Source: Deltaproteobacteria bacterium
GTDB lineage: Bacteria; Desulfobacterota; Desulfobulbia; Desulfobulbales; SURF-16
NCBI GenBank assembly: GCA_016219175.1
Contig: JACRCD010000025.1
Location: 62,001-126,000, forward strand
Length of the DNA: 64,000 bases
Direction of reading: 5' to 3'
The position numbers and the translations under genes were made by a program. Position 1 is the first letter of the stretch; every line of letters starts with the position of its first letter. The notes under the pieces were generated by a model. The model worked only from the letters and a program-made list of their open reading frames with translations. It made no database searches and had not been told where the DNA came from. Positions 1 to 64,000 of this stretch are shown here, piece by piece.

Positions 1-2556
1 CGCTCCACGGTGGGCACCATCACGGAAATCTACGACTACTTGCGACTCCTTTTTGCCAGGGTTGGCCATCAGCACTGTCCTGACTGTGGTCAGGAAATCC
101 GCCCGCAGTCCATCGAGGCCATGGTTGACATTCTGCTGTCCATGGCGGAAGGGACCAAATGCGTGCTGCTTGCCCCCCTGGTGGACGCCAGGAAGGGCGA
201 GCATGTTGAGCTGCTCAATAAACTGCGCAAGGAAGGGTTTGTCCGCGTCCGCATTGATGGCGAGATGCGCGGTCTCGATGAAAAAATCGAGCTGGCCAAG
301 ACCAAGCGCCATACCATTGAGGCGGTGGTTGACCGCATTATCATAAAGCCCGCGGCCAGACAGAGGCTGGCCCAGTCCACGGCCACGGCGGTGCAGCTGA
401 CCGAGGGTTTCCTGCTTGCCTCTTTTCCCGACACAAACAGTGAAAAGCTGTTCAGCGAACGCGCCGCTTGCGTGCATTGCGGCACCAGTCTGCTTGACCT
501 GAGCCCCCAGCTCTTTTCCTTTAATAATCCAAAGGGCGCCTGTGAAGAATGCGGCGGGCTGGGGGTGAAACATTTTTTCGATCCCCATCTGGTGATTCCT
601 GATCCCACCCTCACCCTGCGCCAGGGCGCCATTGCCCCATGGCGTTACCGTTCATCATCCTCCTATGCCAGCCAACTGCTCAATGCCCTGGCCAAACACC
701 ATTCCTTCAATCTGGACACCTCGTTTGCCAAACTGCCTGAAAAGGCTAAAAATGTAATTTTATACGGCACGGGCGGCGAACCGGTTTCCTTTCACTATGA
801 GAGCAGAAATCGAACCCTCACCTCACAAACGCCGTTTGAGGGTATTTTACCGCAGCTTTCCCGGCTTTACCTGGAGACAACCTCGAGCAGTACGCGGGAT
901 GAGCTTGTGTTGTATATGAACGAACAGCCCTGTCCGTCATGCCATGGCGCCCGTCTCAAACCCGCGGCTCTGTCCGTACGGGTGGGCCGCTGGGCCGTCC
1001 ACGAACTGACGGCCCTGAGCATCATCCAGCTGGCGGCGGCCTTACCGCAAGTCAGCCTGAGCCAGCAGGAACAGTTCATTGCCCAGCCCATCATCCGGGA
1101 AATACAAAACCGCCTCACCTTCCTGCTCGATGTGGGGCTCGGTTACCTGTCCCTCAACCGCACGGCGGGCACCCTCTCCGGCGGGGAAGCCCAGCGTATC
1201 CGGCTCGCTTCGCAGATAGGCTCGCGCCTGGTCGGTGTTCTCTATATCCTGGACGAACCAAGCATCGGCCTGCACCAGCGCGACAATGAACGTCTTATCC
1301 GTACCCTGACCAGCCTGCGCGATATCGGCAATACGGTTATTGTCGTTGAACATGACAGTGAAACAATCGCGGCGGCTGATCACGTGCTGGATATCGGACC
1401 GGGCGCCGGAGTGCATGGCGGCCGGGTTATTTACAACGGCCCGGTCGCCGGCCTGCTTGCCGAAGAAGAGTCGCTGACCGGGGGGTTTCTGTCGGGCCGC
1501 CTGGAAATTCCCGTACCGGAAACAAGGAGATCGCCCCGCTCAAAAAAGGAGTGGCTGCGGCTTAGCGGGGCAACCGCTCATAATCTGAAAACGGTCAAGG
1601 CGGATTTCCCTTTGGGCTTGATGACTTGCGTCACGGGGGTTTCCGGCTCGGGCAAAAGTTCGCTGGTCATGGAATGTCTGTTTAAAGGAGCCAGGGAAGG
1701 GCTGGGCCAATCCCGCCATGCCGGTTCGGGACAGTATGATTTTATCAAAGGTTTGGATAAAATCGACAGCGTCATCGATATCGACCAGAGCCCGATCGGC
1801 CGTACGCCCCGCTCCAATCCCGCCACCTACACCGGGGTGCTTACTCCCATCCGGGAACTGCTGGCCCGGCTGCCTGAATCGCGGGCCCGGGGCTATAAAG
1901 AGGGACGTTTCAGCTTTAATGTCAAGGGCGGGCGTTGCGAGGCCTGCGAGGGTGACGGGGTGATCAAGATCGCCATGCACTTCCTGCCCGACGTCTATGT
2001 GACCTGCGAGACGTGCAACGGCAAACGCTACAACCAGGAAACCCTGGAGATAACCTACCGCTCCAAAAACATCTCCGAAATCCTGGCCATGACAGTGGAA
2101 GAGGCCCTGCAATTCTTCACCAACATTCCCGCCATCAAAAATCGCTTGCAGGCCCTTTTTGACGTCGGCTTGTCCTATATCTCCCTTGGCCAGTCATCTG
2201 TCACCCTTTCCGGCGGCGAGGCCCAACGTATCAAACTGGCCAGGGAGCTTCGTAAACGCAGCACGGGCAAGACCCTGTATATCCTTGATGAACCAACCAC
2301 AGGACTTCATCCGGCTGATATCCAGCACCTGCTGTCCGTCCTTTCCCGGCTGGTTGACCAAGGCAATACGGCTGTTATTATTGAACACAATCTCGATGTT
2401 ATTAAAACCGCGGATTACATCATTGATCTCGGCCCCGAAGGGGGCGATGAGGGCGGCAGCATCGTCGCCATGGGGCCGCCGGAAAAAATCGCCCGCACTC
2501 CCGCTTCCTATACCGGCATGTTTCTAAAGCAGATACTGAACGAGTTAAACGCTTGA
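1..2556 (+). CDS. uvrA: UvrABC excision nuclease subunit A (5' end outside window)
   Basis: DNA damage recognition ATPase of nucleotide excision repair; a UvrA dimer loads UvrB at lesions. The frame is open from base 1 (RSTVGTIT...), so the gene begins upstream and about 95 residues, including the first Walker A, are missing. Visible parts are the zinc-binding CVHCG...CEECG pair, the first ABC signature LSGGEAQRI with Walker [11 protein letters not shown], the second Walker [10 protein letters not shown], the second zinc module CEAC...CETC, and a second LSGGEAQRI with [10 protein letters not shown]. This is the normal single-length UvrA arrangement, ending in a typical C-terminus. The first methionine-like codon in the window (GTG at 10) is internal. 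The stop codon lies in a short TTGACGGG repeat. Confidence 0.97.
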
Positions 2557-2576
2557 CGGGTTGACGGTTTGCCGGG
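2553..2576 (+). repeat. Degenerate octamer tandem TTGACGGG x3
   Basis: Three consecutive octamers, TTGACGGG, TTGACGGT and TTGCCGGG, start at the uvrA stop codon. The same unit recurs after the gene ending at 43528, so it looks like a dispersed short tandem word rather than chance. Confidence 0.5.
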
Positions 2577-2717
2577 TAAATGATAATGTGCTCCAATTAC
2601 GCAGGAGAGAGAATTCAGGGGTCCGCATGAAACAACCGGAAACGACAGGGCTTTCCGGCATGGATTTTATGTCGTATCGCCGATATGACCCCCGCGATTG
2701 CGGATTATGACTCGTCA

Positions 2718-2742
2718 ATTCTATCTTCTGACTCGCGGGCAG
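2718..2742 (+). repeat. Degenerate heptamer array (CTTCTGA type)
   Basis: The stretch can be cut into heptamers ATTCTAT, CTTCTGA and CTCGCGG, followed by GCAG. Closely related blocks occur in the spacers at 40227-40254 and 43672-43692. It lies in the 247 bp uvrA-secB spacer, where I see nothing else convincing. Confidence 0.4.
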
Positions 2743-2803
2743 TTCGCAAACAGCTGCATAAATATTCCCATCAGAAAGCTTATCCAAAATAAAGGAACGA
2801 ACC

Positions 2804-3301
2804 ATGGCTGAACAAAATGAGCAAACTGCTTCCCCCCAGGGAGAAGCGCCTGTTTTCCGGCTGCAGAAACTCTATGTGAAGGATCTTTCCTTCGAGAATC
2901 CCAATGCCCCTGATATTTACTTAGCCCAGCAGCAGGAACCGAAAGTTGAAGTGAATCTCGGCCTGAAAAACAAAAAACTGGAGAATGATCATTGGGAGGT
3001 CATCCTGACCGTAACCGCGAAAGTAGTCAACGGCAAGGACGGCAAGACCCTTTTTATTATCGAAATCGAACATGCCGGGGTTTATGTTCTGAAAAACATC
3101 CCGGAAGAGCATCTGGCCATGGTTCTGGCTGTAGAGTGCCCGACCCTGATGTTCCCCTTTACCAGACAGATCATGAGCCAGGTTTCCGTTGACGGCGGCT
3201 TTATGCCTTTCCTGATGGAGCCTGTTAATTTTATGGCCCTTTTCCAGAGCGCTAAGAAAAAGCAGCAGGAACAGGCCATGGAGAAAGAGCAACAGCAGTA
3301 A
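2804..3301 (+). CDS. secB: Protein-export chaperone SecB
   Basis: Tetrameric cytosolic chaperone that holds preproteins unfolded and passes them to SecA. The 165 residues show the SecB core: FRLQKLYVKDLSFENP near residues 18-34, the central beta region ending EHAGVY, and the conserved CPTLMFPFTRQ and GGFMPFLMEPVNF near 122-155. The C-terminus is a charged Q/E/K tail rather than the zinc-liganding SecA-binding tail of enterobacterial SecB. The ATG is preceded by AAGGAACGAACC, a good ribosome site. The gene stands alone, between uvrA and a strong terminator. Confidence 0.97.
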   Translation: MAEQNEQTASPQGEAPVFRLQKLYVKDLSFENPNAPDIYLAQQQEPKVEVNLGLKNKKLENDHWEVILTVTAKVVNGKDGKTLFIIEIEHAGVYVLKNIPEEHLAMVLAVECPTLMFPFTRQIMSQVSVDGGFMPFLMEPVNFMALFQSAKKKQQEQAMEKEQQQ

Positions 3302-3322
3302 ATGGGTCCCGCGGAAATATAT

Positions 3323-3366
3323 AAAAAAGGGGCAGAGGGTTTATGGAAACCCGCTGCCCCTTTTTT
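3323..3366. terminator. Bidirectional rho-independent terminator
   Basis: A6-GGGGCAG pairs with CTGCCCC-T6, then after one A/G mismatch GGGTTT (3337-3342) pairs with AAACCC (3347-3352) around an ATGG loop. Both flanks are A6/T6, so it can work in either direction. It serves secB from the left and the convergent kinase from the right. The kinase stop codon (3367-3369) touches the T run. Confidence 0.93.
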
Positions 3367-6018
3367 CTAGCTTCCCTGCTCGTCCCGCGGCCAGCCGCAT
3401 GCCGCCCCCAGCACACCGATAAGCTTAGCCTGGGTGATCGGTTTTTCGATCAGCACAACGTCCCGGTCAAGGACACCGTGGCGGGCGATGGCGTTATCCG
3501 TATAACCGGACATATAGATAACACGGATTTCCGCTCTACTGGCCGTAATTCTCTCCGCCAGTTCCCTGCCGTTCATACCGGGCATGATGACATCGGTCAG
3601 CAGGATATCGATCTTCCCGGTAAAGCAATCGCTCACCTCCATGGCCTCCGCGCCGTTGCCCGCCTCAAGCATCGTGTAGCCAAGGGGTTGCAGAATGGCC
3701 GAGACCAGGGTCCGAAGCGAAGGTTCATCATCCACCACCAGGATGGTTTCATTACCCTTGGGCAGAGGCGAGACGGGTACCTTTGGAGTTTTCTCGGCCG
3801 CGCGCCGGGCAACAGGCAGGAAGATCTTGAAGGTCGTGCCCTGCCCCTGTTCGCTGTAAACAAAGATGTGGCCGCCAAGCTGCTTGATTATGCCATAGAC
3901 CATGGCCAATCCCAGCCCGGTCCCCTTGCCCCGTTCCTTGGTGGTAAAAAACGGATCAAAGATCCTTGCCTGAATTTCCCGGCTCATGCCCTGGCCGGTG
4001 TCGCTTACCGAAAGCACCACATAACGGCCCGGCGCCACCCCTTCGTGGGTTCCGGCATACTTCGCGTCCAGCTCCCGGTTGTCCGTCTCGATCAGCAGAC
4101 TGCCGCCGTTGGGCATGGCATCACGGGCGTTGACAACCAAGTTCAGCAGCACCTGCTCCATCTGGCCCGGGTCTACGTGTACCGTATCGTCCCGGGCCGT
4201 ATTGCGTACCTCCAGAGAAATATCTTCTCCGATCATCCTGCCCAGCATTTTTATCAAGTTCCGGATGAGTAGGTTCAAGCTGCAGGGCGTCAGGTGGATG
4301 ACCTGTTTACGGCTGAAGGCCAGAAGCTGCCTGGTCAGGGCGGCGGCCCTCTGACCGGCCTCGTTGATGATCTGCACTCTTTCCCTGGCTTGGGGATTTT
4401 CGGCCAATTCCAGCAACAACAGATCGCTGTAGCCCATGATAATAGACAAGATGTTGTTAAAGTCGTGGGCAACACCTCCGGCCAGGATGCCGATGGACTC
4501 CATCTTCTGCGCCTGGGCCAGCTGGCTTTTCAATTTTTCCTGTTCCACCGCGGCCTGTTTCAGGTCTGTGATATCGGCAAGGCTGCCGCGTATGCCCAAT
4601 ATCTGGCCCGAGTCATCGTGGATCTCCGCGCAGACATGGCTGACCCAGCGGATCTGGCCCGTCTTGGTGCTGATGCGGAATTCCAGGGCGAGTTCCTTAC
4701 CGGCCTCGCTCATGGGATGAACATGGCTGAGCCACCTCTCCCGGTCATCCGGGTGAAAGAGCGCATCCAGCAGCCCGGGATCGGCAAGAAACTCCTCTTC
4801 GGAATAGCCGGTAAGCTGCAGGCAATTTCGGGAGACGAAGATCATTTCCTTACCTGGCGACCGCCAGAAGCTGAAGTCGCTGGCGAACTCGGTGACGGTA
4901 CGGTACAGCCCCTCGCTCCGCCGCAAATCCTCCTGCTGACGGTCAAGCTTTTCGAGCATGGTATTGAAGGCCTGGGCCAGGGTGCCGGTCTCGTCCCGTG
5001 CGTTGGCCGTAAACAGCCGCGCCTCTCCTTTTTTGTTTTCGATCTCTTCCACGTGCCGGGTTAAGGCCAGAAGAGGGTTGGTCAGGTGTTGACTGAAAGA
5101 GCGGATGACCGCGAAGGCAGCCAGGGTGATGAGCACTATGCCGCCCAGCAGAACCTGACCGGCATGGGTAAGCGACGCATAGGCCTCGGCCTGTGGGTAG
5201 TTGGCGGCCAGGAACCAGTTTTTCAGCCGCAATCGCTTAAATGAAGTGAGCATGGGTACTCTTTCGCGGCTGAAGTTTTCGTCCGTGCCCTCAAATCCCT
5301 CAATGGCCCGGTCGAGCAGGGGGTTTCTCCCCTTGGGTATCACCTTGAAGATCCTGGCCTTGTCCGGATGCATGATGATGGTTCTGTCTATTGTGGTCAG
5401 GTAAAAGTAGCCGTTCTTGCCGATCTTCTTTTCCGAAAGGTTGCCCAGCACATTGGGACTCATGAGATCAAGGCTGCCGGCCAGGATGGCGATGATCTCC
5501 CCCTCCTGGTCAAAGACCGGCGCAGTCATCATGATCACCGGGTGTTTGTGCGTCTGGGAAGAGATATAGGGATCGGAGATGTAAGGGGCCGAGGTGGCCA
5601 GGGTATTTATGATGTAAGGCCGGAAAGAAAAATCCAGGCCCCGCCGGTTGGGGAGGAAGGGGGATTCGGCGATGATCCTGCCTGCCGGGGAGAAGAGAAA
5701 GATGTGGTTGTCAAAAGCCTTTTGCAGACCGATGCGGTTGTCAAGAAAAACCTGGGCCGCGTCTCCCGTGGCACATGTCTCAGCCGAGACCAGCTTGGCG
5801 GTGGAGGCAAGTTGGGCATGGGCCAGGGAGAGTTTGTTCTCAAGGGACTCTTCTACTTCGGAGAGCATGAAAAACTGCTCGGCCGAAATAATTTCCTTGA
5901 GCTGCTGCTTGAAGATGGCGAGGACCAGAAATGAGGTGGCGCCCATCAAGACCAGAAAGAGCAGGGAGATGGCAAGGGTCAGCCTGGTTTTCATGGTCAG
6001 CTTCATGGGCGCGTCCAC
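3367..6018 (-). CDS. Hybrid sensor histidine kinase (Cache-HAMP-PAS-HisKA-HATPase-REC)
   Basis: Membrane two-component sensor of 883 residues. Order: TM1 about 12-36, an extracytoplasmic double-Cache-type sensor about 40-285, TM2 about 287-307, HAMP about 310-362, a PAS domain about 370-488 ending in a PAC-like ADITD, and a phosphoacceptor box GGVAHDFNN with His518. Then come N (LNLVVNARDA), G1 (DTGQGM) and G2 (GTGLGLAM) ATPase boxes, and a C-terminal receiver with ILVVDDE and Asp809 in LLTDVIMPGMNG. The H-box type (AHDFNN) is the HisKA family often linked to NtrB-like kinases. There is no adjacent output gene. The signal is unknown; Cache domains usually bind small organic acids or amino acids. 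Confidence 0.93.
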   Translation of the reverse strand: MDAPMKLTMKTRLTLAISLLFLVLMGATSFLVLAIFKQQLKEIISAEQFFMLSEVEESLENKLSLAHAQLASTAKLVSAETCATGDAAQVFLDNRIGLQKAFDNHIFLFSPAGRIIAESPFLPNRRGLDFSFRPYIINTLATSAPYISDPYISSQTHKHPVIMMTAPVFDQEGEIIAILAGSLDLMSPNVLGNLSEKKIGKNGYFYLTTIDRTIIMHPDKARIFKVIPKGRNPLLDRAIEGFEGTDENFSRERVPMLTSFKRLRLKNWFLAANYPQAEAYASLTHAGQVLLGGIVLITLAAFAVIRSFSQHLTNPLLALTRHVEEIENKKGEARLFTANARDETGTLAQAFNTMLEKLDRQQEDLRRSEGLYRTVTEFASDFSFWRSPGKEMIFVSRNCLQLTGYSEEEFLADPGLLDALFHPDDRERWLSHVHPMSEAGKELALEFRISTKTGQIRWVSHVCAEIHDDSGQILGIRGSLADITDLKQAAVEQEKLKSQLAQAQKMESIGILAGGVAHDFNNILSIIMGYSDLLLLELAENPQARERVQIINEAGQRAAALTRQLLAFSRKQVIHLTPCSLNLLIRNLIKMLGRMIGEDISLEVRNTARDDTVHVDPGQMEQVLLNLVVNARDAMPNGGSLLIETDNRELDAKYAGTHEGVAPGRYVVLSVSDTGQGMSREIQARIFDPFFTTKERGKGTGLGLAMVYGIIKQLGGHIFVYSEQGQGTTFKIFLPVARRAAEKTPKVPVSPLPKGNETILVVDDEPSLRTLVSAILQPLGYTMLEAGNGAEAMEVSDCFTGKIDILLTDVIMPGMNGRELAERITASRAEIRVIYMSGYTDNAIARHGVLDRDVVLIEKPITQAKLIGVLGAACGWPRDEQGS

Positions 6019-6149
6019 TCCTGAGCGGAAATGTTACGTTTTTCCTTATACCCGTGGGAGCTTCCCTTGTTTCCCTGCAATACCCATACAGGGACATGAA
6101 CACCCCTTGCCCGTCTGCGAGACAATGGTTTGCTGTTCTGCGTACTGTC

Positions 6150-7931
6150 TTAAGGCAGAACAACAGGCTTGAGCAGTATGACCAGCTCTTTGCGCTCCTT
6201 AGCCGCCCCGCTTGCCCCGAAAAGCTTGCCAATGGGTCCCGGCGCGTCTCCCGCCACCGGAATCTGCGACTCATTATAATCGCTGACACTGTCAATTAAG
6301 CCGCCAACAATCAGCATCTCGCCGTTTTTCACCCGCACCAGACTGGTCATTTCCCTGATATCCACTTCAGGCAGGCCAACCTCGCTGCCCAGGTTACCAA
6401 ACTGCTTATACGCAATGGGCTCCGCCACCTTTGAGGTCACCGGGGTCATGGTAAGGATGACCTCATTTTCATCGATAATCGTGGCAATAACGGCCATGCC
6501 CAGCCCGGACATGACGCTTGACGTCTCAACGCTGTAGGAAACCACCCCGTCTTCTACCTTGGCCTCTACGGTATCAATATAGGTCAGGGTCTTGCCCACG
6601 GAAATCATGGCCGGCTGGCCATTCATGACACTGATTTTCGGATTGGAAATAACCTCAACATGACCCTGCTCTTCAATGGCATCCAGAATAAGATTAAAAT
6701 TCTGGGTGTTTGCGGTAAGAAATTTATTCTGGGCGCCAAAGGGGTTCAGTTTCTGAAAATCCATGTTGAGATTAAAAGGATTATTGGGATTCTGCAGCAG
6801 ATCCGCCCAGTCAATACCCGTCCTGTTGTCAGCGGACAGAGTCACCTCGACAATCTTGGCCTCGATGGACACCTGCCGGTACAGCTCTACCTTCAGACTA
6901 TCGATATAATTGGCTACTTTCTCCTGCAGCGAGCGGGGAGCGGTCACCGTGATCAGACCCACCGGCTTGTCGATTGTATAATATCCTTTGCCGGGCTTGC
7001 GGTTAGTGATCACCGCCGGTTGAGCCGCCGCCTCGCCTCCGGCCAGGGCCTGGCCAGCCAGGCTGGCCGGATAAGGCGCCGCCCCAGGTAAAGGTGGAGG
7101 CGTCACCACCTCTTCCGTGGTCCAGATATCAAGAATCTGATCCAAGTTTTGCTTGATATTGGCCCAGATATCAAAGCTGTTTTCGCTCTCGGGCTTGCTG
7201 TTTATCTGGATCTTCCCCGCCATCTCATGGGTTTTATCCTTGCTGCCGCCCAGCACATCACCGCCGACCCCTACATTATAATCCGGAGACATGAACGGCA
7301 TGGCAATATGATACTTTCTGGTCTCCTTGTGTTTGATAATAATCGAATTTCCCTTGACCTCGTGGAAATAATCCAGCTGCCGCAGAATGTTGTCTATCGC
7401 CTCAAAAAAATCATCCTCGGCCCTGATATCCACATCCACCAGGGCGCTTTGATCAACATCATTGGCCCAGCTCACATTCATGCCCTTCAACACGGCAAGC
7501 TTCTTCATGATTTCCCTGAGGGTGACAGGGGCAGCCTTTGAGGAAATGTCCGCGCCGACCGGAATGGCGAAATCATCAGAGACGGAGCTCTCCGATTCAG
7601 AAAGCAGAAACGTCGGCTGCTGGAATCGGCTCGGCAACTCCGCCGGCTTCTCTTTCTCCGCATCCGCACTTGTCTCGAAAGCCCCTGCGTTCGTTGCCTG
7701 GGACGTATGTTTCTTTAAAAAATCCTGGCCCCCCTGCTCCCCTTTAAAATCCGGGGCCTTCTTCGAGCAGCCGGCAAGAAGCGCGCACAGGAAGAGAGTC
7801 ACGAGCAGCACCGCGCCTTTGCGCAGATTGCCCTGTAAAGGTATTTCCCTGTTTTGCCCTTTCCCCAGGCACATGTGATCCTGCGACCCATGACAAGAAA
7901 AGCGTAATGTCATCTTCATCTTTATTCCCAT
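6150..7931 (-). CDS. Lipoprotein secretin of type IV pilus, MshL/PilQ-like
   Basis: Outer-membrane secretin ring for pilus extrusion. The N-terminus has a hydrophobic stretch with lipobox LLAGC (Cys55 counted from the first Met). An STN/N0-like domain (about 130-205) is followed by a proline/alanine linker, a secretin short domain around TVTAPRSLQEKV, and the secretin core about 350-590 with VEVISNPKISVMNGQPA and the VGGLI motif. Length and layout resemble MshL more than classical PilQ, because AMIN domains are absent. The start is uncertain: Met1 gives a 54-residue signal, while Met5 (GGGA nearby) or Met20 are alternatives. Last gene of the pilM operon, 75 bp after the AMIN protein. Confidence 0.88.
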   Translation of the reverse strand: MGIKMKMTLRFSCHGSQDHMCLGKGQNREIPLQGNLRKGAVLLVTLFLCALLAGCSKKAPDFKGEQGGQDFLKKHTSQATNAGAFETSADAEKEKPAELPSRFQQPTFLLSESESSVSDDFAIPVGADISSKAAPVTLREIMKKLAVLKGMNVSWANDVDQSALVDVDIRAEDDFFEAIDNILRQLDYFHEVKGNSIIIKHKETRKYHIAMPFMSPDYNVGVGGDVLGGSKDKTHEMAGKIQINSKPESENSFDIWANIKQNLDQILDIWTTEEVVTPPPLPGAAPYPASLAGQALAGGEAAAQPAVITNRKPGKGYYTIDKPVGLITVTAPRSLQEKVANYIDSLKVELYRQVSIEAKIVEVTLSADNRTGIDWADLLQNPNNPFNLNMDFQKLNPFGAQNKFLTANTQNFNLILDAIEEQGHVEVISNPKISVMNGQPAMISVGKTLTYIDTVEAKVEDGVVSYSVETSSVMSGLGMAVIATIIDENEVILTMTPVTSKVAEPIAYKQFGNLGSEVGLPEVDIREMTSLVRVKNGEMLIVGGLIDSVSDYNESQIPVAGDAPGPIGKLFGASGAAKERKELVILLKPVVLP

Positions 7932-8006
7932 ACCGTTCGTGGCTGGCAGAGGCAGGAAAAAAAATCAGCCCGCCCGCGCATTCTTTGAGAAATGAAACCA
8001 AGACTT

Positions 8007-9869
8007 CTACTTATGAAGCCTTTCCTTGATATATTTTTCCAGATCAGCCGGGACCTGGTAGCCGGACAGTATAACCGCCTGGTACTCCTTAGAGGCCTTT
8101 TCCGCCTCGCCCAGCTTATCATAGATCCTCGCCTTGCTGATCATGGTCTCTAAGGATGTCCCATAAATCTGTTCAAACCTGCTCAAAAGGGCTAAGGCCA
8201 TTTCGTTGCTGCCGTTCTGCTCGCTGAAGGCGGCATAACTGGCTAACGCCTGCCGTGACGGATGCTCCCCGCTCACGGCAAAATCAAAATAATTTTTCGC
8301 CTCTTTGACCTGCTCCATATTGGCCAGACCGAGAGCCGTCTGCAGCGCCACTTCGGCATCCTGGGGGAGAAGAGTCGCGGCTATCTGGCCATAATGGGCG
8401 GCCTTGGCATTCAATCGTAATTTTATCAAGGCAAGATAGGCTATCCTTTTGGCAAGCTCGCCGTTATCCGACCAGGATTGAAATGCCTTTTCGTAAGAGG
8501 CCAAAGCCTCGGCATAATTTCCGGCGTCCTCAAGATTTTTTCCCTGGCGGATGAATTGTCTCGCTTCCAGTTTTTCCTTGGACACATCCATTTTTTTGGT
8601 GACGGAAATAGCCTCTTCCTTAATAGCCAGCTTTTCCTCAGCCTGTTCCGGGGCCGCCGGCCAGATGAACTCATCGCTCTTTTGAGAAATGACAATGGTG
8701 TTGAACCGCTCTTCCTTGGCCAAATCCTTCAGATTCAGGATGACCTCCAGGACAAAATCCCAGGGCACGTCGTTTAAGGTCAAGGTCAGTGAACCGCTTA
8801 CCCCCTCATCAACCACAATATTCCTGCCGCTGATTTCCCCAATGAGACGGAAAACATTATGAAGATCAATTTTATAGAAATCCACTGAAATTTTCTGCGC
8901 GGTATAGCCGGCCAGGGTAAAATCCGTCTTGCCGCCGGTCTCCGCTGGTTTGGTGGATTTGCTTACCGAGGCGGATGGCGTTTTATCAGGTTCCGCATCC
9001 GCAGGCGCCTGTTTTGATTTTAGCCGCGCAATTTCGTCGGCTGACAAACCGGTAATTCCCGAAATAACAGCACCAGCGTCAGCTGCTGTCTCCACGTTTA
9101 TCGTCAGACCTTTCTCCTGGGCAGCGATGGAGTAGCTGAAAAGCGCATCTGCTGCGGAATCAAGAATGATCCGGGTCCCGTCCTTATATCGCTCGGTGCG
9201 GACAACCGCAACAGGCGATCCTTCATGGGCGGGAATGGCGTGGTCCTTTGCGGCGACACCCGGTAGATCGACCATCAGGCGGGCAGGATGATCCTTCCCC
9301 TTTGCCACCTCTGTTGACTGATATGTCTGAATCGGTCCCGCCGCCAGCAAATGAATCTGGGCCGTGTTCCCCGAACCGGTGATGGTTACATCATGAATTT
9401 CCTGTGCTACATTTTTGGTCAGGCCCTTCTCCGCTCCCGCTGCGGCGGCCTCAATCCGCACAAGGATATCGTTGCCGCTGCCCGTCACGGAATAGGCGCG
9501 ATCAACCGAAAGCAGCAACTCAATCCGGGCAATTGGCGGATTCTGGTCAGCATGAACCTCTCCTTTTATCACGGAGACCGGACCTTGCTTGACATCCACC
9601 GGAAAATGCGCGGAACCGGCAATAACCCCGTTGGCAATATCAACAACCACCCTGTGAGGGCTGAACAATTCATACATGGTATAGGCCGGAACGATATCGC
9701 CCTTGATCTGGTAGAGCCAGGCGCCATCCTTTTGCTGCCATTTAATATCGCTGATCTGATATGGATTATTACTGATCTCTTCCTTTGCCCTGGCCGAATC
9801 CAAAGTGACGCAGATCAAAAAGAAAACTGTTATCAGGCTTACCGTTTTTACACGTGACATCAGGGTCAT
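8007..9869 (-). CDS. PilQ-like periplasmic protein: AMIN-AMIN-N0 fused to TPR, no secretin domain
   Basis: 620 residues with a signal peptide (about 1-28). AMIN-like beta domains, which bind peptidoglycan, span about 40-140 and 155-260. A low-complexity linker is followed by an N0/STN domain about 325-400 whose IVVDEGVSGSLTLTLNDVPW matches the PilQ N-domain. The protein then continues into TPR-type helices (about 430-600, for example NYAEALASYEKAF) instead of a secretin. It sits 2 bp after pilP, exactly where pilQ normally lies, and the secretin is the next gene. I infer that it is the periplasmic half of a split PilQ; the TPR part resembles the MshN role. Confidence 0.8.
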   Translation of the reverse strand: MTLMSRVKTVSLITVFFLICVTLDSARAKEEISNNPYQISDIKWQQKDGAWLYQIKGDIVPAYTMYELFSPHRVVVDIANGVIAGSAHFPVDVKQGPVSVIKGEVHADQNPPIARIELLLSVDRAYSVTGSGNDILVRIEAAAAGAEKGLTKNVAQEIHDVTITGSGNTAQIHLLAAGPIQTYQSTEVAKGKDHPARLMVDLPGVAAKDHAIPAHEGSPVAVVRTERYKDGTRIILDSAADALFSYSIAAQEKGLTINVETAADAGAVISGITGLSADEIARLKSKQAPADAEPDKTPSASVSKSTKPAETGGKTDFTLAGYTAQKISVDFYKIDLHNVFRLIGEISGRNIVVDEGVSGSLTLTLNDVPWDFVLEVILNLKDLAKEERFNTIVISQKSDEFIWPAAPEQAEEKLAIKEEAISVTKKMDVSKEKLEARQFIRQGKNLEDAGNYAEALASYEKAFQSWSDNGELAKRIAYLALIKLRLNAKAAHYGQIAATLLPQDAEVALQTALGLANMEQVKEAKNYFDFAVSGEHPSRQALASYAAFSEQNGSNEMALALLSRFEQIYGTSLETMISKARIYDKLGEAEKASKEYQAVILSGYQVPADLEKYIKERLHK

Positions 9870-9871
9870 TG

Positions 9872-10450
9872 TTACTTTTCCCCCTCTTTCTTTAGAAGCA
9901 TTTCCACAAATTTATCGAGCTCCTCGCCTGCGGCGGTTTTATACCGTTGCTTGATGACAACCATGTTCCCGGAAATACTGTCGACAACTCCGGATCTGCC
10001 GATCTCGGTCCCGCTCCTTATGATATATCCTTTGCCAACGGAATCCTCTACCATGGCCAAGGAACCCTGCTCAGTCGCAACAACGGCGACAAGCGTCAGC
10101 TGCCCCGGTTCAAATTTCTGCAGCCCAAGCAGCTCCTTCTCGGAAATTTCCACCTCGGAGGTGACCACCTTTTCCTTTATAAAAGGCATGAACGGGTCGG
10201 TGCGACCCAAGCGCTGATAAATAAAAGAGTCGGTATCCCCTGACAAAAATTGCATGAGTTCTTTAACTTTCTCCGAATACTGCTCCGGCTCAGAATCATT
10301 TTTCCGGGCCTGCGGCGGGGCATTATCCGTCTTTTCCGCGGGTTCTTGCCCTTGCGCCTCAGTCAGCAAGAAAAAAAATGCCAACAGGAGGGCAACACCC
10401 CGAAAAACCTGTTTTCCTGCTAAAAATATATGCTTATTTTTAGTGTACAT
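9872..10450 (-). CDS. pilP: Type IV pilus assembly protein PilP
   Basis: Periplasmic alignment-complex protein linking PilNO to the secretin. 192 residues: signal-like hydrophobic stretch about 16-32, a disordered Pro/Glu/Gln-rich linker, then the PilP beta domain about 80-185 with the family pattern GRTDPFMPF, FEPGQLTLVAVV, YIIRSGTEIG and the GNMVVIKQRY strand. Typical PilP is a lipoprotein, but there is no lipobox Cys here (LLTEAQGQEP), so it may stay anchored or be cut by signal peptidase I. Part of the pilMNOP operon. Confidence 0.92.
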   Translation of the reverse strand: MYTKNKHIFLAGKQVFRGVALLLAFFFLLTEAQGQEPAEKTDNAPPQARKNDSEPEQYSEKVKELMQFLSGDTDSFIYQRLGRTDPFMPFIKEKVVTSEVEISEKELLGLQKFEPGQLTLVAVVATEQGSLAMVEDSVGKGYIIRSGTEIGRSGVVDSISGNMVVIKQRYKTAAGEELDKFVEMLLKKEGEK

Positions 10451-10480
10451 TTCTGGCGTTACTTCCCTCGGCGTTCAAAG

Positions 10481-11140
10481 TTACTTTGTCGTTGGTTGCT
10501 GTGTTGCTGGTTTTTGTTTATCTTTTGCTGCCGGCTCAGGCTCGACGAACCGGTAGGTAACGAGATTGAATGTTGTATCGAGAATCATTTCACCAGATTG
10601 CCGCGCAGGACTCCCCATACTGATATCGGAGACCGTGACAATACGGGACAGGTCACTGATTTTATCCAAAAAAACACCAACGTTATGATATGGACCCCTC
10701 ACCTTGATGTCCACTGGAATATCCGCATAGAATTCATGCCGTACTTCGCTTTTGGGGACAAAAGAAAGAAAATCCAGGCCGGAATTTTGGCCGATATCCG
10801 AGATGCTTGACAGCAGAGACGGAATTTCCTGCTCTTGCGGGAGCAGGGCTGCTGCCTTGGCAAACATCAGCTTGGTTTCCGCCATATCCGCCCGGTGTTT
10901 CGTGATCTCCCGCGCGGCCGTTTCTATCTTTTGTATCTCCGCCTCCAAAGTCTTTTGCTGTGAAAGAAGATTATTGATTTCAGCCGTTTTGGGAGAATAA
11001 CTCAAAAAATAAAAGCCTGCGCACGGCAGCAAAACCGCAACAACACAAATAGCCGCCTTGTGCTGGGGTTTCAGCCGGGAAATTTTTTCATCAAGAAATG
11101 AATTGATGGCCTCTTGTATCTGGACTTTGTCTACCTTCAT
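10481..11140 (-). CDS. pilO: Type IV pilus inner-membrane protein PilO
   Basis: 219 residues: short cytoplasmic N-terminus, one TM segment about 29-50 (AICVVAVLLPCAGFYFLSY), a long periplasmic coiled coil about 52-105 rich in E/K/Q/L (LLSQQKTLEAEIQKI), and a ferredoxin-like fold at the C-terminus. Forms a heterodimer with PilN in the inner-membrane platform. The start overlaps the pilN stop by 4 bp (ATGA), implying translational coupling. Ends with a Lys/Gln/Pro/Thr-rich tail. Confidence 0.92.
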   Translation of the reverse strand: MKVDKVQIQEAINSFLDEKISRLKPQHKAAICVVAVLLPCAGFYFLSYSPKTAEINNLLSQQKTLEAEIQKIETAAREITKHRADMAETKLMFAKAAALLPQEQEIPSLLSSISDIGQNSGLDFLSFVPKSEVRHEFYADIPVDIKVRGPYHNVGVFLDKISDLSRIVTVSDISMGSPARQSGEMILDTTFNLVTYRFVEPEPAAKDKQKPATQQPTTK

Positions 11141-11718
11141 TTCACATTGCCCTGCTTGGAATCTTTATTGTTTTCAGCTTGCTCGAGCGCCAAACTCAGA
11201 GAAAACTCCTTTAAATCCTGGCCGGCAATCGTTGTCAATGCAGATTTTCCTAAGGTTGCCCCGGCAAAATATGGCGACGCGCTTAAACGATCCATGTAGT
11301 CGGCCAATCGGGTATTATCGAGGGCAACGCCGCTCAGAGCCAAACCTCCCGCCGCCTGCTTTATGCTGAGCAACCAGATACTATCCGCCGGAGTGGCTTT
11401 GGCGATTTCATCGAGCAAACGAACTGTTACTTGAGACTGCGACTTAAGCTGCTTGATGACATCAATCTTTGCCGTCAATTTTTGTTTTTCCTGCTCAAGC
11501 TGTTTTATCTCAGTAAGAATGGCATTATATTTCGTTTTTTTATCATTCAAATCTTTAATGTTTGCCTGGAGCACCGTCACCTTCTGGTTCAAAGTCAAGG
11601 CGGCCATTCCCAACAAGGCAAGCAAAACAACCAGCAGGGTCATAAAGCCAATGACCTCACTTCTGGTCCGCGCCCGCTTTTTCATTTGCCGGATAGGCAA
11701 TAAGTTTATTCGTATCAT
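11137..11718 (-). CDS. pilN: Type IV pilus inner-membrane protein PilN
   Basis: 193 residues starting MIRINLLPIRQ, the conserved PilN peptide that docks in a groove on PilM. A TM segment about 25-45 follows, then a periplasmic coiled coil about 45-85 and the fimbrial-assembly domain with WLLSIKQAAGGLALSGVA near 118-135. It bridges cytoplasmic PilM and periplasmic PilO. It lies 38 bp downstream of pilM and overlaps pilO by 4 bp. Confidence 0.95.
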   Translation of the reverse strand: MIRINLLPIRQMKKRARTRSEVIGFMTLLVVLLALLGMAALTLNQKVTVLQANIKDLNDKKTKYNAILTEIKQLEQEKQKLTAKIDVIKQLKSQSQVTVRLLDEIAKATPADSIWLLSIKQAAGGLALSGVALDNTRLADYMDRLSASPYFAGATLGKSALTTIAGQDLKEFSLSLALEQAENNKDSKQGNVK

Positions 11719-11756
11719 GACACTCTTTCGTTTTTACGTAAAAGGTGCATCAAAAG

Positions 11757-12860
11757 CTAAAATGGACAGGGCCTACTCGCCAGGCCAACGGAAATTGCCA
11801 TTTCAGGCGCTATACTTTTTAAATAGTCAGGGTCTATTCTATTCGGATCGATTCGGGTTGTTGCAAAAGGATTAAAAATTTCGACCGGCAACCCTGTTTC
11901 TTCACGGAAATATTGATCCAACCCCTTTATCTTCGAGCCACCGCCACTGATCACAATTTTTGCCAGGGGGGTATCAGGAAAATTTGTGCTATAAAAATCA
12001 ATGGCCTTCTTGATCTCCATGATCCATTGCGTGGTGGTGCTGACAAAAATTTCCTCAAGTTCCGCCTGTTTTTCCTCGGGGGCCGACACGCCTATTTTCA
12101 AGGATTCAGCCTCTTCAAAGTCAAGGTCAAACCGCCCCTGAATCTGCTCTGTCAATTGCCTGCTGCCAAGCGCAACATCCCGCGCGAACAGGGAGGCCCC
12201 CTTTGAAACAATATTGATATTCATCTTGGACGAGCCAATATCGACAAGCACCACATTGCCTTCCTGGCCGCAATTTGTTTCAAAAGAGTTTTCAAGGGCA
12301 AAGGCATCAACATCAACCAGGACTGTTTTAAGACCGACAGACCGCAACATCTGCAGATAGGCATTAACCACATCTTTTTTTGCGGCTACCAGCATGACGT
12401 CCGTTCTATCCTCGTCCTCTTTATTGGTTTTTAAATCCTGGTAATCAAGATATACATCCGACAGATCAAAAGGAATATACTGCTCCGCCTCGGACTGGAT
12501 GTGATCTTCAAGGGCCTTTTCATTCATTACGGCAAGATTGATTTTCTTTAAAATCACGGAATAGCCAGAGATGGAGATGCCGACCTTCTTCCCCTTGATC
12601 TGTAAATTCGCCAGGAGATTTTTAATGACACCGGCGACCGCAGCCGGGTCTTTCAACTCGCCATCTTCCACAGCCTCGGCAGGTAACCGGGCGCTGCCAA
12701 GACTCAAGAGTTTCAATCCTCGGCCATTCTCCGCAAGTTCACATACCTTAACCGCGTGCGAACCGATATCGAGTCCCACTGTTAAATGCTGCCGTTGAAT
12801 AAAGGGCAGCTTTAATTTATTGAAGTTAAAATCGAACTTCGGCAAACTGAGAGGAGCCAT
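11757..12860 (-). CDS. pilM: Type IV pilus actin-like ATPase PilM
   Basis: Cytoplasmic actin/FtsA-fold protein that forms a ring and binds the PilN N-terminus. 367 residues with phosphate-1 motif VGLDIGSHAVKV near 28, the family peptide EAEQYIPFDLSDVYLDYQ near 124-141, phosphate-2 VVLVDIGSSKMNI near 205 and adenosine motif IVISGGGSKIKGL near 307. First gene of the pilMNOP-secretin operon; ATG preceded by AGGA and a 79-base leader from a good sigma-70 promoter. Confidence 0.96.
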   Translation of the reverse strand: MAPLSLPKFDFNFNKLKLPFIQRQHLTVGLDIGSHAVKVCELAENGRGLKLLSLGSARLPAEAVEDGELKDPAAVAGVIKNLLANLQIKGKKVGISISGYSVILKKINLAVMNEKALEDHIQSEAEQYIPFDLSDVYLDYQDLKTNKEDEDRTDVMLVAAKKDVVNAYLQMLRSVGLKTVLVDVDAFALENSFETNCGQEGNVVLVDIGSSKMNINIVSKGASLFARDVALGSRQLTEQIQGRFDLDFEEAESLKIGVSAPEEKQAELEEIFVSTTTQWIMEIKKAIDFYSTNFPDTPLAKIVISGGGSKIKGLDQYFREETGLPVEIFNPFATTRIDPNRIDPDYLKSIAPEMAISVGLASRPCPF

Positions 12861-12945
12861 GGCTGGTATCCTGATAAAAAAACTTTCACTCTATTAGCGT
12901 CTTCGCTTTATCCCTTTATTACCAAGGGGGTGACCCCGTAAAAAT

Positions 12946-12975
12946 ATTAAACACTTATCTCGAAAAGAATGTCAA
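12946..12975 (-). promoter_or_regulatory. Sigma-70 promoter for the pilM operon
   Basis: On the minus strand TTGACA (12970-12975) is a perfect -35 and TTTAAT (12946-12951) matches 5 of 6 -10 bases, with an 18 bp spacer. The predicted start is near 12939, about 79 bases before the pilM ATG. A small GGGG-TGA-CCCC hairpin (12927-12937) lies at the very start of the leader. Confidence 0.6.
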
Positions 12976-13526
12976 CCGCAAAGTAGCTAAAAACACACGC
13001 TAATTTGGCACGTTATTGTATTTCCGTCGTAAGGAGTACAGACAAAAGACCCTCTCGACAAATGCACCAATCCAATATTGTGTACAAGCAGAAATGTTGC
13101 CCCACCATATCTGGTGGCCTTCCAGGTTATTATACATTTTTATTATGTTTTTTATTTTAATTCTAGCAAGTTACTATTTTTTATCGCAACAGGGTAATCC
13201 CCGTCGCCCCTCTTTCCGGCAAACAAACGTGGCAGACAATATTTCAGGGCAACAGGGAAACATCACTAAACGCTGATGACCGACACAAACATCCTTGTAT
13301 TTTAATGCCCCATGAAGTAATAATATAAAGTTAAATAATTCTTCTTAATATGCTGGAAGTAGAAGATTTTTCCCCCAATTTTCTTTACAAATGCCCTGAA
13401 AGCTTGTTCTCTTTGTTTTTAATTTTCAGGGGTTCATGTTTTTTTTGGTAACTCACGAGCAAATGTGCTAAAAAAGTAAAGCAAAAATTATTCCACCGTA
13501 AAATTTTTCGAACAGGGAGCCGAGCC
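12976..13526. other. AT-rich intergenic spacer between divergent pilM and lepB
   Basis: About 0.55 kb that is clearly more AT-rich than its surroundings, with many A/T runs. It contains an 86-codon plus-strand frame (13016-13276, TTG start) with one hydrophobic stretch (LLYIFIMFFILILASYYF). An internal ATG at 13094 has no ribosome site, and AAGGAG at 13031 is not followed by a start codon at a usable distance. I cannot support a gene here. The lepB promoter should lie towards the right end. Confidence 0.4.
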
Positions 13527-14144
13527 TTGTCTCAAAATAAGAAAAAATCCGTTTTCCGCGAATATGCTGAAGCAATTATCATCGCCCTGCTGTTGGCCCT
13601 CTTCATCAGGACTTTCGTTGTTCAGGCTTTTAAAATTCCATCCGGTTCGATGATCCCGACCCTCTTGATAGGGGACCATATACTGGTCAATAAATTCAGC
13701 TATGGCATCAAGAACCCTTTTACCGGCGCAACGTGGATTCCGCTTGGAACTCCGGACACACTTGACGTGATCGTGTTCAAATACCCCGAAAACCCATCGC
13801 AGGACTTTATAAAAAGGGTCATCGGCAAGCCTGGCGACCGCATAGAAATCAAAAACAAGGAAGTTTATGTGAACGGCAACCCAATACACCTGAAAAATGC
13901 CGTCCATCTGGATGCGAATGTCTACCCCGGGCCCAATCCTCCCCGGGACAATTATGGTCCCGTGACAGTCCCTGACCACTCGCTTTTTGTCATGGGCGAC
14001 AACAGGGACAACAGCCACGACAGCAGATTCTGGGGCTTTGTCGACTTTAAGGCTGTAAAAGGCAAGGCCTTTATCCTCTATTGGTCCTGGGATAAAGAAA
14101 AATTTTCTGTACGATGGCGACGAATCGGTGATATGATTCATTAA
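13527..14144 (+). CDS. lepB: Signal peptidase I
   Basis: Membrane serine protease that removes Sec and Tat signal peptides. 205 residues: N-terminal TM about 13-30, catalytic Ser in SGSMIPTL (near 37), substrate-binding DHILVNKFSYG, catalytic Lys in FIKRVIGKPGD (near 95), and the C-terminal family box MGDNRDNSHDSR. The start is TTG, supported by AGGGAG seven bases upstream (13514-13519); no better ATG exists before the conserved EYAEAIIIALLLA segment. Followed by pyrB after 91 bp. Confidence 0.96.
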   Translation: MSQNKKKSVFREYAEAIIIALLLALFIRTFVVQAFKIPSGSMIPTLLIGDHILVNKFSYGIKNPFTGATWIPLGTPDTLDVIVFKYPENPSQDFIKRVIGKPGDRIEIKNKEVYVNGNPIHLKNAVHLDANVYPGPNPPRDNYGPVTVPDHSLFVMGDNRDNSHDSRFWGFVDFKAVKGKAFILYWSWDKEKFSVRWRRIGDMIH

Positions 14145-14235
14145 ACTTCCTTGGCTTTAAAAACACCAACCACCACAGCGGATGCAATTTTTTTTGCATC
14201 TTCCCTAGAAAATAACTTTCCGGTGAGACCGGGAC

Positions 14236-15183
14236 TTGCCGCTCATGGATGCCAAATATCGTTTTCAGCATAAACATATCCTGGGAATTGACGAACTTTC
14301 CGTCCATGATATCAATTTTATTCTTGACTCCGCCGAATCATTCAAAGAAATCTCCCAACGCCCCATTAAAAAGGTCCCCACCCTCCGAGGCAAGACCGTA
14401 ATTCATCTTTTTTTTGAACCAAGCACCCGCACCCGGCTTTCCTTTGAAATCGCCGCAAAACGGATGAGCGCCGACACCTTTAACATAGCTGCCTCCACCA
14501 GCAGCGCCACAAAAGGCGAAACCCTCATCGACACGGCCAAAAATCTCACCTCCATGAATCCGGATATTATCATTATCCGGCACTCCAGTTCCGGCTCTCC
14601 TCATCTGCTGGCAAAGCACATTAAAGCATCCGTGATCAATGCCGGCGACGGCACCCACGAACACCCCAGCCAGGCCCTGCTGGATATGATGACAGTCAGA
14701 GAAAAAAAGGGGAAGATCGAGGGGCTGAAAATAGCCATTGTTGGGGATATCAGTCACAGCCGTGTTGCCCATTCCAATATTATCGGTTTCACCAAAATGG
14801 GGGCCCGCGTCCATGTGAGTGGCCCTGCCACCTTGATTCCCCAAGGAATTGAGCAGATGGGAGCCATTGTCTGCCGCAACCCGGCCGAGGCGGTGAAAGA
14901 CGCCGATGTTGTTATGGCCCTTCGCATTCAGAAAGAACGGCAGCTTGATCCTCTTTTCCCCTCCCTGCGGGAGTATGCGTCTTTTTTCGGCATCAACCGG
15001 GAGCTTTTGCAATCAGCAAAACCGGACGCCATTATCATGCACCCCGGCCCCATAAACCGCGGGGTTGAAATGACTCACGACGTGGCCGATGGCGAACAAT
15101 CCGTGATCATGGATCAGGTCACAAACGGCGTGGCGGTCCGCATGGCCCTGCTCTACCTTATAATGGGAGGCGAGGAACGATGA
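14236..15183 (+). CDS. pyrB: Aspartate carbamoyltransferase catalytic subunit
   Basis: Second step of de novo pyrimidine synthesis: carbamoyl phosphate plus aspartate to carbamoyl aspartate. 315 residues with carbamoyl-phosphate loop [13 protein letters not shown] near 55, the [14 protein letters not shown] motif, and the C-terminal [11 protein letters not shown]. The ORF begins with TTG (14236, GGTGAG 8 bp before). ATG at 14245 ([11 protein letters not shown]) is an equally likely start. The stop overlaps the pyrC start by 4 bp. No pyrI regulatory gene is adjacent. Confidence 0.96.
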
Positions 15184-16478
15184 CATCTCCTCAAACGTTA
15201 CTTCTGCAAAATGGCCGCATCATCGACCCTGCAAACAACCTTGATGGACCGGGGGACCTTCTTCTTGCCAATGGCGTGATCCAACGCAGAGGAAAAGCCG
15301 GCTCTCTTTCCTGCCCGGATAATGGAAAGACCATTGACCTCCGCGGAAAATGGCTGGTTCCCGGCCTCATTGACATGCATGTTCATTTACGGGAGCCCGG
15401 AGAGGAATACAAGGAAACAATTGCCAGCGGCACAAAGGCGGCAGCGGCCGGGGGCTTTACCGCCGTGGCCTGCATGCCCAACACCAAGCCAGTCAACGAC
15501 AACCAAGCCGTCACCTCCCTGATTTTGACCAGGGCAGCGGCGGCAGGATATGCCAGAGTCTACCCGGTGGGGGCTATCAGCAATGGCAGCAGGGGGACAG
15601 AGCTGGCCGAATATGGAGAATTAAAAAAAGCCGGCGCCGTGGCGGTGTCGGATGATGGCCGCCCGGTGGTCAACAGCCAGCTCATGCGCCGCGCCCTCGA
15701 ATACAGCGGCAACCATGATCTTCTGGCCATATCACATGCCGAAGAGGTGAGCTTAAGCGAAAACGGGGTAATGAATGAGGGAGCCCTCTCCACCAGACTG
15801 GGTTTGCGCGGTATTCCCAGCGCAGCCGAGTCAATCATGATCTATCGGGACCTCGCCCTGGCGGAATACGTCAACCGCCCCATCCATATTGCCCATATCA
15901 GCGCCAGAGAATCCGTTGATCTGATTCGCCGGGCCAAGAAAAAAGGATGCAAAGTCACCGCAGAGACCGCCCCCCATTATTTTACCCTGACGGAAGAGGC
16001 TGTGGGACTATATAATACCAGAGCGAAAATGAACCCTCCTCTGCGCACCGCCGATGACGTGGCCGCGATTCGGGACGGACTGCGAGACGGCACCATTGAT
16101 GCCATAGCCACCGACCATGCCCCGCACAGTGTCATGGAAAAAGATGTGGAATTCGATCAGGCGGCCAATGGCATTATTGGCCTGGAGACAGCAGTGCCTC
16201 TGGCCATGGCCTTGGTTCGGGAAAATGTCCTCAGCCCCGTCCGGCTCATCGAACTTCTCTCGGTCAACCCGGCAAGAATTCTGGGAGTGGGGGGTGGAAC
16301 CCTTTCCGAAGGGAGCCCGGCCGACATCACCGTGATTGATCCGGAAAAAATCTTTGTCTACACCAAAGAAAGGGTGGTCTCTAAAAACAGCAATTCGCCT
16401 TTTTTAGGCTGGGAACTGACGGGCAAGGCGGTGCTTACCCTGGTAGCAGGGAAAATAACATTCAGTGAACCGGAATAA
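15180..16478 (+). CDS. pyrC: Dihydroorotase (class I, PyrC/PyrX type)
   Basis: Third step of pyrimidine synthesis, cyclising carbamoyl aspartate to dihydroorotate. 432 residues of the amidohydrolase fold: metal-binding [10 protein letters not shown] near 61-70, carboxylated-Lys region ([17 protein letters not shown]), metal His residues in ISHAEE and IAHISA, and the catalytic Asp in IATDHAPH near 308. ATG overlaps the pyrB stop (ATGA), so it is coupled. The length matches the long bacterial dihydroorotases that pair with PyrB. Confidence 0.96.
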
Positions 16479-16481
16479 CTT

Positions 16482-16497
16482 CCCAAGAAATCTTGGG
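16482..16497. other. Short inverted repeat between pyrC and the flagellar-rod-like gene
   Basis: CCCAAGA-AA-TCTTGGG lies between two convergent genes. The position suits a terminator, but the loop is tiny and no T run follows on either strand, so I call only the repeat. Confidence 0.3.
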
Positions 16498-16520
16498 CAG
16501 GCAAAATCCGGGTTGCTACG

Positions 16521-16874
16521 TCAACTTTTGATATCAAGCAGATTTCCCAGCATATCATCCGCAATCCGCACCATTTTCAGATTCGCCTGATAAGATCTAC
16601 TGTTCAGCATGGCCTCGGGGATTTCCTCGGACACCTCCACGTTTGACCTTTCAACCAATTCATACCCCGTTGCTGTCTGTTCGTAGGTCAATGGACCCGG
16701 GGTATCAATGGTGCTGACCCGGGGTTGAACAGCCCCTGCCGCGTCCGCCTTGAAGGTCACCCTGGTCTTTTTGAAACCATCCGTATTGACATTTGCCGTG
16801 TTGTCGGCAATTGACTCCTGTTTTTTGGCAAAAGCGGAAAGCGCGGAAAGGGATGAATGAATTCCTGAAAGCAT
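16521..16874 (-). CDS. Flagellar basal-body rod family protein (FlgC-like, short)
   Basis: 117 residues. The N-terminal rod motif (SLSALSAFAKKQESIADNTANVNTDGFKK) matches the rod/hook/hook-associated family signature, and the C-terminal flg_bbr_C helix reads MLNSRSYQANLKMVRIADDMLGNLLDI. FlgC is usually about 135-150 residues and FlgG about 260, so this is a minimal version. It stands alone, with no flgB/fliE neighbours. ATG preceded by AGGAGG. Exact rod role unknown; it could be a paralogue recruited elsewhere. Confidence 0.75.
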   Translation of the reverse strand: MLSGIHSSLSALSAFAKKQESIADNTANVNTDGFKKTRVTFKADAAGAVQPRVSTIDTPGPLTYEQTATGYELVERSNVEVSEEIPEAMLNSRSYQANLKMVRIADDMLGNLLDIKS

Positions 16875-17108
16875 GCCAACCTCCTATGCGTGCCGCCACA
16901 GCGGCAATGAACGGAGAAACGTGAACTACTAGTCATGAAGGCTTAAAGAGGGTCGAAGATTTATAACATACTCAATGTGCCGCCGACCTGTCAATCCACC
17001 CTCTATCCTCCAGAACAACTATAAAATATTTTAAACACTCCTGCTGGAAAAATCCATTCTTTTTATAAATTCTTAAAGATTCCCGCAAGAATAATTTTTC
17101 CGAGCCGC

Positions 17109-19403
17109 TTAATCATTTTCGGTAAGTCTCAACATGTATCCGCACTTTTCATTCGGACAGCGCAGATGCAACCCTTGTTTTTTGTTTTCCTTCTCAAGCA
17201 GATATGGGGATCCGCAGTCAGGGCATTGCTGATTGACGGGCTTGTCCCACAGGGCAAAGTTGCATTTCGGATAGTGGTCGCAACTGTAAAAGACCTTTCC
17301 CTTTTTAGAGACTTTTTTTATCAATTCCCCGCCACAGTCAGCTACAGGACACCGCACCCCGGTTTTTTCCGCCTGGATATGCTTACACCCCGGATAACCA
17401 GAACACGCAAGAAATCTGCCATACCGTCCATTTTTAAACACCAGCGGCTGCCCGCATTTCTCGCAGGTTTCGCCGGACAGCAGCGGTTCCTCTTTTTCCA
17501 GGGGCACGACATGGCCCTCATCATCCTTTTTAAAATCCTGGGTATTCTTGCATTCAGGATACTTCTCGCAGGCCAGGAACTCTCCTTTTCTCCCCCACTT
17601 GATAACCATGACGCCTTCGCAGAGCTTGCATTTAATATCGGTGGGCACAGCCGAGCGCTTGACGGGCTTCATCTCTTCCTTAGCCTGATCAAGGGCTTGC
17701 CGGAAGGGGCTGTAAAAATCATGCAGGATCTTCAACCAGTCAACAGACCCTTCTTCGACCCGGTCGAGGTTCTGCTCCATGGATGCGGTAAATTCGGTGT
17801 TCATGATGGCGGGAAAATGCAGGACAAGAAGCTCATTGACAAGCTTGCCCAAATCCGTCGGAAAAAATTTTCTCTGCTCCAGTTTCACATACTCTTTTTC
17901 CTGGATGGTGGACAAAATGGAGGCGTAGGTACTCGGCCGGCCCACGCCGTTTTCTTCCAGGGCCTTTACCAGCGTGGCTTCCGTATAACGTGGCGGAGGC
18001 TGGGTAAAATGCTGTTTCGGGTCAAGTTTCAGCAGCTCAACGCGCACTCCTTCTTGCAGATCAGGCAAAAGCACATCCTTTTCCTGATCCGCCTGCTGCT
18101 GGGCCTGGGTTTCATCGCCGGATTCAACGTACAAGGTCATAAAGCCGAGGAACCGCACAATTGAACCGACCGCCTTAAACCCATACTTTCCCGCCTGAAT
18201 CGACACCGAAGTCTGATCATAAACAGCCTGCTCCATCTGGCTGGCAACAAACCGCTTCCAGATCAAGGTATAGAGAGCCAGCATGTCCTTGTCCAGAAAC
18301 GAAGCAAGAGTGTCCGGCGTCTTGGCCGCATCCGTCGGCCGGATTGCTTCATGGGCATCCTGGGCTGATTTTTTTGCCTTATAAATATTTGCTTTCGCGG
18401 GCAGATATTGATTGCCATAGGCCTTGAGAATATAATCGCGCACCTGGGCCAAGGCCTCGTCATTGATCCTGGTTGAATCAGTACGCATATAGGTGATCAA
18501 GCCGGTCGGCCCATCCTCGCCGATTGCTATGCCCTCATAGAGACGCTGGGCCAGCATCATGGTCTTTTTGGCTGAAAAGCGCAGCTTCCTGTTGGCCTCT
18601 ATCTGCAGGCTACTTGTGATAAAAGGCGGACTGGGGTTCCGTTTTGTCTTTTTTTTGCTGACCTTGTCAATGGTGAAGACGCATTGGCTTAACTCGGTGA
18701 CAATATTGCCAGCTGTCTCCTCGCTGGCAATGCAACTATTTTGCTTGTTGGTCAGCTTCTGGCCGTCTATCTGCTCCAGCTGCGCCAGAAAGGGGGGCGG
18801 GCCTCCCTGTTGCAGCTCGGCTGTGATCGACCAGTACTCCATGGATTTAAAATCACCAACCTCCTGCTCCCGCTCGCAAACCATCCGAACCGCAACCGAC
18901 TGCACCCGGCCGGCGCTCAGTCCCCGGCGGACTTTGTCCCAGAGCAGCGGCGATATCTGATAGCCGACAAGCCTGTCCAAAATGCGCCTGGCCTGCTGGG
19001 CTTCAAATTTATGCAGGTCTATTTCCGTCGCTTTTTCTATGGCGGCGAGAATGGCTTTTTTAGTCAATTCATGAAACAAGACACGCCGAACAGGCTTTCC
19101 GGACACATCAATGGCCGAGGCAATATGCCAGGCAATGGCCTCGCCTTCCCGATCGGGGTCTGGCGCCAGATAGACCTCATCGGCGCTTTGTGCCGCGCTT
19201 TTCAGTTCGCTGATGATTTTACCCTTGCCACGGATCGTCACATAGGTTGGCTGGAAATCATGTTCCACATCAACGCCGAGGGTTTTTACCGGCAAATCAC
19301 GGATATGGCCAACCGAAGCCTTCACCGTAAAGGATTTCCCGAGATATCTTTGTAACGTCCTGGCTTTGGCAGGCGATTCAACTATTATTAATGATTTCGA
19401 CAT
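17109..19403 (-). CDS. topA: DNA topoisomerase I (type IA)
   Basis: Relaxes negative supercoils by single-strand passage. From the ATG at 19403 (MSKSLIIVESPAKA) the protein has 764 residues: Toprim with IVESPAKA and DPDREGEAIAWH, catalytic Tyr in GLITYMRTDSTRI near 310, and the type IA central body. The C-terminus holds four Cys4 zinc ribbons (CKLC..CEKYPEC, CEKC..CSGYPGC, CPVADC..CDHYPKC, CPDC..CPNEKC). An upstream TTG at 19421 would add six residues without a ribosome site. Same strand as dprA, rpoD and dnaG, 170 bp after dprA. Confidence 0.97.
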   Translation of the reverse strand: MSKSLIIVESPAKARTLQRYLGKSFTVKASVGHIRDLPVKTLGVDVEHDFQPTYVTIRGKGKIISELKSAAQSADEVYLAPDPDREGEAIAWHIASAIDVSGKPVRRVLFHELTKKAILAAIEKATEIDLHKFEAQQARRILDRLVGYQISPLLWDKVRRGLSAGRVQSVAVRMVCEREQEVGDFKSMEYWSITAELQQGGPPPFLAQLEQIDGQKLTNKQNSCIASEETAGNIVTELSQCVFTIDKVSKKKTKRNPSPPFITSSLQIEANRKLRFSAKKTMMLAQRLYEGIAIGEDGPTGLITYMRTDSTRINDEALAQVRDYILKAYGNQYLPAKANIYKAKKSAQDAHEAIRPTDAAKTPDTLASFLDKDMLALYTLIWKRFVASQMEQAVYDQTSVSIQAGKYGFKAVGSIVRFLGFMTLYVESGDETQAQQQADQEKDVLLPDLQEGVRVELLKLDPKQHFTQPPPRYTEATLVKALEENGVGRPSTYASILSTIQEKEYVKLEQRKFFPTDLGKLVNELLVLHFPAIMNTEFTASMEQNLDRVEEGSVDWLKILHDFYSPFRQALDQAKEEMKPVKRSAVPTDIKCKLCEGVMVIKWGRKGEFLACEKYPECKNTQDFKKDDEGHVVPLEKEEPLLSGETCEKCGQPLVFKNGRYGRFLACSGYPGCKHIQAEKTGVRCPVADCGGELIKKVSKKGKVFYSCDHYPKCNFALWDKPVNQQCPDCGSPYLLEKENKKQGLHLRCPNEKCGYMLRLTEND

Positions 19404-19573
19404 AGGTAGTAAAAATGGCAACTGATCAGCTGCTTAGGTTCAAGATTGCAGTCGAGAGGTCGAGCCGGCCCTGACCTTTATCATGTCACGGCGCCGCCTG
19501 CCCTTCAGCCTCGCTACAGCCTTATCGTCCATCCGCCTAACTAGTTACCAAAGATGTAACATATCCTCTGATT

Positions 19574-20683
19574 TCATGAATTTTTCTTCTGGTATTGATT
19601 CCCGGGTAAGGATTCAACAACCCCCTTCAATTCCAACATAAGCAGCAACTCATTGGTCTTCTGCACCGGCAAACCACATCTCCGGGTAATTTCATCCATG
19701 GTCTGGGGGTAGACATCTAGAAAGGCGATAAAGTGTTTCTCCTCATCCGTTAATGGCGCCCCCCCGCCACCCCCTTTCGCCGGTTCAGAAAAGGAGGCCC
19801 CTGTGCCCGAGACAAAAGTAATTTCCTCAAGAATGTCGTCAACGGTATGAACCAGCTTTGCCCCTTCCTTGAGCAAACGATGGGCGCCTTCACTCCTGAG
19901 GGAATCTATCCGCCCGGGAATGGCGAATACTTCCCTGCCCTGCTCCAGAGCAAATCCCGCCGTGATTAGGGACCCTGATTTACGGGCCGCTTCAACCACC
20001 ACCACTCCAAGGGAAAGGCCGCTGATAATCCTGTTGCGCGCCGGGAAACGAAAGGCTTCCGGCAAGGAACCAAAACGGTACTCGCTGACCAGGGCGCCAC
20101 GACAGGCAATTTCTTCGTAAAGACTGTTGTTCTGGCGAGGATAAACCACATCAAGGCCGCAACCAAGAACAGCCACAGTGGCTCCATTGGCCAGCAACGC
20201 CCCCTTATGGGCGGCAGCGTCAACCCCGAGCGCCAAACCGCTTACCACAGTCAATCCCCGCCGGCAAAGACTTTTAGCGAGCTCGGCGGCGACTCTCAGC
20301 CCATAGACTGTCGCGGCCCGAGAGCCGACTACGCCGAGGCAGGCGCTGCGCAGCAGAGAGACATTTCCTTTGACATAAAGCAGAATCGGCGGGTCGTCAA
20401 TGTTTCGCAACAGCTCCGGGTACGCCTCATCTTGTCTGGCGATAATTTCCGCTTGCGCTTTGCTGGCCCGGTTCAGTTCCTGTTCCGCGGCCTGCCGCAG
20501 ATTATCTTTATCAATGCCGGCAATGACTTTAGCACTGACCCCGGGGACAAGCTTACGAATCCGTCCCTGGTCTGCCTCCAGCACCTCTCTCGGGTCCTGG
20601 AAAACAGCAAGCAATTTATCCCAGCTCCGCACGCCAAGCCCGGGGGTCAGAGAGAGCGCCAGCCAGTCTAACAATTCATTCAC
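19574..20683 (-). CDS. dprA: DNA processing protein DprA (Smf)
   Basis: Binds incoming single-stranded DNA and loads RecA during natural transformation. 369 residues: an N-terminal SAM/HhH-like helical region about 1-70, the Rossmann-type DprA core with VVGSRAATVYG near 118, SGLALGVDAAAHKGAL near 150 and GSLITAGFALEQGREVFAIPG, and a C-terminal winged-helix region about 310-360 (TMDEITRRCGLPVQKTNELLLML). It begins 11 bp after the rpoD stop. With a type IV pilus operon nearby, natural competence is plausible but unproven. Confidence 0.95.
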   Translation of the reverse strand: MNELLDWLALSLTPGLGVRSWDKLLAVFQDPREVLEADQGRIRKLVPGVSAKVIAGIDKDNLRQAAEQELNRASKAQAEIIARQDEAYPELLRNIDDPPILLYVKGNVSLLRSACLGVVGSRAATVYGLRVAAELAKSLCRRGLTVVSGLALGVDAAAHKGALLANGATVAVLGCGLDVVYPRQNNSLYEEIACRGALVSEYRFGSLPEAFRFPARNRIISGLSLGVVVVEAARKSGSLITAGFALEQGREVFAIPGRIDSLRSEGAHRLLKEGAKLVHTVDDILEEITFVSGTGASFSEPAKGGGGGAPLTDEEKHFIAFLDVYPQTMDEITRRCGLPVQKTNELLLMLELKGVVESLPGNQYQKKNS

Positions 20684-20694
20684 AGGTCCGGGAA

Positions 20695-22317
20695 TTATTC
20701 TTTAATAAAACTTTCAAGGTGTTTTTTCCGGTTCGGATGCTTCAATTTTTTAAGGGCCTTGGCCTCAATCTGGCGGATCCTTTCCCTGGTGACGGAAAAG
20801 GTTTTACCAACCTCTTCCAGGGTAAGATCTTTTTCCGTATCAATGCCAAACCTCATGCGCAGAACATTCTCTTCCCTCTCGGTCAGAGAACCCAACACCT
20901 TGCGCAGCTGCTGCCGCAAATTATCCTTGATTGTCGCCTCATGGGGAGAAACCGCGTCCACATCCTCGATAAAGTCAGTTAAATTACTTTCCTCGTCGTT
21001 GCCTATGGGTGTATCAAGTGAAATCGGTTCCTTGCAGATCTTAAGGATATTGCGCACCTTATCAAGATCAACCTCCAGGCGTTCGGAAATTTCTTCCGGT
21101 GACGGTTCCCTGCCCTCATCCCGCAAAAATTCCTTGGACCCTTTCAGCAGACGATTGATGGTGTCAATCATATGGACCGGAATACGGATGGTGCGTCCCT
21201 GATCCGCAATCGCCCTGTTAATCGCCTGCCGTATCCACCAGGTGGCATAGGTACTGAACTTAAATCCCCGCCGGTATTCAAATTTTTCCACGGCCTTCAT
21301 GAGGCCGATATTCCCCTCCTGGATCAGATCAAGCAGTTGCAGGCCGCGGTTCATATATTTTTTTGCCACACTGACCACCAGGCGCAGATTGGCATGGGTC
21401 AACTCCTTCTTGGCCTCCCGGCTCACCTCCTCGCCAATGGCGATATGGGCCAGGGCCTGGGCCATGGAATCATAATCGATGCCGCAATCCTCTTCCAGAT
21501 TGGCGATCATGGTGTCGATGAGCCCCCGGTTCCCGGGCTCGGCCTTTTTCCGGGCCAAAAGCGCTTCAAAACGTTTTGTCGTCTTTTTTACCTCTTCGAG
21601 CATTTCATGAAGATACTTACCCTGCAGCAGATCTTCCTGAAAAAGAGAACCGATGGAGTGGGTAGAGCGATCAATACGGACCAGAATATTGACCCCTGAA
21701 GCCTGATCAACATCCGCTTCCCTGAGATCAGCACGGAGCGCGGTGCGCTCGAGATCAATCCGCAGGGCCTCGCTGATCTGCCGGATAAATTTTTCCTTTA
21801 CCTTGGCATTGTCTTTATCGCCCAACCCCCTTAACACATCGGTAATTTCGCAACTTTGGCCGAGGAGATCCTCCCGGATCCCTTTCAGGGTGTTGAGGGC
21901 AAAAGGAAAGGCCAACAACCCGCTTTGAATCTGGCGCTGCCCCCTTTCAATTTTTTTGGCAATCTCTATCTCTTCCACGGGGGACAGAAGAGACACGGCC
22001 CCCATTTCCCGCAAATAGGCCTTAACAGGATCAATTTCCCGCATCATCCCGGCGGAAACTTCACCGAAACTGATCATATCCTCATTATCCCCGGCAGAAA
22101 AATCCTTGTCCTCTAACTCCCTATCCAGCGGTACCTCTTGATCGCCAAACAGAAAAGTGAGATCATCAGCGGGACCCTCAAACTGATTTTCCAGCGGGTC
22201 GAGATCATTCGAGACAAAAAAATCGCCGCCCTCGGATTCCTCTCCATCCGCGCCGTTCTCTCCATCCGCTACTTCGTTTACGTCCATTACAGCTTTTAAT
22301 TTCTTTCTTTTTGCCAC
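20695..22317 (-). CDS. rpoD: RNA polymerase primary sigma factor RpoD
   Basis: Housekeeping sigma-70. 540 residues: acidic N-terminus about 1-85, region 1.2 ([21 protein letters not shown]), a non-conserved insert, then region 2 ([30 protein letters not shown]..., with 2.4 [14 protein letters not shown]), region 3, and region 4 with the helix-turn-helix [27 protein letters not shown] near 500. Shorter than E. coli sigma-70 mainly in the N-terminus and insert. Forms a macromolecular-synthesis-type unit with dnaG, 59 bp upstream; no rpsU is present. Confidence 0.97.
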
Positions 22318-22376
22318 AAGAATTACTCCTGCCGGGGAAAGTCTCTCTTTTCAACCAGAAAAACCATACCAACATA

Positions 22377-24161
22377 TTATGTATAAGAAACTTCGTCCAT
22401 TTCTTTTTTCTTTTCCAAAAGCTCCGTTTTTTCTTTCAGAAGCTGCATATACAAATTTTCATTACCAGCACGATACGCTTCATTGATCGCATTCTGCAGC
22501 CGCGCTTCCCGCCTCTGACAAGACTGTTTGCGCACCCAGGCCAGCAGCTCGGCCTGGGTCGAAGCCTTGTTTTCGTATGATGGCGGATCATTCAGCAGCC
22601 GGGCCACCAGATCCTTTTCCGCTCCCTGCAAATCGCCAAGGAGCATTTCGGGCCCGCCCCCATCCCCTTGGCGGACAAGAACCGTTAAGAGTTCAATGAT
22701 ACTCCGGGCGGAATCATTTTCATTCTCGGCAAACTCCTCCAAGCCGGCTTCAACGAAATGAGACAGAGACTCAGGATAACTGAGCAGAAACTCTAATACT
22801 TTTTTAAAGTCCCAGGAGAAAACAACCTTCTGCTTCCGCACGCTCACTGTAACTGGCGGCGGTGCGGCCGCAAGAACTTCCCCTGCGCCGCGGAGCTCTT
22901 CCGGCTTCAGGCCAAGTTTATCACTAAAATGTGAAACAAAAAGACTTTTCTGCAGCTTGCGGTTGCCGATCGCCGCAATCAGCGGCTGTAATTCCCGGAC
23001 AATTTTTCCTTTACCGGCCAGGCTCAACCCATGTTCTTCCACCAGCCGGTTAAAAACAAACTCAGGAAGCTCCCTGGCCTGCTGAACTTTCTGCTCCAGC
23101 GCCTCCTTGCCGAAGGTCCTGATGAATGTATCCGGATCATGCTCGGGAGGAAGGACAACGATCCTGGCGTCCAGCTGTTCCGTCAGAAAAAGGGGAACAG
23201 CGCGCATCGCGGCTTTCAGGCCGGCCTGGTCGCCGTCAAAAAGAACGACCGCCTCCGAGGTATAACGTTTCAGCGTTTTTACATGTTGAGCGGTCAAGGC
23301 GGTGCCGAGCGGGGCGGCGACATGCTCCAGTCCGTTTTCCACCATGGAAAGAAGATCAAAATTACCTTCAACAATAAGACACTTGCCCGCCGCCCGGACA
23401 GCTGCTTTATTCTGATAGAGCCCGTAAAGGGTCTGGCTTTTATTGAAAACCGGTGTTTCCGGGCTGTTCAGATACTTTGGCTGTCCATCGCCCAGAATCC
23501 GGCCGCCGAATCCCGCGACCTGGCCGGTGAGGGAAAAAATTGGGAAGATGATACGATCCCGGAAGCGGTCATAAAAACGGCCCGGCTCTTTTTGCACCAG
23601 AAGTCCCGCCGCCCCGGCGATCTCCTGATCTTCTCCCTTGGCGGATAAGCCCTGGACAAGAAAATCCCAACGGTCAGGGGCAAAGCCGAGCTGAAAGCGG
23701 CTGATAATTTCCCGGGACATCCCCCTCTGCTCCAGGTACTGCCGGGCCTTTTGCGCCGCGGGGTTTTTCAGCAGGAATTCATGATAAAGGGTTGCGGCAA
23801 CGCTGTTAACACCATGCAGCGCATCCCGCTCCTTGGTCTTGCGCAGCTCTTCGGGCGAGAGGGTGCTCTCTTCAAGGGCGATTCCGTAGCGCTCCGCCAG
23901 ATTGGCCACTGCGTCCTGAAAGGTCATATTATGATATTTCATCATAAATGACAGAACATCGCCGCTTTCATTGCAGCCAAAGCAATGATAAAATTGCCTT
24001 TCGCGGTTTACCGTGAAAGATGGGGTTTTCTCCCCATGAAAAGGACAGAGTCCCTTATAGCGGGCCCCGGCTTTGTGCAAGGTGACGTGCTGCCCGATCA
24101 CCTCTATGATGTCGGCGGCATCTTTCACGCGGCTGGCTGAATTTTCCTGAAATGCTGCCAT
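22377..24161 (-). CDS. dnaG: DNA primase
   Basis: Synthesises RNA primers at the replication fork. 594 residues: CHC2 zinc finger CPFHGEKTPSF...YHCFGC near 40-65, RNA-polymerase domain with Toprim motifs VEGNFDLLSM and VVLFDGDQAGLKAA near 265-325, and a C-terminal DnaB-interacting helical domain about 450-590. ATG preceded by AGAAGGACG. The first gene of the dnaG-rpoD-dprA-topA run; a 16 bp inverted repeat lies in the presumed leader. Confidence 0.97.
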   Translation of the reverse strand: MAAFQENSASRVKDAADIIEVIGQHVTLHKAGARYKGLCPFHGEKTPSFTVNRERQFYHCFGCNESGDVLSFMMKYHNMTFQDAVANLAERYGIALEESTLSPEELRKTKERDALHGVNSVAATLYHEFLLKNPAAQKARQYLEQRGMSREIISRFQLGFAPDRWDFLVQGLSAKGEDQEIAGAAGLLVQKEPGRFYDRFRDRIIFPIFSLTGQVAGFGGRILGDGQPKYLNSPETPVFNKSQTLYGLYQNKAAVRAAGKCLIVEGNFDLLSMVENGLEHVAAPLGTALTAQHVKTLKRYTSEAVVLFDGDQAGLKAAMRAVPLFLTEQLDARIVVLPPEHDPDTFIRTFGKEALEQKVQQARELPEFVFNRLVEEHGLSLAGKGKIVRELQPLIAAIGNRKLQKSLFVSHFSDKLGLKPEELRGAGEVLAAAPPPVTVSVRKQKVVFSWDFKKVLEFLLSYPESLSHFVEAGLEEFAENENDSARSIIELLTVLVRQGDGGGPEMLLGDLQGAEKDLVARLLNDPPSYENKASTQAELLAWVRKQSCQRREARLQNAINEAYRAGNENLYMQLLKEKTELLEKKKEMDEVSYT

Positions 24162-24183
24162 AAAAAAACGTCCTTCTCGCGTT

Positions 24184-24236
24184 AGGAGCCGTTACGAAAC
24201 AACATGCCCGCTTCTTTCAATTTCGTTACGGCTCCT
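24184..24236. repeat. Inverted repeat upstream of dnaG
   Basis: AGGAGCCGTTACGAAA (24184-24199) faces TTTCGTTACGGCTCCT (24221-24236), 15 of 16 bases paired, with a 21-base loop. It begins 23 bp before the dnaG start on the minus strand. It could form a strong leader hairpin or be a dispersed palindromic element; there is no T run. Confidence 0.6.
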
Positions 24237-24565
24237 TATGCCGTTTCAGGCATTTCTCTGCCATGTTAATTTTTGACAACGGCGTAACGTCTGTATATGA
24301 AAAACAGGGGGCCATAAAGAAACACCAGGCAAAGCAGACTTTTTCAAAAACCAGACGCTTTTTGCTTTGCCCTTTATCCTTTTTACTTTATCTTCATTTG
24401 TGTCAAGAAAAAAATCCTGGCCTTGCCCGGGGCCAGCGAGGAAATGGGGGGCGAGAACGACAGACCGTTAAACTTCAATGCCTGTCTGCGGACCGGTTTT
24501 ACCTCGGGGCGGCATGTCGGAAACATGTACCATGTTTTTTTACAACCTGCCAAGGAGCAACCACA
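24237..24565. other. Spacer between dnaG and the 24566 gene
   Basis: A plus-strand frame is open from 24263 but shows no coding character before the well-placed ATG at 24566. The spacer includes a 9 bp inverted repeat, GGCAAAGCA (24328-24336) with TGCTTTGCC (24363-24371), followed by a T-rich tract (CTTTATCCTTTTTACTTT). I see no RNA gene. Confidence 0.4.
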
Positions 24566-25279
24566 ATGCCTGCCGATATTTCCCAGTTTCTCAACTATGA
24601 GATCAAAAAGGAACTGGCGGATCGCTACTTCGGTTTTCGCAAACTCATCGAAGAGGATAAGGCTGATCTGGAAAAAGACATATGCCAGCATGCCCGTACC
24701 GTAGGGCAGAGGATTGTTTTTGATCTGAACAGAATCTACATCATGCTCCAGGACGAAGAATTGATCCACAGGTTTCTCGAGCTTACCGGGCTTGAAGAAA
24801 AATTTTATTACGACCCGTACATCCTCACCTCGCCAACCTTGCGGCGCCGGATTTTTGCAGAGGTAAAAACCCGGGGACTGACCGCGGCAGGACGTTTCAA
24901 GTATCTTTTCATGCAGACCTATGAACAACTTACCCAGGATGTGGAAACGTACCGGGAAAAGTATATGGAACTTGTCAACGCCCAGGAGACCATTGAAGAG
25001 GAGATTAAAATTTTTTATCGCCAAAACGACATCAGCACCATCATGGGTTTCCTGCGCACCATGGATGCCGTTGAATCGTGCGGCATGGAAGGGGCGATCG
25101 ACACCGGTTTATCCGAATGCATTGAACGGAAAATGCGGGTTGCCCCCCCGGTGCAGGTCTGCTTTGAGCTCCCCCAGATCCCGCCGCTGATCCCGCTGCC
25201 ACAGATTAAAAAAAACCTGAAAAAACTTGCTGAAACAGCGTTTTCCCTGCATAAGGATGGTTTTAAGGATATCCCATGA
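24566..25279 (+). CDS. Uncharacterised helical protein coupled to aldolase/dehydrogenase
   Basis: I do not recognise this 237-residue protein. It is soluble, rich in E, K, L, R and aromatic residues, with no signal peptide or TM, and is predicted mostly alpha-helical. A long charged segment around residues 110-160 could coil. The C-terminus has a proline-rich stretch (LPQIPPLIPLPQIKKN). The ATG at 24566 is fixed by AAGGAG eight bases upstream. The stop overlaps the start of the next gene by 4 bp (ATGA), so the two are translationally coupled and probably act together. Confidence 0.8.
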   Translation: MPADISQFLNYEIKKELADRYFGFRKLIEEDKADLEKDICQHARTVGQRIVFDLNRIYIMLQDEELIHRFLELTGLEEKFYYDPYILTSPTLRRRIFAEVKTRGLTAAGRFKYLFMQTYEQLTQDVETYREKYMELVNAQETIEEEIKIFYRQNDISTIMGFLRTMDAVESCGMEGAIDTGLSECIERKMRVAPPVQVCFELPQIPPLIPLPQIKKNLKKLAETAFSLHKDGFKDIP

Positions 25280-27360
25280 AAAACAGATATGATGCAATAG
25301 AGGCCCAGCGCTTCATTAACAGCTATCCCGATCAGCCGGAGGGTCTCTGCCTCCGGGTCTATACCTCCCGGCTCATCGGCGGCGAGGAGGACCTGGTGCT
25401 GCACGGCGGCGGCAATACCTCGGTCAAATGCCGGGTCCCCGATCTTTTCGGCGAGGAAAAGGATATCATCTTTGTCAAAGGCAGCGGCTGGGATCTGGGT
25501 GATATTGAACCCCAGGGCTTTCCTGGTCTTGATCTGGCATATCTGCGCAGACTGCGCGGTCTTCCCGGCTTAAGCGACGAGGAGATGGTGAACCAGTTCC
25601 GCACCCATCTGGTCAACGCCTCCTCCCCCAATCCGTCCATCGAAACCCTGGTGCACGCCTTTCTGCCCCACACCTTTATTGACCATACCCATGCCGACGC
25701 CATCGTCACCCTGACCAATCTGGATAACTGCGAGACCCTTCTCCGGGATGTCCTGGGGGAAAGCATCGGTATTCTGCCCTTTATCATGCCGGGATTTCCC
25801 CTGGCCCAAGCCGTGGCGGATCTCTATGAAAAAAAACCGGAAATGGACTGCCTCATTCTCCGCCATCACGGCATTTTCACCTTTGGTGATGACGCAAAAA
25901 CCGCGTACGACCGCATGATCCGCTATGTCAGTCTGGCCGAGAATTTTCTTGCCGGTTGCGCCGGGAATAAGCCAACATCCGGCATCAGCCTTGCCTGCCC
26001 TGATACTGACACCGTCCTCCCTCTCATCAGGGGGGCCATGAGCCATACGACAAAAGAACAACAGACCTTTCACCTCCATCTCCGCCAAAACGACAAAATC
26101 CTCGCAGCCCTCGCCCGCCCGGATGCGCGTGAGATGCTGGTCAGCGGCGTTCTCACCCCTGATCACGTGATCCGCACCAAAAACTATCCGCTTTTTCTTG
26201 ATCTTGCGGGGATCGGCGCGGAGCCGGATATTGCCCGCCATATGGCCGCGGAGTTTGCCGCCTATGAAACGCGCTACCATGACTATTTTACCAAACAGCT
26301 TGCCGCTAAAAAGGTCCAGCGCGCCGAGCTCGACCCGAAACCGCGGGTTATCCTCATCAGGGGGCTGGGACTGGTCACCGCGGGGGAAACCCCCAAGGAT
26401 GCCCTGATCGCAGCCGACATCGCCGAACACACCATCAGCGCCAAAACACAGGGCGCCGCTATCGGCCCCTACCGGGAGCTTGATGAGGCCACCATCTTTG
26501 ACATGGAATACTGGAGCCTGGAGCAGGCTAAGCTGGGCAAAGGCAAAAAACCGTTACTCGCCGGCAAGATCGCCCTGGTCACCGGTGGCGGCGGGGCCAT
26601 CGCCTGCGGCATCGGCCGGAAACTGCTGGAAGCCGGGGCCCGGATCTTTCTCACCGACATCAATCAGCAGAGGCTTGATCAGGTTTGCGCCTTGCTGGCC
26701 GGCAGCTTCGGTAAAACCATGGTTTCAGCCCTGCCGATGGATGTGACGGACAGCCGCTCGGTGCAAGAGTGCTTTTCCCGCCTGATCCGCGAGGCCGGCG
26801 GACTTGACATCCTGGTGCCCAACGCCGGCATCGCCCATGTGGCCAAGCTGCAGGAGCTGGATGAACAAGCCTTTCACAAGGTGCTTGAAGTCAACCTCAT
26901 GGGAGTTTTTCAGGTCATCAAGGGCGCCATCCCGATTTTCACCCGCCAGGCTACCGGCGGCAACGTTATCATCAACAGTTCAAAAAATGTTTTTGCCCCG
27001 GGTGAATCCTTTGGCGCTTACAGCGCCTCCAAGGCCGGCGCCCACCAGCTCGGCAAGATCGCCGCCCTGGAGCTGGCCCCCATCAAGGTGAGGGTGAACA
27101 TGATCAACGCCGATGCAATTTTTGACGATGCCGGGGTCTCATCCGGACTCTGGGATGTGGTGGGACCGGACCGCATGAAGGCGCGCAACCTTGATCCCGC
27201 AGGGCTAAAGGAGTACTACCGGCAGCGCAATCTGTTGAAAACCGAGGTGCTGGCCGATCATGTGGGAAACGGGGTGGTCTTTTTTGCCGGTAATCTGACC
27301 CCCACCACCGGCGCCACCCTCCCGGTTGACGGCGGCATCATGGCAGCCTTTCCCAGGTGA
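25276..27360 (+). CDS. Bifunctional class II aldolase / short-chain dehydrogenase
   Basis: 694 residues in two parts. Residues about 15-420 are a class II (zinc) aldolase/adducin domain: LVLHGGGNTSVK near 40, zinc-site HTHADAIV near 138, and LRHHGIFTFG near 200. Residues about 428-692 are an SDR: Rossmann GGGGAIACGIG, VPNAGIAHV, Ser in INSSKNVF and catalytic YSASKAG. The layout matches the RhaD-type aldolase/ADH and YuxG-like families, which cleave a sugar phosphate to dihydroxyacetone phosphate and reduce or oxidise the aldehyde. The substrate cannot be read from sequence. No sugar kinase or transporter is adjacent. Confidence 0.92.
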   Translation: MKNRYDAIEAQRFINSYPDQPEGLCLRVYTSRLIGGEEDLVLHGGGNTSVKCRVPDLFGEEKDIIFVKGSGWDLGDIEPQGFPGLDLAYLRRLRGLPGLSDEEMVNQFRTHLVNASSPNPSIETLVHAFLPHTFIDHTHADAIVTLTNLDNCETLLRDVLGESIGILPFIMPGFPLAQAVADLYEKKPEMDCLILRHHGIFTFGDDAKTAYDRMIRYVSLAENFLAGCAGNKPTSGISLACPDTDTVLPLIRGAMSHTTKEQQTFHLHLRQNDKILAALARPDAREMLVSGVLTPDHVIRTKNYPLFLDLAGIGAEPDIARHMAAEFAAYETRYHDYFTKQLAAKKVQRAELDPKPRVILIRGLGLVTAGETPKDALIAADIAEHTISAKTQGAAIGPYRELDEATIFDMEYWSLEQAKLGKGKKPLLAGKIALVTGGGGAIACGIGRKLLEAGARIFLTDINQQRLDQVCALLAGSFGKTMVSALPMDVTDSRSVQECFSRLIREAGGLDILVPNAGIAHVAKLQELDEQAFHKVLEVNLMGVFQVIKGAIPIFTRQATGGNVIINSSKNVFAPGESFGAYSASKAGAHQLGKIAALELAPIKVRVNMINADAIFDDAGVSSGLWDVVGPDRMKARNLDPAGLKEYYRQRNLLKTEVLADHVGNGVVFFAGNLTPTTGATLPVDGGIMAAFPR

Positions 27361-27367
27361 GCACTTT

Positions 27368-27646
27368 TTAATAACGGATTTCAAAATCGTGCAACGACTC
27401 GCTTAACTCCTTCTCCTCCACGGTCACCCGGCGCACCTGCGCCATGGGTGAGCCGGTGTGCAGCCAGGCAACCATGCGCTCCACCTGAAGCGCATCCCCG
27501 GAGATCAGCGCTTCCACCGAACCGTCCGGCAGGTTGCGCACCCAGCCTTTTACCCCGTAATGCACAGCCTCTTCCCGGGTGCAGTCCCGGAAGAATACGC
27601 CCTGCACCCGCCCTGAAACGACCGCCCGTATGGTTTTTTGCGCCAT
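27368..27646 (-). CDS. acyP: Acylphosphatase
   Basis: Small enzyme hydrolysing acyl phosphates. From the ATG at 27646 it is 92 residues: MAQKTIRAVVSGRVQGVFFRD contains the phosphate cradle GRVQGVFFR with catalytic Arg, and Asn lies in GWVRNLPDGSVE. An upstream in-frame extension overlaps the ligA coding end and lacks a ribosome site, whereas GGAAGAGG precedes the chosen ATG. It starts 16 bp after the ligA stop, so it probably shares its transcript. Confidence 0.93.
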   Translation of the reverse strand: MAQKTIRAVVSGRVQGVFFRDCTREEAVHYGVKGWVRNLPDGSVEALISGDALQVERMVAWLHTGSPMAQVRRVTVEEKELSESLHDFEIRY

Positions 27647-27662
27647 GGCCACGCCCTCTTCC

Positions 27663-29871
<2,209 letters not shown>

Positions 29872-29903
29872 GGTATTCTCCTCTTTGCTATTGGTGGATA
29901 TTC

Positions 29904-29927
29904 CGGGAGTAAGGGTTAAGACTCCCG
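29904..29927. other. Inverted repeat in tautomerase/birA spacer
   Basis: CGGGAGT (29904-29910) and ACTCCCG (29921-29927) form a 7 bp stem with a 10-base loop in the divergent spacer. There is no T run, so it is not a clear terminator; it may be an operator. Confidence 0.3.
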
Positions 29928-30055
29928 TCGACTATATTTACTGACTTACCATATATGTCCCTGGCCTTCAACCCTTAGCCCCCGGACTTCAGTCCAGCTC
30001 CTTGAGCAGCCAGTTACTTTCTTCCTTGGCCTGCTTCCGTCTTTGGGTTACAATC

Positions 30056-30874
30056 ATGGTCATGATCGACTCCACCTCTCCACCACCCGACCCCTTCTGG
30101 CGGGAATTGGCCCACGCAAACGAACTGAGCGGTCATGCGCTTATTGTGCTCGAAGAAACCGTTTCCACCAACACCTACGCCCTGGAGCTGGGGCGCGGCG
30201 GCTCATCGTCCGGCGCCGTGGTCATTGCCCGCGGCCAGACCGGCGGCCGGGGCCGACTGGGGAAATCATGGCTCTCCCCGCCCGACAGCGGTCTTTACTT
30301 CTCCGTCATCATGAACCCTGCCCTTGCCGCGCCTGACCTGCCGGAAATAACCCTGGCCGCCGGCGTCGCTCTCTGCCGCGCTGTTTCCCGGGTCTGCGCT
30401 AGCGCACCCATGATAAAATGGCCCAATGATCTGCTGCTGACCGGAAAAAAATGCGGCGGCATCCTGACAGAGGCTGAATTCAGCAAGACAGGATCTCCCC
30501 TTGTCGTGCTGGGCATAGGCTTGAATGTCTCCACCCCTGCCCACGCTTTCCCGGCGGAGTTGCGGGATAAAGCGACCTCGCTTAACCAGCACGCCAGGAC
30601 GGCGGTCTGCCGCTTGACCCTGCTGAAAAACATTCTCGCCGACCTTGACACCATCATGGCCCGCCTGGAGGCTGGCGGTTTTGCCGAAATCCTCGCTGAA
30701 TGGCGCGGTTTCGATGCCACCAGGGGGAAACGGCTGACCTGGGTCAGCACGGCCCATCAGGCGGTAACCGGCCTGTCCCTGGGGCCGGACAACGATGGAC
30801 GGCTGCGTATCAGAGACGATCAGGGCACAGTACACGAGATTCTTTCCGGGGATATCCGCCTTCAATCGCCCTGA
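30056..30874 (+). CDS. birA: Biotin--[acetyl-CoA-carboxylase] ligase, catalytic-only
   Basis: Attaches biotin to carboxylase subunits. About 272 residues from ATG 30056 (ATG 30062 also possible; neither has a clear ribosome site). Motifs: ETVSTNTYA, the GRGRLGKSW biotinyl-AMP loop, GLYFSVIM, IKWPNDLLL with KKCGGIL, GIGLNV, and a small C-terminal SH3-like domain. It lacks the N-terminal winged helix, so it is a group I ligase without repressor function. The last 65 bp overlap the 3' end of the convergent panE. Confidence 0.94.
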   Translation: MVMIDSTSPPPDPFWRELAHANELSGHALIVLEETVSTNTYALELGRGGSSSGAVVIARGQTGGRGRLGKSWLSPPDSGLYFSVIMNPALAAPDLPEITLAAGVALCRAVSRVCASAPMIKWPNDLLLTGKKCGGILTEAEFSKTGSPLVVLGIGLNVSTPAHAFPAELRDKATSLNQHARTAVCRLTLLKNILADLDTIMARLEAGGFAEILAEWRGFDATRGKRLTWVSTAHQAVTGLSLGPDNDGRLRIRDDQGTVHEILSGDIRLQSP

Positions 30875-31769
30875 CCCCGGCTACCAGCTCCCGGTTAACC
30901 GGCACATCAATACCCAGCTCGTTTGCCTTATCGATCAGGGCGCCGTTGATGGCCCCTATCTCCGTCGCCCTGCCGCGCCGGACGTCCTGCAGCATGGAGG
31001 AAATATTTCCCGCGGTGGCCCGGCAGACGGCAAGGGTCCCGCTGACCGGATCTTCGGGAAGATGTATGCCAAGGGCCCGGGCAACAACCATTCCCTCAGT
31101 CACCGCCGCGACCAGTTTGTCCCGCGCCCCGTCAATAACGAGCAGATCACCATTGGCGCAATCGTGGAGTGCCGTAAGGGCATTGATGCCCACGTTGACC
31201 AAAAGCTTGGCCCAGACATAATCAAGGATATTTGCCACCTGCTGCGTCGGCAGGCCGGCCCGGTTGAAAAGCTCGGCTATCTCAGCGAGCCGCTCTTTTT
31301 TCTCAGCTCCCGCCGGGGAAAGAAAGCCGATCCTGGTCAAACCCTGCCCGCCATAACAGACATGGCCAGGGCGAAGCAGGGTCGCCCCCATGGCCGTTAC
31401 CCCGATCACCGGCGGCACGGGCAGCTTGACCCGCGCCAGGGTGTCAAGATGGCTGATGCCGTTCTGAAAGGCGATGAACATGGTTTTTTCGGTAAAAAGG
31501 GGGGAGGCGGCTTGCAGGGCGGCCGCCACGTCACGGGACTTGACGCAGAGCAAGACGAGATCAGCCGCGCCGATTTTTTCTGCCTCACCGCTTGCTGACA
31601 CAAAACGGCAAAACTCCTGCTCACCCTTGGTCAGCAGGAGTTTCCCATGCACCTGTGCGGCCCTTTCAACATCTTTGTCAAGCAGCCACACCTCGCTGTC
31701 AGTCCCGGCCGCAAGCGCGGCTGCAAAAAGAGAACCAAGGGCTCCGGGTCCGACAATGACGATTTTCAT
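30810..31769 (-). CDS. panE: 2-dehydropantoate 2-reductase (ApbA/PanE family)
   Basis: NADPH-dependent ketopantoate reductase of the pantothenate pathway, or a family member with another 2-keto substrate. From the ATG at 31769 it is 319 residues: MKIVIVGPGALGSLFAA with the GxGxxG nucleotide site, LLCVKSRDV, QNGISH, catalytic-type Lys in VWAKLLVNVGINALTAL near 185, and the EIGAINGALI segment. The longer ORF start lies inside the upstream gene and is rejected. The 3' end overlaps birA by 65 bp on the opposite strand. The lipoprotein gene ends 7 bp upstream. Confidence 0.92.
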   Translation of the reverse strand: MKIVIVGPGALGSLFAAALAAGTDSEVWLLDKDVERAAQVHGKLLLTKGEQEFCRFVSASGEAEKIGAADLVLLCVKSRDVAAALQAASPLFTEKTMFIAFQNGISHLDTLARVKLPVPPVIGVTAMGATLLRPGHVCYGGQGLTRIGFLSPAGAEKKERLAEIAELFNRAGLPTQQVANILDYVWAKLLVNVGINALTALHDCANGDLLVIDGARDKLVAAVTEGMVVARALGIHLPEDPVSGTLAVCRATAGNISSMLQDVRRGRATEIGAINGALIDKANELGIDVPVNRELVAGVRAIEGGYPRKESRVLCPDRL

Positions 31770-31776
31770 CTCATGA

Positions 31777-32685
31777 CTATTTGCTGAAGGTAGCTCCTTC
31801 GATAATAACATTATAGAAGTAGCCGGAACCGAAATCCTTATCCTTGGCCAGCTCGCCTTCGGCCACCACAACGGAGTTGAGCTCCGGCGCCTCGGTCGAG
31901 GTCACGACAAGATCATGGTTGTTGCTTGCCGCATTGCCGGTGCCATCCTGCAGATGGACCCAGGTGCGCCCCATGATATTGGGAGAAACTTTTACCACCT
32001 TGCCGCGGACTTTCACCTTTTTGCCGGCCAGATCACCAGCTGAGCTGAACACCTCGCCAACCTGATAACCGTTTTCACCCTCGGCTTTCTCCACCTTGAT
32101 CTCCTGCAGCGGGGCCACGGCCTTGGTGCTGCCGCCGCTGGCATCCTCAGCTCCGCCCATGCCCGCGGCAGGCGGCATGGCCGCGCCTTCACCCTGCACG
32201 GCAGCGCTGAAACTTGATGGAGCGCCGCCCGCGGGAGGCGCCGCGGCTGCGCCGCCGACTATGCCGGAGCAAAAGATAATTTCCGGAAAGGTCCGGTCAA
32301 GGGTCTTGCTGTGGAAATTGCTCATGACCGGGCCATTTTGCAGACTGATCTTATCACCTACCGCCACCTTGGCCTGACCGACAGCGGCCCAGATTTTTTT
32401 GGCGCCCTCATCAAGCTGGATGTAGGTATAACCACCGCTGTCAAAGGTTTCGACAACGGTACCCGACAAAGTAGCCTGCTCAGCTGCCGCCGGGGCAGGC
32501 TGGGTGGCCGGGGCTGCCGCTTCAGCGGGAGGTACGGCTTCCTTGGCTTCCTGAACCGGGGCCGCGGCAACTTTTGTTTCCGCCGGGGCCGGGGCCTCTA
32601 CCTTCTTCTCATTCTGATTGCAGCCCGCAAAAGCCAGGGCCAGCACCAGGGCGGTGGTCATATAAATTTTTTTTGCATGTTTCAT
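31777..32685 (-). CDS. Lipoprotein with two OB-fold-like domains
   Basis: 302 residues from ATG 32685, preceded by AAAGGA. The signal peptide ends in lipobox AFAGC (Cys22), so it is lipid-anchored. Two Ala/Pro-rich linkers (about 30-70 and 140-185) flank an OB-like domain about 75-125 (LSGTVVETFDSGGYTYIQLD) and a second about 205-300 (VKVRGKVVKVSPNIMGRTWVHLQDGTG), which matches the nucleic-acid-binding OB pattern of small periplasmic proteins. The role is unknown; cell-envelope location makes DNA binding uncertain. A 67-codon upstream extension is not supported. Confidence 0.8.
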   Translation of the reverse strand: MKHAKKIYMTTALVLALAFAGCNQNEKKVEAPAPAETKVAAAPVQEAKEAVPPAEAAAPATQPAPAAAEQATLSGTVVETFDSGGYTYIQLDEGAKKIWAAVGQAKVAVGDKISLQNGPVMSNFHSKTLDRTFPEIIFCSGIVGGAAAAPPAGGAPSSFSAAVQGEGAAMPPAAGMGGAEDASGGSTKAVAPLQEIKVEKAEGENGYQVGEVFSSAGDLAGKKVKVRGKVVKVSPNIMGRTWVHLQDGTGNAASNNHDLVVTSTEAPELNSVVVAEGELAKDKDFGSGYFYNVIIEGATFSK

Positions 32686-32803
32686 TTGTAATCCTTTTGC
32701 CATAAGAGTTATGTGTGAGCGGAATTTTCCACAGCGAATGATTTCGTTATATATCAGATTGCAATAAAGTGCAAAAGTTCCCGCGAACACTTTTTTATTT
32801 CCT

Positions 32804-35032
<2,229 letters not shown>

Positions 35033-35088
35033 ATTCTTTCAGGAAATTCCGCTGCGCCGCCAATTGGGCGACAGGGTCTTTCATCCTT

Positions 35089-35403
35089 TTATGCTTGCTC
35101 CATGGAGCATTTGAGGGGAAATTCATTTCTGCGGGCCAGATCATGTACGATGTGTATTTTGGTATCCGCGATCTCCCTGGTATAAATTCCTGCCAGGCCA
35201 ACTCCTTGCTGGTGCACATTCAACATGATTCTGGTGGCCTCTCCGGTATCTTTATGGAATACCGTCTCCAGAATCATGATAACAAAATCCATGGTGGTAT
35301 AGTCGTCATTGTGCAGCAACACCTTGAAAAGCGGCGGCTCAAGCACCTTCTGTTTTTCTTCGGCAAGTACGCCGCCTGCTGTCTTTTTGTCCGGCACACT
35401 CAT
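35089..35403 (-). CDS. clpS: ClpA adaptor protein ClpS
   Basis: Delivers N-degron proteins to ClpAP. 104 residues: flexible N-terminus, then core PLFKVLLHNDDYTTMDFVI with the N-degron pocket residues (Asn-Asp-Asp), HKDTGEATRIMLNVHQQGVGLAG, and C-terminal EFPLKCSMEQ. Directly upstream of clpA on the same strand; ATG preceded by AGGAGT. Confidence 0.97.
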   Translation of the reverse strand: MSVPDKKTAGGVLAEEKQKVLEPPLFKVLLHNDDYTTMDFVIMILETVFHKDTGEATRIMLNVHQQGVGLAGIYTREIADTKIHIVHDLARRNEFPLKCSMEQA

Positions 35404-35485
35404 TTTTACTCCTCTGTTTTCCCGGTTATTTTCCCCTTATTGTAACCACTCAGGCTTATACTGGCAAGAGAGTGACGGAAAACGC

Positions 35486-36832
35486 TCAGCCCAGAAACGC
35501 AAAAAGAAATCGTTCCAGAATAAGCCGGGGGGGCAAACCGCTGCTTTTCAACTGAAATTCGGCCTCAAGCAATTGCCCGAGCGCCTCGCGCAGGGTGGGC
35601 AAGGAAAAATGTCCGGCCTGCTGGAAGGTTTTGTACAGCACAAAAGGGTGTCCGGCCAGAAAAGGCGAATTGCCGTGGCTCTTTTTTTTCAGTTCGGGAA
35701 GATAGCCTTGCTGGAAGGCGGGAAAGGAAAGGGCCGGCTGATACAGCGGGTCATGCCGCTGGGTAAGGGCCTTGAAAAAGAGAAGTTTGCGCAGCAGGTT
35801 TCTCAGCCCCGCCACCAGGGCCAGCGGGTGCAGACCACCGTCATGCAGCCGGGCGAGAAGCTTGAGCGAGCGGTCAAGATTTGCCGAAGCAACAGCATCA
35901 TTTAATTCATAAATTGCCTCTTCCCTGGTCTGACCGACCACGGCATTGACATCCTCCCGGCTGACAACTTCCGTTTCACCGGCAAAAAGGGCGACCTTTT
36001 CCGCCTCCCGCACCGCCGCCACCGGATGAAAACCGACCCGGTCAATCAACGTGTCCACAACACCTGGACCAGGCTTTTTCCCCAACTCGGCCAGGGTCCG
36101 CAGCACCAGGTCCCTGATGACACCATCCCGGCCCTTCTGGGCCATGGAGGTGGCGCCGCTGTCCACCGACAGGTCGATGATGACGCCGATATCTCCTATG
36201 AGCTTGTAGAGTTTCTTGCGCTTATCCACCGCCTCGGTCACGAGAATGAGCACATTGCCCTTGGGCACCCCTTTTTCCAGGACCTGCATGACCAGCGCAT
36301 CTCCGGCGGCGGATTTTTCATCCACCGGCCCCGCCTGCGAAACCAAACCGGCGCACCAGGCCACATCGTCTGGTTTATCAAAGCCGAAAAGTTTTTTCCA
36401 TTGAGTCCCGGAAAGATCGGTCAGGGATTCATCGCGCTCCAGGCCTCCAGCCTGGATCATTTTCAGCAGATAGCGCCCTGCCTTTTCAGGCTTTGCCTCG
36501 CTTTCCGCTTTTTTCGCCTTATCCCAGAAGGTTTTGGCCACCGCCTTGGAATAAAAGAGCTGGGAGTCCATGACCCTGATCACCTGACGGCCGGCAAAGA
36601 GACTGTATGTCTGCAGATGGTGCATGGTCTGGGCCACGTCTTCCTGTTCCCCGTCGATGCGCCTGAGGCTTAAGCGCCGCTCTTTCTCATCCGGCAGGAG
36701 TTGAGCGACGACATCGTCCGCCACTTCCCGGCAGAGATATCTGTCGCCCCAGATAAGATAAACAGGGCTGACTGCCTCCTTCCGGATTTCAGCAAGCACT
36801 CTGGCCATATCTTGTTTTTGATAAACGGGCAT
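35486..36832 (-). CDS. holA: DNA polymerase III delta subunit, enlarged
   Basis: Clamp-loader subunit that opens the beta clamp. 448 residues against about 340 in E. coli. The N-terminus PVYLIWGDRYLCREV is the HolA AAA+-like start, with FAGRQVIRVMD near 80-90 and VLILVTEAVDKRKKLYKLI. The C-terminal collar domain follows, with EAIYELNDAVASANLDRSL and LALVAGLRNLLRKLL. The extra length is an insert of roughly 70 residues around 95-190 (KAKKAESEAKPEKAGRY... to ...AAGDALVM) plus a longer C-terminus. Upstream lies a 13-unit heptamer array. Confidence 0.88.
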   Translation of the reverse strand: MPVYQKQDMARVLAEIRKEAVSPVYLIWGDRYLCREVADDVVAQLLPDEKERRLSLRRIDGEQEDVAQTMHHLQTYSLFAGRQVIRVMDSQLFYSKAVAKTFWDKAKKAESEAKPEKAGRYLLKMIQAGGLERDESLTDLSGTQWKKLFGFDKPDDVAWCAGLVSQAGPVDEKSAAGDALVMQVLEKGVPKGNVLILVTEAVDKRKKLYKLIGDIGVIIDLSVDSGATSMAQKGRDGVIRDLVLRTLAELGKKPGPGVVDTLIDRVGFHPVAAVREAEKVALFAGETEVVSREDVNAVVGQTREEAIYELNDAVASANLDRSLKLLARLHDGGLHPLALVAGLRNLLRKLLFFKALTQRHDPLYQPALSFPAFQQGYLPELKKKSHGNSPFLAGHPFVLYKTFQQAGHFSLPTLREALGQLLEAEFQLKSSGLPPRLILERFLFAFLG

Positions 36833-36877
36833 GAGGGCAAATGTACCACTTCAGCCCCAAGTATTCAAATGAAAGAA

Positions 36878-36971
36878 GGCTGATGGCTGATGGCTGATGG
36901 CTGATGGCTGATGGCTGATGGCTGATGGCTGATGGCTGATGGCTGATGGCTGATGGCTGATGGCTGATGGC
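36878..36971. repeat. Heptamer tandem array, 13 perfect copies of GGCTGAT
   Basis: Positions 36878-36968 are 13 identical GGCTGAT units, followed by a partial GGC. There are no interruptions, so copy number is likely to vary by slippage. The array lies 45 bp upstream of the holA ATG (holA on the minus strand), where changes could move promoter elements. It contains no spacers and is not a CRISPR. Confidence 0.97.
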
Positions 36972-37063
36972 AAGAATACCGGGGCGGGAGTTAGGGGCGC
37001 AACATTTATTTGTGGCGGGGTGGGCCCGGGTTTATCGCGCCCACCGGTTAAGCCCCCCTGGCT

Positions 37064-38506
37064 TTACACAAAATCAAGCTGCACCGGGCAATGATCGGAA
37101 CCCATGACATCCTTCAAAATAGTGGCGGAGCGCACCCTCCCCTCGCTTTTTTTGTCCACGCAAAAGTAGTCGATACGCCAGCCGATATCCTTGGCCCTGG
37201 CCTGAAAGCGATAGCTCCACCAGGTGTAATGGCCCCCTTCCCGGTTAAACATACGGAAGGTGTCCACGAAACCCACAGCCAGGAACTTGTCCATCCATTG
37301 CCTTTCTTCCGGAGTAAACCCGGCATTCTTCACATTATTTTTCGGGTTTTTCAGATCAATTTCCTGGTGGGCCACATTGTAGTCGCCACAGAGCACCACC
37401 GATTTTTTTTGCGCGAGCTTTTGCAGAAAAGCAAGCAAGGCCCGATTGAAATCAAGCTTATAGCCGAGCCTCTGCAATTCCTCCCCGGCATTGGGGAAAT
37501 AGCAGTTTACCAGGAAGAAATCGCCAAATTCCAGGGTCAGCACCCGTCCTTCGCTGTCAAAATCAGGCTCGCCCAGCCCATACAGTACCTGGAGCGGCGG
37601 CAGCCGGCTGTACACCGCCACCCCGGAATAGCCTTTGCGCTGGGCGCAGTGCCAGTAGGAATTGTATCCCGCAATGTTTTTCAGGCCGGCACTAAGCTGC
37701 TCTTCCTGAATCTTGGTTTCCTGAATGGCCAGGATGTCCGGATCCAGCTCCTTGATCAGTTCGGTAAAACCTTTTTTTTCCACGGCCCGGATGCCGTTGA
37801 CATTCCAACACAGCAGTTTCATGGTACGTTCCTTGTCTTTGGCGGTTCTGCTGCCCGGCACGCGGCGAGGGGTAACGCCGATCCGCGGGCAATAGGTGCT
37901 GATGACGCAGCGGTCGCAATGGGGGGCCACGGGCTTGCAGGTTCCCTGGCCGAAGGCCACCAGGATGGAATTAACTGTAAGCCAGTGCTTTTCCGGCAGT
38001 TTTTGGCGGAGCGCCATCTCGGTCTCAAAAGGGGTTTTGGTCCGCACATAGCCCCAGACGTTCATGATGCGGTGCACATGGGTGTCGACACAGATGGCGG
38101 GCTTGCGAAAGGCCACGCTGACCACCAGATTTGCGGTTTTCCGCCCCACCCCGGGAAGCGTGGTCAGTTGCTCTACCACATCCGGGATGCTCCCTCCCAT
38201 CCCCTTCAGCGCCTCCGGCAGCCGGGCCAGATAGCCGGCCTTATTACGGTAAAAACCAACGGGATAAATGAGTTTGGCAATCTCCTCTGCTGTTAAAACG
38301 GCCAGACTTGGCAGATCCGGGGCCTTTTTGAAAAGCCTGGCTGCCGCTCCGGCGGTTGTCTCGTCCCTGGTGCGGGCGGAGAGGATGGTAGCCACCAGCA
38401 CCTGGTAGGGATCCCGGCCCTGGGCGGCGATCAGGTCGACCACCGGCACGGCGTAGGTCTCCACTTCGTGAGCGAGAATATCCAGGATCAGGTCGATATC
38501 AAACAT
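37064..38506 (-). CDS. Endonuclease III - exonuclease III fusion protein
   Basis: 480 residues from ATG 38506. Residues 1-225 are Nth, a DNA glycosylase/AP lyase for oxidised pyrimidines: HhH LPGVGRKTA with Lys123, Asp141 in VDTHVHR, and the 4Fe-4S ligands Cys190, Cys197, Cys200, Cys206 (C-X6-C-X2-C-X5-C). Residues 229-480 are XthA, an AP endonuclease: KLLCWNVNGIRA, QETKIQ, GYSGVAVYS, CGDYNVAH and GSDHCPV. No stop separates them. An internal ATG (Met229, 37822) has its own AAGGA site, so free XthA may also be made. A terminator at 38537-38571 excludes the 16-codon upstream extension. Confidence 0.92.
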   Translation of the reverse strand: MFDIDLILDILAHEVETYAVPVVDLIAAQGRDPYQVLVATILSARTRDETTAGAAARLFKKAPDLPSLAVLTAEEIAKLIYPVGFYRNKAGYLARLPEALKGMGGSIPDVVEQLTTLPGVGRKTANLVVSVAFRKPAICVDTHVHRIMNVWGYVRTKTPFETEMALRQKLPEKHWLTVNSILVAFGQGTCKPVAPHCDRCVISTYCPRIGVTPRRVPGSRTAKDKERTMKLLCWNVNGIRAVEKKGFTELIKELDPDILAIQETKIQEEQLSAGLKNIAGYNSYWHCAQRKGYSGVAVYSRLPPLQVLYGLGEPDFDSEGRVLTLEFGDFFLVNCYFPNAGEELQRLGYKLDFNRALLAFLQKLAQKKSVVLCGDYNVAHQEIDLKNPKNNVKNAGFTPEERQWMDKFLAVGFVDTFRMFNREGGHYTWWSYRFQARAKDIGWRIDYFCVDKKSEGRVRSATILKDVMGSDHCPVQLDFV

Positions 38507-38536
38507 GGTTGAACGATAGTAAAACGCGCGCACCAT

Positions 38537-38571
38537 AAAAAAAGCCCTGCGCAAGGCAGGGCTTTTTTTTT
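38537..38571 (-). terminator. Rho-independent terminator of the porin gene
   Basis: AGCCCTGC pairs with GCAGGGCT around a 5-base loop. A7 lies on one side and T9 on the other, so it is symmetrical and could act both ways. It follows the porin stop (38595) on the minus strand. Confidence 0.93.
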
Positions 38572-38594
38572 ATCACACTCTAATTTAAAAAAAA

Positions 38595-39899
38595 TTAGAA
38601 AGTCATGGTCAGGTGATGGCTGAGCAGATAAATGTCTTCATCATTCTCATTACCAAGGGCATCCTCAAAGAAGTCACCTGTGAAGACGTAACCGGCATGG
38701 GCCTCGTAGGTCAGGTTATCAAGCAGTTTGTACTTGGCGCCGAGGTTAAGCTCCCAGCCGTACTCGTCATCCACATCATTACCAGGGGTCTCAAGCCTGT
38801 CCGTCGTATCGGCAAAGGCATAACCAAGAACGCTGTGCAGGGTCAGCTTGTCGGAAACCGCCAGGTCGGCATAAACGGCCAGTGCGTGCACACCGGCATT
38901 ATACAGGGTGGGGTTTCCACCAGGATACTCGTCGTCATTAAACACGTTGGTGTGGTCGCCGGTCAGGATGTACAGGGGATTGAAGTCATCGCCGATACCT
39001 GAACTGGTGGAAACCATGATCGCCTCTTGGTCGTCGTCAGTGGCGTCATCATCACCCTGGGCCCAGAAGTACATACCACCCACAGTCAGGGTGTCCAGCT
39101 TGGTGTTGACGTCCAGCATGAGGCCCATGGCATCGACGTCGACATCCGTAGCGGTGGAGGCATCAAAATCCTGAGCGTCACCGAAGTACCAGCCGAACTC
39201 ACCGCCGATGTTGACCGGGCCGGCCGCCATGGCCAGATTGGCCTTGAACAGGCTGTACTGGCTGTCATAGGTCGAGTTGGTTTTATTGTTGATGTAGTCA
39301 TAGCCGACCTGGGCCAGCAGGCCGTCAACCTTGTAGTCCAAGGCGATCTCGTACAGGTCGTTGTCGCTGTCTGAACTGGAATTATCCCAGTCATTTTCCG
39401 CAGTCTTCTGGGTGAAAACCACCAGGCTGAAAGGTTGGGCGACAAAGCTCGGCCACCACATGAGACGGTTGGCGTTAGCGGTGGTGCTCAGGAAATCACT
39501 ACCCCAGGCGCCGGCCGGGGTGCGGCCCATGCGGACTTTACCCAGTTCAGACATGTATTCCATGTAGACATACTCGACGTCAATGTCATTCACTGAATCA
39601 TAACCGTCACCGCTGCCTTTAGGATCATCGCCCCAATCGGAATCCTTGGCGAAACGCACCTCGCCGAACATCTTGATCTTGTCGTTGACGGTGATGGTCG
39701 GTTTGACCAGGAAGGTCTGCACCCAGGCCGAGTCGGTGCCGGCATCATCCATGGTGCTGACGCCCGCGCCATCAGCGCCGTTCATCATGTAACCTTCAAG
39801 CACGTACTTGCCGGTCATGGTGTAGTCAACGGCGGATGCGGTGCCAGCCACGCCGACCACCAGGCCGAGGGCTGCAACTGTAGAAATAATTTTTTTCAT
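38595..39899 (-). CDS. Outer-membrane beta-barrel porin
   Basis: 434 residues. A clear Sec signal peptide (MKKIISTVAALGLVVGVAGTASA, cleaved after ASA) is followed by alternating amphipathic strands and acidic D/N-rich loops, ending in Phe (HHLTMTF), the beta-barrel assembly signal. Strand patterns such as KMFGEVRFAKD and VYMEYMSELGKVRMGRTPAG resemble deltaproteobacterial general porins. Substrate not readable. The ribosome site AAGGAGATACGAG is strong, and the gene is flanked by its own terminator and a long regulated-looking leader, consistent with high expression. Confidence 0.9.
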   Translation of the reverse strand: MKKIISTVAALGLVVGVAGTASAVDYTMTGKYVLEGYMMNGADGAGVSTMDDAGTDSAWVQTFLVKPTITVNDKIKMFGEVRFAKDSDWGDDPKGSGDGYDSVNDIDVEYVYMEYMSELGKVRMGRTPAGAWGSDFLSTTANANRLMWWPSFVAQPFSLVVFTQKTAENDWDNSSSDSDNDLYEIALDYKVDGLLAQVGYDYINNKTNSTYDSQYSLFKANLAMAAGPVNIGGEFGWYFGDAQDFDASTATDVDVDAMGLMLDVNTKLDTLTVGGMYFWAQGDDDATDDDQEAIMVSTSSGIGDDFNPLYILTGDHTNVFNDDEYPGGNPTLYNAGVHALAVYADLAVSDKLTLHSVLGYAFADTTDRLETPGNDVDDEYGWELNLGAKYKLLDNLTYEAHAGYVFTGDFFEDALGNENDEDIYLLSHHLTMTF

Positions 39900-40003
39900 C
39901 TCGTATCTCCTTTTCTCTAAAGATGAATGCTAAGCAGGACTCCCCCAAGGAATCCATCCCCTGATAAAGCCAGCCGGCCCACTCCTTGTTACCCGGAATT
40001 TTT

Positions 40004-40099
40004 TTACCCCCATCCCGGGCACAGTCGAATCAGACAGCTGACAGTATTACCTGCAATATAAAACACTTTCTTTTTACCCAACTCAAAAACGTTTGGCAA
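40004..40099 (-). CDS. Possible 31-codon leader peptide upstream of the porin
   Basis: On the minus strand a strong Shine-Dalgarno AAGGAGGTG (40109-40117) is followed 11 bases later by TTG and a 31-codon frame ending at TAA (40004-40006). No start nearer to the site fits, and the spacing is long, so translation is doubtful. If real, it would be a leader ORF in the porin 5' region. Confidence 0.2.
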   Translation of the reverse strand: MPNVFELGKKKVFYIAGNTVSCLIRLCPGWG

Positions 40100-40136
40100 G
40101 AAAAATTGCACCTCCTTACCTAATTACCCTATTTTT

Positions 40137-40171
40137 ATTTAACTTTTTTACACAAACGGTTGTCAACCGTT
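40137..40171 (-). promoter_or_regulatory. Porin promoter with palindromic operator over the -35
   Basis: A perfect palindrome, AACGGTTG-T-CAACCGTT (40155-40171), contains TTGACA on the minus strand (40161-40166). TTAAAT (40137-40142, 4 of 6) is 18 bp downstream as a -10. A dimeric repressor on the palindrome would block this promoter. It also lies 107 bp upstream of the plus-strand gene at 40279. The rest of the 379 bp spacer holds a heptamer block and the possible leader ORF. Confidence 0.5.
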
Positions 40172-40226
40172 ATATTGCCACCGCACGAGAGCAAGGTGCG
40201 GAATACCACGATTCCGTCTCTTTAAA

Positions 40227-40254
40227 ATTCTGAATTCCGTCTTCTGACTCCTGA
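40227..40254 (+). repeat. Heptamer array, 4 degenerate units (CTTCTGA type)
   Basis: ATTCTGA, ATTCCGT, CTTCTGA and CTCCTGA follow one another without gaps, 25 bp before the gene at 40279. Related blocks lie at 2718 and 43672. Confidence 0.5.
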
Positions 40255-40278
40255 AAAATTGTGCTAGAATAGCTTCCA

Positions 40279-41055
40279 ATGAAAGGATTTACCCACATAA
40301 TACCCAAACGGGCCGACGTGCTCTCCTCCTTCGGACAGACATCGGCGCCGTCCATCAGCTGCCGCTTTGGCGTGCTGGTCTGGAATATCCACAAGGCAAA
40401 AAGAGGCAGCTGGGCCTCTGATTTTCAACATCTGATAGCAGGCAAGGATCTGGTTCTCCTGCAGGAGGCCTTTCTGCGGCCCGCCATGCTGGACATGCTC
40501 CAACAGACCTCGCATCTGCGCTGGGATCTGGCCGCGGGTTTTACCAGGCGGCTCAATGCCATTGACGTCGGGGTTATGACCGGCTGCCGCGCCAAGCCCC
40601 GCGATCTTTTTTTTCTGCGCTCCCCTGTGCATGAGCCCTTGGTGCGGTTGCCGAAAATGGCCATCGGCACCCGTTACGGCCTGGAAAACTGCGACCGGGA
40701 GCTGCTTGTTCTCAACGTCCATGCCATTAATTTCGTGCGCATCAACAAGTTCAAACGGCAGATGCGCCAGCTGGAAAAGGTTCTCGACAGCCATGACGGG
40801 CCTATCCTGCTCGGCGGCGATTTCAACACCTGGCTGGCCAGCCGCACCCACTTCCTCAAGGAAATGACCAGCAACCTGCATCTCGACCTGGCCACTTTTT
40901 GCCCGGACCGCCGCTCCCGCTATTTCGGCCAGGCGCTTGATCATGTTTTTGTCCGGGGCTTGAAAATCATCTCCGCTTCCTGTCATTATGAAATCAGAAG
41001 CTCGGACCACCAGCCCATCGAGCTGGTGCTGGAAGGGGATGGGGCGAACGGATAG
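40279..41055 (+). CDS. Endonuclease/exonuclease/phosphatase family protein
   Basis: 258 residues of the EEP fold (DNase I/exonuclease III superfamily, YafD-like). Motifs: metal-site VLVWNIHKAKRG near 32-43, VLLQEAF near 58, catalytic VLNVHAINF, GGDFNTW near 180 and C-terminal RSSDHQPIEL near 245. There is no signal peptide. Such proteins cleave nucleic acids or phosphodiesters; the substrate is unknown. The ATG at 40279 has only a weak ribosome site. It stands alone. Confidence 0.85.
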   Translation: MKGFTHIIPKRADVLSSFGQTSAPSISCRFGVLVWNIHKAKRGSWASDFQHLIAGKDLVLLQEAFLRPAMLDMLQQTSHLRWDLAAGFTRRLNAIDVGVMTGCRAKPRDLFFLRSPVHEPLVRLPKMAIGTRYGLENCDRELLVLNVHAINFVRINKFKRQMRQLEKVLDSHDGPILLGGDFNTWLASRTHFLKEMTSNLHLDLATFCPDRRSRYFGQALDHVFVRGLKIISASCHYEIRSSDHQPIELVLEGDGANG

Positions 41056-41145
41056 AAGGACCGCGGGAGTATGCTGCATTTTTCCTTTTGCCATTCAGGA
41101 TAAAAATGATAAATTAAGCTCAGTTAACCTAGTTGAGGGCTTCCT

Positions 41146-41391
41146 ATGCAGACAATCAATATTCATGAGGCAAAAACCAACCTTTCCCGCCTGATTGAAA
41201 AAGCCGTCCGCGGCGAACCATTTATTATAGCCAAGGCGGGCAAACCCCTGGTAAAGGTATCGCGGCTCGATACCCCCAGCGCCACGCAGATAAAACGGGT
41301 GGGATTCATGAACGGCCAAATCTCTGTGCCGGACGATTTTGACCGGATGGGCAGCGAAGAGATCGAACGTCTTTTTGAGAGCAAAGCGTGA
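41146..41391 (+). CDS. Phd/YefM-family antitoxin (orphan)
   Basis: 81 residues with the Phd/YefM fold: MQTINIHEAKTNLSRLIEKAVRGEPFIIAKAGKPLVKVSRL is the DNA-binding N-terminus, and the short C-terminal toxin-neutralising tail ends EIERLFESKA. Genes of this type are followed by a PIN-domain VapC toxin whose start overlaps the antitoxin stop as GTGA. Here the GTGA overlap is present, but the toxin is cut to seven codons. The antitoxin is therefore an orphan, perhaps retained as a repressor. Confidence 0.93.
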   Translation: MQTINIHEAKTNLSRLIEKAVRGEPFIIAKAGKPLVKVSRLDTPSATQIKRVGFMNGQISVPDDFDRMGSEEIERLFESKA

Positions 41392-41414
41392 AACTGCTGC
41401 TTGACACACCATGA
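41388..41414 (+). pseudogene. Remnant of VapC-type PIN toxin, first codons only
   Basis: GTG at 41388 reads V/M-K-L-L-L-D-T-P-stop. M-K-L-L-L-D-T-H is the usual start of a VapC toxin, with the first catalytic Asp as the sixth residue. After codon seven the sequence becomes the next gene's start (ATG 41411). The remainder of the toxin has been deleted. Confidence 0.75.
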
Positions 41415-43528
41415 AAAAACAAGCAAACAGCCTGATCAACGAAAAAAGCCCCTACCTGCTGCAACACGCCTTCAACCCCGTCAACTGGCTGCCCTGGGGA
41501 GAACCGGCCTTTGCCAGGGCCCGGGAGGAAAATAAACCCATTTTTCTTTCCGTGGGTTACTCCACTTGCCACTGGTGCCACGTTATGGCCCATGAATCAT
41601 TCGAGGATGAAGAGATCGCCGCCTATCTCAACCGCTATTTCATCTGTATCAAGGTCGACCGGGAGGAACGGCCCGATGTTGACCGCATTTATATGACCGC
41701 GACCCAGGCCTTGACCGGCGGCGGGGGCTGGCCCATGTCGGTTTTCCTGCTGCCCGACCTGAGCCCCTTTTATGCCGGCACCTATTTCCCGCCCCGGCAA
41801 AAGCACGGCCGGCCAGGCTTTCTTGACCTGCTTGCCGCCCTGCAGCAGTCCTGGCAGGATAATCCCTCCCGTGTCCGGCAAGCTGCCGAAACCCTGACCT
41901 CCCATCTGCAAACCCTTGCCGCCACGAGCATGGCGGGGGAAATTGACCCAGCCGCCGCCCACGCCGCCTTTACCCAGCTGCGCGAGGTTTATGACCGGAA
42001 GCACGGCGGGTTCGGCCCTGCCCCCAAGTTTCCCCGGCCGGTGATTTTTCAGTTTCTGCTTCGCTACTCCGGAGCCGGAGAGGCCGCCGGCCAGGCACGG
42101 GCCATGGCGCTGGAAACGTTGCGCCGCATGGCTGGCGGAGGCATGTACGATCTGCTGGGCGGCGGTTTTCACCGTTATAGCGTGGACGAGCAGTGGCGGG
42201 TTCCCCATTTTGAAAAGATGCTCTATGACCAGGCCCAGCTGGCCATGGCCTACCTGGAGGCGTTTCAGGTGAGCGGCGACCCGTTTTTCCGCCGCATCGG
42301 CACGGAGACCCTGGATTATGTGCTGCGTGATATGACCGACGGGCAGGGCGGTTTTTTTTCCGCGGAGGACGCTGACAGCGCCGAACCGGATGATCCGGCA
42401 AAACATGGTGAAGGCGCTTTTTACACCTGGAGGGCGGACGAGATCCATGCCATCCTGGACAATGATCTTGCCGCGATTTTTAATTTTCACTATGGGGTGA
42501 AGCCGGCCGGCAATGCCTTTGCCGATCCGCTGGCGGAATTCACCAACAAAAATATCTTCCACCAACCCCATTCCCGGGAAGAAACAGCCCGGGAATTCGG
42601 GCGCGGCGCAGCCGACATTGAACACCTTTTATCCCTGGCCAGGGAACAGCTGGCCTTAAGCCGCGCCACAAGGCCAAGACCCCACCTGGATGACAAGGTC
42701 ATCTGCGCCTGGAACGGCCTGATGATATCCGCCTTGACCAAGGGATACCAGGTGACCGCCAATCAGACCTACCTGGCCTGCGCGCAACGTTCGGCCGATT
42801 TCATCCTCTCCACCCTTGTTGACCGGGAAACAGGCGCACTTTTGCGCCGCTACCGGCAAGGGGAAGCGGGTCTGGCCGCCCAGCTTGACGATTACGCCTT
42901 TTTGATTCAAGGCCTTATCGATCTCTACGAGTCCTCATTTGTGATCAGCTATCTGCAAAGCGCCATCAAACTCACCGAAAAACAGATTGAATTATTTGCC
43001 GACCAGCGCTCCGGCGGTTTCTTTGACACAACGGGCCATGATGCGACGCTGCTGATGCGCATGAAAAACGACTATGACAGCGCCGAACCGGCGGCAAATT
43101 CCGTGGCCGCCCTTAATCTTCTGCGGCTTACCCCCTTGGGCGGCCCCGAGTGGCGGGAAATGGGGAGAAAGACCATTGCCGCCTTTGCCGGACAGCTCAA
43201 AGCAAATCCCACGGCCATGCCTCTGATGCTTACCGCTCTGGATTTTTACCAGGCCCAGCCCACCCAGATCATTATCGCCGGCAGTCAGGAGTCCTCCGAG
43301 ACCCAAAAAATGATTAGCGCCGTCCACTCCTTTTTTTGGCCCAGGGCCACGCTGCTTCTGGCCGACGGAGGTTCCGGCCAGGAGTTTCTGGGGAAACATC
43401 TTCCGGAAACGGCACACCTTTCCGCCAAGAACGGCAGGGCCTGCGCCTATGTGTGCCGGGATTTCACCTGCAGCCTGCCAACTACTGAAGTGGATGAACT
43501 GGTGAAAATGTTAAGGGGCTCACGCTGA
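41411..43528 (+). CDS. Thioredoxin-domain protein, DUF255/YyaL (SSP411-like)
   Basis: 705 residues. N-terminus [24 protein letters not shown] is the family hallmark; a thioredoxin-like domain about 40-160 carries CHWC ([14 protein letters not shown]). An (alpha/alpha)6-barrel about 200-690 resembles glycosidase/epimerase folds ([32 protein letters not shown]). The biochemical role of this family is not established. The start abuts the toxin remnant, so its original upstream region may have been lost in the same deletion. Confidence 0.93.
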
Positions 43529-43532
43529 TAGC

Positions 43533-43564
43533 GTGACCGGTTGACGGGTTGACGGGTTAATGGT
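43533..43564 (+). repeat. Octamer tandem TTGACGGG, two perfect and two degenerate copies
   Basis: GTGACCGG, TTGACGGG, TTGACGGG and TTAATGGT follow the stop codon of the DUF255 gene directly. It is the same unit as at 2553, also immediately after a gene end. Confidence 0.5.
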
Positions 43565-43620
43565 ATTTAGTCCCTAATGAGTTGAATCGTGACAATTTGG
43601 CAACTATGCGGGTGTCAAGC

Positions 43621-43692
43621 AGCCGAAATGCAGGAGTCAGCAGCGACACGGGCCGACAAATTACGCCTGCTATTTCGGCTTCTGGCTCCCGA
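43621..43692. repeat. Inverted repeat overlapping a heptamer block
   Basis: AGCCGAAAT-GCAGG (43621-43634) pairs with CCTGC-T-ATTTCGGCT (43666-43680), 14 bp with one bulged base and a 31-base loop. The right arm runs into the heptamer block ATTTCGG, CTTCTGG, CTCCCGA (43672-43692). It lies in the leader region of the pentapeptide lipoprotein gene. Confidence 0.5.
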
Positions 43693-43733
43693 GCAGTTAC
43701 CTGCACAATTTATTTAAAGCGCACAATAAAAAA

Positions 43734-45005
43734 ATGAACCGAAAAAACATCCTTTATCTTGGCCTGGCCCTTTTTCTTTTCCTCCCCGGTTGCAGCAGTA
43801 CTATGCTGCAAGTCAAGGACGCCTCCGAGCAGGGCGCGCAGCAGCTCTCCTATGACGATATCCACACTCTTGTCTCAGGAAAACGAGTGCATATCGCCCA
43901 CTGGGACAAATCGATTGAGGCTGATGTCTCTTTTTACAACAGCGGCAAGCTTGCCGCAGATAACAGCGCCGGCCAGAAAACCGAAGGCAAATGGCAGGTG
44001 ACAAAGGACAACACCCTGTGCCTCCGATATGACCAATGGGCCAACCGTGAGATGCAGTGCTATTCCCTGTACAAGATGGATGACGGCTTCAAGATGTTCA
44101 GGTCGGACGGAGGCTTGGAGTCCACTCTGGCCGTAACCTCCGACATCGCCCCGGAATCAGCGGACAGCGGCGTTGGACTCGGCCAGGCCATGCCGGGCAG
44201 CACCTCGGCGGACACCCCGGCCATGCCGGATGCGGGAGCCCCCCGCACCCAGATTATTCCCGACCCCAATGCTGCATCCTCCAAGGGAGATGCCTCCAAA
44301 AAAGACAGCTGGTGGAAATTCAACTGGTTTGCCGATGACACCGGCGAAAACGAACAGGAATCCGCTGAAACCGCCGGAGATTATGTTATTGCGCCTCCCC
44401 CTCCCCTTTCCCGGGAAATGACTCATCTTCTGGATGAAAAGGAATGTGTAAAATGTGATCTTGCCAGCCAGAATCTGCAGAACGCCAGCTTGAAAAAGGC
44501 GGATCTTGAGGAGGCGAATCTCTCCGGCGCCAATCTCTCCGGGGCCTTCCTGCGGGGCGCCAACCTGAAAAGCGCCACCCTGGCAAAGGCCAACCTGTCC
44601 GGCGCTAACCTCGAAGGCGCGGATCTCTCCGGCGCCGATCTCTCCGGCGCCAATCTCGAAGGCGCCAATCTCGAGGATGCCCTGCTTGAGGGCGCCGCGC
44701 TCAAAGAGAGCAGGCTGGTGGATGCCATTCTCGTCAAGGCCGTCATGAAAAACGCCAGCCTGGAGCAGGCCAATCTGCACTGGGCCATCCTGAGCGCGGC
44801 GGCCTTAAGCGGGGCCAACATGAAAGGCAGCTATCTGGTGAAAGCCTCTTTTTACAAGGCCGACCTCACCGGCGCCGATCTCTCCGGCGCCGTCACCCAA
44901 CGGGCCAATTTTGACCAGGCCCTGGGCTATGCTTCCCAGTCTGGCGAGCCTGACAGCGGCAAAAAGGAAGAAAAAAAGGATAAGTCGTTTTTCGGTCTGT
45001 TTTAA
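43734..45005 (+). CDS. Pentapeptide-repeat lipoprotein
   Basis: 423 residues. Lipobox LPGC (Cys20) follows a hydrophobic signal. Residues about 30-130 form a compact domain ([19 protein letters not shown] ... [18 protein letters not shown]) seen in small periplasmic proteins. A low-complexity linker leads to about 33 pentapeptide units (A(D/N)LSGA, ANLEGA type; residues 235-405), which fold as a right-handed quadrilateral beta helix. The C-terminal tail is Lys/Glu-rich. Function unknown. It ends convergently with nadB, sharing 4 bp at the stop codons. Confidence 0.88.
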
Positions 45006-46621
45006 AAACCGTTCCCCTTTTGCAGCACCGTATCCTTGCACCAATTTGCGTCGTCCCGGGCCGGATACTCCAGCATGTAATGCAGCCCCCGCGACTCCTT
45101 GCGGATCATGGCGCTCTTGACGATAAGCTCCGCCACCAGGGCAATGTTTCTGAGCTCAATGAGATCCGGGGTCAGCAGATAATCCTTGAAATGCTGGGCG
45201 ACCTCGTCCAGAATGGGCCGCATGCGTTTACGGACCAGATTGAGCCTTTTTTCCGAGCGGACAATCCCCACATAATTCCACATCAACCGTCTCAGCTGAT
45301 CCCAGTTGTGGCTGATCAGCACGCACTCCTCAATTCTTGCCGCCTGCCCGGAAAACCAGGCCGGAACCCGGGGATGCTCGCGCCTTTGCAATTCCGGCCA
45401 GTCACGTTCACACTGGACAAAGGCCTGATGGGCAAAGACAACCGCCTCCAGCAGTGAGTTGCTGGCCAGCCGGTTGCCGCCATGCAGGCCGGTGCAGGCG
45501 GTTTCGCCAAAGGCAAAAAGATTGGCAATGGAGGAGCGGGCCATGATATCGGTCAAAACCCCGCCGCACATGTAATGAGCCGCCGGCACCACGGGAATCG
45601 GCTCCCTGGTGATATCGATGCCGTAGGACAGGCAGGTCCGGTAAATGTTGGGAAAGCGTTTTTTGACAAACTCCGCCGGTTTATGGCTGATGTCCAGAAA
45701 GACATTATCATCGCCGCTCCCCTTCATCTCGGCGTCGATGGCGCGGGCCACCGCATCGCGGGTGGCCAGATCGCCCCTGGCGTCATACCGGGACATGAAG
45801 GCGTTGCCGTGTTTATCAACCAGACATCCGCCCTCACCCCGCACCGCCTCGGAAATAAGAAAATTTTTGGCCAGCGGATGATAGAGGCAGGTTGGATGAA
45901 ACTGGACAAACTCCAGATTGGCCACCTTGGCCCCGGCCCGGTATGCCATGGCGATACCGTCTCCCGTGGCGATGTCCGGGTTGGTGGTAAAGAGATAGAC
46001 CTTGCCGGCCCCGCCGGTGCAGAGCAGGGTTGTTTTGGCCAGATACGGCGTTATGCTGTTGTCGCTTCTATCCAGGATATAGGCCCCCAGACAGCGGTCG
46101 GGAAACGGGCCGCTGACGGGAATCCCCGCCTTGGAGGCAATGAGCAGATCCACCGCCAGATGGTCTTCCAACACGGTGATGTTGTCGGTGGCCGCCACCT
46201 GGGCAAGCAGCCGCTTCTCAATTTCCCGGCCGGTGAGATCCCGGGCATGGGCGATGCGCCGGGCCGAATGGCCGCCTTCCCGGCCCAGATCGAGCAGGGA
46301 ACTGTTTTTTTCGGCCCTGGTAAAGGAGACGCCAAGCGAAATGAGCTCCCGGATCCTCTCGGGTCCGCCTTCCACCACCAGCCGCACCACCTCTTCATTG
46401 CAGAGCCCGTCCCCGGCCCGCAGGGTGTCGGCAATGTGCATGTCGAAGGAATCCTGGGCGGACAGCACCGCGGCTATCCCCCCCTGGGCGAGATTTGTGG
46501 CGGTGTCCACCCTGTTTTTTTTGGTGACCAGGGTGACATGGCCGAGCCTGGCCGCCTTGAGGGCAAAGGAGAGGCCGGATATTCCTGAGCCGATAACGAG
46601 AAAATCTGTTGCCAATGTCAT
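45002..46621 (-). CDS. nadB: L-aspartate oxidase
   Basis: Flavoenzyme that oxidises L-aspartate to iminoaspartate for NAD synthesis; it can use fumarate as an electron acceptor without oxygen. 539 residues with FAD motif [13 protein letters not shown] near 6-18, the [10 protein letters not shown] loop, [13 protein letters not shown], active-site Arg in [11 protein letters not shown], and [19 protein letters not shown] near 385. C-terminal helical domain as in the succinate dehydrogenase flavoprotein family. nadA and nadC are not adjacent. Confidence 0.96.
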
Positions 46622-46729
46622 GGTTTGTATTTAGATTCTTATTTTTTTGGTCTGATGGATTCATCATCCTTCTATGAATGGGCAAAATACCAACCCTCAA
46701 AAATGAATTGACGATGTCACCAGGGAAAC

Positions 46730-47359
46730 ATGTCGGAACTGAAACTTGTTATCTTTGATTGCGACGGCGTAATGTTTGACTCGAAGAACGCCAACAAGAT
46801 GTACTACAACACTATTCTCTCAGCCCTGGGCCATCCACCCATGACCGATGAGGAGATCGAATATGTGCATATCCATAACGTCATGGATTCGGTCCGCCAC
46901 ATCCTGCGTCACTATCCGGCCGACATCGATAAGGCGGAAAGATACCGGGCCGATCTCGACTACCAGCCGTTCCTGCAGTATATGAACATGGAACCCGACC
47001 TGATCGAATTTCTCAACTTCCTGACCCCGCGCTACGAAAAGGCCATCAGCACCAACCGCACGACCACCATGCGTGCCATTTTAGACATCTTCGGCCTGGC
47101 GCCATACTTCGGCAAGGTCGTCACCGCCTTTGACGTGGAGCGCCCCAAACCGTACCCGGACGCCCTGCATGCCATTCTCAACCATTTTAGCGTCAGGGTG
47201 GATGAGGCGATTTACATCGGTGATTCCATCATTGACCGCCAGCACACGGGCAGCGTCGGCATGGAGATGATCGCCTTTAAAAATCCCGGCCTTGAGGCCG
47301 AATACCATGTGCAAAGCTTCATGGAAATCGCCAGACTGCCCCTCTTCCGGGGTAATTGA
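46730..47359 (+). CDS. HAD-family phosphatase
   Basis: 209 residues, haloacid dehalogenase superfamily: motif I VIFDCDGVMFDSKNA near 8-20 with nucleophile Asp and acid/base Asp, motif II Thr/Asn (STNRTTTM), motif III Lys (ERPKPYPDAL) and motif IV YIGDSIIDRQ. A helical C1 cap is present, as in phosphoglycolate-phosphatase-like members. Substrate unknown. ATG preceded by AGGGAA, divergent from nadB. Confidence 0.92.
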   Translation: MSELKLVIFDCDGVMFDSKNANKMYYNTILSALGHPPMTDEEIEYVHIHNVMDSVRHILRHYPADIDKAERYRADLDYQPFLQYMNMEPDLIEFLNFLTPRYEKAISTNRTTTMRAILDIFGLAPYFGKVVTAFDVERPKPYPDALHAILNHFSVRVDEAIYIGDSIIDRQHTGSVGMEMIAFKNPGLEAEYHVQSFMEIARLPLFRGN

Positions 47360-47381
47360 GCAAGGCAAGGCACTCGACGTA

Positions 47382-47405
47382 CGTTGAAACGCTGGAACGC
47401 TGGAA
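47382..47405 (+). repeat. Octamer tandem CGCTGGAA x3
   Basis: CGTTGAAA, CGCTGGAA, CGCTGGAA and a partial CGTA lie between two convergent genes. A fourth unit type among the short tandem arrays of this window. Confidence 0.45.
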
Positions 47406-47414
47406 CGTATTTTC

Positions 47415-47675
47415 TCAGTGGTGATGATGATCGTGCCCGTGATGGTGCTGGACAGCCCCACCCAGACTCTCCAGCGCCGTGTTCAGATATTTGTCGGCCT
47501 TGGCAAGTTTAGCCAGGGCCTTTTCGATGGCCTCGGCCGCCTCGGTTTGTCCCTCTTTTTTCGCCACCTCCACCCATTTCTGGAATTCATGCTGGTGGCT
47601 GTGACTGTGCTCAATCCAATGGGGGATGAGAACCCGTAATTTTTCCAGCTCAGAAAGATCTTTCTTTTCAGACAT
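47415..47675 (-). CDS. Small protein with histidine-rich C-terminus, CooT partner
   Basis: 86 residues from ATG 47675. A helical body with IPHWIEHSHSHQHEFQKW near 17-36 (several potential metal His) and an Ala/Lys-rich helix leads to a tail GGAVQHHHGHDHHHH with eight His in the last ten residues, a likely Ni/Zn/Co binding site. It overlaps the upstream cooT by 8 bp, so both act in one pathway, probably nickel storage or delivery for hydrogenase or CO dehydrogenase. The upstream ATG at 47690 is less likely. Confidence 0.82.
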   Translation of the reverse strand: MSEKKDLSELEKLRVLIPHWIEHSHSHQHEFQKWVEVAKKEGQTEAAEAIEKALAKLAKADKYLNTALESLGGAVQHHHGHDHHHH

Positions 47676-47877
47676 TTTTTTCCTCTCCAAGGGGGGCCAG
47701 CGTCACGGTTCCCCCCATGAAATCTATTCTTTTGACAAAGGCGGAAGGGATAATCCGGGGCTCTTCAAACAGCGTGCTGACCCGGATCCCGCCCCCGGCT
47801 GCCTCAAGATAGGTCACATTGTCCATCACGGTTTTGGTTGTCCCGTTTTCCTCATACACCACGCTCATCTGGCACAT
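47668..47877 (-). CDS. cooT: CooT-family nickel-binding protein
   Basis: 69 residues beginning MCQMSVVYEENG, the family signature, with Cys2 the known nickel-binding residue of CooT dimers; a small beta-barrel fold with VMDNVTYLEAAGGGI and IIPSAFVKRIDFMGGTVTLAP. In carboxydotrophs CooT helps insert nickel into CO dehydrogenase. No CODH or hydrogenase gene is in this window, so the target is open. The ATG is preceded by GGAGAATT. Confidence 0.88.
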   Translation of the reverse strand: MCQMSVVYEENGTTKTVMDNVTYLEAAGGGIRVSTLFEEPRIIPSAFVKRIDFMGGTVTLAPLGEEKNV

Positions 47878-48025
47878 GCAAATTCTCCTTCACCGCAGGA
47901 GTGAATAATATGAAAATTGCTGCTACTATTGCAAAATTAGCAAAAATACGCCAGAAAATAAAGAAGATACCGTTTATTTCCCGTGCGCTGCACACCACAT
48001 ACCTTAAATAGGGAGAGATAAGGAA

Positions 48026-48430
48026 ATGCTTGCCAATATGAAAGAGATCAGCGCCATTCTGCAAAACTGCAAAACCATCGCCGTCGTCGGTCTTTCCCCC
48101 AAGGAAAACAGACCGAGCAACCAGGTGGCCCGCTACCTGCAGGATGTGGGCTACCGCATCATCCCGGTAAACCCGGGCCAGACGGAGATACTGGGGGAAA
48201 CCTGTTACCCGAGCCTGCTGGATATTCCCGAGCCGGTTGATGTGGTGGATATCTTCCGCCGCTCGGAAGAGGTGCTGCCGGTGGTGGAACAGGCGGTGGC
48301 AATCAAGGCCAAGGCGGTGTGGATGCAGCAGGGCATCATAAACGAAGAGGCTGCCCTCCTGGCCCGGAGCCACGGTCTGGCCGTGGTCATGGACCGCTGC
48401 CTGAAGATTGACCACGCCTCGCTGCTGTAA
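48026..48430 (+). CDS. CoA-binding domain protein (YccU-like)
   Basis: 134 residues, Rossmann CoA-binding fold: KTIAVVGLSPKENRPSNQVARYL near 15-38, YRIIPVNPGQTEILGE, DVVDIFRRSEEV and VWMQQGIINEEAA, ending DRCLKIDHA. Stand-alone CoA-binding proteins of this family have no settled function. ATG 48026 has AGGGAG 10 bases before; ATG 48038 is an alternative. Confidence 0.9.
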   Translation: MLANMKEISAILQNCKTIAVVGLSPKENRPSNQVARYLQDVGYRIIPVNPGQTEILGETCYPSLLDIPEPVDVVDIFRRSEEVLPVVEQAVAIKAKAVWMQQGIINEEAALLARSHGLAVVMDRCLKIDHASLL

Positions 48431-48454
48431 AGGCGGCAGCCGGCCCGCACCTAC

Positions 48455-49147
48455 TCATCCGCCAAGCCGCTCGTCGGTCATGATCCTGCCGTCCCGCAGG
48501 GTGAGAATGCGCTGGGCCCGGCGGATCACCGCCGGATCATGGGAAGAAAAAACAAAGGTGGTTTGCAGTTGTTGTTTTAAGGCGGCAAACAGGTCGATCA
48601 GCTCTTCACCTGTTTTTGAATCGAGGTTGGCGGTGGGCTCATCGGCCAGGACAACCAACGGCCGGCTGACAATGGCCCGGGCCGCGGCCACCCTCTGCTG
48701 CTGCCCGCCGCTCAGCTGTCCCGGCCGTTTGTCCATCAATCGGCTCAGCCCCACACTGGCCAGGGCGGTATTCACCCTCTGCCGCCGTTCGTCCGCCTCC
48801 ACATTCTGCAGCAGCAGCACATATTCCACGTTTTCATAGGCGTTTAATACCGGGATCAGATTAAACGACTGAAAAACAAAACCAAAGGCGCGGCGGCGGA
48901 TTTTGGCAAGCTGCCCGCGCCCCAGCGTTGCTGTGTCCTTTTCCTCGATGAGGATCCGGCCCGAGGTTGGCCGGTCAATGCAGCCGATCATGTTCAGCAG
49001 GGTTGTTTTCCCAGCCCCGGACGGGCCGGCCAGACAGACAAACTCGCCCGGTCCGACGAGCAGGTCCGTGGCCTGCAAGGCGGTGACAGGGGAGCTTTGC
49101 CCGTCGCTGTAAGTTTTCATCACCTGCCGCAATTCAACCAGGGCCAT
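48455..49147 (-). CDS. ABC transporter ATPase, LolD/MacB type
   Basis: 230 residues: Walker [10 protein letters not shown] (41-49), Q-loop [19 protein letters not shown], signature LSGGQQQRV (145-153), Walker [13 protein letters not shown] and H-loop SSHDP. This is the LolD/FtsE/MacB family, which powers mechanotransmission exporters rather than classic transport through the membrane. The partner permease is the next gene upstream, separated by 182 bp that contain a palindromic repeat element. Last gene of the five-gene isoprenoid-type cluster. Confidence 0.95.
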
Positions 49148-49215
49148 GAGGATTTTCCTTCAATTATGATGATCCCGTAAAAAAATCAGCCTGAAGCCGC
49201 CGGATGGCTAAGCAT

Positions 49216-49320
49216 AAAAGTTCGATATACAAGGCGCGGTGGTGTCGCGAAAGCGGAGACGTACATAAGGTACGGCGAGCATTTCGCGATCCAGCCGCAA
49301 CGCAGTAGATCGGACTTTTT
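49216..49320. repeat. About 105 bp imperfect palindromic element (MITE/REP-like)
   Basis: The two halves are mutual reverse complements with scattered mismatches: AAAAGTTCGATATAC at the left against AAAAGTCCGATCTAC read from the right end, and TCGCGAAAGCGGAGACGTAC against TCGCGAAATGCTCGCCGTAC around the centre. Ends are AAAAGT/ACTTTT. Size and symmetry resemble non-coding palindromic repeats. It fills the gap between the ABC permease and ATPase genes. No target duplication is obvious. Confidence 0.75.
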
Positions 49321-49329
49321 GCGACGCCA

Positions 49330-50562
49330 TCAGTTATGGAGAAGCGCCTTGACCGGATCCATCCGGGACGCTTTCCAGGCGGGGTAGATCCCCGCGACGA
49401 TTGCCGTGGCCAGGGTGACCAGGGCGGAACTCACCAGGTCTTCGGCGAGCACATGGGCCTTCAAGACATGGCCGGAGGCGAAATACTGGTTTGCGCTGAT
49501 AAAGCTGCTCAGATCGAGACCATACCTCTGCAGCCAGGAACAGGCGGCGATGCCGGCCAGAAGTCCGAGAATTGTCGCGATGAGTCCCAGGAACAGCGAT
49601 TCCAGCACAACAAGAGAGACAATCGCCGTGGGGCCCGTGCCGATGGCGTTTAAGATGCCGAACTCCCTGAAGCGCTCAAAGATGACCGTGGTCATCGTAT
49701 TGGTGATACCCATGGCGACGATGGCGAAAACAATAAAGACAAGAAGCCCCATGGTGGCGTCGTTGAGTTTGATGAGCTGGTCGAGATCAGGAGCAACTTT
49801 CTGCCAGGAAGAGACCTGAAACAACCCGGGATCGAGCTTTTCCCGTAAAGCCGTGGCCAAGGATTGCGCCCGCTCCGCCTCGGTCAGCAGGGCTATTTCC
49901 GTCACCACCTCGTCCGCCCCCAAGAAATGCTGGGCGGCCGGCAGGGGGAGATAGACATGGCTGCGGTCAAAAGTGGCGAGGTCGGTCTGGTATATGCCGC
50001 CGATCACGAACTTTCTTGTTGCCGGGCGGCCGAGCATGCCCTGGGCCATGAGAACCACCTCATCGCCTGACCGCACCCCGAGGCTTACCGCCAGAGGACT
50101 GCCAAGCAACAGCCTGTCCGCCTCGGCCAGATAGCTCCCCTCCACCATTTTCCGGCCAATGAAGGTAACCTGTTGTTCATCTCCCGGCAGAACCCCGGCC
50201 AGCAGAATCGCCGAACTTTTGCGGCCCGCCAGCAGGAGGGCCGGAGATTTTATCCGCTCGGAAAACCGGGTTAACCCTAGAGTGGCCAACGTTCTCTTTG
50301 CCTCAGCAATATTGGCCATTGGCTGAATGACGGCCGTATTCGCCTCATAGCCCGCCGCATGCACCTGAATCGTGCCCGCATCAAGCCCCAGGGTGCTGCT
50401 GACCATTTCCTTATGCAACCCGGCTTTTAACGCCTGAAAAACAATGAGGCAGAAGAGCCCGAAGGAAATGGCCAAAATGGTCAGCAAGGAACGCCGGACA
50501 TTTCTGCGGATATTACGGAAGCCGATGCGGGCCAGGACAAGGAAGGTCTTCACGCTGATCAC
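49330..50562 (-). CDS. ABC transporter permease, FtsX/LolC/MacB family
   Basis: 410 residues with the FtsX-like layout: cytoplasmic N-terminus (RIGFRNIRRNVRRSLLTI), TM1 about 24-45, a MacB-type periplasmic core about 46-275, then TM2 about 280-305 (ending in ITNTMTTVIFERFREFGILNAIG), TM3 about 318-348 and TM4 about 375-395, ending GIYPAWKASRMDPVKALLHN. It likely homodimerises with the LolD-like ATPase to extract or expel a lipid or hydrophobic compound. Starts with a 4 bp overlap on the methyltransferase stop. Confidence 0.93.
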   Translation of the reverse strand: MISVKTFLVLARIGFRNIRRNVRRSLLTILAISFGLFCLIVFQALKAGLHKEMVSSTLGLDAGTIQVHAAGYEANTAVIQPMANIAEAKRTLATLGLTRFSERIKSPALLLAGRKSSAILLAGVLPGDEQQVTFIGRKMVEGSYLAEADRLLLGSPLAVSLGVRSGDEVVLMAQGMLGRPATRKFVIGGIYQTDLATFDRSHVYLPLPAAQHFLGADEVVTEIALLTEAERAQSLATALREKLDPGLFQVSSWQKVAPDLDQLIKLNDATMGLLVFIVFAIVAMGITNTMTTVIFERFREFGILNAIGTGPTAIVSLVVLESLFLGLIATILGLLAGIAACSWLQRYGLDLSSFISANQYFASGHVLKAHVLAEDLVSSALVTLATAIVAGIYPAWKASRMDPVKALLHN

Positions 50563-51221
50563 TCGGGCTTTCTGGCTTTGAAAAAGGAGACAAGACCATG
50601 GAGATGCGCTTTCTTTTCCACCTCCACGAAACCGGCCCCGCGCATAAAATCGGCAAGCCGGCCCAGCAGGTTATCCTCCAGCTCCGGCTGCAATAACAGG
50701 TAGCGGCCGCCCCAGCCAAGCAACATCCCCATGGCTGTGGTGGGCCGGTCAATATCCGCGGTGAGCAGGAGCCCCCCGGGCCTCAGCACCCGGTACATCT
50801 CCGCAAAGGCCTTTTCCTTGAGCCCGCTGTCTATGTGATGGGTGAACATGGAATTCACTACCCAGTCGAAGGAGGCATCGGCAAAGGAAAGGGATTCGGC
50901 GATGCCGACCTGAAAATAGGCGGGGCTATGTTTTTTTGCCGCTTTTTGGCGGGCAATGGCAATCATGCGCGGCGCCGCATCAATACCGATGACCTCACCC
51001 GGCGCCGTTATCCGCCGAGCCAGCAGCAGGGTCAAACTTCCCGTGCCGCAGCCGATATCGAGAATACGATCCGTATCCTGTATATCCATGCAGGATATGG
51101 TTTTTTCCCTGAACCTGCGCTCCCGGCCAAAGGACAGCTTTTCAACAAGCGGGTCATAGAGCCAGGCCACGTGATTCAGATCCCGCCCCCTGGTGACGGG
51201 ATATTGGTCGCCGTTCATCAT
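50559..51221 (-). CDS. Class I SAM-dependent methyltransferase (UbiE-like)
   Basis: 220 residues: SAM motif I ILDIGCGTGSLT (53-64), motif II VIGIDAAPRMIAIARQ, FADASFDWVVNSMF, and motif post-III EMYRVLRPGGLLLTADID. Closest in style to UbiE/MenG or phospholipid methyltransferases that act on lipid-like substrates. Four bp separate it from the isoprenoid-synthase-like gene and 4 bp overlap it with the permease, so it is central to the cluster. Substrate unknown. Confidence 0.9.
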   Translation of the reverse strand: MMNGDQYPVTRGRDLNHVAWLYDPLVEKLSFGRERRFREKTISCMDIQDTDRILDIGCGTGSLTLLLARRITAPGEVIGIDAAPRMIAIARQKAAKKHSPAYFQVGIAESLSFADASFDWVVNSMFTHHIDSGLKEKAFAEMYRVLRPGGLLLTADIDRPTTAMGMLLGWGGRYLLLQPELEDNLLGRLADFMRGAGFVEVEKKAHLHGLVSFFKARKPE

Positions 51222-51225
51222 GGCA

Positions 51226-52293
51226 TCAAAACTTCTTGGCCGGCATGGCGTCGTGTCCCGGGGAAGTCAAGGTCTGCCGGATATCCTCTTCCGCCGGGAA
51301 AAAGGGCAGGAGCCTCTGCACCCCGCGCAAACGGAAAAGCTGCCGGATGAGCCGCACAGCCTGCTGCCGGTCAAGCCAATAGCCGGCTCGGGCAAGCAGC
51401 TCAAAACCCTGCAGAGCCTCGCCGATGGCGCGCTCCATGACCAGCCCCACGCTGGCCTGGAAGGTTTCTTCAATGGCCGGCCCATCTCCGGAGCGCTCTG
51501 CCAGAGCCTGACCCAGAACAGACCTTTCGTCCACTGTTCCCTCATGGTGGATAACGGAAACCAGATAGTTGTGCCTGCGGTCCCTGAGGTCGGCATAAAA
51601 ATCGGTGAGATCGTCAATAACCTGCAAAGCCATGCCAATGCAGAAAATCCCCTGCTCAGCCAGGACGATGCGTTCACGCTGTTCTTTTTCAACCAGCAGC
51701 GGGGCCACGAAAGAGAGGCAGAGGAGTTTGCCCCCTTTGTACATGTGCACCGAATCAAGAATCGCCGCGGGCGAGATAATCTCTTTCACCCCCCCCTCCT
51801 CCCGGGCCTCCCCCGCGCCGATGGGCACCATGGCCCCGAAGAGGGCAACATTGATGCCGGCCGCCACTTGGCGGTCAACAACCCCGTCATCAACCAGCTG
51901 GTTCATCATCCGGAAAAGAAACCGGTCAAACAGCAGGATATGCATGACGCTTTTAAAACGCACCGCCTCGTCCGGCAGATTCAGGGGCAACATCTCCTTG
52001 TATTCATTGTCCAGCAGATTGTCCGTGCCGGTGACCAACCCCCGCAGACAATGATTGATCACCCCGTAGAGCATGCGCCTTTCCCGGGCAATGCCAAGGG
52101 CCTTGTAAACCGAGAGGAAAAGGATGGAGAAGAAATTCTTCTGGGCATAGCGCGCCATGCCCAGACGTCGTCCCTTGTCCCGGATATACTTCCCGTCCAG
52201 AAATTCATCGAGCAGCAATTGAATTTTTTCCTCTACCTTCCGATGTTCCCGGGCGGCAAGCAGGAAATTTCTAAAAAACTTTATCGACTGCAT
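51226..52293 (-). CDS. Polyprenyl-synthase-like protein (divergent class I isoprenoid synthase)
   Basis: 355 residues, all-helical. The second aspartate motif is intact: QVIDDLTDFYADL with Asp227, Asp228 and Asp231. The first is altered, TGTDNLLDNE (91-95), DNxxD in place of DDxxD. MYKGGKLLCLSF near 184-195 resembles the conserved Lys region of prenyl synthases. It could make or bind an isoprenoid diphosphate, or be a derived family such as a prenyl cyclase. Length is near normal. It lies 6 bp after the ICMT-like gene and 4 bp before the methyltransferase. Confidence 0.78.
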   Translation of the reverse strand: MQSIKFFRNFLLAAREHRKVEEKIQLLLDEFLDGKYIRDKGRRLGMARYAQKNFFSILFLSVYKALGIARERRMLYGVINHCLRGLVTGTDNLLDNEYKEMLPLNLPDEAVRFKSVMHILLFDRFLFRMMNQLVDDGVVDRQVAAGINVALFGAMVPIGAGEAREEGGVKEIISPAAILDSVHMYKGGKLLCLSFVAPLLVEKEQRERIVLAEQGIFCIGMALQVIDDLTDFYADLRDRRHNYLVSVIHHEGTVDERSVLGQALAERSGDGPAIEETFQASVGLVMERAIGEALQGFELLARAGYWLDRQQAVRLIRQLFRLRGVQRLLPFFPAEEDIRQTLTSPGHDAMPAKKF

Positions 52294-52299
52294 CTTCCG

Positions 52300-52812
52300 T
52301 CATCTCCTGTTGCGTAGGGAAGGGAGAAGAAAAGGCACCTTCCGTTTATAGTCGGCAAACACTTCACCATAACGGCGCATCAGATATCGCTCCTCTTTTT
52401 TGAGGTATTGGACCTGCATGAAAAGAAATAAGGGGAAGCTGATATAAAGCATGCCTGGCGAGCGGAATATAAAGATTATAGCCAAGGCGGCCAGATCGTA
52501 GCCAAAAAACATGGGGTGCCGGCACCGTTGGTATATGCCGCCGGTCACCAGCCTTTTCGGCGGCCTGCGCGGGTTGGGCGTGCCTTCGCCGTAGCGGGCA
52601 AAATCCCTGGTAGCCAGGCCGATGCAATAGGCGCCGGCAGCCAGGGAAAGGAAAGAGACCGCTGCCAGCCATGGGGTTGCGGGCAGCTGATCAAGAGTGA
52701 ACAATCTGTCCAGCAGCAACCCGGAAATAATGACGGCGGCAGGGATATAGAGCCAGTAAATCAAGGCATCTCGTACCTGATACTTCCATATATCGCTTTG
52801 GAATAATGGCAT
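52300..52812 (-). CDS. Isoprenylcysteine carboxyl methyltransferase-like membrane protein
   Basis: 170 residues with about four TM segments (near 22-36, 48-66, 104-118 and 120-134) and the ICMT/PEMT catalytic box: LVTGGIYQRCRHPMFFGYDL near 88-107, then KKEERYLMRRYGEVFADYKRKVPFLLP near 138-164. This family methylates isoprenoid- or lipid-linked substrates with SAM. First gene of the minus-strand cluster; the linkage to a prenyl-synthase-like gene makes a lipid substrate likely. Confidence 0.88.
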   Translation of the reverse strand: MPLFQSDIWKYQVRDALIYWLYIPAAVIISGLLLDRLFTLDQLPATPWLAAVSFLSLAAGAYCIGLATRDFARYGEGTPNPRRPPKRLVTGGIYQRCRHPMFFGYDLAALAIIFIFRSPGMLYISFPLFLFMQVQYLKKEERYLMRRYGEVFADYKRKVPFLLPSLRNRR

Positions 52813-52904
52813 CTCGACTTGGCCGGCATGGCAAAATGTCCGATCTCCTAACGTGACGGGTTTTTTTGCTGGTCCGTGGATTTTTCTACCGCGCCCAATT
52901 CTCT

Positions 52905-53675
52905 TTATGGATAAAGCCTGAGGCTGATTCTACGGTTCCGCGGATCATAAGGGTCCTCCTTGATGATCGGCTCGGTGGCGGCATAGCCTGAGACACGGAG
53001 GAGACGGGCCGGGTCAATGCCGTGGGATTCCATTTCGATGCGGGCGGATGAGGCCCTGGCCGTGGAAAGCTCCCAGTTGCTGAAATCCTTGTTGCTGTAT
53101 CCCTTGGCATCGGTGTGTCCTTCGATCTCAAGCCGGTTCTTTTTCGTCTTGAGATTTTCGGCGATCACCCCGATGATCCTTTTGCCGCTGTCCGTGAGCT
53201 TGGTGCTGCCGCTGGGAAACATGGGGGCGTTATTTTTATCCATGATATCGACCTTGACCCCACCTTTAAAGGTGCCGATGATGATCTGATCCTTGACATC
53301 GGACAGCTTCTGCTCGATTTCCTCTTCCAGCTGCTTCTGCAGTTCCTGCACCTCCGGCGACTTATCCTCCGTGCCGGAGGATCCCGTTGCCGAAGGAGGC
53401 GTGGGGCTGACACTGATGGCCGCGCTGTCCTGCGTGTCCAGGGGGACTTTTTTCGAGGCGCCGCTGCCCTCCTCAAACAGGCTGTAGTTCTGGAAATAAT
53501 TGGCAAGCTCTTCTTTTTTTTCCTGGGGGGTGGCGTTGATCAGCCACATCAGGAGAAAAAAGGCCATCATGGCCGTGACGAAGTCGGCATAGGCAACCTT
53601 CCAGCTGCCGCCGTGGTGGCCGCCTCCACCGCCCTTCTTTATCTTTTTGATGATGATCGGGTTTTTGTTTTCCAT
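52905..53675 (-). CDS. motB: Flagellar motor stator protein MotB
   Basis: 256 residues: a basic cytoplasmic start with a Gly-His stretch (KKGGGGGHHGG), one TM with the proton-path Asp (YADFVTAMMAFFLLMWL, Asp near 31), a plug/linker with an acidic coiled segment, and a C-terminal OmpA-like peptidoglycan-binding domain (LEIEGHTDAKGY, ARASSARIEMESHGI, RNRRISLRL). Ten bp after motA. Confidence 0.96.
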   Translation of the reverse strand: MENKNPIIIKKIKKGGGGGHHGGSWKVAYADFVTAMMAFFLLMWLINATPQEKKEELANYFQNYSLFEEGSGASKKVPLDTQDSAAISVSPTPPSATGSSGTEDKSPEVQELQKQLEEEIEQKLSDVKDQIIIGTFKGGVKVDIMDKNNAPMFPSGSTKLTDSGKRIIGVIAENLKTKKNRLEIEGHTDAKGYSNKDFSNWELSTARASSARIEMESHGIDPARLLRVSGYAATEPIIKEDPYDPRNRRISLRLYP

Positions 53676-53685
53676 CTGCTTATGA

Positions 53686-54552
53686 TCACTTTGATTTCGC
53701 TTTCTTCATGGCGATATCGGTTTCGGCAAATGAGGGCCGGTCTTCATTGGGTATGGATCTTCTTCCGGCTTCAATGGCGAACTGCACCATGAACTGGGTG
53801 GAGTAGGCGGCAAGCAGGGTGGTCTTCAGCACATTCATGTAAGTGTCCCGCTCCTTGGCCTTGTGTTCAAGGTTGGTCGCCATGGGGCCGACAAAACCGT
53901 AACTGGCCAGAATACCGAGAAAGGTGCCGACCAGGGCGGCGCCGATGTGATGGCCAAGCACTTCCACTGGCGAGTCGATTATGCCCATGGTCAGAACAAC
54001 GCCGAGCACCGCGGCCACGATACCGAGACCGGGCAAGGCATCGGCAACCTTGGTGATCATGTGGGAGGGCACCAGTCTCTCGTGGCTGTTTATTTCCAGA
54101 TCGATCTCCATCAAGGCCTCCACCTCATGGGGCGGATAATTGGCGGTGATCATGACCCGGATCGTGTCGCAGATAAAGTCGGCAGCCTCCTCGTCTTTCA
54201 TCATGATGTTGGGGAACTTCAGAAAGAGCGCGCTTTTTTTATAATTATCAATATCAGCCTCCACCGAGATGAGGCCTTCCTTTTTGATTTTATAAAACAG
54301 GGCGTTAAACAGCAGCAGCAGTTCAAGGTATTGCTGCTTGCCCACCTTGGTGTCGGTAAAAACACGCTTGATATCCTTGATCACGGCGTGAAAAATTTTG
54401 CCGGGGGAGGCGATTATCAGCGACCCGGTAGCCGCCCCGAAGATAATAACCAGCTCGGCCGGCTGAAAAAGAACACTGAAATTGCCATGCACAATCATGT
54501 ACCCGCCGGCAACCGCGCCAATCACAACCAACATGCCTATTATTGTCATCAT
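53686..54552 (-). CDS. motA: Flagellar motor stator protein MotA
   Basis: 288 residues with four TM segments (about 3-21, 33-50, 171-190 and 203-223). MotA features: PAELVIIFGAATGSLI, a cytoplasmic loop with charged residues for FliG contact, and proline-containing VADALPGLGIVAAVLGVVLTMG. Forms the MotA5B2 proton-driven stator. It is the first gene of motAB, with a FliA-type promoter upstream. Confidence 0.96.
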   Translation of the reverse strand: MMTIIGMLVVIGAVAGGYMIVHGNFSVLFQPAELVIIFGAATGSLIIASPGKIFHAVIKDIKRVFTDTKVGKQQYLELLLLFNALFYKIKKEGLISVEADIDNYKKSALFLKFPNIMMKDEEAADFICDTIRVMITANYPPHEVEALMEIDLEINSHERLVPSHMITKVADALPGLGIVAAVLGVVLTMGIIDSPVEVLGHHIGAALVGTFLGILASYGFVGPMATNLEHKAKERDTYMNVLKTTLLAAYSTQFMVQFAIEAGRRSIPNEDRPSFAETDIAMKKAKSK

Positions 54553-54584
54553 ATATCGTCTGTTTCCCTGCCAGTTTTGAAAAT

Positions 54585-54600
54585 CCTTATTGAAATAAGG
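54585..54600. other. Inverted repeat in motA leader
   Basis: CCTTATT-GA-AATAAGG, a perfect 7 bp inverted repeat, lies between the motA ATG (54552) and the candidate promoter at 54607. Confidence 0.35.
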
Positions 54601-54606
54601 GTCCGG

Positions 54607-54633
54607 TCATCGGCCCATAACCTGTTAAGGTTA
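54607..54633 (-). promoter_or_regulatory. Candidate sigma-28 (FliA) promoter for motAB
   Basis: On the minus strand GCCGATGA (54607-54614) matches 7 of 8 bases of the FliA -10 GCCGATAA. TAAC (54630-54633) matches 3 of 4 bases of TAAA at the required 15 bp spacing. The start would be about 50 bases before the motA ATG, fitting class III flagellar control. Confidence 0.5.
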
Positions 54634-55007
54634 AAACATTTTATACCATAAATACCATCTTTTTTGGCAAGATCACATGAAAATTTTCTTTGCCAACTCG
54701 TTATGCCGCATAAGAATTCCCGTGCAACGCGAGCGACCCGCCCAGGGAGAAAAAGCCATGCGGCCGCAGCTGTAAAGGCTTGACTTCCCGTTTTTTTTAA
54801 GCTAAATTTTACAATTTTTTATTGCGGCTGATTATTCTTCTGCCCACAAACCGGGCAGAACCATGAGATCCTTACTCTTCATGGCCTGAAAAATGATTTT
54901 TCAGGTTTATATCATATTGAAATTATGACTAAAATATCCACACCAAGAATCGCATCCAGCTCGGCCGGCCTACGGTACAGCCCCTTTTTGATTCATGAGG
55001 TAACTCT
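54634..55007. other. Divergent spacer between motAB and hisS, with a perfect palindrome
   Basis: AT-rich spacer. It contains a small hairpin TGCCC...GGGCA (54841-54857) and a perfect 21 bp palindrome CCTGAAAAAT-G-ATTTTTCAGG (54885-54905), 103 bp before hisS. No ORF or RNA gene is apparent; the hisS promoter should lie within the right part. Confidence 0.5.
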
Positions 55008-56273
55008 TTGAGCATCAACGCCCTGAAAGGTTTCAAGGATATTGTGCCGGGCGAGGTCGAAACCTGGCAGTTCATCGAAAAAACGGCCAGAGACATTTTC
55101 CATCGTTTTGATCTGGCCGAAATCAAGGTGCCCATCCTGGAGAAAACGGATCTTTTTATCCGCTCCATCGGCGACACCACCGATATCGTGGAAAAGGAGA
55201 TGTACACCTTCATCGACCGCAACGGGGCATCCCTGACCCTGCGGCCGGAAGGAACGGCTTCGGTGCTCCGCGCCTATATTGAAAACGGCCTGCTCGCCAA
55301 AAAGACCGTGCAGAAGCTTTACACCATCGGCCCCATGTTCCGCCATGAGCGTCCCCAGAAAGGACGATTACGGCAGTTTCACCAGATGAGCGTCGAGGTG
55401 CTGGGTTCGGACCATCCGCGGGTGGATGCTGAAATGATGGCCATGGCCACGTTGATCATGCGGGAGCTTGGCCTTTCGGCCAGCCTGGAAATAAACTCCC
55501 TTGGCTGCCCGCAATGCAGACCCGCATTCAATAAGGCTTTGCTTGATTTTCTCCACCAGACGGAAAGCATCTGTGACGACTGCCGGCGCAGAAGGGAGAC
55601 CAACCCGCTGCGGGTGCTCGATTGCAAAAGCGCCCATTGCCAGGAACAATACCTCCGGTCGCCTTCCATTCTCGATTTTCTCTGCAGCGACTGCACCACT
55701 CATTTCGCCCGGGTGAAGGAAGGACTCGAGCTGCTTGCCATTCCTTACCGGGTCAATTCCTTTATGGTGCGCGGCCTCGATTATTATACCCGAACCACCT
55801 TTGAACTGGTGACCGGCGACCTGGGGGCCCAGAGCGCCGTGGGGGCCGGGGGCCGTTATGATGGCCTGGTCAAGCAGCTCGGCGGCCCGGATGTCCCGGG
55901 CATCGGTTTCGCCATGGGCATGGAGCGGTTGGCTCTCCTGCTTGAGCAGCAGGGGAAAACCCTTGCCGCGCCAGGCCTTGATCTGTACGTCGTCGCCTTG
56001 GGGTCAGCCGCCCAGAGCAAAGGTTTTGCCCTGACCCAGGCCCTGCGGCATGCCGGCCTTACCGCTACCATGGATTATCAGGATCGCAGCCTGAAAAATC
56101 AGATGAAACAAGCAGGCAAGGCCATGGCCCGTTTTGCCCTGATCATGGGCGAAGAGGAACTCGCCCGCGGCGAGGCGGTCTTGCGCAATATGGAGAGCAG
56201 CGGCCAGGTTCCCTTTGTGCTGACCGGGGAGGTCGGCACCTGGGCCAGGGAGCTTGCGGCAAAAGTTATTTGA
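55008..56273 (+). CDS. hisS: Histidyl-tRNA synthetase
   Basis: Class II aminoacyl-tRNA synthetase. 421 residues: GFKDIVPGE start, motif 2 FRHERPQKGRLRQFHQ near 105-120, histidine-site LDYYTRTTFELV, motif 3 GGRYDGLVKQLGGPDVPGIGFAMGMERL near 282-310, and a C-terminal anticodon-binding domain. The start is TTG (55008), supported by GAGG seven bases upstream and the absence of an upstream ATG in frame near a ribosome site. Confidence 0.96.
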   Translation: MSINALKGFKDIVPGEVETWQFIEKTARDIFHRFDLAEIKVPILEKTDLFIRSIGDTTDIVEKEMYTFIDRNGASLTLRPEGTASVLRAYIENGLLAKKTVQKLYTIGPMFRHERPQKGRLRQFHQMSVEVLGSDHPRVDAEMMAMATLIMRELGLSASLEINSLGCPQCRPAFNKALLDFLHQTESICDDCRRRRETNPLRVLDCKSAHCQEQYLRSPSILDFLCSDCTTHFARVKEGLELLAIPYRVNSFMVRGLDYYTRTTFELVTGDLGAQSAVGAGGRYDGLVKQLGGPDVPGIGFAMGMERLALLLEQQGKTLAAPGLDLYVVALGSAAQSKGFALTQALRHAGLTATMDYQDRSLKNQMKQAGKAMARFALIMGEEELARGEAVLRNMESSGQVPFVLTGEVGTWARELAAKVI

Positions 56274-56392
56274 GAAATCAGGAGTGAAAAGCCGACCTAA
56301 GGGCTTTCGGGTTTATCCCGCCGCTTCCTTTTAACTCCCTTTTTTATACCATTAACCGAATCATTCATATATCAACCGTAAAGGAGACCCCT

Positions 56393-58186
56393 ATGGAATC
56401 CATGGGTGAGCTGAAGCGCAGTCATTCCTGTAATGACCTTGGCGTCGATCATATTGATCAGGAAGTAACCTTGATGGGCTGGGTGCTGCGCCGTCGCGAT
56501 CATGGCGGCGTTATATTCATTGACCTGCGCGACCGCTGGGGCATGACCCAGGTTGTTTTCAATCCTGAATTCAACACCGAGGTCCATGCCAAGGCCCACG
56601 TGCTGCGCAGTGAGTGGGTTATTGCCGTGCGGGGCAAGGTCATCCGCCGTCCGGAAGGCATGGTTAATAACAATCTGCATACAGGCGAAATCGAGCTGCT
56701 GGTCACTGAGCTGCGTATCCTAAACAGCAGCATCACGCCCCCCTTTCCCCTGGATGAGGACATCGAGGTTTCGGACAGTCTGCGCCTGCAGTACCGCTAT
56801 CTCGATCTGCGCCGTCCGGGCATGGCTGACAATCTCATCATGCGCCACAAGGCATGTCAGGCCTTGCGCGCCTTCCTTAATGATGAAAACTTTCTGGAGA
56901 TCGAAACCCCGGTCCTTACCCGGTCAACCCCGGAAGGCGCCCGCGACTATCTGGTGCCCAGCAGGGTCAATCCCGGAAAATTCTATGCCCTGCCCCAGTC
57001 CCCCCAGCTTTTCAAGCAGCTGCTCATGGTAGCCGGCATGGATCGCTACTACCAGATCGTCAAATGCTTCAGGGACGAAGACCTGCGAGCTGATCGCCAG
57101 CCGGAATTCACCCAGGTGGACATGGAGCTCTCCTTTATTACCGAGGAAGACATCTACCGCATTGCCGAAGGGGTGATGAAAAGCCTCTTTGCCGCCACCA
57201 GGGGTCTTGAGCTGAAAACCCCTTTCCCCCGCATGACCTATGCCGAGGCCATGGAGCGCTATGGCTCGGACAAGCCGGATACCCGCTTCGGCCTCGAACT
57301 GATCAGCCTCACCGATGTGGTGCGGGGCTGCGGCTTTCAGGTCTTCCGCACGGTGGTGGAAAAAGGCGGGCTGGTGCAAGGCATCAACGCCAAGGGCTGC
57401 GCCCATCTCTCCCGGAAGGATCTCGATGACCTGACAGCGTATGTGGCCAATTACGGCGCCAAGGGGCTGGCCTGGGTCAAGGTGAAAGAGGACGGGGAAT
57501 GGCAGTCTCCCATCGCCAAATTCTTCACGGACCAGGAACGAGCCGGCATGGCAGCCACCCTCGCCGCCCAGCCCGGCGACCTGCTCTTCTTTGTGGCGGA
57601 CACGGCAACCATTGTCCGGACCTCCCTGGCGGAACTGAGGCTGGAACTGGCCCGCAGGCTGGGTTTGATTGACAAGAACACCTTCAACTTTCTCTGGGTC
57701 ACCGATTTTCCGCTGCTGGAATATGACCATGACCAGAAGCGCCACACCGCCGTGCATCATCCCTTTACCGCCCCGACCGAAGAGGATATGGCCATGCTGG
57801 AAAGCGATCCGGGCAAGGTGCGCAGCCGGGCTTACGACCTGGTGCTGAACGGCACGGAAATCGGCGGCGGCAGCCTGCGCATTCACCAGAAAGAGGTACA
57901 GAACAGGGTTTTCAAGGCCTTGTCCATCGCCCCGGAAGAGGCGGCCGACAAATTCGCCTTTCTGCTGAAAGCCCTGGAACTTGGCGCGCCGCCCCATGGC
58001 GGCATAGCCTTTGGCCTTGACCGGCTGATGATGATCATCGCCGGCCGGGATACAATCCGTGACGTCATCGCTTTCCCGAAAACCCAGAAGGCCACCTGCC
58101 CGCTTACCGACGCCCCGGCGGGAGTGGCGCGCAAGCAGCTGACGGAGCTGCATCTCCGGCCGGACTGGCAGGAGGAAAAAAAGTAA
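56393..58186 (+). CDS. aspS: Aspartyl-tRNA synthetase (bacterial type)
   Basis: 597 residues: N-terminal OB anticodon domain (VTLMGWVLRRRDHGGVIFIDLRDRWG), class II core with motif 2 FRDEDLRADRQPEFTQ near 222, the GAD insertion about 300-420 that marks bacterial AspRS, and motif 3 GGIAFGLDRLMMIIAG near 540. ATG preceded by AAGGAG. It follows hisS by 119 bp, a common pairing. Confidence 0.97.
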   Translation: MESMGELKRSHSCNDLGVDHIDQEVTLMGWVLRRRDHGGVIFIDLRDRWGMTQVVFNPEFNTEVHAKAHVLRSEWVIAVRGKVIRRPEGMVNNNLHTGEIELLVTELRILNSSITPPFPLDEDIEVSDSLRLQYRYLDLRRPGMADNLIMRHKACQALRAFLNDENFLEIETPVLTRSTPEGARDYLVPSRVNPGKFYALPQSPQLFKQLLMVAGMDRYYQIVKCFRDEDLRADRQPEFTQVDMELSFITEEDIYRIAEGVMKSLFAATRGLELKTPFPRMTYAEAMERYGSDKPDTRFGLELISLTDVVRGCGFQVFRTVVEKGGLVQGINAKGCAHLSRKDLDDLTAYVANYGAKGLAWVKVKEDGEWQSPIAKFFTDQERAGMAATLAAQPGDLLFFVADTATIVRTSLAELRLELARRLGLIDKNTFNFLWVTDFPLLEYDHDQKRHTAVHHPFTAPTEEDMAMLESDPGKVRSRAYDLVLNGTEIGGGSLRIHQKEVQNRVFKALSIAPEEAADKFAFLLKALELGAPPHGGIAFGLDRLMMIIAGRDTIRDVIAFPKTQKATCPLTDAPAGVARKQLTELHLRPDWQEEKK

Positions 58187-58291
58187 AAAAATCTGTTAAT
58201 TTTCCTCCTGCCGCGGAAAAATCTGCTAGAATGTTTGATAATCTTGGATTTATTATATTGACAGCTCAAGAGCTGATGGAGACCACGGATA

Positions 58292-59749
58292 ATGAATGAT
58301 GCGATCGAATATGCCTACACTTTTGATGATCTCCTCCTGGTGCCGCAGGCCTCCGAGGTCCTTCCCAACGAGGTCGACCTGTCGACCAGACTGACCCGGG
58401 ATATTACGCTGCATATCCCCTTAATCAGCGCGGCCATGGACACGGTAACCGAGCATCGGGCCGCCATTGCCATGGCCAGGGAGGGCGGGCTCGGCATTAT
58501 TCACAAGAACATGCCCATTGAAGAGCAGGTTCTGCAGGTGAAAAAGGTGAAAAAATCAGAATCCGGCATGATAGTCGACCCGGTGACGGTTGTGGAAGAG
58601 CAGACCGTGGGTGAGGTCAAGGAGATCATGCACAATTACCGGATTTCCGGGGTGCCGGTCCTGAAGGGCAAACAACTGATCGGCATCGTTACCAACCGGG
58701 ATCTGCGCTTTGTCTCCGACCTTGACCTGCGTGTCAAGGAGGTCATGACCAGCAAGAACCTGGTTACCGCCAAGGTCGGCATCACCCTGGAGCAGTCCAA
58801 GGCGCTTCTGCACGAGCATCGTATTGAAAAACTGCTGGTTGTCAACGACAGCGGAGAACTGCAGGGCCTCATTACCATCAAGGACCTGGAAAAAATCAAA
58901 AAATATCCCCTGGCCGCCAAAGACAACCTCGGCAGGCTTCGTGTCGGGGCAGCCATCGGCGTCTCCAGCTCGCTTGATGACGTGGAGAAACTGGTCAAAG
59001 CCGAGGTCGATATCTTTGTCCTTGACTCCGCCCATGGTCACTCAAAAAATATTCTGACCAAACTGCAGGTCATCAAGGATGCCTTCCCTGAGACACAGAT
59101 TATTGCCGGCAATATCGCCACCGCCGAGGCGGCGGAGGCCCTGATCAGGGCAGGCGCCGATTGTATCAAGGTGGGAGTCGGGCCCGGATCGATCTGCACA
59201 ACCCGCATTGTGGCGGGGGTGGGCGTACCGCAGCTCACGGCCATTCACAACTGCAGGAAAGTGGCGGGAAACTATGACATCCCGGTCATAGGCGACGGCG
59301 GCATAAAACACTCAGGCGACATCACCAAGGCGCTGGGCATCGGTGCGGATGTCATCATGATCGGCAGTCTTTTCGCCGGCTGCGATGAAACCCCCGGCGA
59401 AACCTTTCTCTACCAGGGCCGGACTTATAAAGGCTACCGGGGCATGGGCTCACTGGGCGCCATGAAAAAAGGCAGCAGCGACCGTTATTTTCAGGATGAT
59501 GTTGAGTCTCCGGCCAAGCTGGTTCCTGAAGGAATTGAAGGCAAGGTTCCCTATCGCGGCCCTATTTGCGATACCATTTACCAGCTGATCGGCGGCTTGC
59601 GGTCCGGCATGGGCTACCTGGGCGCAATAAACATCGCGGATCTGCAGAAAAAGGCGAAGTTTGTCCGCATCAGCCCGGCCGGCTTAAAAGAAAGCCATGT
59701 GCATGATGTCATTATCACCAAAGAGGCCCCCAATTACCGCATGGGCTGA
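58292..59749 (+). CDS. guaB: IMP dehydrogenase
   Basis: Oxidises IMP to XMP, the committed step of GMP synthesis. 485 residues: TIM barrel interrupted by two CBS domains (about 95-205), catalytic Cys in [11 protein letters not shown] near 302, flap [11 protein letters not shown] near 385 and the Arg-Tyr flap region (KVPYRGP). Followed by guaA after 67 bp. Confidence 0.97.
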
Positions 59750-59816
59750 TCGCCACAGGGAATAAATCTCTCCCGGTCGCGCAACCATTTTTATCCATTC
59801 CACCACGTAAGTTACT

Positions 59817-61367
59817 ATGAATATTCACAGTGAAAAAATACTTATTCTTGATTTCGGTTCCCAGACCACCCAGCTCATCGCCAGGCGCATCCGTGAGCAG
59901 AAGGTCTACAGCGAGATCCATCCCTACACCCTGCCTCTTGAAAAAATCAAGGCGATGCAGCCGAAAGGCATTGTCCTCTCGGGCGGGCCGGCCAGCGTTT
60001 ATGATGAGGATGCGCCCCTGAGCGATCCCGCCCTGTTTGACCTTGGCATTCCGGTGCTCGGTATCTGCTACGGGGCCCAGCTCATGACCCAGCAACTGGG
60101 GGGCAAGGTGGAACGCGCGCTGAAACGGGAGTTCGGCAAGTCGGATCTGGAGATCAAATATAGCGGCGGCATCTTTGCCGGGCTGGAAACCGGATCGAGC
60201 CAATACCAGGTATGGATGAGCCACGGCGACCGCATTGAAGCGCTGCCGGCAGGCTTTGCCGCCTCGGCCGTGAGCGAGCATTCGCCCCACGCCGCCATCC
60301 GTCATCAAGACCAAAAACTGGTGGGGGTGCAATTCCATCCGGAGGTGGCCCACACCCTGATCGGCACGGATGTGCTGCGCAATTTCATTTTCGGTCTCTG
60401 CGGCTGTGAGCCCAACTGGACCATGCATAATTTTGTGGAGACCACGGTGCAGGGCATCCGGGACAAGGTTGGCCAGGGCAAGGTCATCTGCGCTTTATCC
60501 GGCGGCGTTGACTCTTCCGTGACCGCGGCCCTGGTCCATAAGGCCATTGGTGATCAGCTGACCTGCATCTACGTCAATAACGGCCTGATGCGCACCGGGG
60601 AGACGGCAAGCCTGATGCGCTATTTCCGGGAGAAAACCCGTCTCAACGTCATTGACATCGATGCCGAGGACTATTTTCTGGACCGCCTGGAGGGCATTGT
60701 TGATCCGGAAGAAAAAAGAAAACGCATCGGCTACGGCTTTATCAAGATCTTCGAGGAGGAGGCGGGCAAACTGGGCGATGTCAAATATCTGGCCCAGGGG
60801 ACCCTTTATCCTGATGTGATTGAAAGTGTTTCCTTCCGGGGCGGGGCCGTGATAAAATCCCACCACAATGTGGGAGGGCTGCCGGAAAGAATGAAACTCA
60901 CGCTGATTGAGCCCCTGCGGGAACTGTTCAAGGATGAGGTTCGGGAATTGGGCCTTGAGCTCGGCCTGCCGGAAGAGGCCATTTACCGCCAGCCCTTTCC
61001 CGGGCCAGGGCTCGGCATCCGCATCATGGGCGAGGTAAGCAGGGAAAGGCTGCATATTCTGCGGCAGGCCGACGTGATTGTCCTGGAAGAGATGAAAAAA
61101 TCCGGTTACTACCGCAAGGTATGGCAGTCATTCGCCGTGCTGCTGCCCATCCAAACCGTGGGCGTCATGGGTGATGAGCGCACCTATGAAAATGTCATCG
61201 CCCTGCGCGCGGTGGACAGTGTCGACGCCATGACCGCCGACTGGTCGCGCCTGCCCTATGATCTGCTGGGCCGCATCTCCAACCGCATCATCAACGAGGT
61301 ACGCGGGGTCAACCGGGTGGTGTTTGATATCTCCTCCAAGCCGCCAAGCACTATTGAATGGGAATAA
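59817..61367 (+). CDS. guaA: GMP synthase (glutamine-hydrolysing)
   Basis: 516 residues: N-terminal class I glutamine amidotransferase with catalytic Cys in LGICYGAQ near 85 and His/Glu in [10 protein letters not shown], then the ATP-pyrophosphatase domain with SGGVDSSV near 227 and the GMPS dimerisation C-terminus ([24 protein letters not shown]). Converts XMP to GMP, directly downstream of guaB. Confidence 0.97.
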
Positions 61368-61400
61368 CGGATATCCCCGCACTCGGATCATTTCTTTCCT

Positions 61401-62183
61401 ATGCTGAAAACAGGCATATATGTTGATGCTGAAAATATCCGGCTCTGCGGCGGGTATGGCATGCGCTACGACGTGCTGGTTGAACTGGCGAACAGCGGCA
61501 AGTCCGTCATGCTGCGGGCCAATTCCTATCTGGCCGAGGATCTCGAAAGAACCAAAACCGACCAGGAATATCGCCAGAAGCTCTATAACTATCACGACAT
61601 CCTGCGGAAATGCGGTTTCAAGATCATTAAAAAATACGTGCAGCGTTATGTGGATGAAGACGGCACGGTCACGACCAAGGCCAATGCGGATATGGACCTG
61701 GCCATTGACGCCATTCTGCAGTCGCGCAATCTTGACCGGATTCTGCTGGTCACGGGAGACGGTGATTTCCTGAGGCTGGTAACCGCCCTGCAGAATAAAG
61801 GCTGCCGGGTTGAGGTGATAGGCTTTAACAACGTCAGCACCGCCTTGAAGGAAGAGGCTGATTTTTTTCTCCCGGGTTTTCTGGTTCCCGGCCTGCTGCC
61901 GATCATTGGCGAACGGGAAAATGAAGAGTGGCAACGGGGCACGGTGGCCACCTATAAGACGGAACGGGGCTTCGGCTTCATGCGCTATTACCTTCTTGGC
62001 CTGAAAGGCCTGGAAACGCGGACAGTTTTTTTTCATTGCTCCAAATCGCTTTATGAAAACGATCCCCAGATTTTTGCCAGTCAGGGCAAAATTTTTGAAT
62101 TTCAGATCTGCCCCACACCTAAAGACACAAACAAACTTGAGGCCGTAAATATCCGGCTGTTTAATGATGAAGATTTTAAATAA
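61401..62183 (+). CDS. NYN/LabA-like nuclease with C-terminal cold-shock domain
   Basis: 260 residues. Residues about 1-165 are a NYN (PIN-like, DUF88/LabA) domain: GIYVDAENIRL with first Asp, the conserved ADMDLAIDAI acidic pair, and LLVTGDGDFLRLV. Residues about 175-255 resemble a cold-shock OB fold: RGTVATYKTERGFGFMRY (RNP1-like) and TVFFHCSKSL (RNP2-like). The combination suggests an RNA-targeting ribonuclease with its own RNA-binding domain. It is 33 bp after guaA and perhaps co-transcribed, with no known link to GMP synthesis. Confidence 0.85.
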   Translation: MLKTGIYVDAENIRLCGGYGMRYDVLVELANSGKSVMLRANSYLAEDLERTKTDQEYRQKLYNYHDILRKCGFKIIKKYVQRYVDEDGTVTTKANADMDLAIDAILQSRNLDRILLVTGDGDFLRLVTALQNKGCRVEVIGFNNVSTALKEEADFFLPGFLVPGLLPIIGERENEEWQRGTVATYKTERGFGFMRYYLLGLKGLETRTVFFHCSKSLYENDPQIFASQGKIFEFQICPTPKDTNKLEAVNIRLFNDEDFK

Positions 62184-62412
62184 TCGGCCGCGCCATTTTT
62201 TTCATTGCCGAATCCGGGGCGTAATCTTTTACGAAAACTCCGGAAATACCGCAAGTTAACACAATAGACCGAGACGCACAGCGATGAGGAACACGGGCCG
62301 CCGGTTCTAAAAAAAACTCGTGGTCCTTGCCTTGGCTGATCTCGCAAACCAAAAGCCTGCCACCTCAACATCTGAACGGTTACTCGCGCAACCTGTTCAT
62401 CCGGGATTATCC

Positions 62413-63669
62413 ATGGAAACAAAACAAATGAAAGAAATCCTGCCTGATGCCAGCCAGGCCAGCCGCCTGCTGAAAAGTCTGTTCCAGATAGCTGATGTAA
62501 TGAATGACAAAAAAATGAACCACAACAACAGGATGGACAAAATCCTGCAGGTAGTTCTTGAGTATCTCGGTGTTGAACAGGGCTCCCTGATGGTTCTTGA
62601 AAAAAACAAGCTGGTTGTCCGCGCCGCAACCCGCGCTGAAATTGTCGGCCATAAACAGAGTCTGACCGACGATTCCGTGGCGGCCTGGGTTGTCAAGCAC
62701 GCCACCCCGCTTTTCATCAGCGATATTTCCAAGGACAGCCGTTTCGCCAAAAGAAAGGGAATCTATAAGAAGGATTCCCTGCTTTCCGCTCCTGTTATCC
62801 ATAAGGATCAAGTCATCGGCGTTATCAATGCCACCGACAAAAGCGGGACCAGGGATCTGCTTAAAGAGGACATTACCTATCTCCTCTATTTCAGCAGTTT
62901 CATCCTCTGGACTTTTATCCAGCAGGACCTGCATCAGAAAATCACCGCCCAGCGCAACACCTTGAAAAAACGCAACAGTGAACTGCGCCGCCAGGAAGAG
63001 ATGCGCGCCCACCTGACCCGCATGCTCATGCACGACCTGAAAACACCCCTTTCGGAAGTCGTGGCTAACCTTGATATCCTTTCCTACAGTATAATAGACG
63101 AGCAGAAAGAATTTCTGGAAGCAGCCCAGCTGGGCTGCGACCGGGCCGTGCGCATGGTTGCCAATCTTGTCACCACGGATAAAATCGCCGATGGCAAACA
63201 GCAGCTTCTCTATGAAGAAACCGATTGCCGCAGCCTGCTTGGCGAAGCCACTTCCGGCATAAAGGGGCTGGCCCGCATCAAAAACATTGATTTGATCCAG
63301 CGGATCGAAGCGGACTGCCCGCTGCTCACCATTGATCGCACCCTCATTCTGCGGGTATTGCAGAATCTGCTGACTAACAGCCTGAGCTATACGGATCAGG
63401 GCACCACCATCACCCTCGGCTACAAAATGGCGGGCGAGTCCAGGATCGAATTTTATGTGCAGGACCAGGGTCCTGGAATCCCCCCGGAGCAGCAGGAATC
63501 CATCTTTGACAAATATGCCAGAATTTCCAGCAAACAGGATGCGCTGGTGGGCACCGGTCTGGGGTTGCACTTTTGCAAACTTGCCGTGGAACTGCATAAC
63601 GGCACGATAGGTGTTGAGAGTGAAGAAGGGAAAGGCTGTCGCTTTTTCTTCATCATTCCCATTAAATAA
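62413..63669 (+). CDS. GAF-domain sensor histidine kinase
   Basis: 418 residues from ATG 62413; cytosolic, no TM. GAF domain about 20-170 (IADVMNDKKM..., GSLMVLEKNKLVVRAATR, SAPVIHKDQVIGVINATDK), a short coiled coil about 172-198, phosphoacceptor MLMHDLKTPLSE with His207, and HATPase with N box LQNLLTNSLSYT, G1 DQGPGIPPE, and GTGLGLHFCKL. The longer frame from 62320 uses GTG without conserved residues. The response regulator begins 11 bp downstream, its likely partner. Confidence 0.9.
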   Translation: METKQMKEILPDASQASRLLKSLFQIADVMNDKKMNHNNRMDKILQVVLEYLGVEQGSLMVLEKNKLVVRAATRAEIVGHKQSLTDDSVAAWVVKHATPLFISDISKDSRFAKRKGIYKKDSLLSAPVIHKDQVIGVINATDKSGTRDLLKEDITYLLYFSSFILWTFIQQDLHQKITAQRNTLKKRNSELRRQEEMRAHLTRMLMHDLKTPLSEVVANLDILSYSIIDEQKEFLEAAQLGCDRAVRMVANLVTTDKIADGKQQLLYEETDCRSLLGEATSGIKGLARIKNIDLIQRIEADCPLLTIDRTLILRVLQNLLTNSLSYTDQGTTITLGYKMAGESRIEFYVQDQGPGIPPEQQESIFDKYARISSKQDALVGTGLGLHFCKLAVELHNGTIGVESEEGKGCRFFFIIPIK

Positions 63670-63680
63670 GAGGCTACGTT

Positions 63681-64000
63681 ATGTCTGCTGAAAATAAGCA
63701 ATCTCCCCGTGTCATGAATTTTCTGATCGTTGACGATCAGGATAATATGCGCCGCTCCATCCGGGCCATGCTGAAACTCATCAATTACGGCAAGGAGCTG
63801 CACGAGTCGCCAAACGGCAAGGAAGCCTGGAAATTTCTCACTGCCAACGAGGCCAAAATTGATTTTGTTATTTCCGATTACGCCATGCCGTTCATGAAAG
63901 GAACCGAGCTGCTCTCCCGCATGCGTTCCCATAAAAAACTCCGCGATATCCCCTTTCTGATGATTACGGCGGAGGCCAACAAGGAGGTTGTGGCCGAGGC
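63681..64000 (+). CDS. Response regulator receiver domain (runs off window)
   Basis: Starts at ATG 63681 with AAGAGG upstream. The visible 106 codons are a CheY-like receiver: FLIVDDQDNMRRSIRAML with the acidic pair, phosphoacceptor Asp in FVISDYAMPFMKG, and the Thr site LMITAEANKE. The C-terminal part is beyond the right edge, so any output domain is unknown. It most likely receives phosphate from the adjacent GAF kinase. Confidence 0.93.
   Translation, partial: MSAENKQSPRVMNFLIVDDQDNMRRSIRAMLKLINYGKELHESPNGKEAWKFLTANEAKIDFVISDYAMPFMKGTELLSRMRSHKKLRDIPFLMITAEANKEVVAE

Follow-up and report, generated by a model that had tools for sequence, protein, structure and literature searches.

A conserved gene cassette joining a divergent prenyl-synthase-fold protein to methyltransferases and a Lol-type exporter

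Genes of the locus

At this locus the window, that is, the whole stretch of 64,000 nucleotides analysed, carries five open reading frames on the minus strand, in the order ICMT-synthase-UbiE-FtsX-LolD, and a repeated element. These features, with the evidence used for their assignment, are:

52300-52812, minus strand: ICMT/PEMT-like membrane methyltransferase, 170 aa (Pfam, invariant motifs, solved relatives)
51226-52293, minus strand: divergent class I prenyl-synthase-fold protein, 355 aa (Pfam below the cut-off, AlphaFold/Foldseek, hhalign, motifs)
50559-51221, minus strand: UbiE-like SAM methyltransferase, 220 aa (Pfam/NCBIfam)
49330-50562, minus strand: FtsX/LolF-type permease with a MacB_PCD periplasmic domain, 410 aa, GTG start (Pfam/NCBIfam, solved structures)
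49200-49338, no strand: dispersed palindromic repeat between the permease and ATPase genes
48455-49147, minus strand: LolD/MacB-type ATPase, 230 aa (Pfam/NCBIfam)

The grouping of five genes on one strand, which the sequence-only reading of this DNA had proposed, is borne out by the ORF calls and the Pfam family matches. Its description of tight spacing holds for the first four genes, which are separated by 6 bp (ICMT-like/synthase) and 4 bp (synthase/UbiE-like) or overlap by 4 bp (UbiE-like/permease), but has to be amended for the LolD-type gene, located 182 bp past the permease gene and across the repeat. This palindromic element of ~130 bp folds as a long hairpin, extends into the final bases of the permease gene and has about 40 further matches elsewhere in the same genome. 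Since the permease and LolD genes overlap or sit a few bp apart in most relatives, the repeat was probably inserted later and plays no part in the pathway.

Among the NCBIfam matches listed for the cassette proteins none reached its cut-off, and hence these proteins are relatives, rather than members, of the UbiE, LolC/E, LolD and prenylcysteine methyltransferase families. The ICMT-like protein scores 34.6 bits with the Pfam PEMT model (PF04191, cut-off 25) and falls just short of the ICMT model (PF04140, 23.8 bits for a cut-off of 24). Its RHP..GY and EE motifs are invariant across 10 relatives and its relatives of solved structure are ICMTs; the PEMT score together with the RHP and EE motifs places it in the ICMT/PEMT membrane methyltransferase family, while the NCBIfam prenylcysteine methyltransferase model gives 36 of the 160 bits required. 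The UbiE-like protein matches Methyltransf_25 (94 bits) and Ubie_methyltran (83 bits) in Pfam, and remains under the UbiE/MenG cut-offs (99 versus 158 bits for TIGR01934, other NCBIfam models being lower). Both methyltransferases are too generic for substrate prediction. The permease combines FtsX and MacB_PCD domains (Pfam) and has LolF as its closest solved structure. With the LolC/LolE model (TIGR02212) it reaches 147 bits for a cut-off of 362; the true LolC/E gene sits elsewhere in the genome, where another gene scores 412 bits. The ATPase matches ABC_tran with 109.9 bits (Pfam), its best NCBIfam matches being MacB, LolD and FtsE, each under the cut-off.

Conservation of the cassette

The 15 loci of Desulfobulbia type (clade A) keep the arrangement ICMT-synthase-UbiE-FtsX(-LolD) with differing flanks, some of them being cut by contig ends. 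Nine loci from Desulfobulbaceae and Deltaproteobacteria MAGs have the identical order ICMT-synthase-UbiE-FtsX-LolD and variable neighbours on both sides, L009 and L015 among them ending at contig ends. A distant clade (clade B), found in many other families of the phylum, has the altered order UbiE-synthase-FtsX-LolD, usually without ICMT, and its proteins show identities of about 30-40% (synthase), about 40% (UbiE) and about 28% (FtsX). Among 40 synthase loci, an FtsX gene was located within ~4.5 kb of the synthase gene in 31, a UbiE gene was near it in 30 and an ICMT gene in 17, including 15/15 clade-A loci; the chance expectation for a nearby FtsX gene is roughly 3%, as estimated from the 13 LolC/E-type matches in this genome of 4.2 Mb. 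The protein distances of the neighbours follow the synthase distances (Spearman correlation 0.73-0.81), a relation that shared ancestry alone also gives. Since the set is conserved while its flanks change, and even when its order is rearranged in a distant clade, comparison of the genomes strongly supports a functional link between the cassette families.

The proposed check, whether the five families stay together across genomes, showed conserved linkage with exceptions at some loci. The LolD gene is not next to FtsX in three clade-A loci of one family (L061, L062 and L086). One synthase homologue (L048) is apart from the cassette, beside an MMPL gene, and four others (L050, L052, L053 and L055) are beside chaperone and peptide-transport genes; a plasmid search produced one lone homologue, in Fusobacterium varium. 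No transporter or methyltransferase was seen near any of these six homologues. The distribution is patchy. The synthase was found in 21 of 395 genomes in the phylum search, three of the weakest matches there being of borderline significance and resembling ordinary synthases, in 21 of 258 genomes in the class search, and in two of the six genomes searched from the genus of the window; a search of genome contigs with a single sequence as query recovered close relatives only. The cassette is common to many sulfur-cycle bacteria.

Clade-B operons carry additional genes. Nine of them end with a family of small di-heme lipoprotein-like proteins, in which a signal peptide is followed by GCAYR[HY]Y[LM]G[ML]HGP and two CxxCH motifs, and whose gene, in those operons where its start was mapped, has a 4 bp overlap with the LolD stop; in the window's genome no match to this lipoprotein was found. 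Two other clade-B operons (L047 and L054) begin, upstream, with a gene for a secreted YceI protein, and YceI structures usually hold isoprenoids, octaprenyl compounds or ubiquinone-8 (PMC9113575). Both additions in clade B are independent indications of an isoprenoid lipid that would be handled in the periplasm. Neither YceI nor the di-heme lipoprotein belongs to the cassette of the window.

The synthase-fold protein and its altered active site

The protein encoded by the second gene scores 18.4 bits with polyprenyl_synt (PF00348), under the cut-off of 27, and one clade-B homologue is above that cut-off with 36.6 bits. An AlphaFold model built on a 10-sequence alignment (pLDDT 83.6) adopts the class I prenyl-synthase fold, and Foldseek matched it to 4jyx and 5ze6 with a probability of 1.00 and TM-scores of 0.5-0.6. 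Alignment of the family with canonical synthases of the same phylum by hhalign gave E=1.1e-11. Taken together, the sequence comparison and the predicted model place the protein in the class I trans-prenyl-synthase superfamily, on a branch that has no name. Squalene/phytoene synthase (PF00494) has no match in the protein, in the window's genome or in 23 sampled relatives, and that enzyme, or a hopanoid route, was accordingly rejected.

Motifs were compared in a combined alignment of 22 diverse family members and 17 canonical synthases from the same phylum. The canonical sequences present in succession KRxRP, a His, DDxxD, RR, KT, FQxxDDxxD and KxTxP, where the family has (K/R)NFFS, an Arg, DNxxDxExK, K(G/T)G, QxxDDxxDxxxD and HNY. 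KRxRP is found in 17/17 canonical sequences, and of it the family mostly keeps the first K/R; the canonical His corresponds to Arg84; DDxxD followed by RR is likewise present in 17/17, and RR is absent from the family. The first Asp-rich motif is DNxxDxE in 22/22 members, its second Asp being Asn in all of them, while the second Asp-rich motif, QxxDDxxD, is intact in 22/22. The DNLLD stretch of the protein may resemble the motif found in terpene synthases of the YtpB type (DUF2600).

Two consequences may be drawn from this distribution of residues. D91, D95 and the Asp residues of the second motif are invariant in the 22 members, which makes ionisation of a diphosphate plausible. On the other hand, the family is devoid of most canonical isopentenyl-diphosphate contacts, the individual contacts being presumed from those of farnesyl diphosphate synthase, and with these binding residues lost chain elongation is unlikely. 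The protein was hence rejected as an ordinary polyprenyl synthase. A cyclase or a prenyl-transferase is favoured by the motif pattern, and the two ordinary prenyl synthases present in the same genome could act as its substrate suppliers. There is a precedent for this kind of reasoning: the loss of the isopentenyl-diphosphate site predicted the insect prenyl-synthase-like terpene synthases, and an assay later confirmed the prediction (PMC12376265).

Proposed pathway, alternatives and known systems

The cassette is real and conserved, and combines known kinds of proteins with a distinct enzyme branch. Homology, fold, motif changes and conserved linkage are its directly supported parts; from them we infer, as the reading that is on balance probable, that the cassette would constitute one pathway making and exporting a methylated isoprenoid-type lipid. 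The synthase-fold protein would bind an allylic prenyl diphosphate from the two ordinary synthases, with Mg2+ held by D91/D95 and DDxxDxxxD, ionise it, and then either cyclise it or transfer the prenyl cation to an acceptor that is not isopentenyl diphosphate, the site for which appears lost. Methylation of the substrate or the product would fall to the UbiE-like enzyme, joined at clade-A loci by the ICMT-like enzyme of the membrane. A dimer of the LolF-type permease with LolD-type ATPases could then extract the lipid from the inner membrane to the periplasm or the outer membrane, where in some relatives a YceI lipocalin, as isoprenoid carrier, or the di-heme lipoprotein might act next. Lipoproteins, peptides and drugs are likewise exported by pairs of the LolF/MacB type, which counts against the lipid-export reading; the Asn in the first motif of every member, the loci that depart from the full set and the generic nature of the methyltransferases also weigh against the proposed pathway.

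The sequence-only reading had already suggested a cluster for the synthesis, methylation and export of a small isoprenoid-type lipid or metabolite. For an isoprenoid-type lipid this still reads best; its isoprenoid chemistry gains support from the fold (a check that it had called for), the remote homology and the YceI neighbours, with the refinement that the synthase-like protein is probably no ordinary polyprenyl synthase. The sequence-only reading recognised no described pathway, and the five-family combination was indeed not found as such in the databases and open-access literature searched; clusters of a methyltransferase with a terpene synthase, as for grimophan, follow a known logic (PMC13022886). 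A more specific proposal is tentative, and as a whole rather doubtful: an undescribed pathway around the DNxxDxE branch, whose methylated terpenoid lipid would be exported towards the outer membrane by a dedicated LolF-LolD-type machine; in one clade it would be linked to a di-heme lipoprotein or to a YceI carrier, and the product would be an exported redox-active or membrane-ordering isoprenoid of anaerobes.

Other explanations fit part of the observations. The synthase-like protein could prenylate an amino acid, a peptide or a small molecule, as is done with tryptophan by ComQ, PalQ, ChrPC and Ord1; the methyltransferases would tailor the product, and FtsX-LolD would export it as a prenylated signal or natural product. 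The Foldseek matches of the model include structures of Ord1, small products are commonly exported by ABC systems, and the Gln before the second motif is shared with the tryptophan transferases, trans-IDS-like proteins with the same fold and a non-isopentenyl acceptor (PMC13290415). That Gln, however, is not diagnostic, since all the canonical synthases carry it; moreover, no precursor-peptide gene was seen within the tightly packed operon, nor any small conserved ORF without heme motifs adjoining it, and the neighbouring YceI and MMPL genes speak for a lipid. Prenylation of this kind is unlikely, although free tryptophan or another acceptor might serve. Chain elongation by a polyprenyl diphosphate synthase with an altered site, giving an unusual side chain (e.g. 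of a special quinone) that, once attached, would be methylated by the UbiE-like enzyme, would agree with the remote but clear homology to polyprenyl synthases, with the action of the UbiE family on prenylated quinones and with the di-heme lipoprotein of clade B, which would fit a redox lipid. It is nevertheless a poor candidate: KRxRP and RR are missing and His is replaced by Arg, the cassette is devoid of a UbiA-type prenyltransferase or ring-forming gene, and the genome already has its two ordinary synthases.

Slightly less credible still is a non-catalytic protein, an isoprenoid-binding scaffold or sensor that would leave the cassette as essentially a system of lipid methylation and export. 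The alteration of a normally conserved position of the first motif in every member would agree with it, as would PgrF, a methyltransferase-like protein with a supporting role only in a terpene cluster (PMC13022886), but the remaining metal-binding acidic residues and E97, K99 and E162 are invariant in the 22 diverse members, as is typical of a maintained active site. Finally, chance neighbours, or a variant housekeeping LolCDE locus beside unrelated genes, were rejected as highly improbable despite the abundance of FtsX/LolD-type pairs, given a set kept in about 30 loci with changing flanks, rearranged order and correlated divergence, and given that the true LolC/E gene is located elsewhere.

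To our knowledge, little is known of dedicated exporters of isoprenoid lipids in Gram-negative bacteria. An altered prenyl-synthase-fold enzyme tied to a Lol-type machine, as proposed for the methylated isoprenoid-type lipid, would provide a new enzyme reaction as well as a case in which the transport of a non-protein lipid by a Lol-type machine can be tested, and would direct lipid biomarker studies of sulfate reducers and related anaerobes to a new compound.

The cassette resembles several known systems in part. With the canonical trans-polyprenyl diphosphate synthases (PF00348; FPPS, GGPPS, IspB) it shares the fold, the second motif FQ/LQxxDDxxD with the following Asp and, in most members, the Lys of the KT motif. 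It differs from them in having DNxxDxE for DDxxD and Arg for His, in the absence of KRxRP, RR and KxTxP, in the sub-threshold Pfam score of the window's protein and in the linkage to methyltransferases and an exporter. The insect and fungal prenyl-synthase-like terpene synthases have the same fold and also substitute the isopentenyl-diphosphate contacts while the metal motifs stay; in the cassette protein, which shows no close sequence relation to them, the first motif is altered as well, and the protein is bacterial and encoded in an operon with a Lol-type exporter. ComQ, PalQ, ChrPC and Ord1 share the fold, the Gln before the second motif and a non-isopentenyl acceptor, which is proposed here for the cassette protein; the latter differs in its intact second and altered first motif, and in that no precursor peptide gene was seen. 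In the sodorifen and grimophan/chlororaphen clusters one or more SAM methyltransferases are likewise placed beside a class I synthase whose Asp motif is unusual, although the enzyme families are different and those clusters are not known to include an ICMT-like membrane enzyme or a LolF-LolD exporter dedicated to them. The LolFD/LolCDE and MacB exporters have the same MacB_PCD and FtsX permease, LolF being the best solved relative, and a LolD/MacB-like ATPase; the cassette pair is distinguished from them by scores far under the LolC/E and LolD equivalog cut-offs, by a separate LolC/E in its own genome and by its linkage to lipid-type enzymes.

A palindrome and a histidine-rich protein in the window

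Window 49200-49338: dispersed imperfect palindrome of about 130 bp, separating the permease gene from the ATPase gene
Window 47415-47690: small protein whose C-terminus is rich in histidine (QHHHGHDHHHH)

The palindrome, for which a strong hairpin is predicted (z = -3.8), has about 40 matches elsewhere in the genome (70-95% identity) and is probably an insertion that came to lie between the cassette's permease and ATPase genes. The small protein had no convincing family match in Pfam and is perhaps metal-binding.

Lipobox proteins of clade-B operons

L073:8115-8363: lipobox protein of about 80 aa with two CxxCH motifs, at the operon end

Such proteins close the distant clade-B operons of loci L073, L051, L056, L057, L069, L072, L074, L075 and L076, their gene, where its start is mapped, overlapping the LolD stop codon, and they constitute an apparently undescribed family.

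Synthase homologues in other contexts

L088:11854-12762: synthase homologue, 302 aa, Fusobacterium varium plasmid AP017969.1
L048:7632-10960: synthase homologue and adjoining MMPL-family transporter gene

The homologue on the mobilizable plasmid shares the family's DNxxDxE and QxxDDxxD motifs and stands alone, with autotransporter genes on both sides; farther along, the plasmid carries a SMODS/S_4TM/RloB defence region. A paralogous synthase branch (L050, L052, L053 and L055), without the cassette transporter, adjoins genes that by sequence inspection are HtpG-like chaperone and oligopeptide-type ABC transporter genes. At L048, the MMPL-family gene takes the place of FtsX-LolD.
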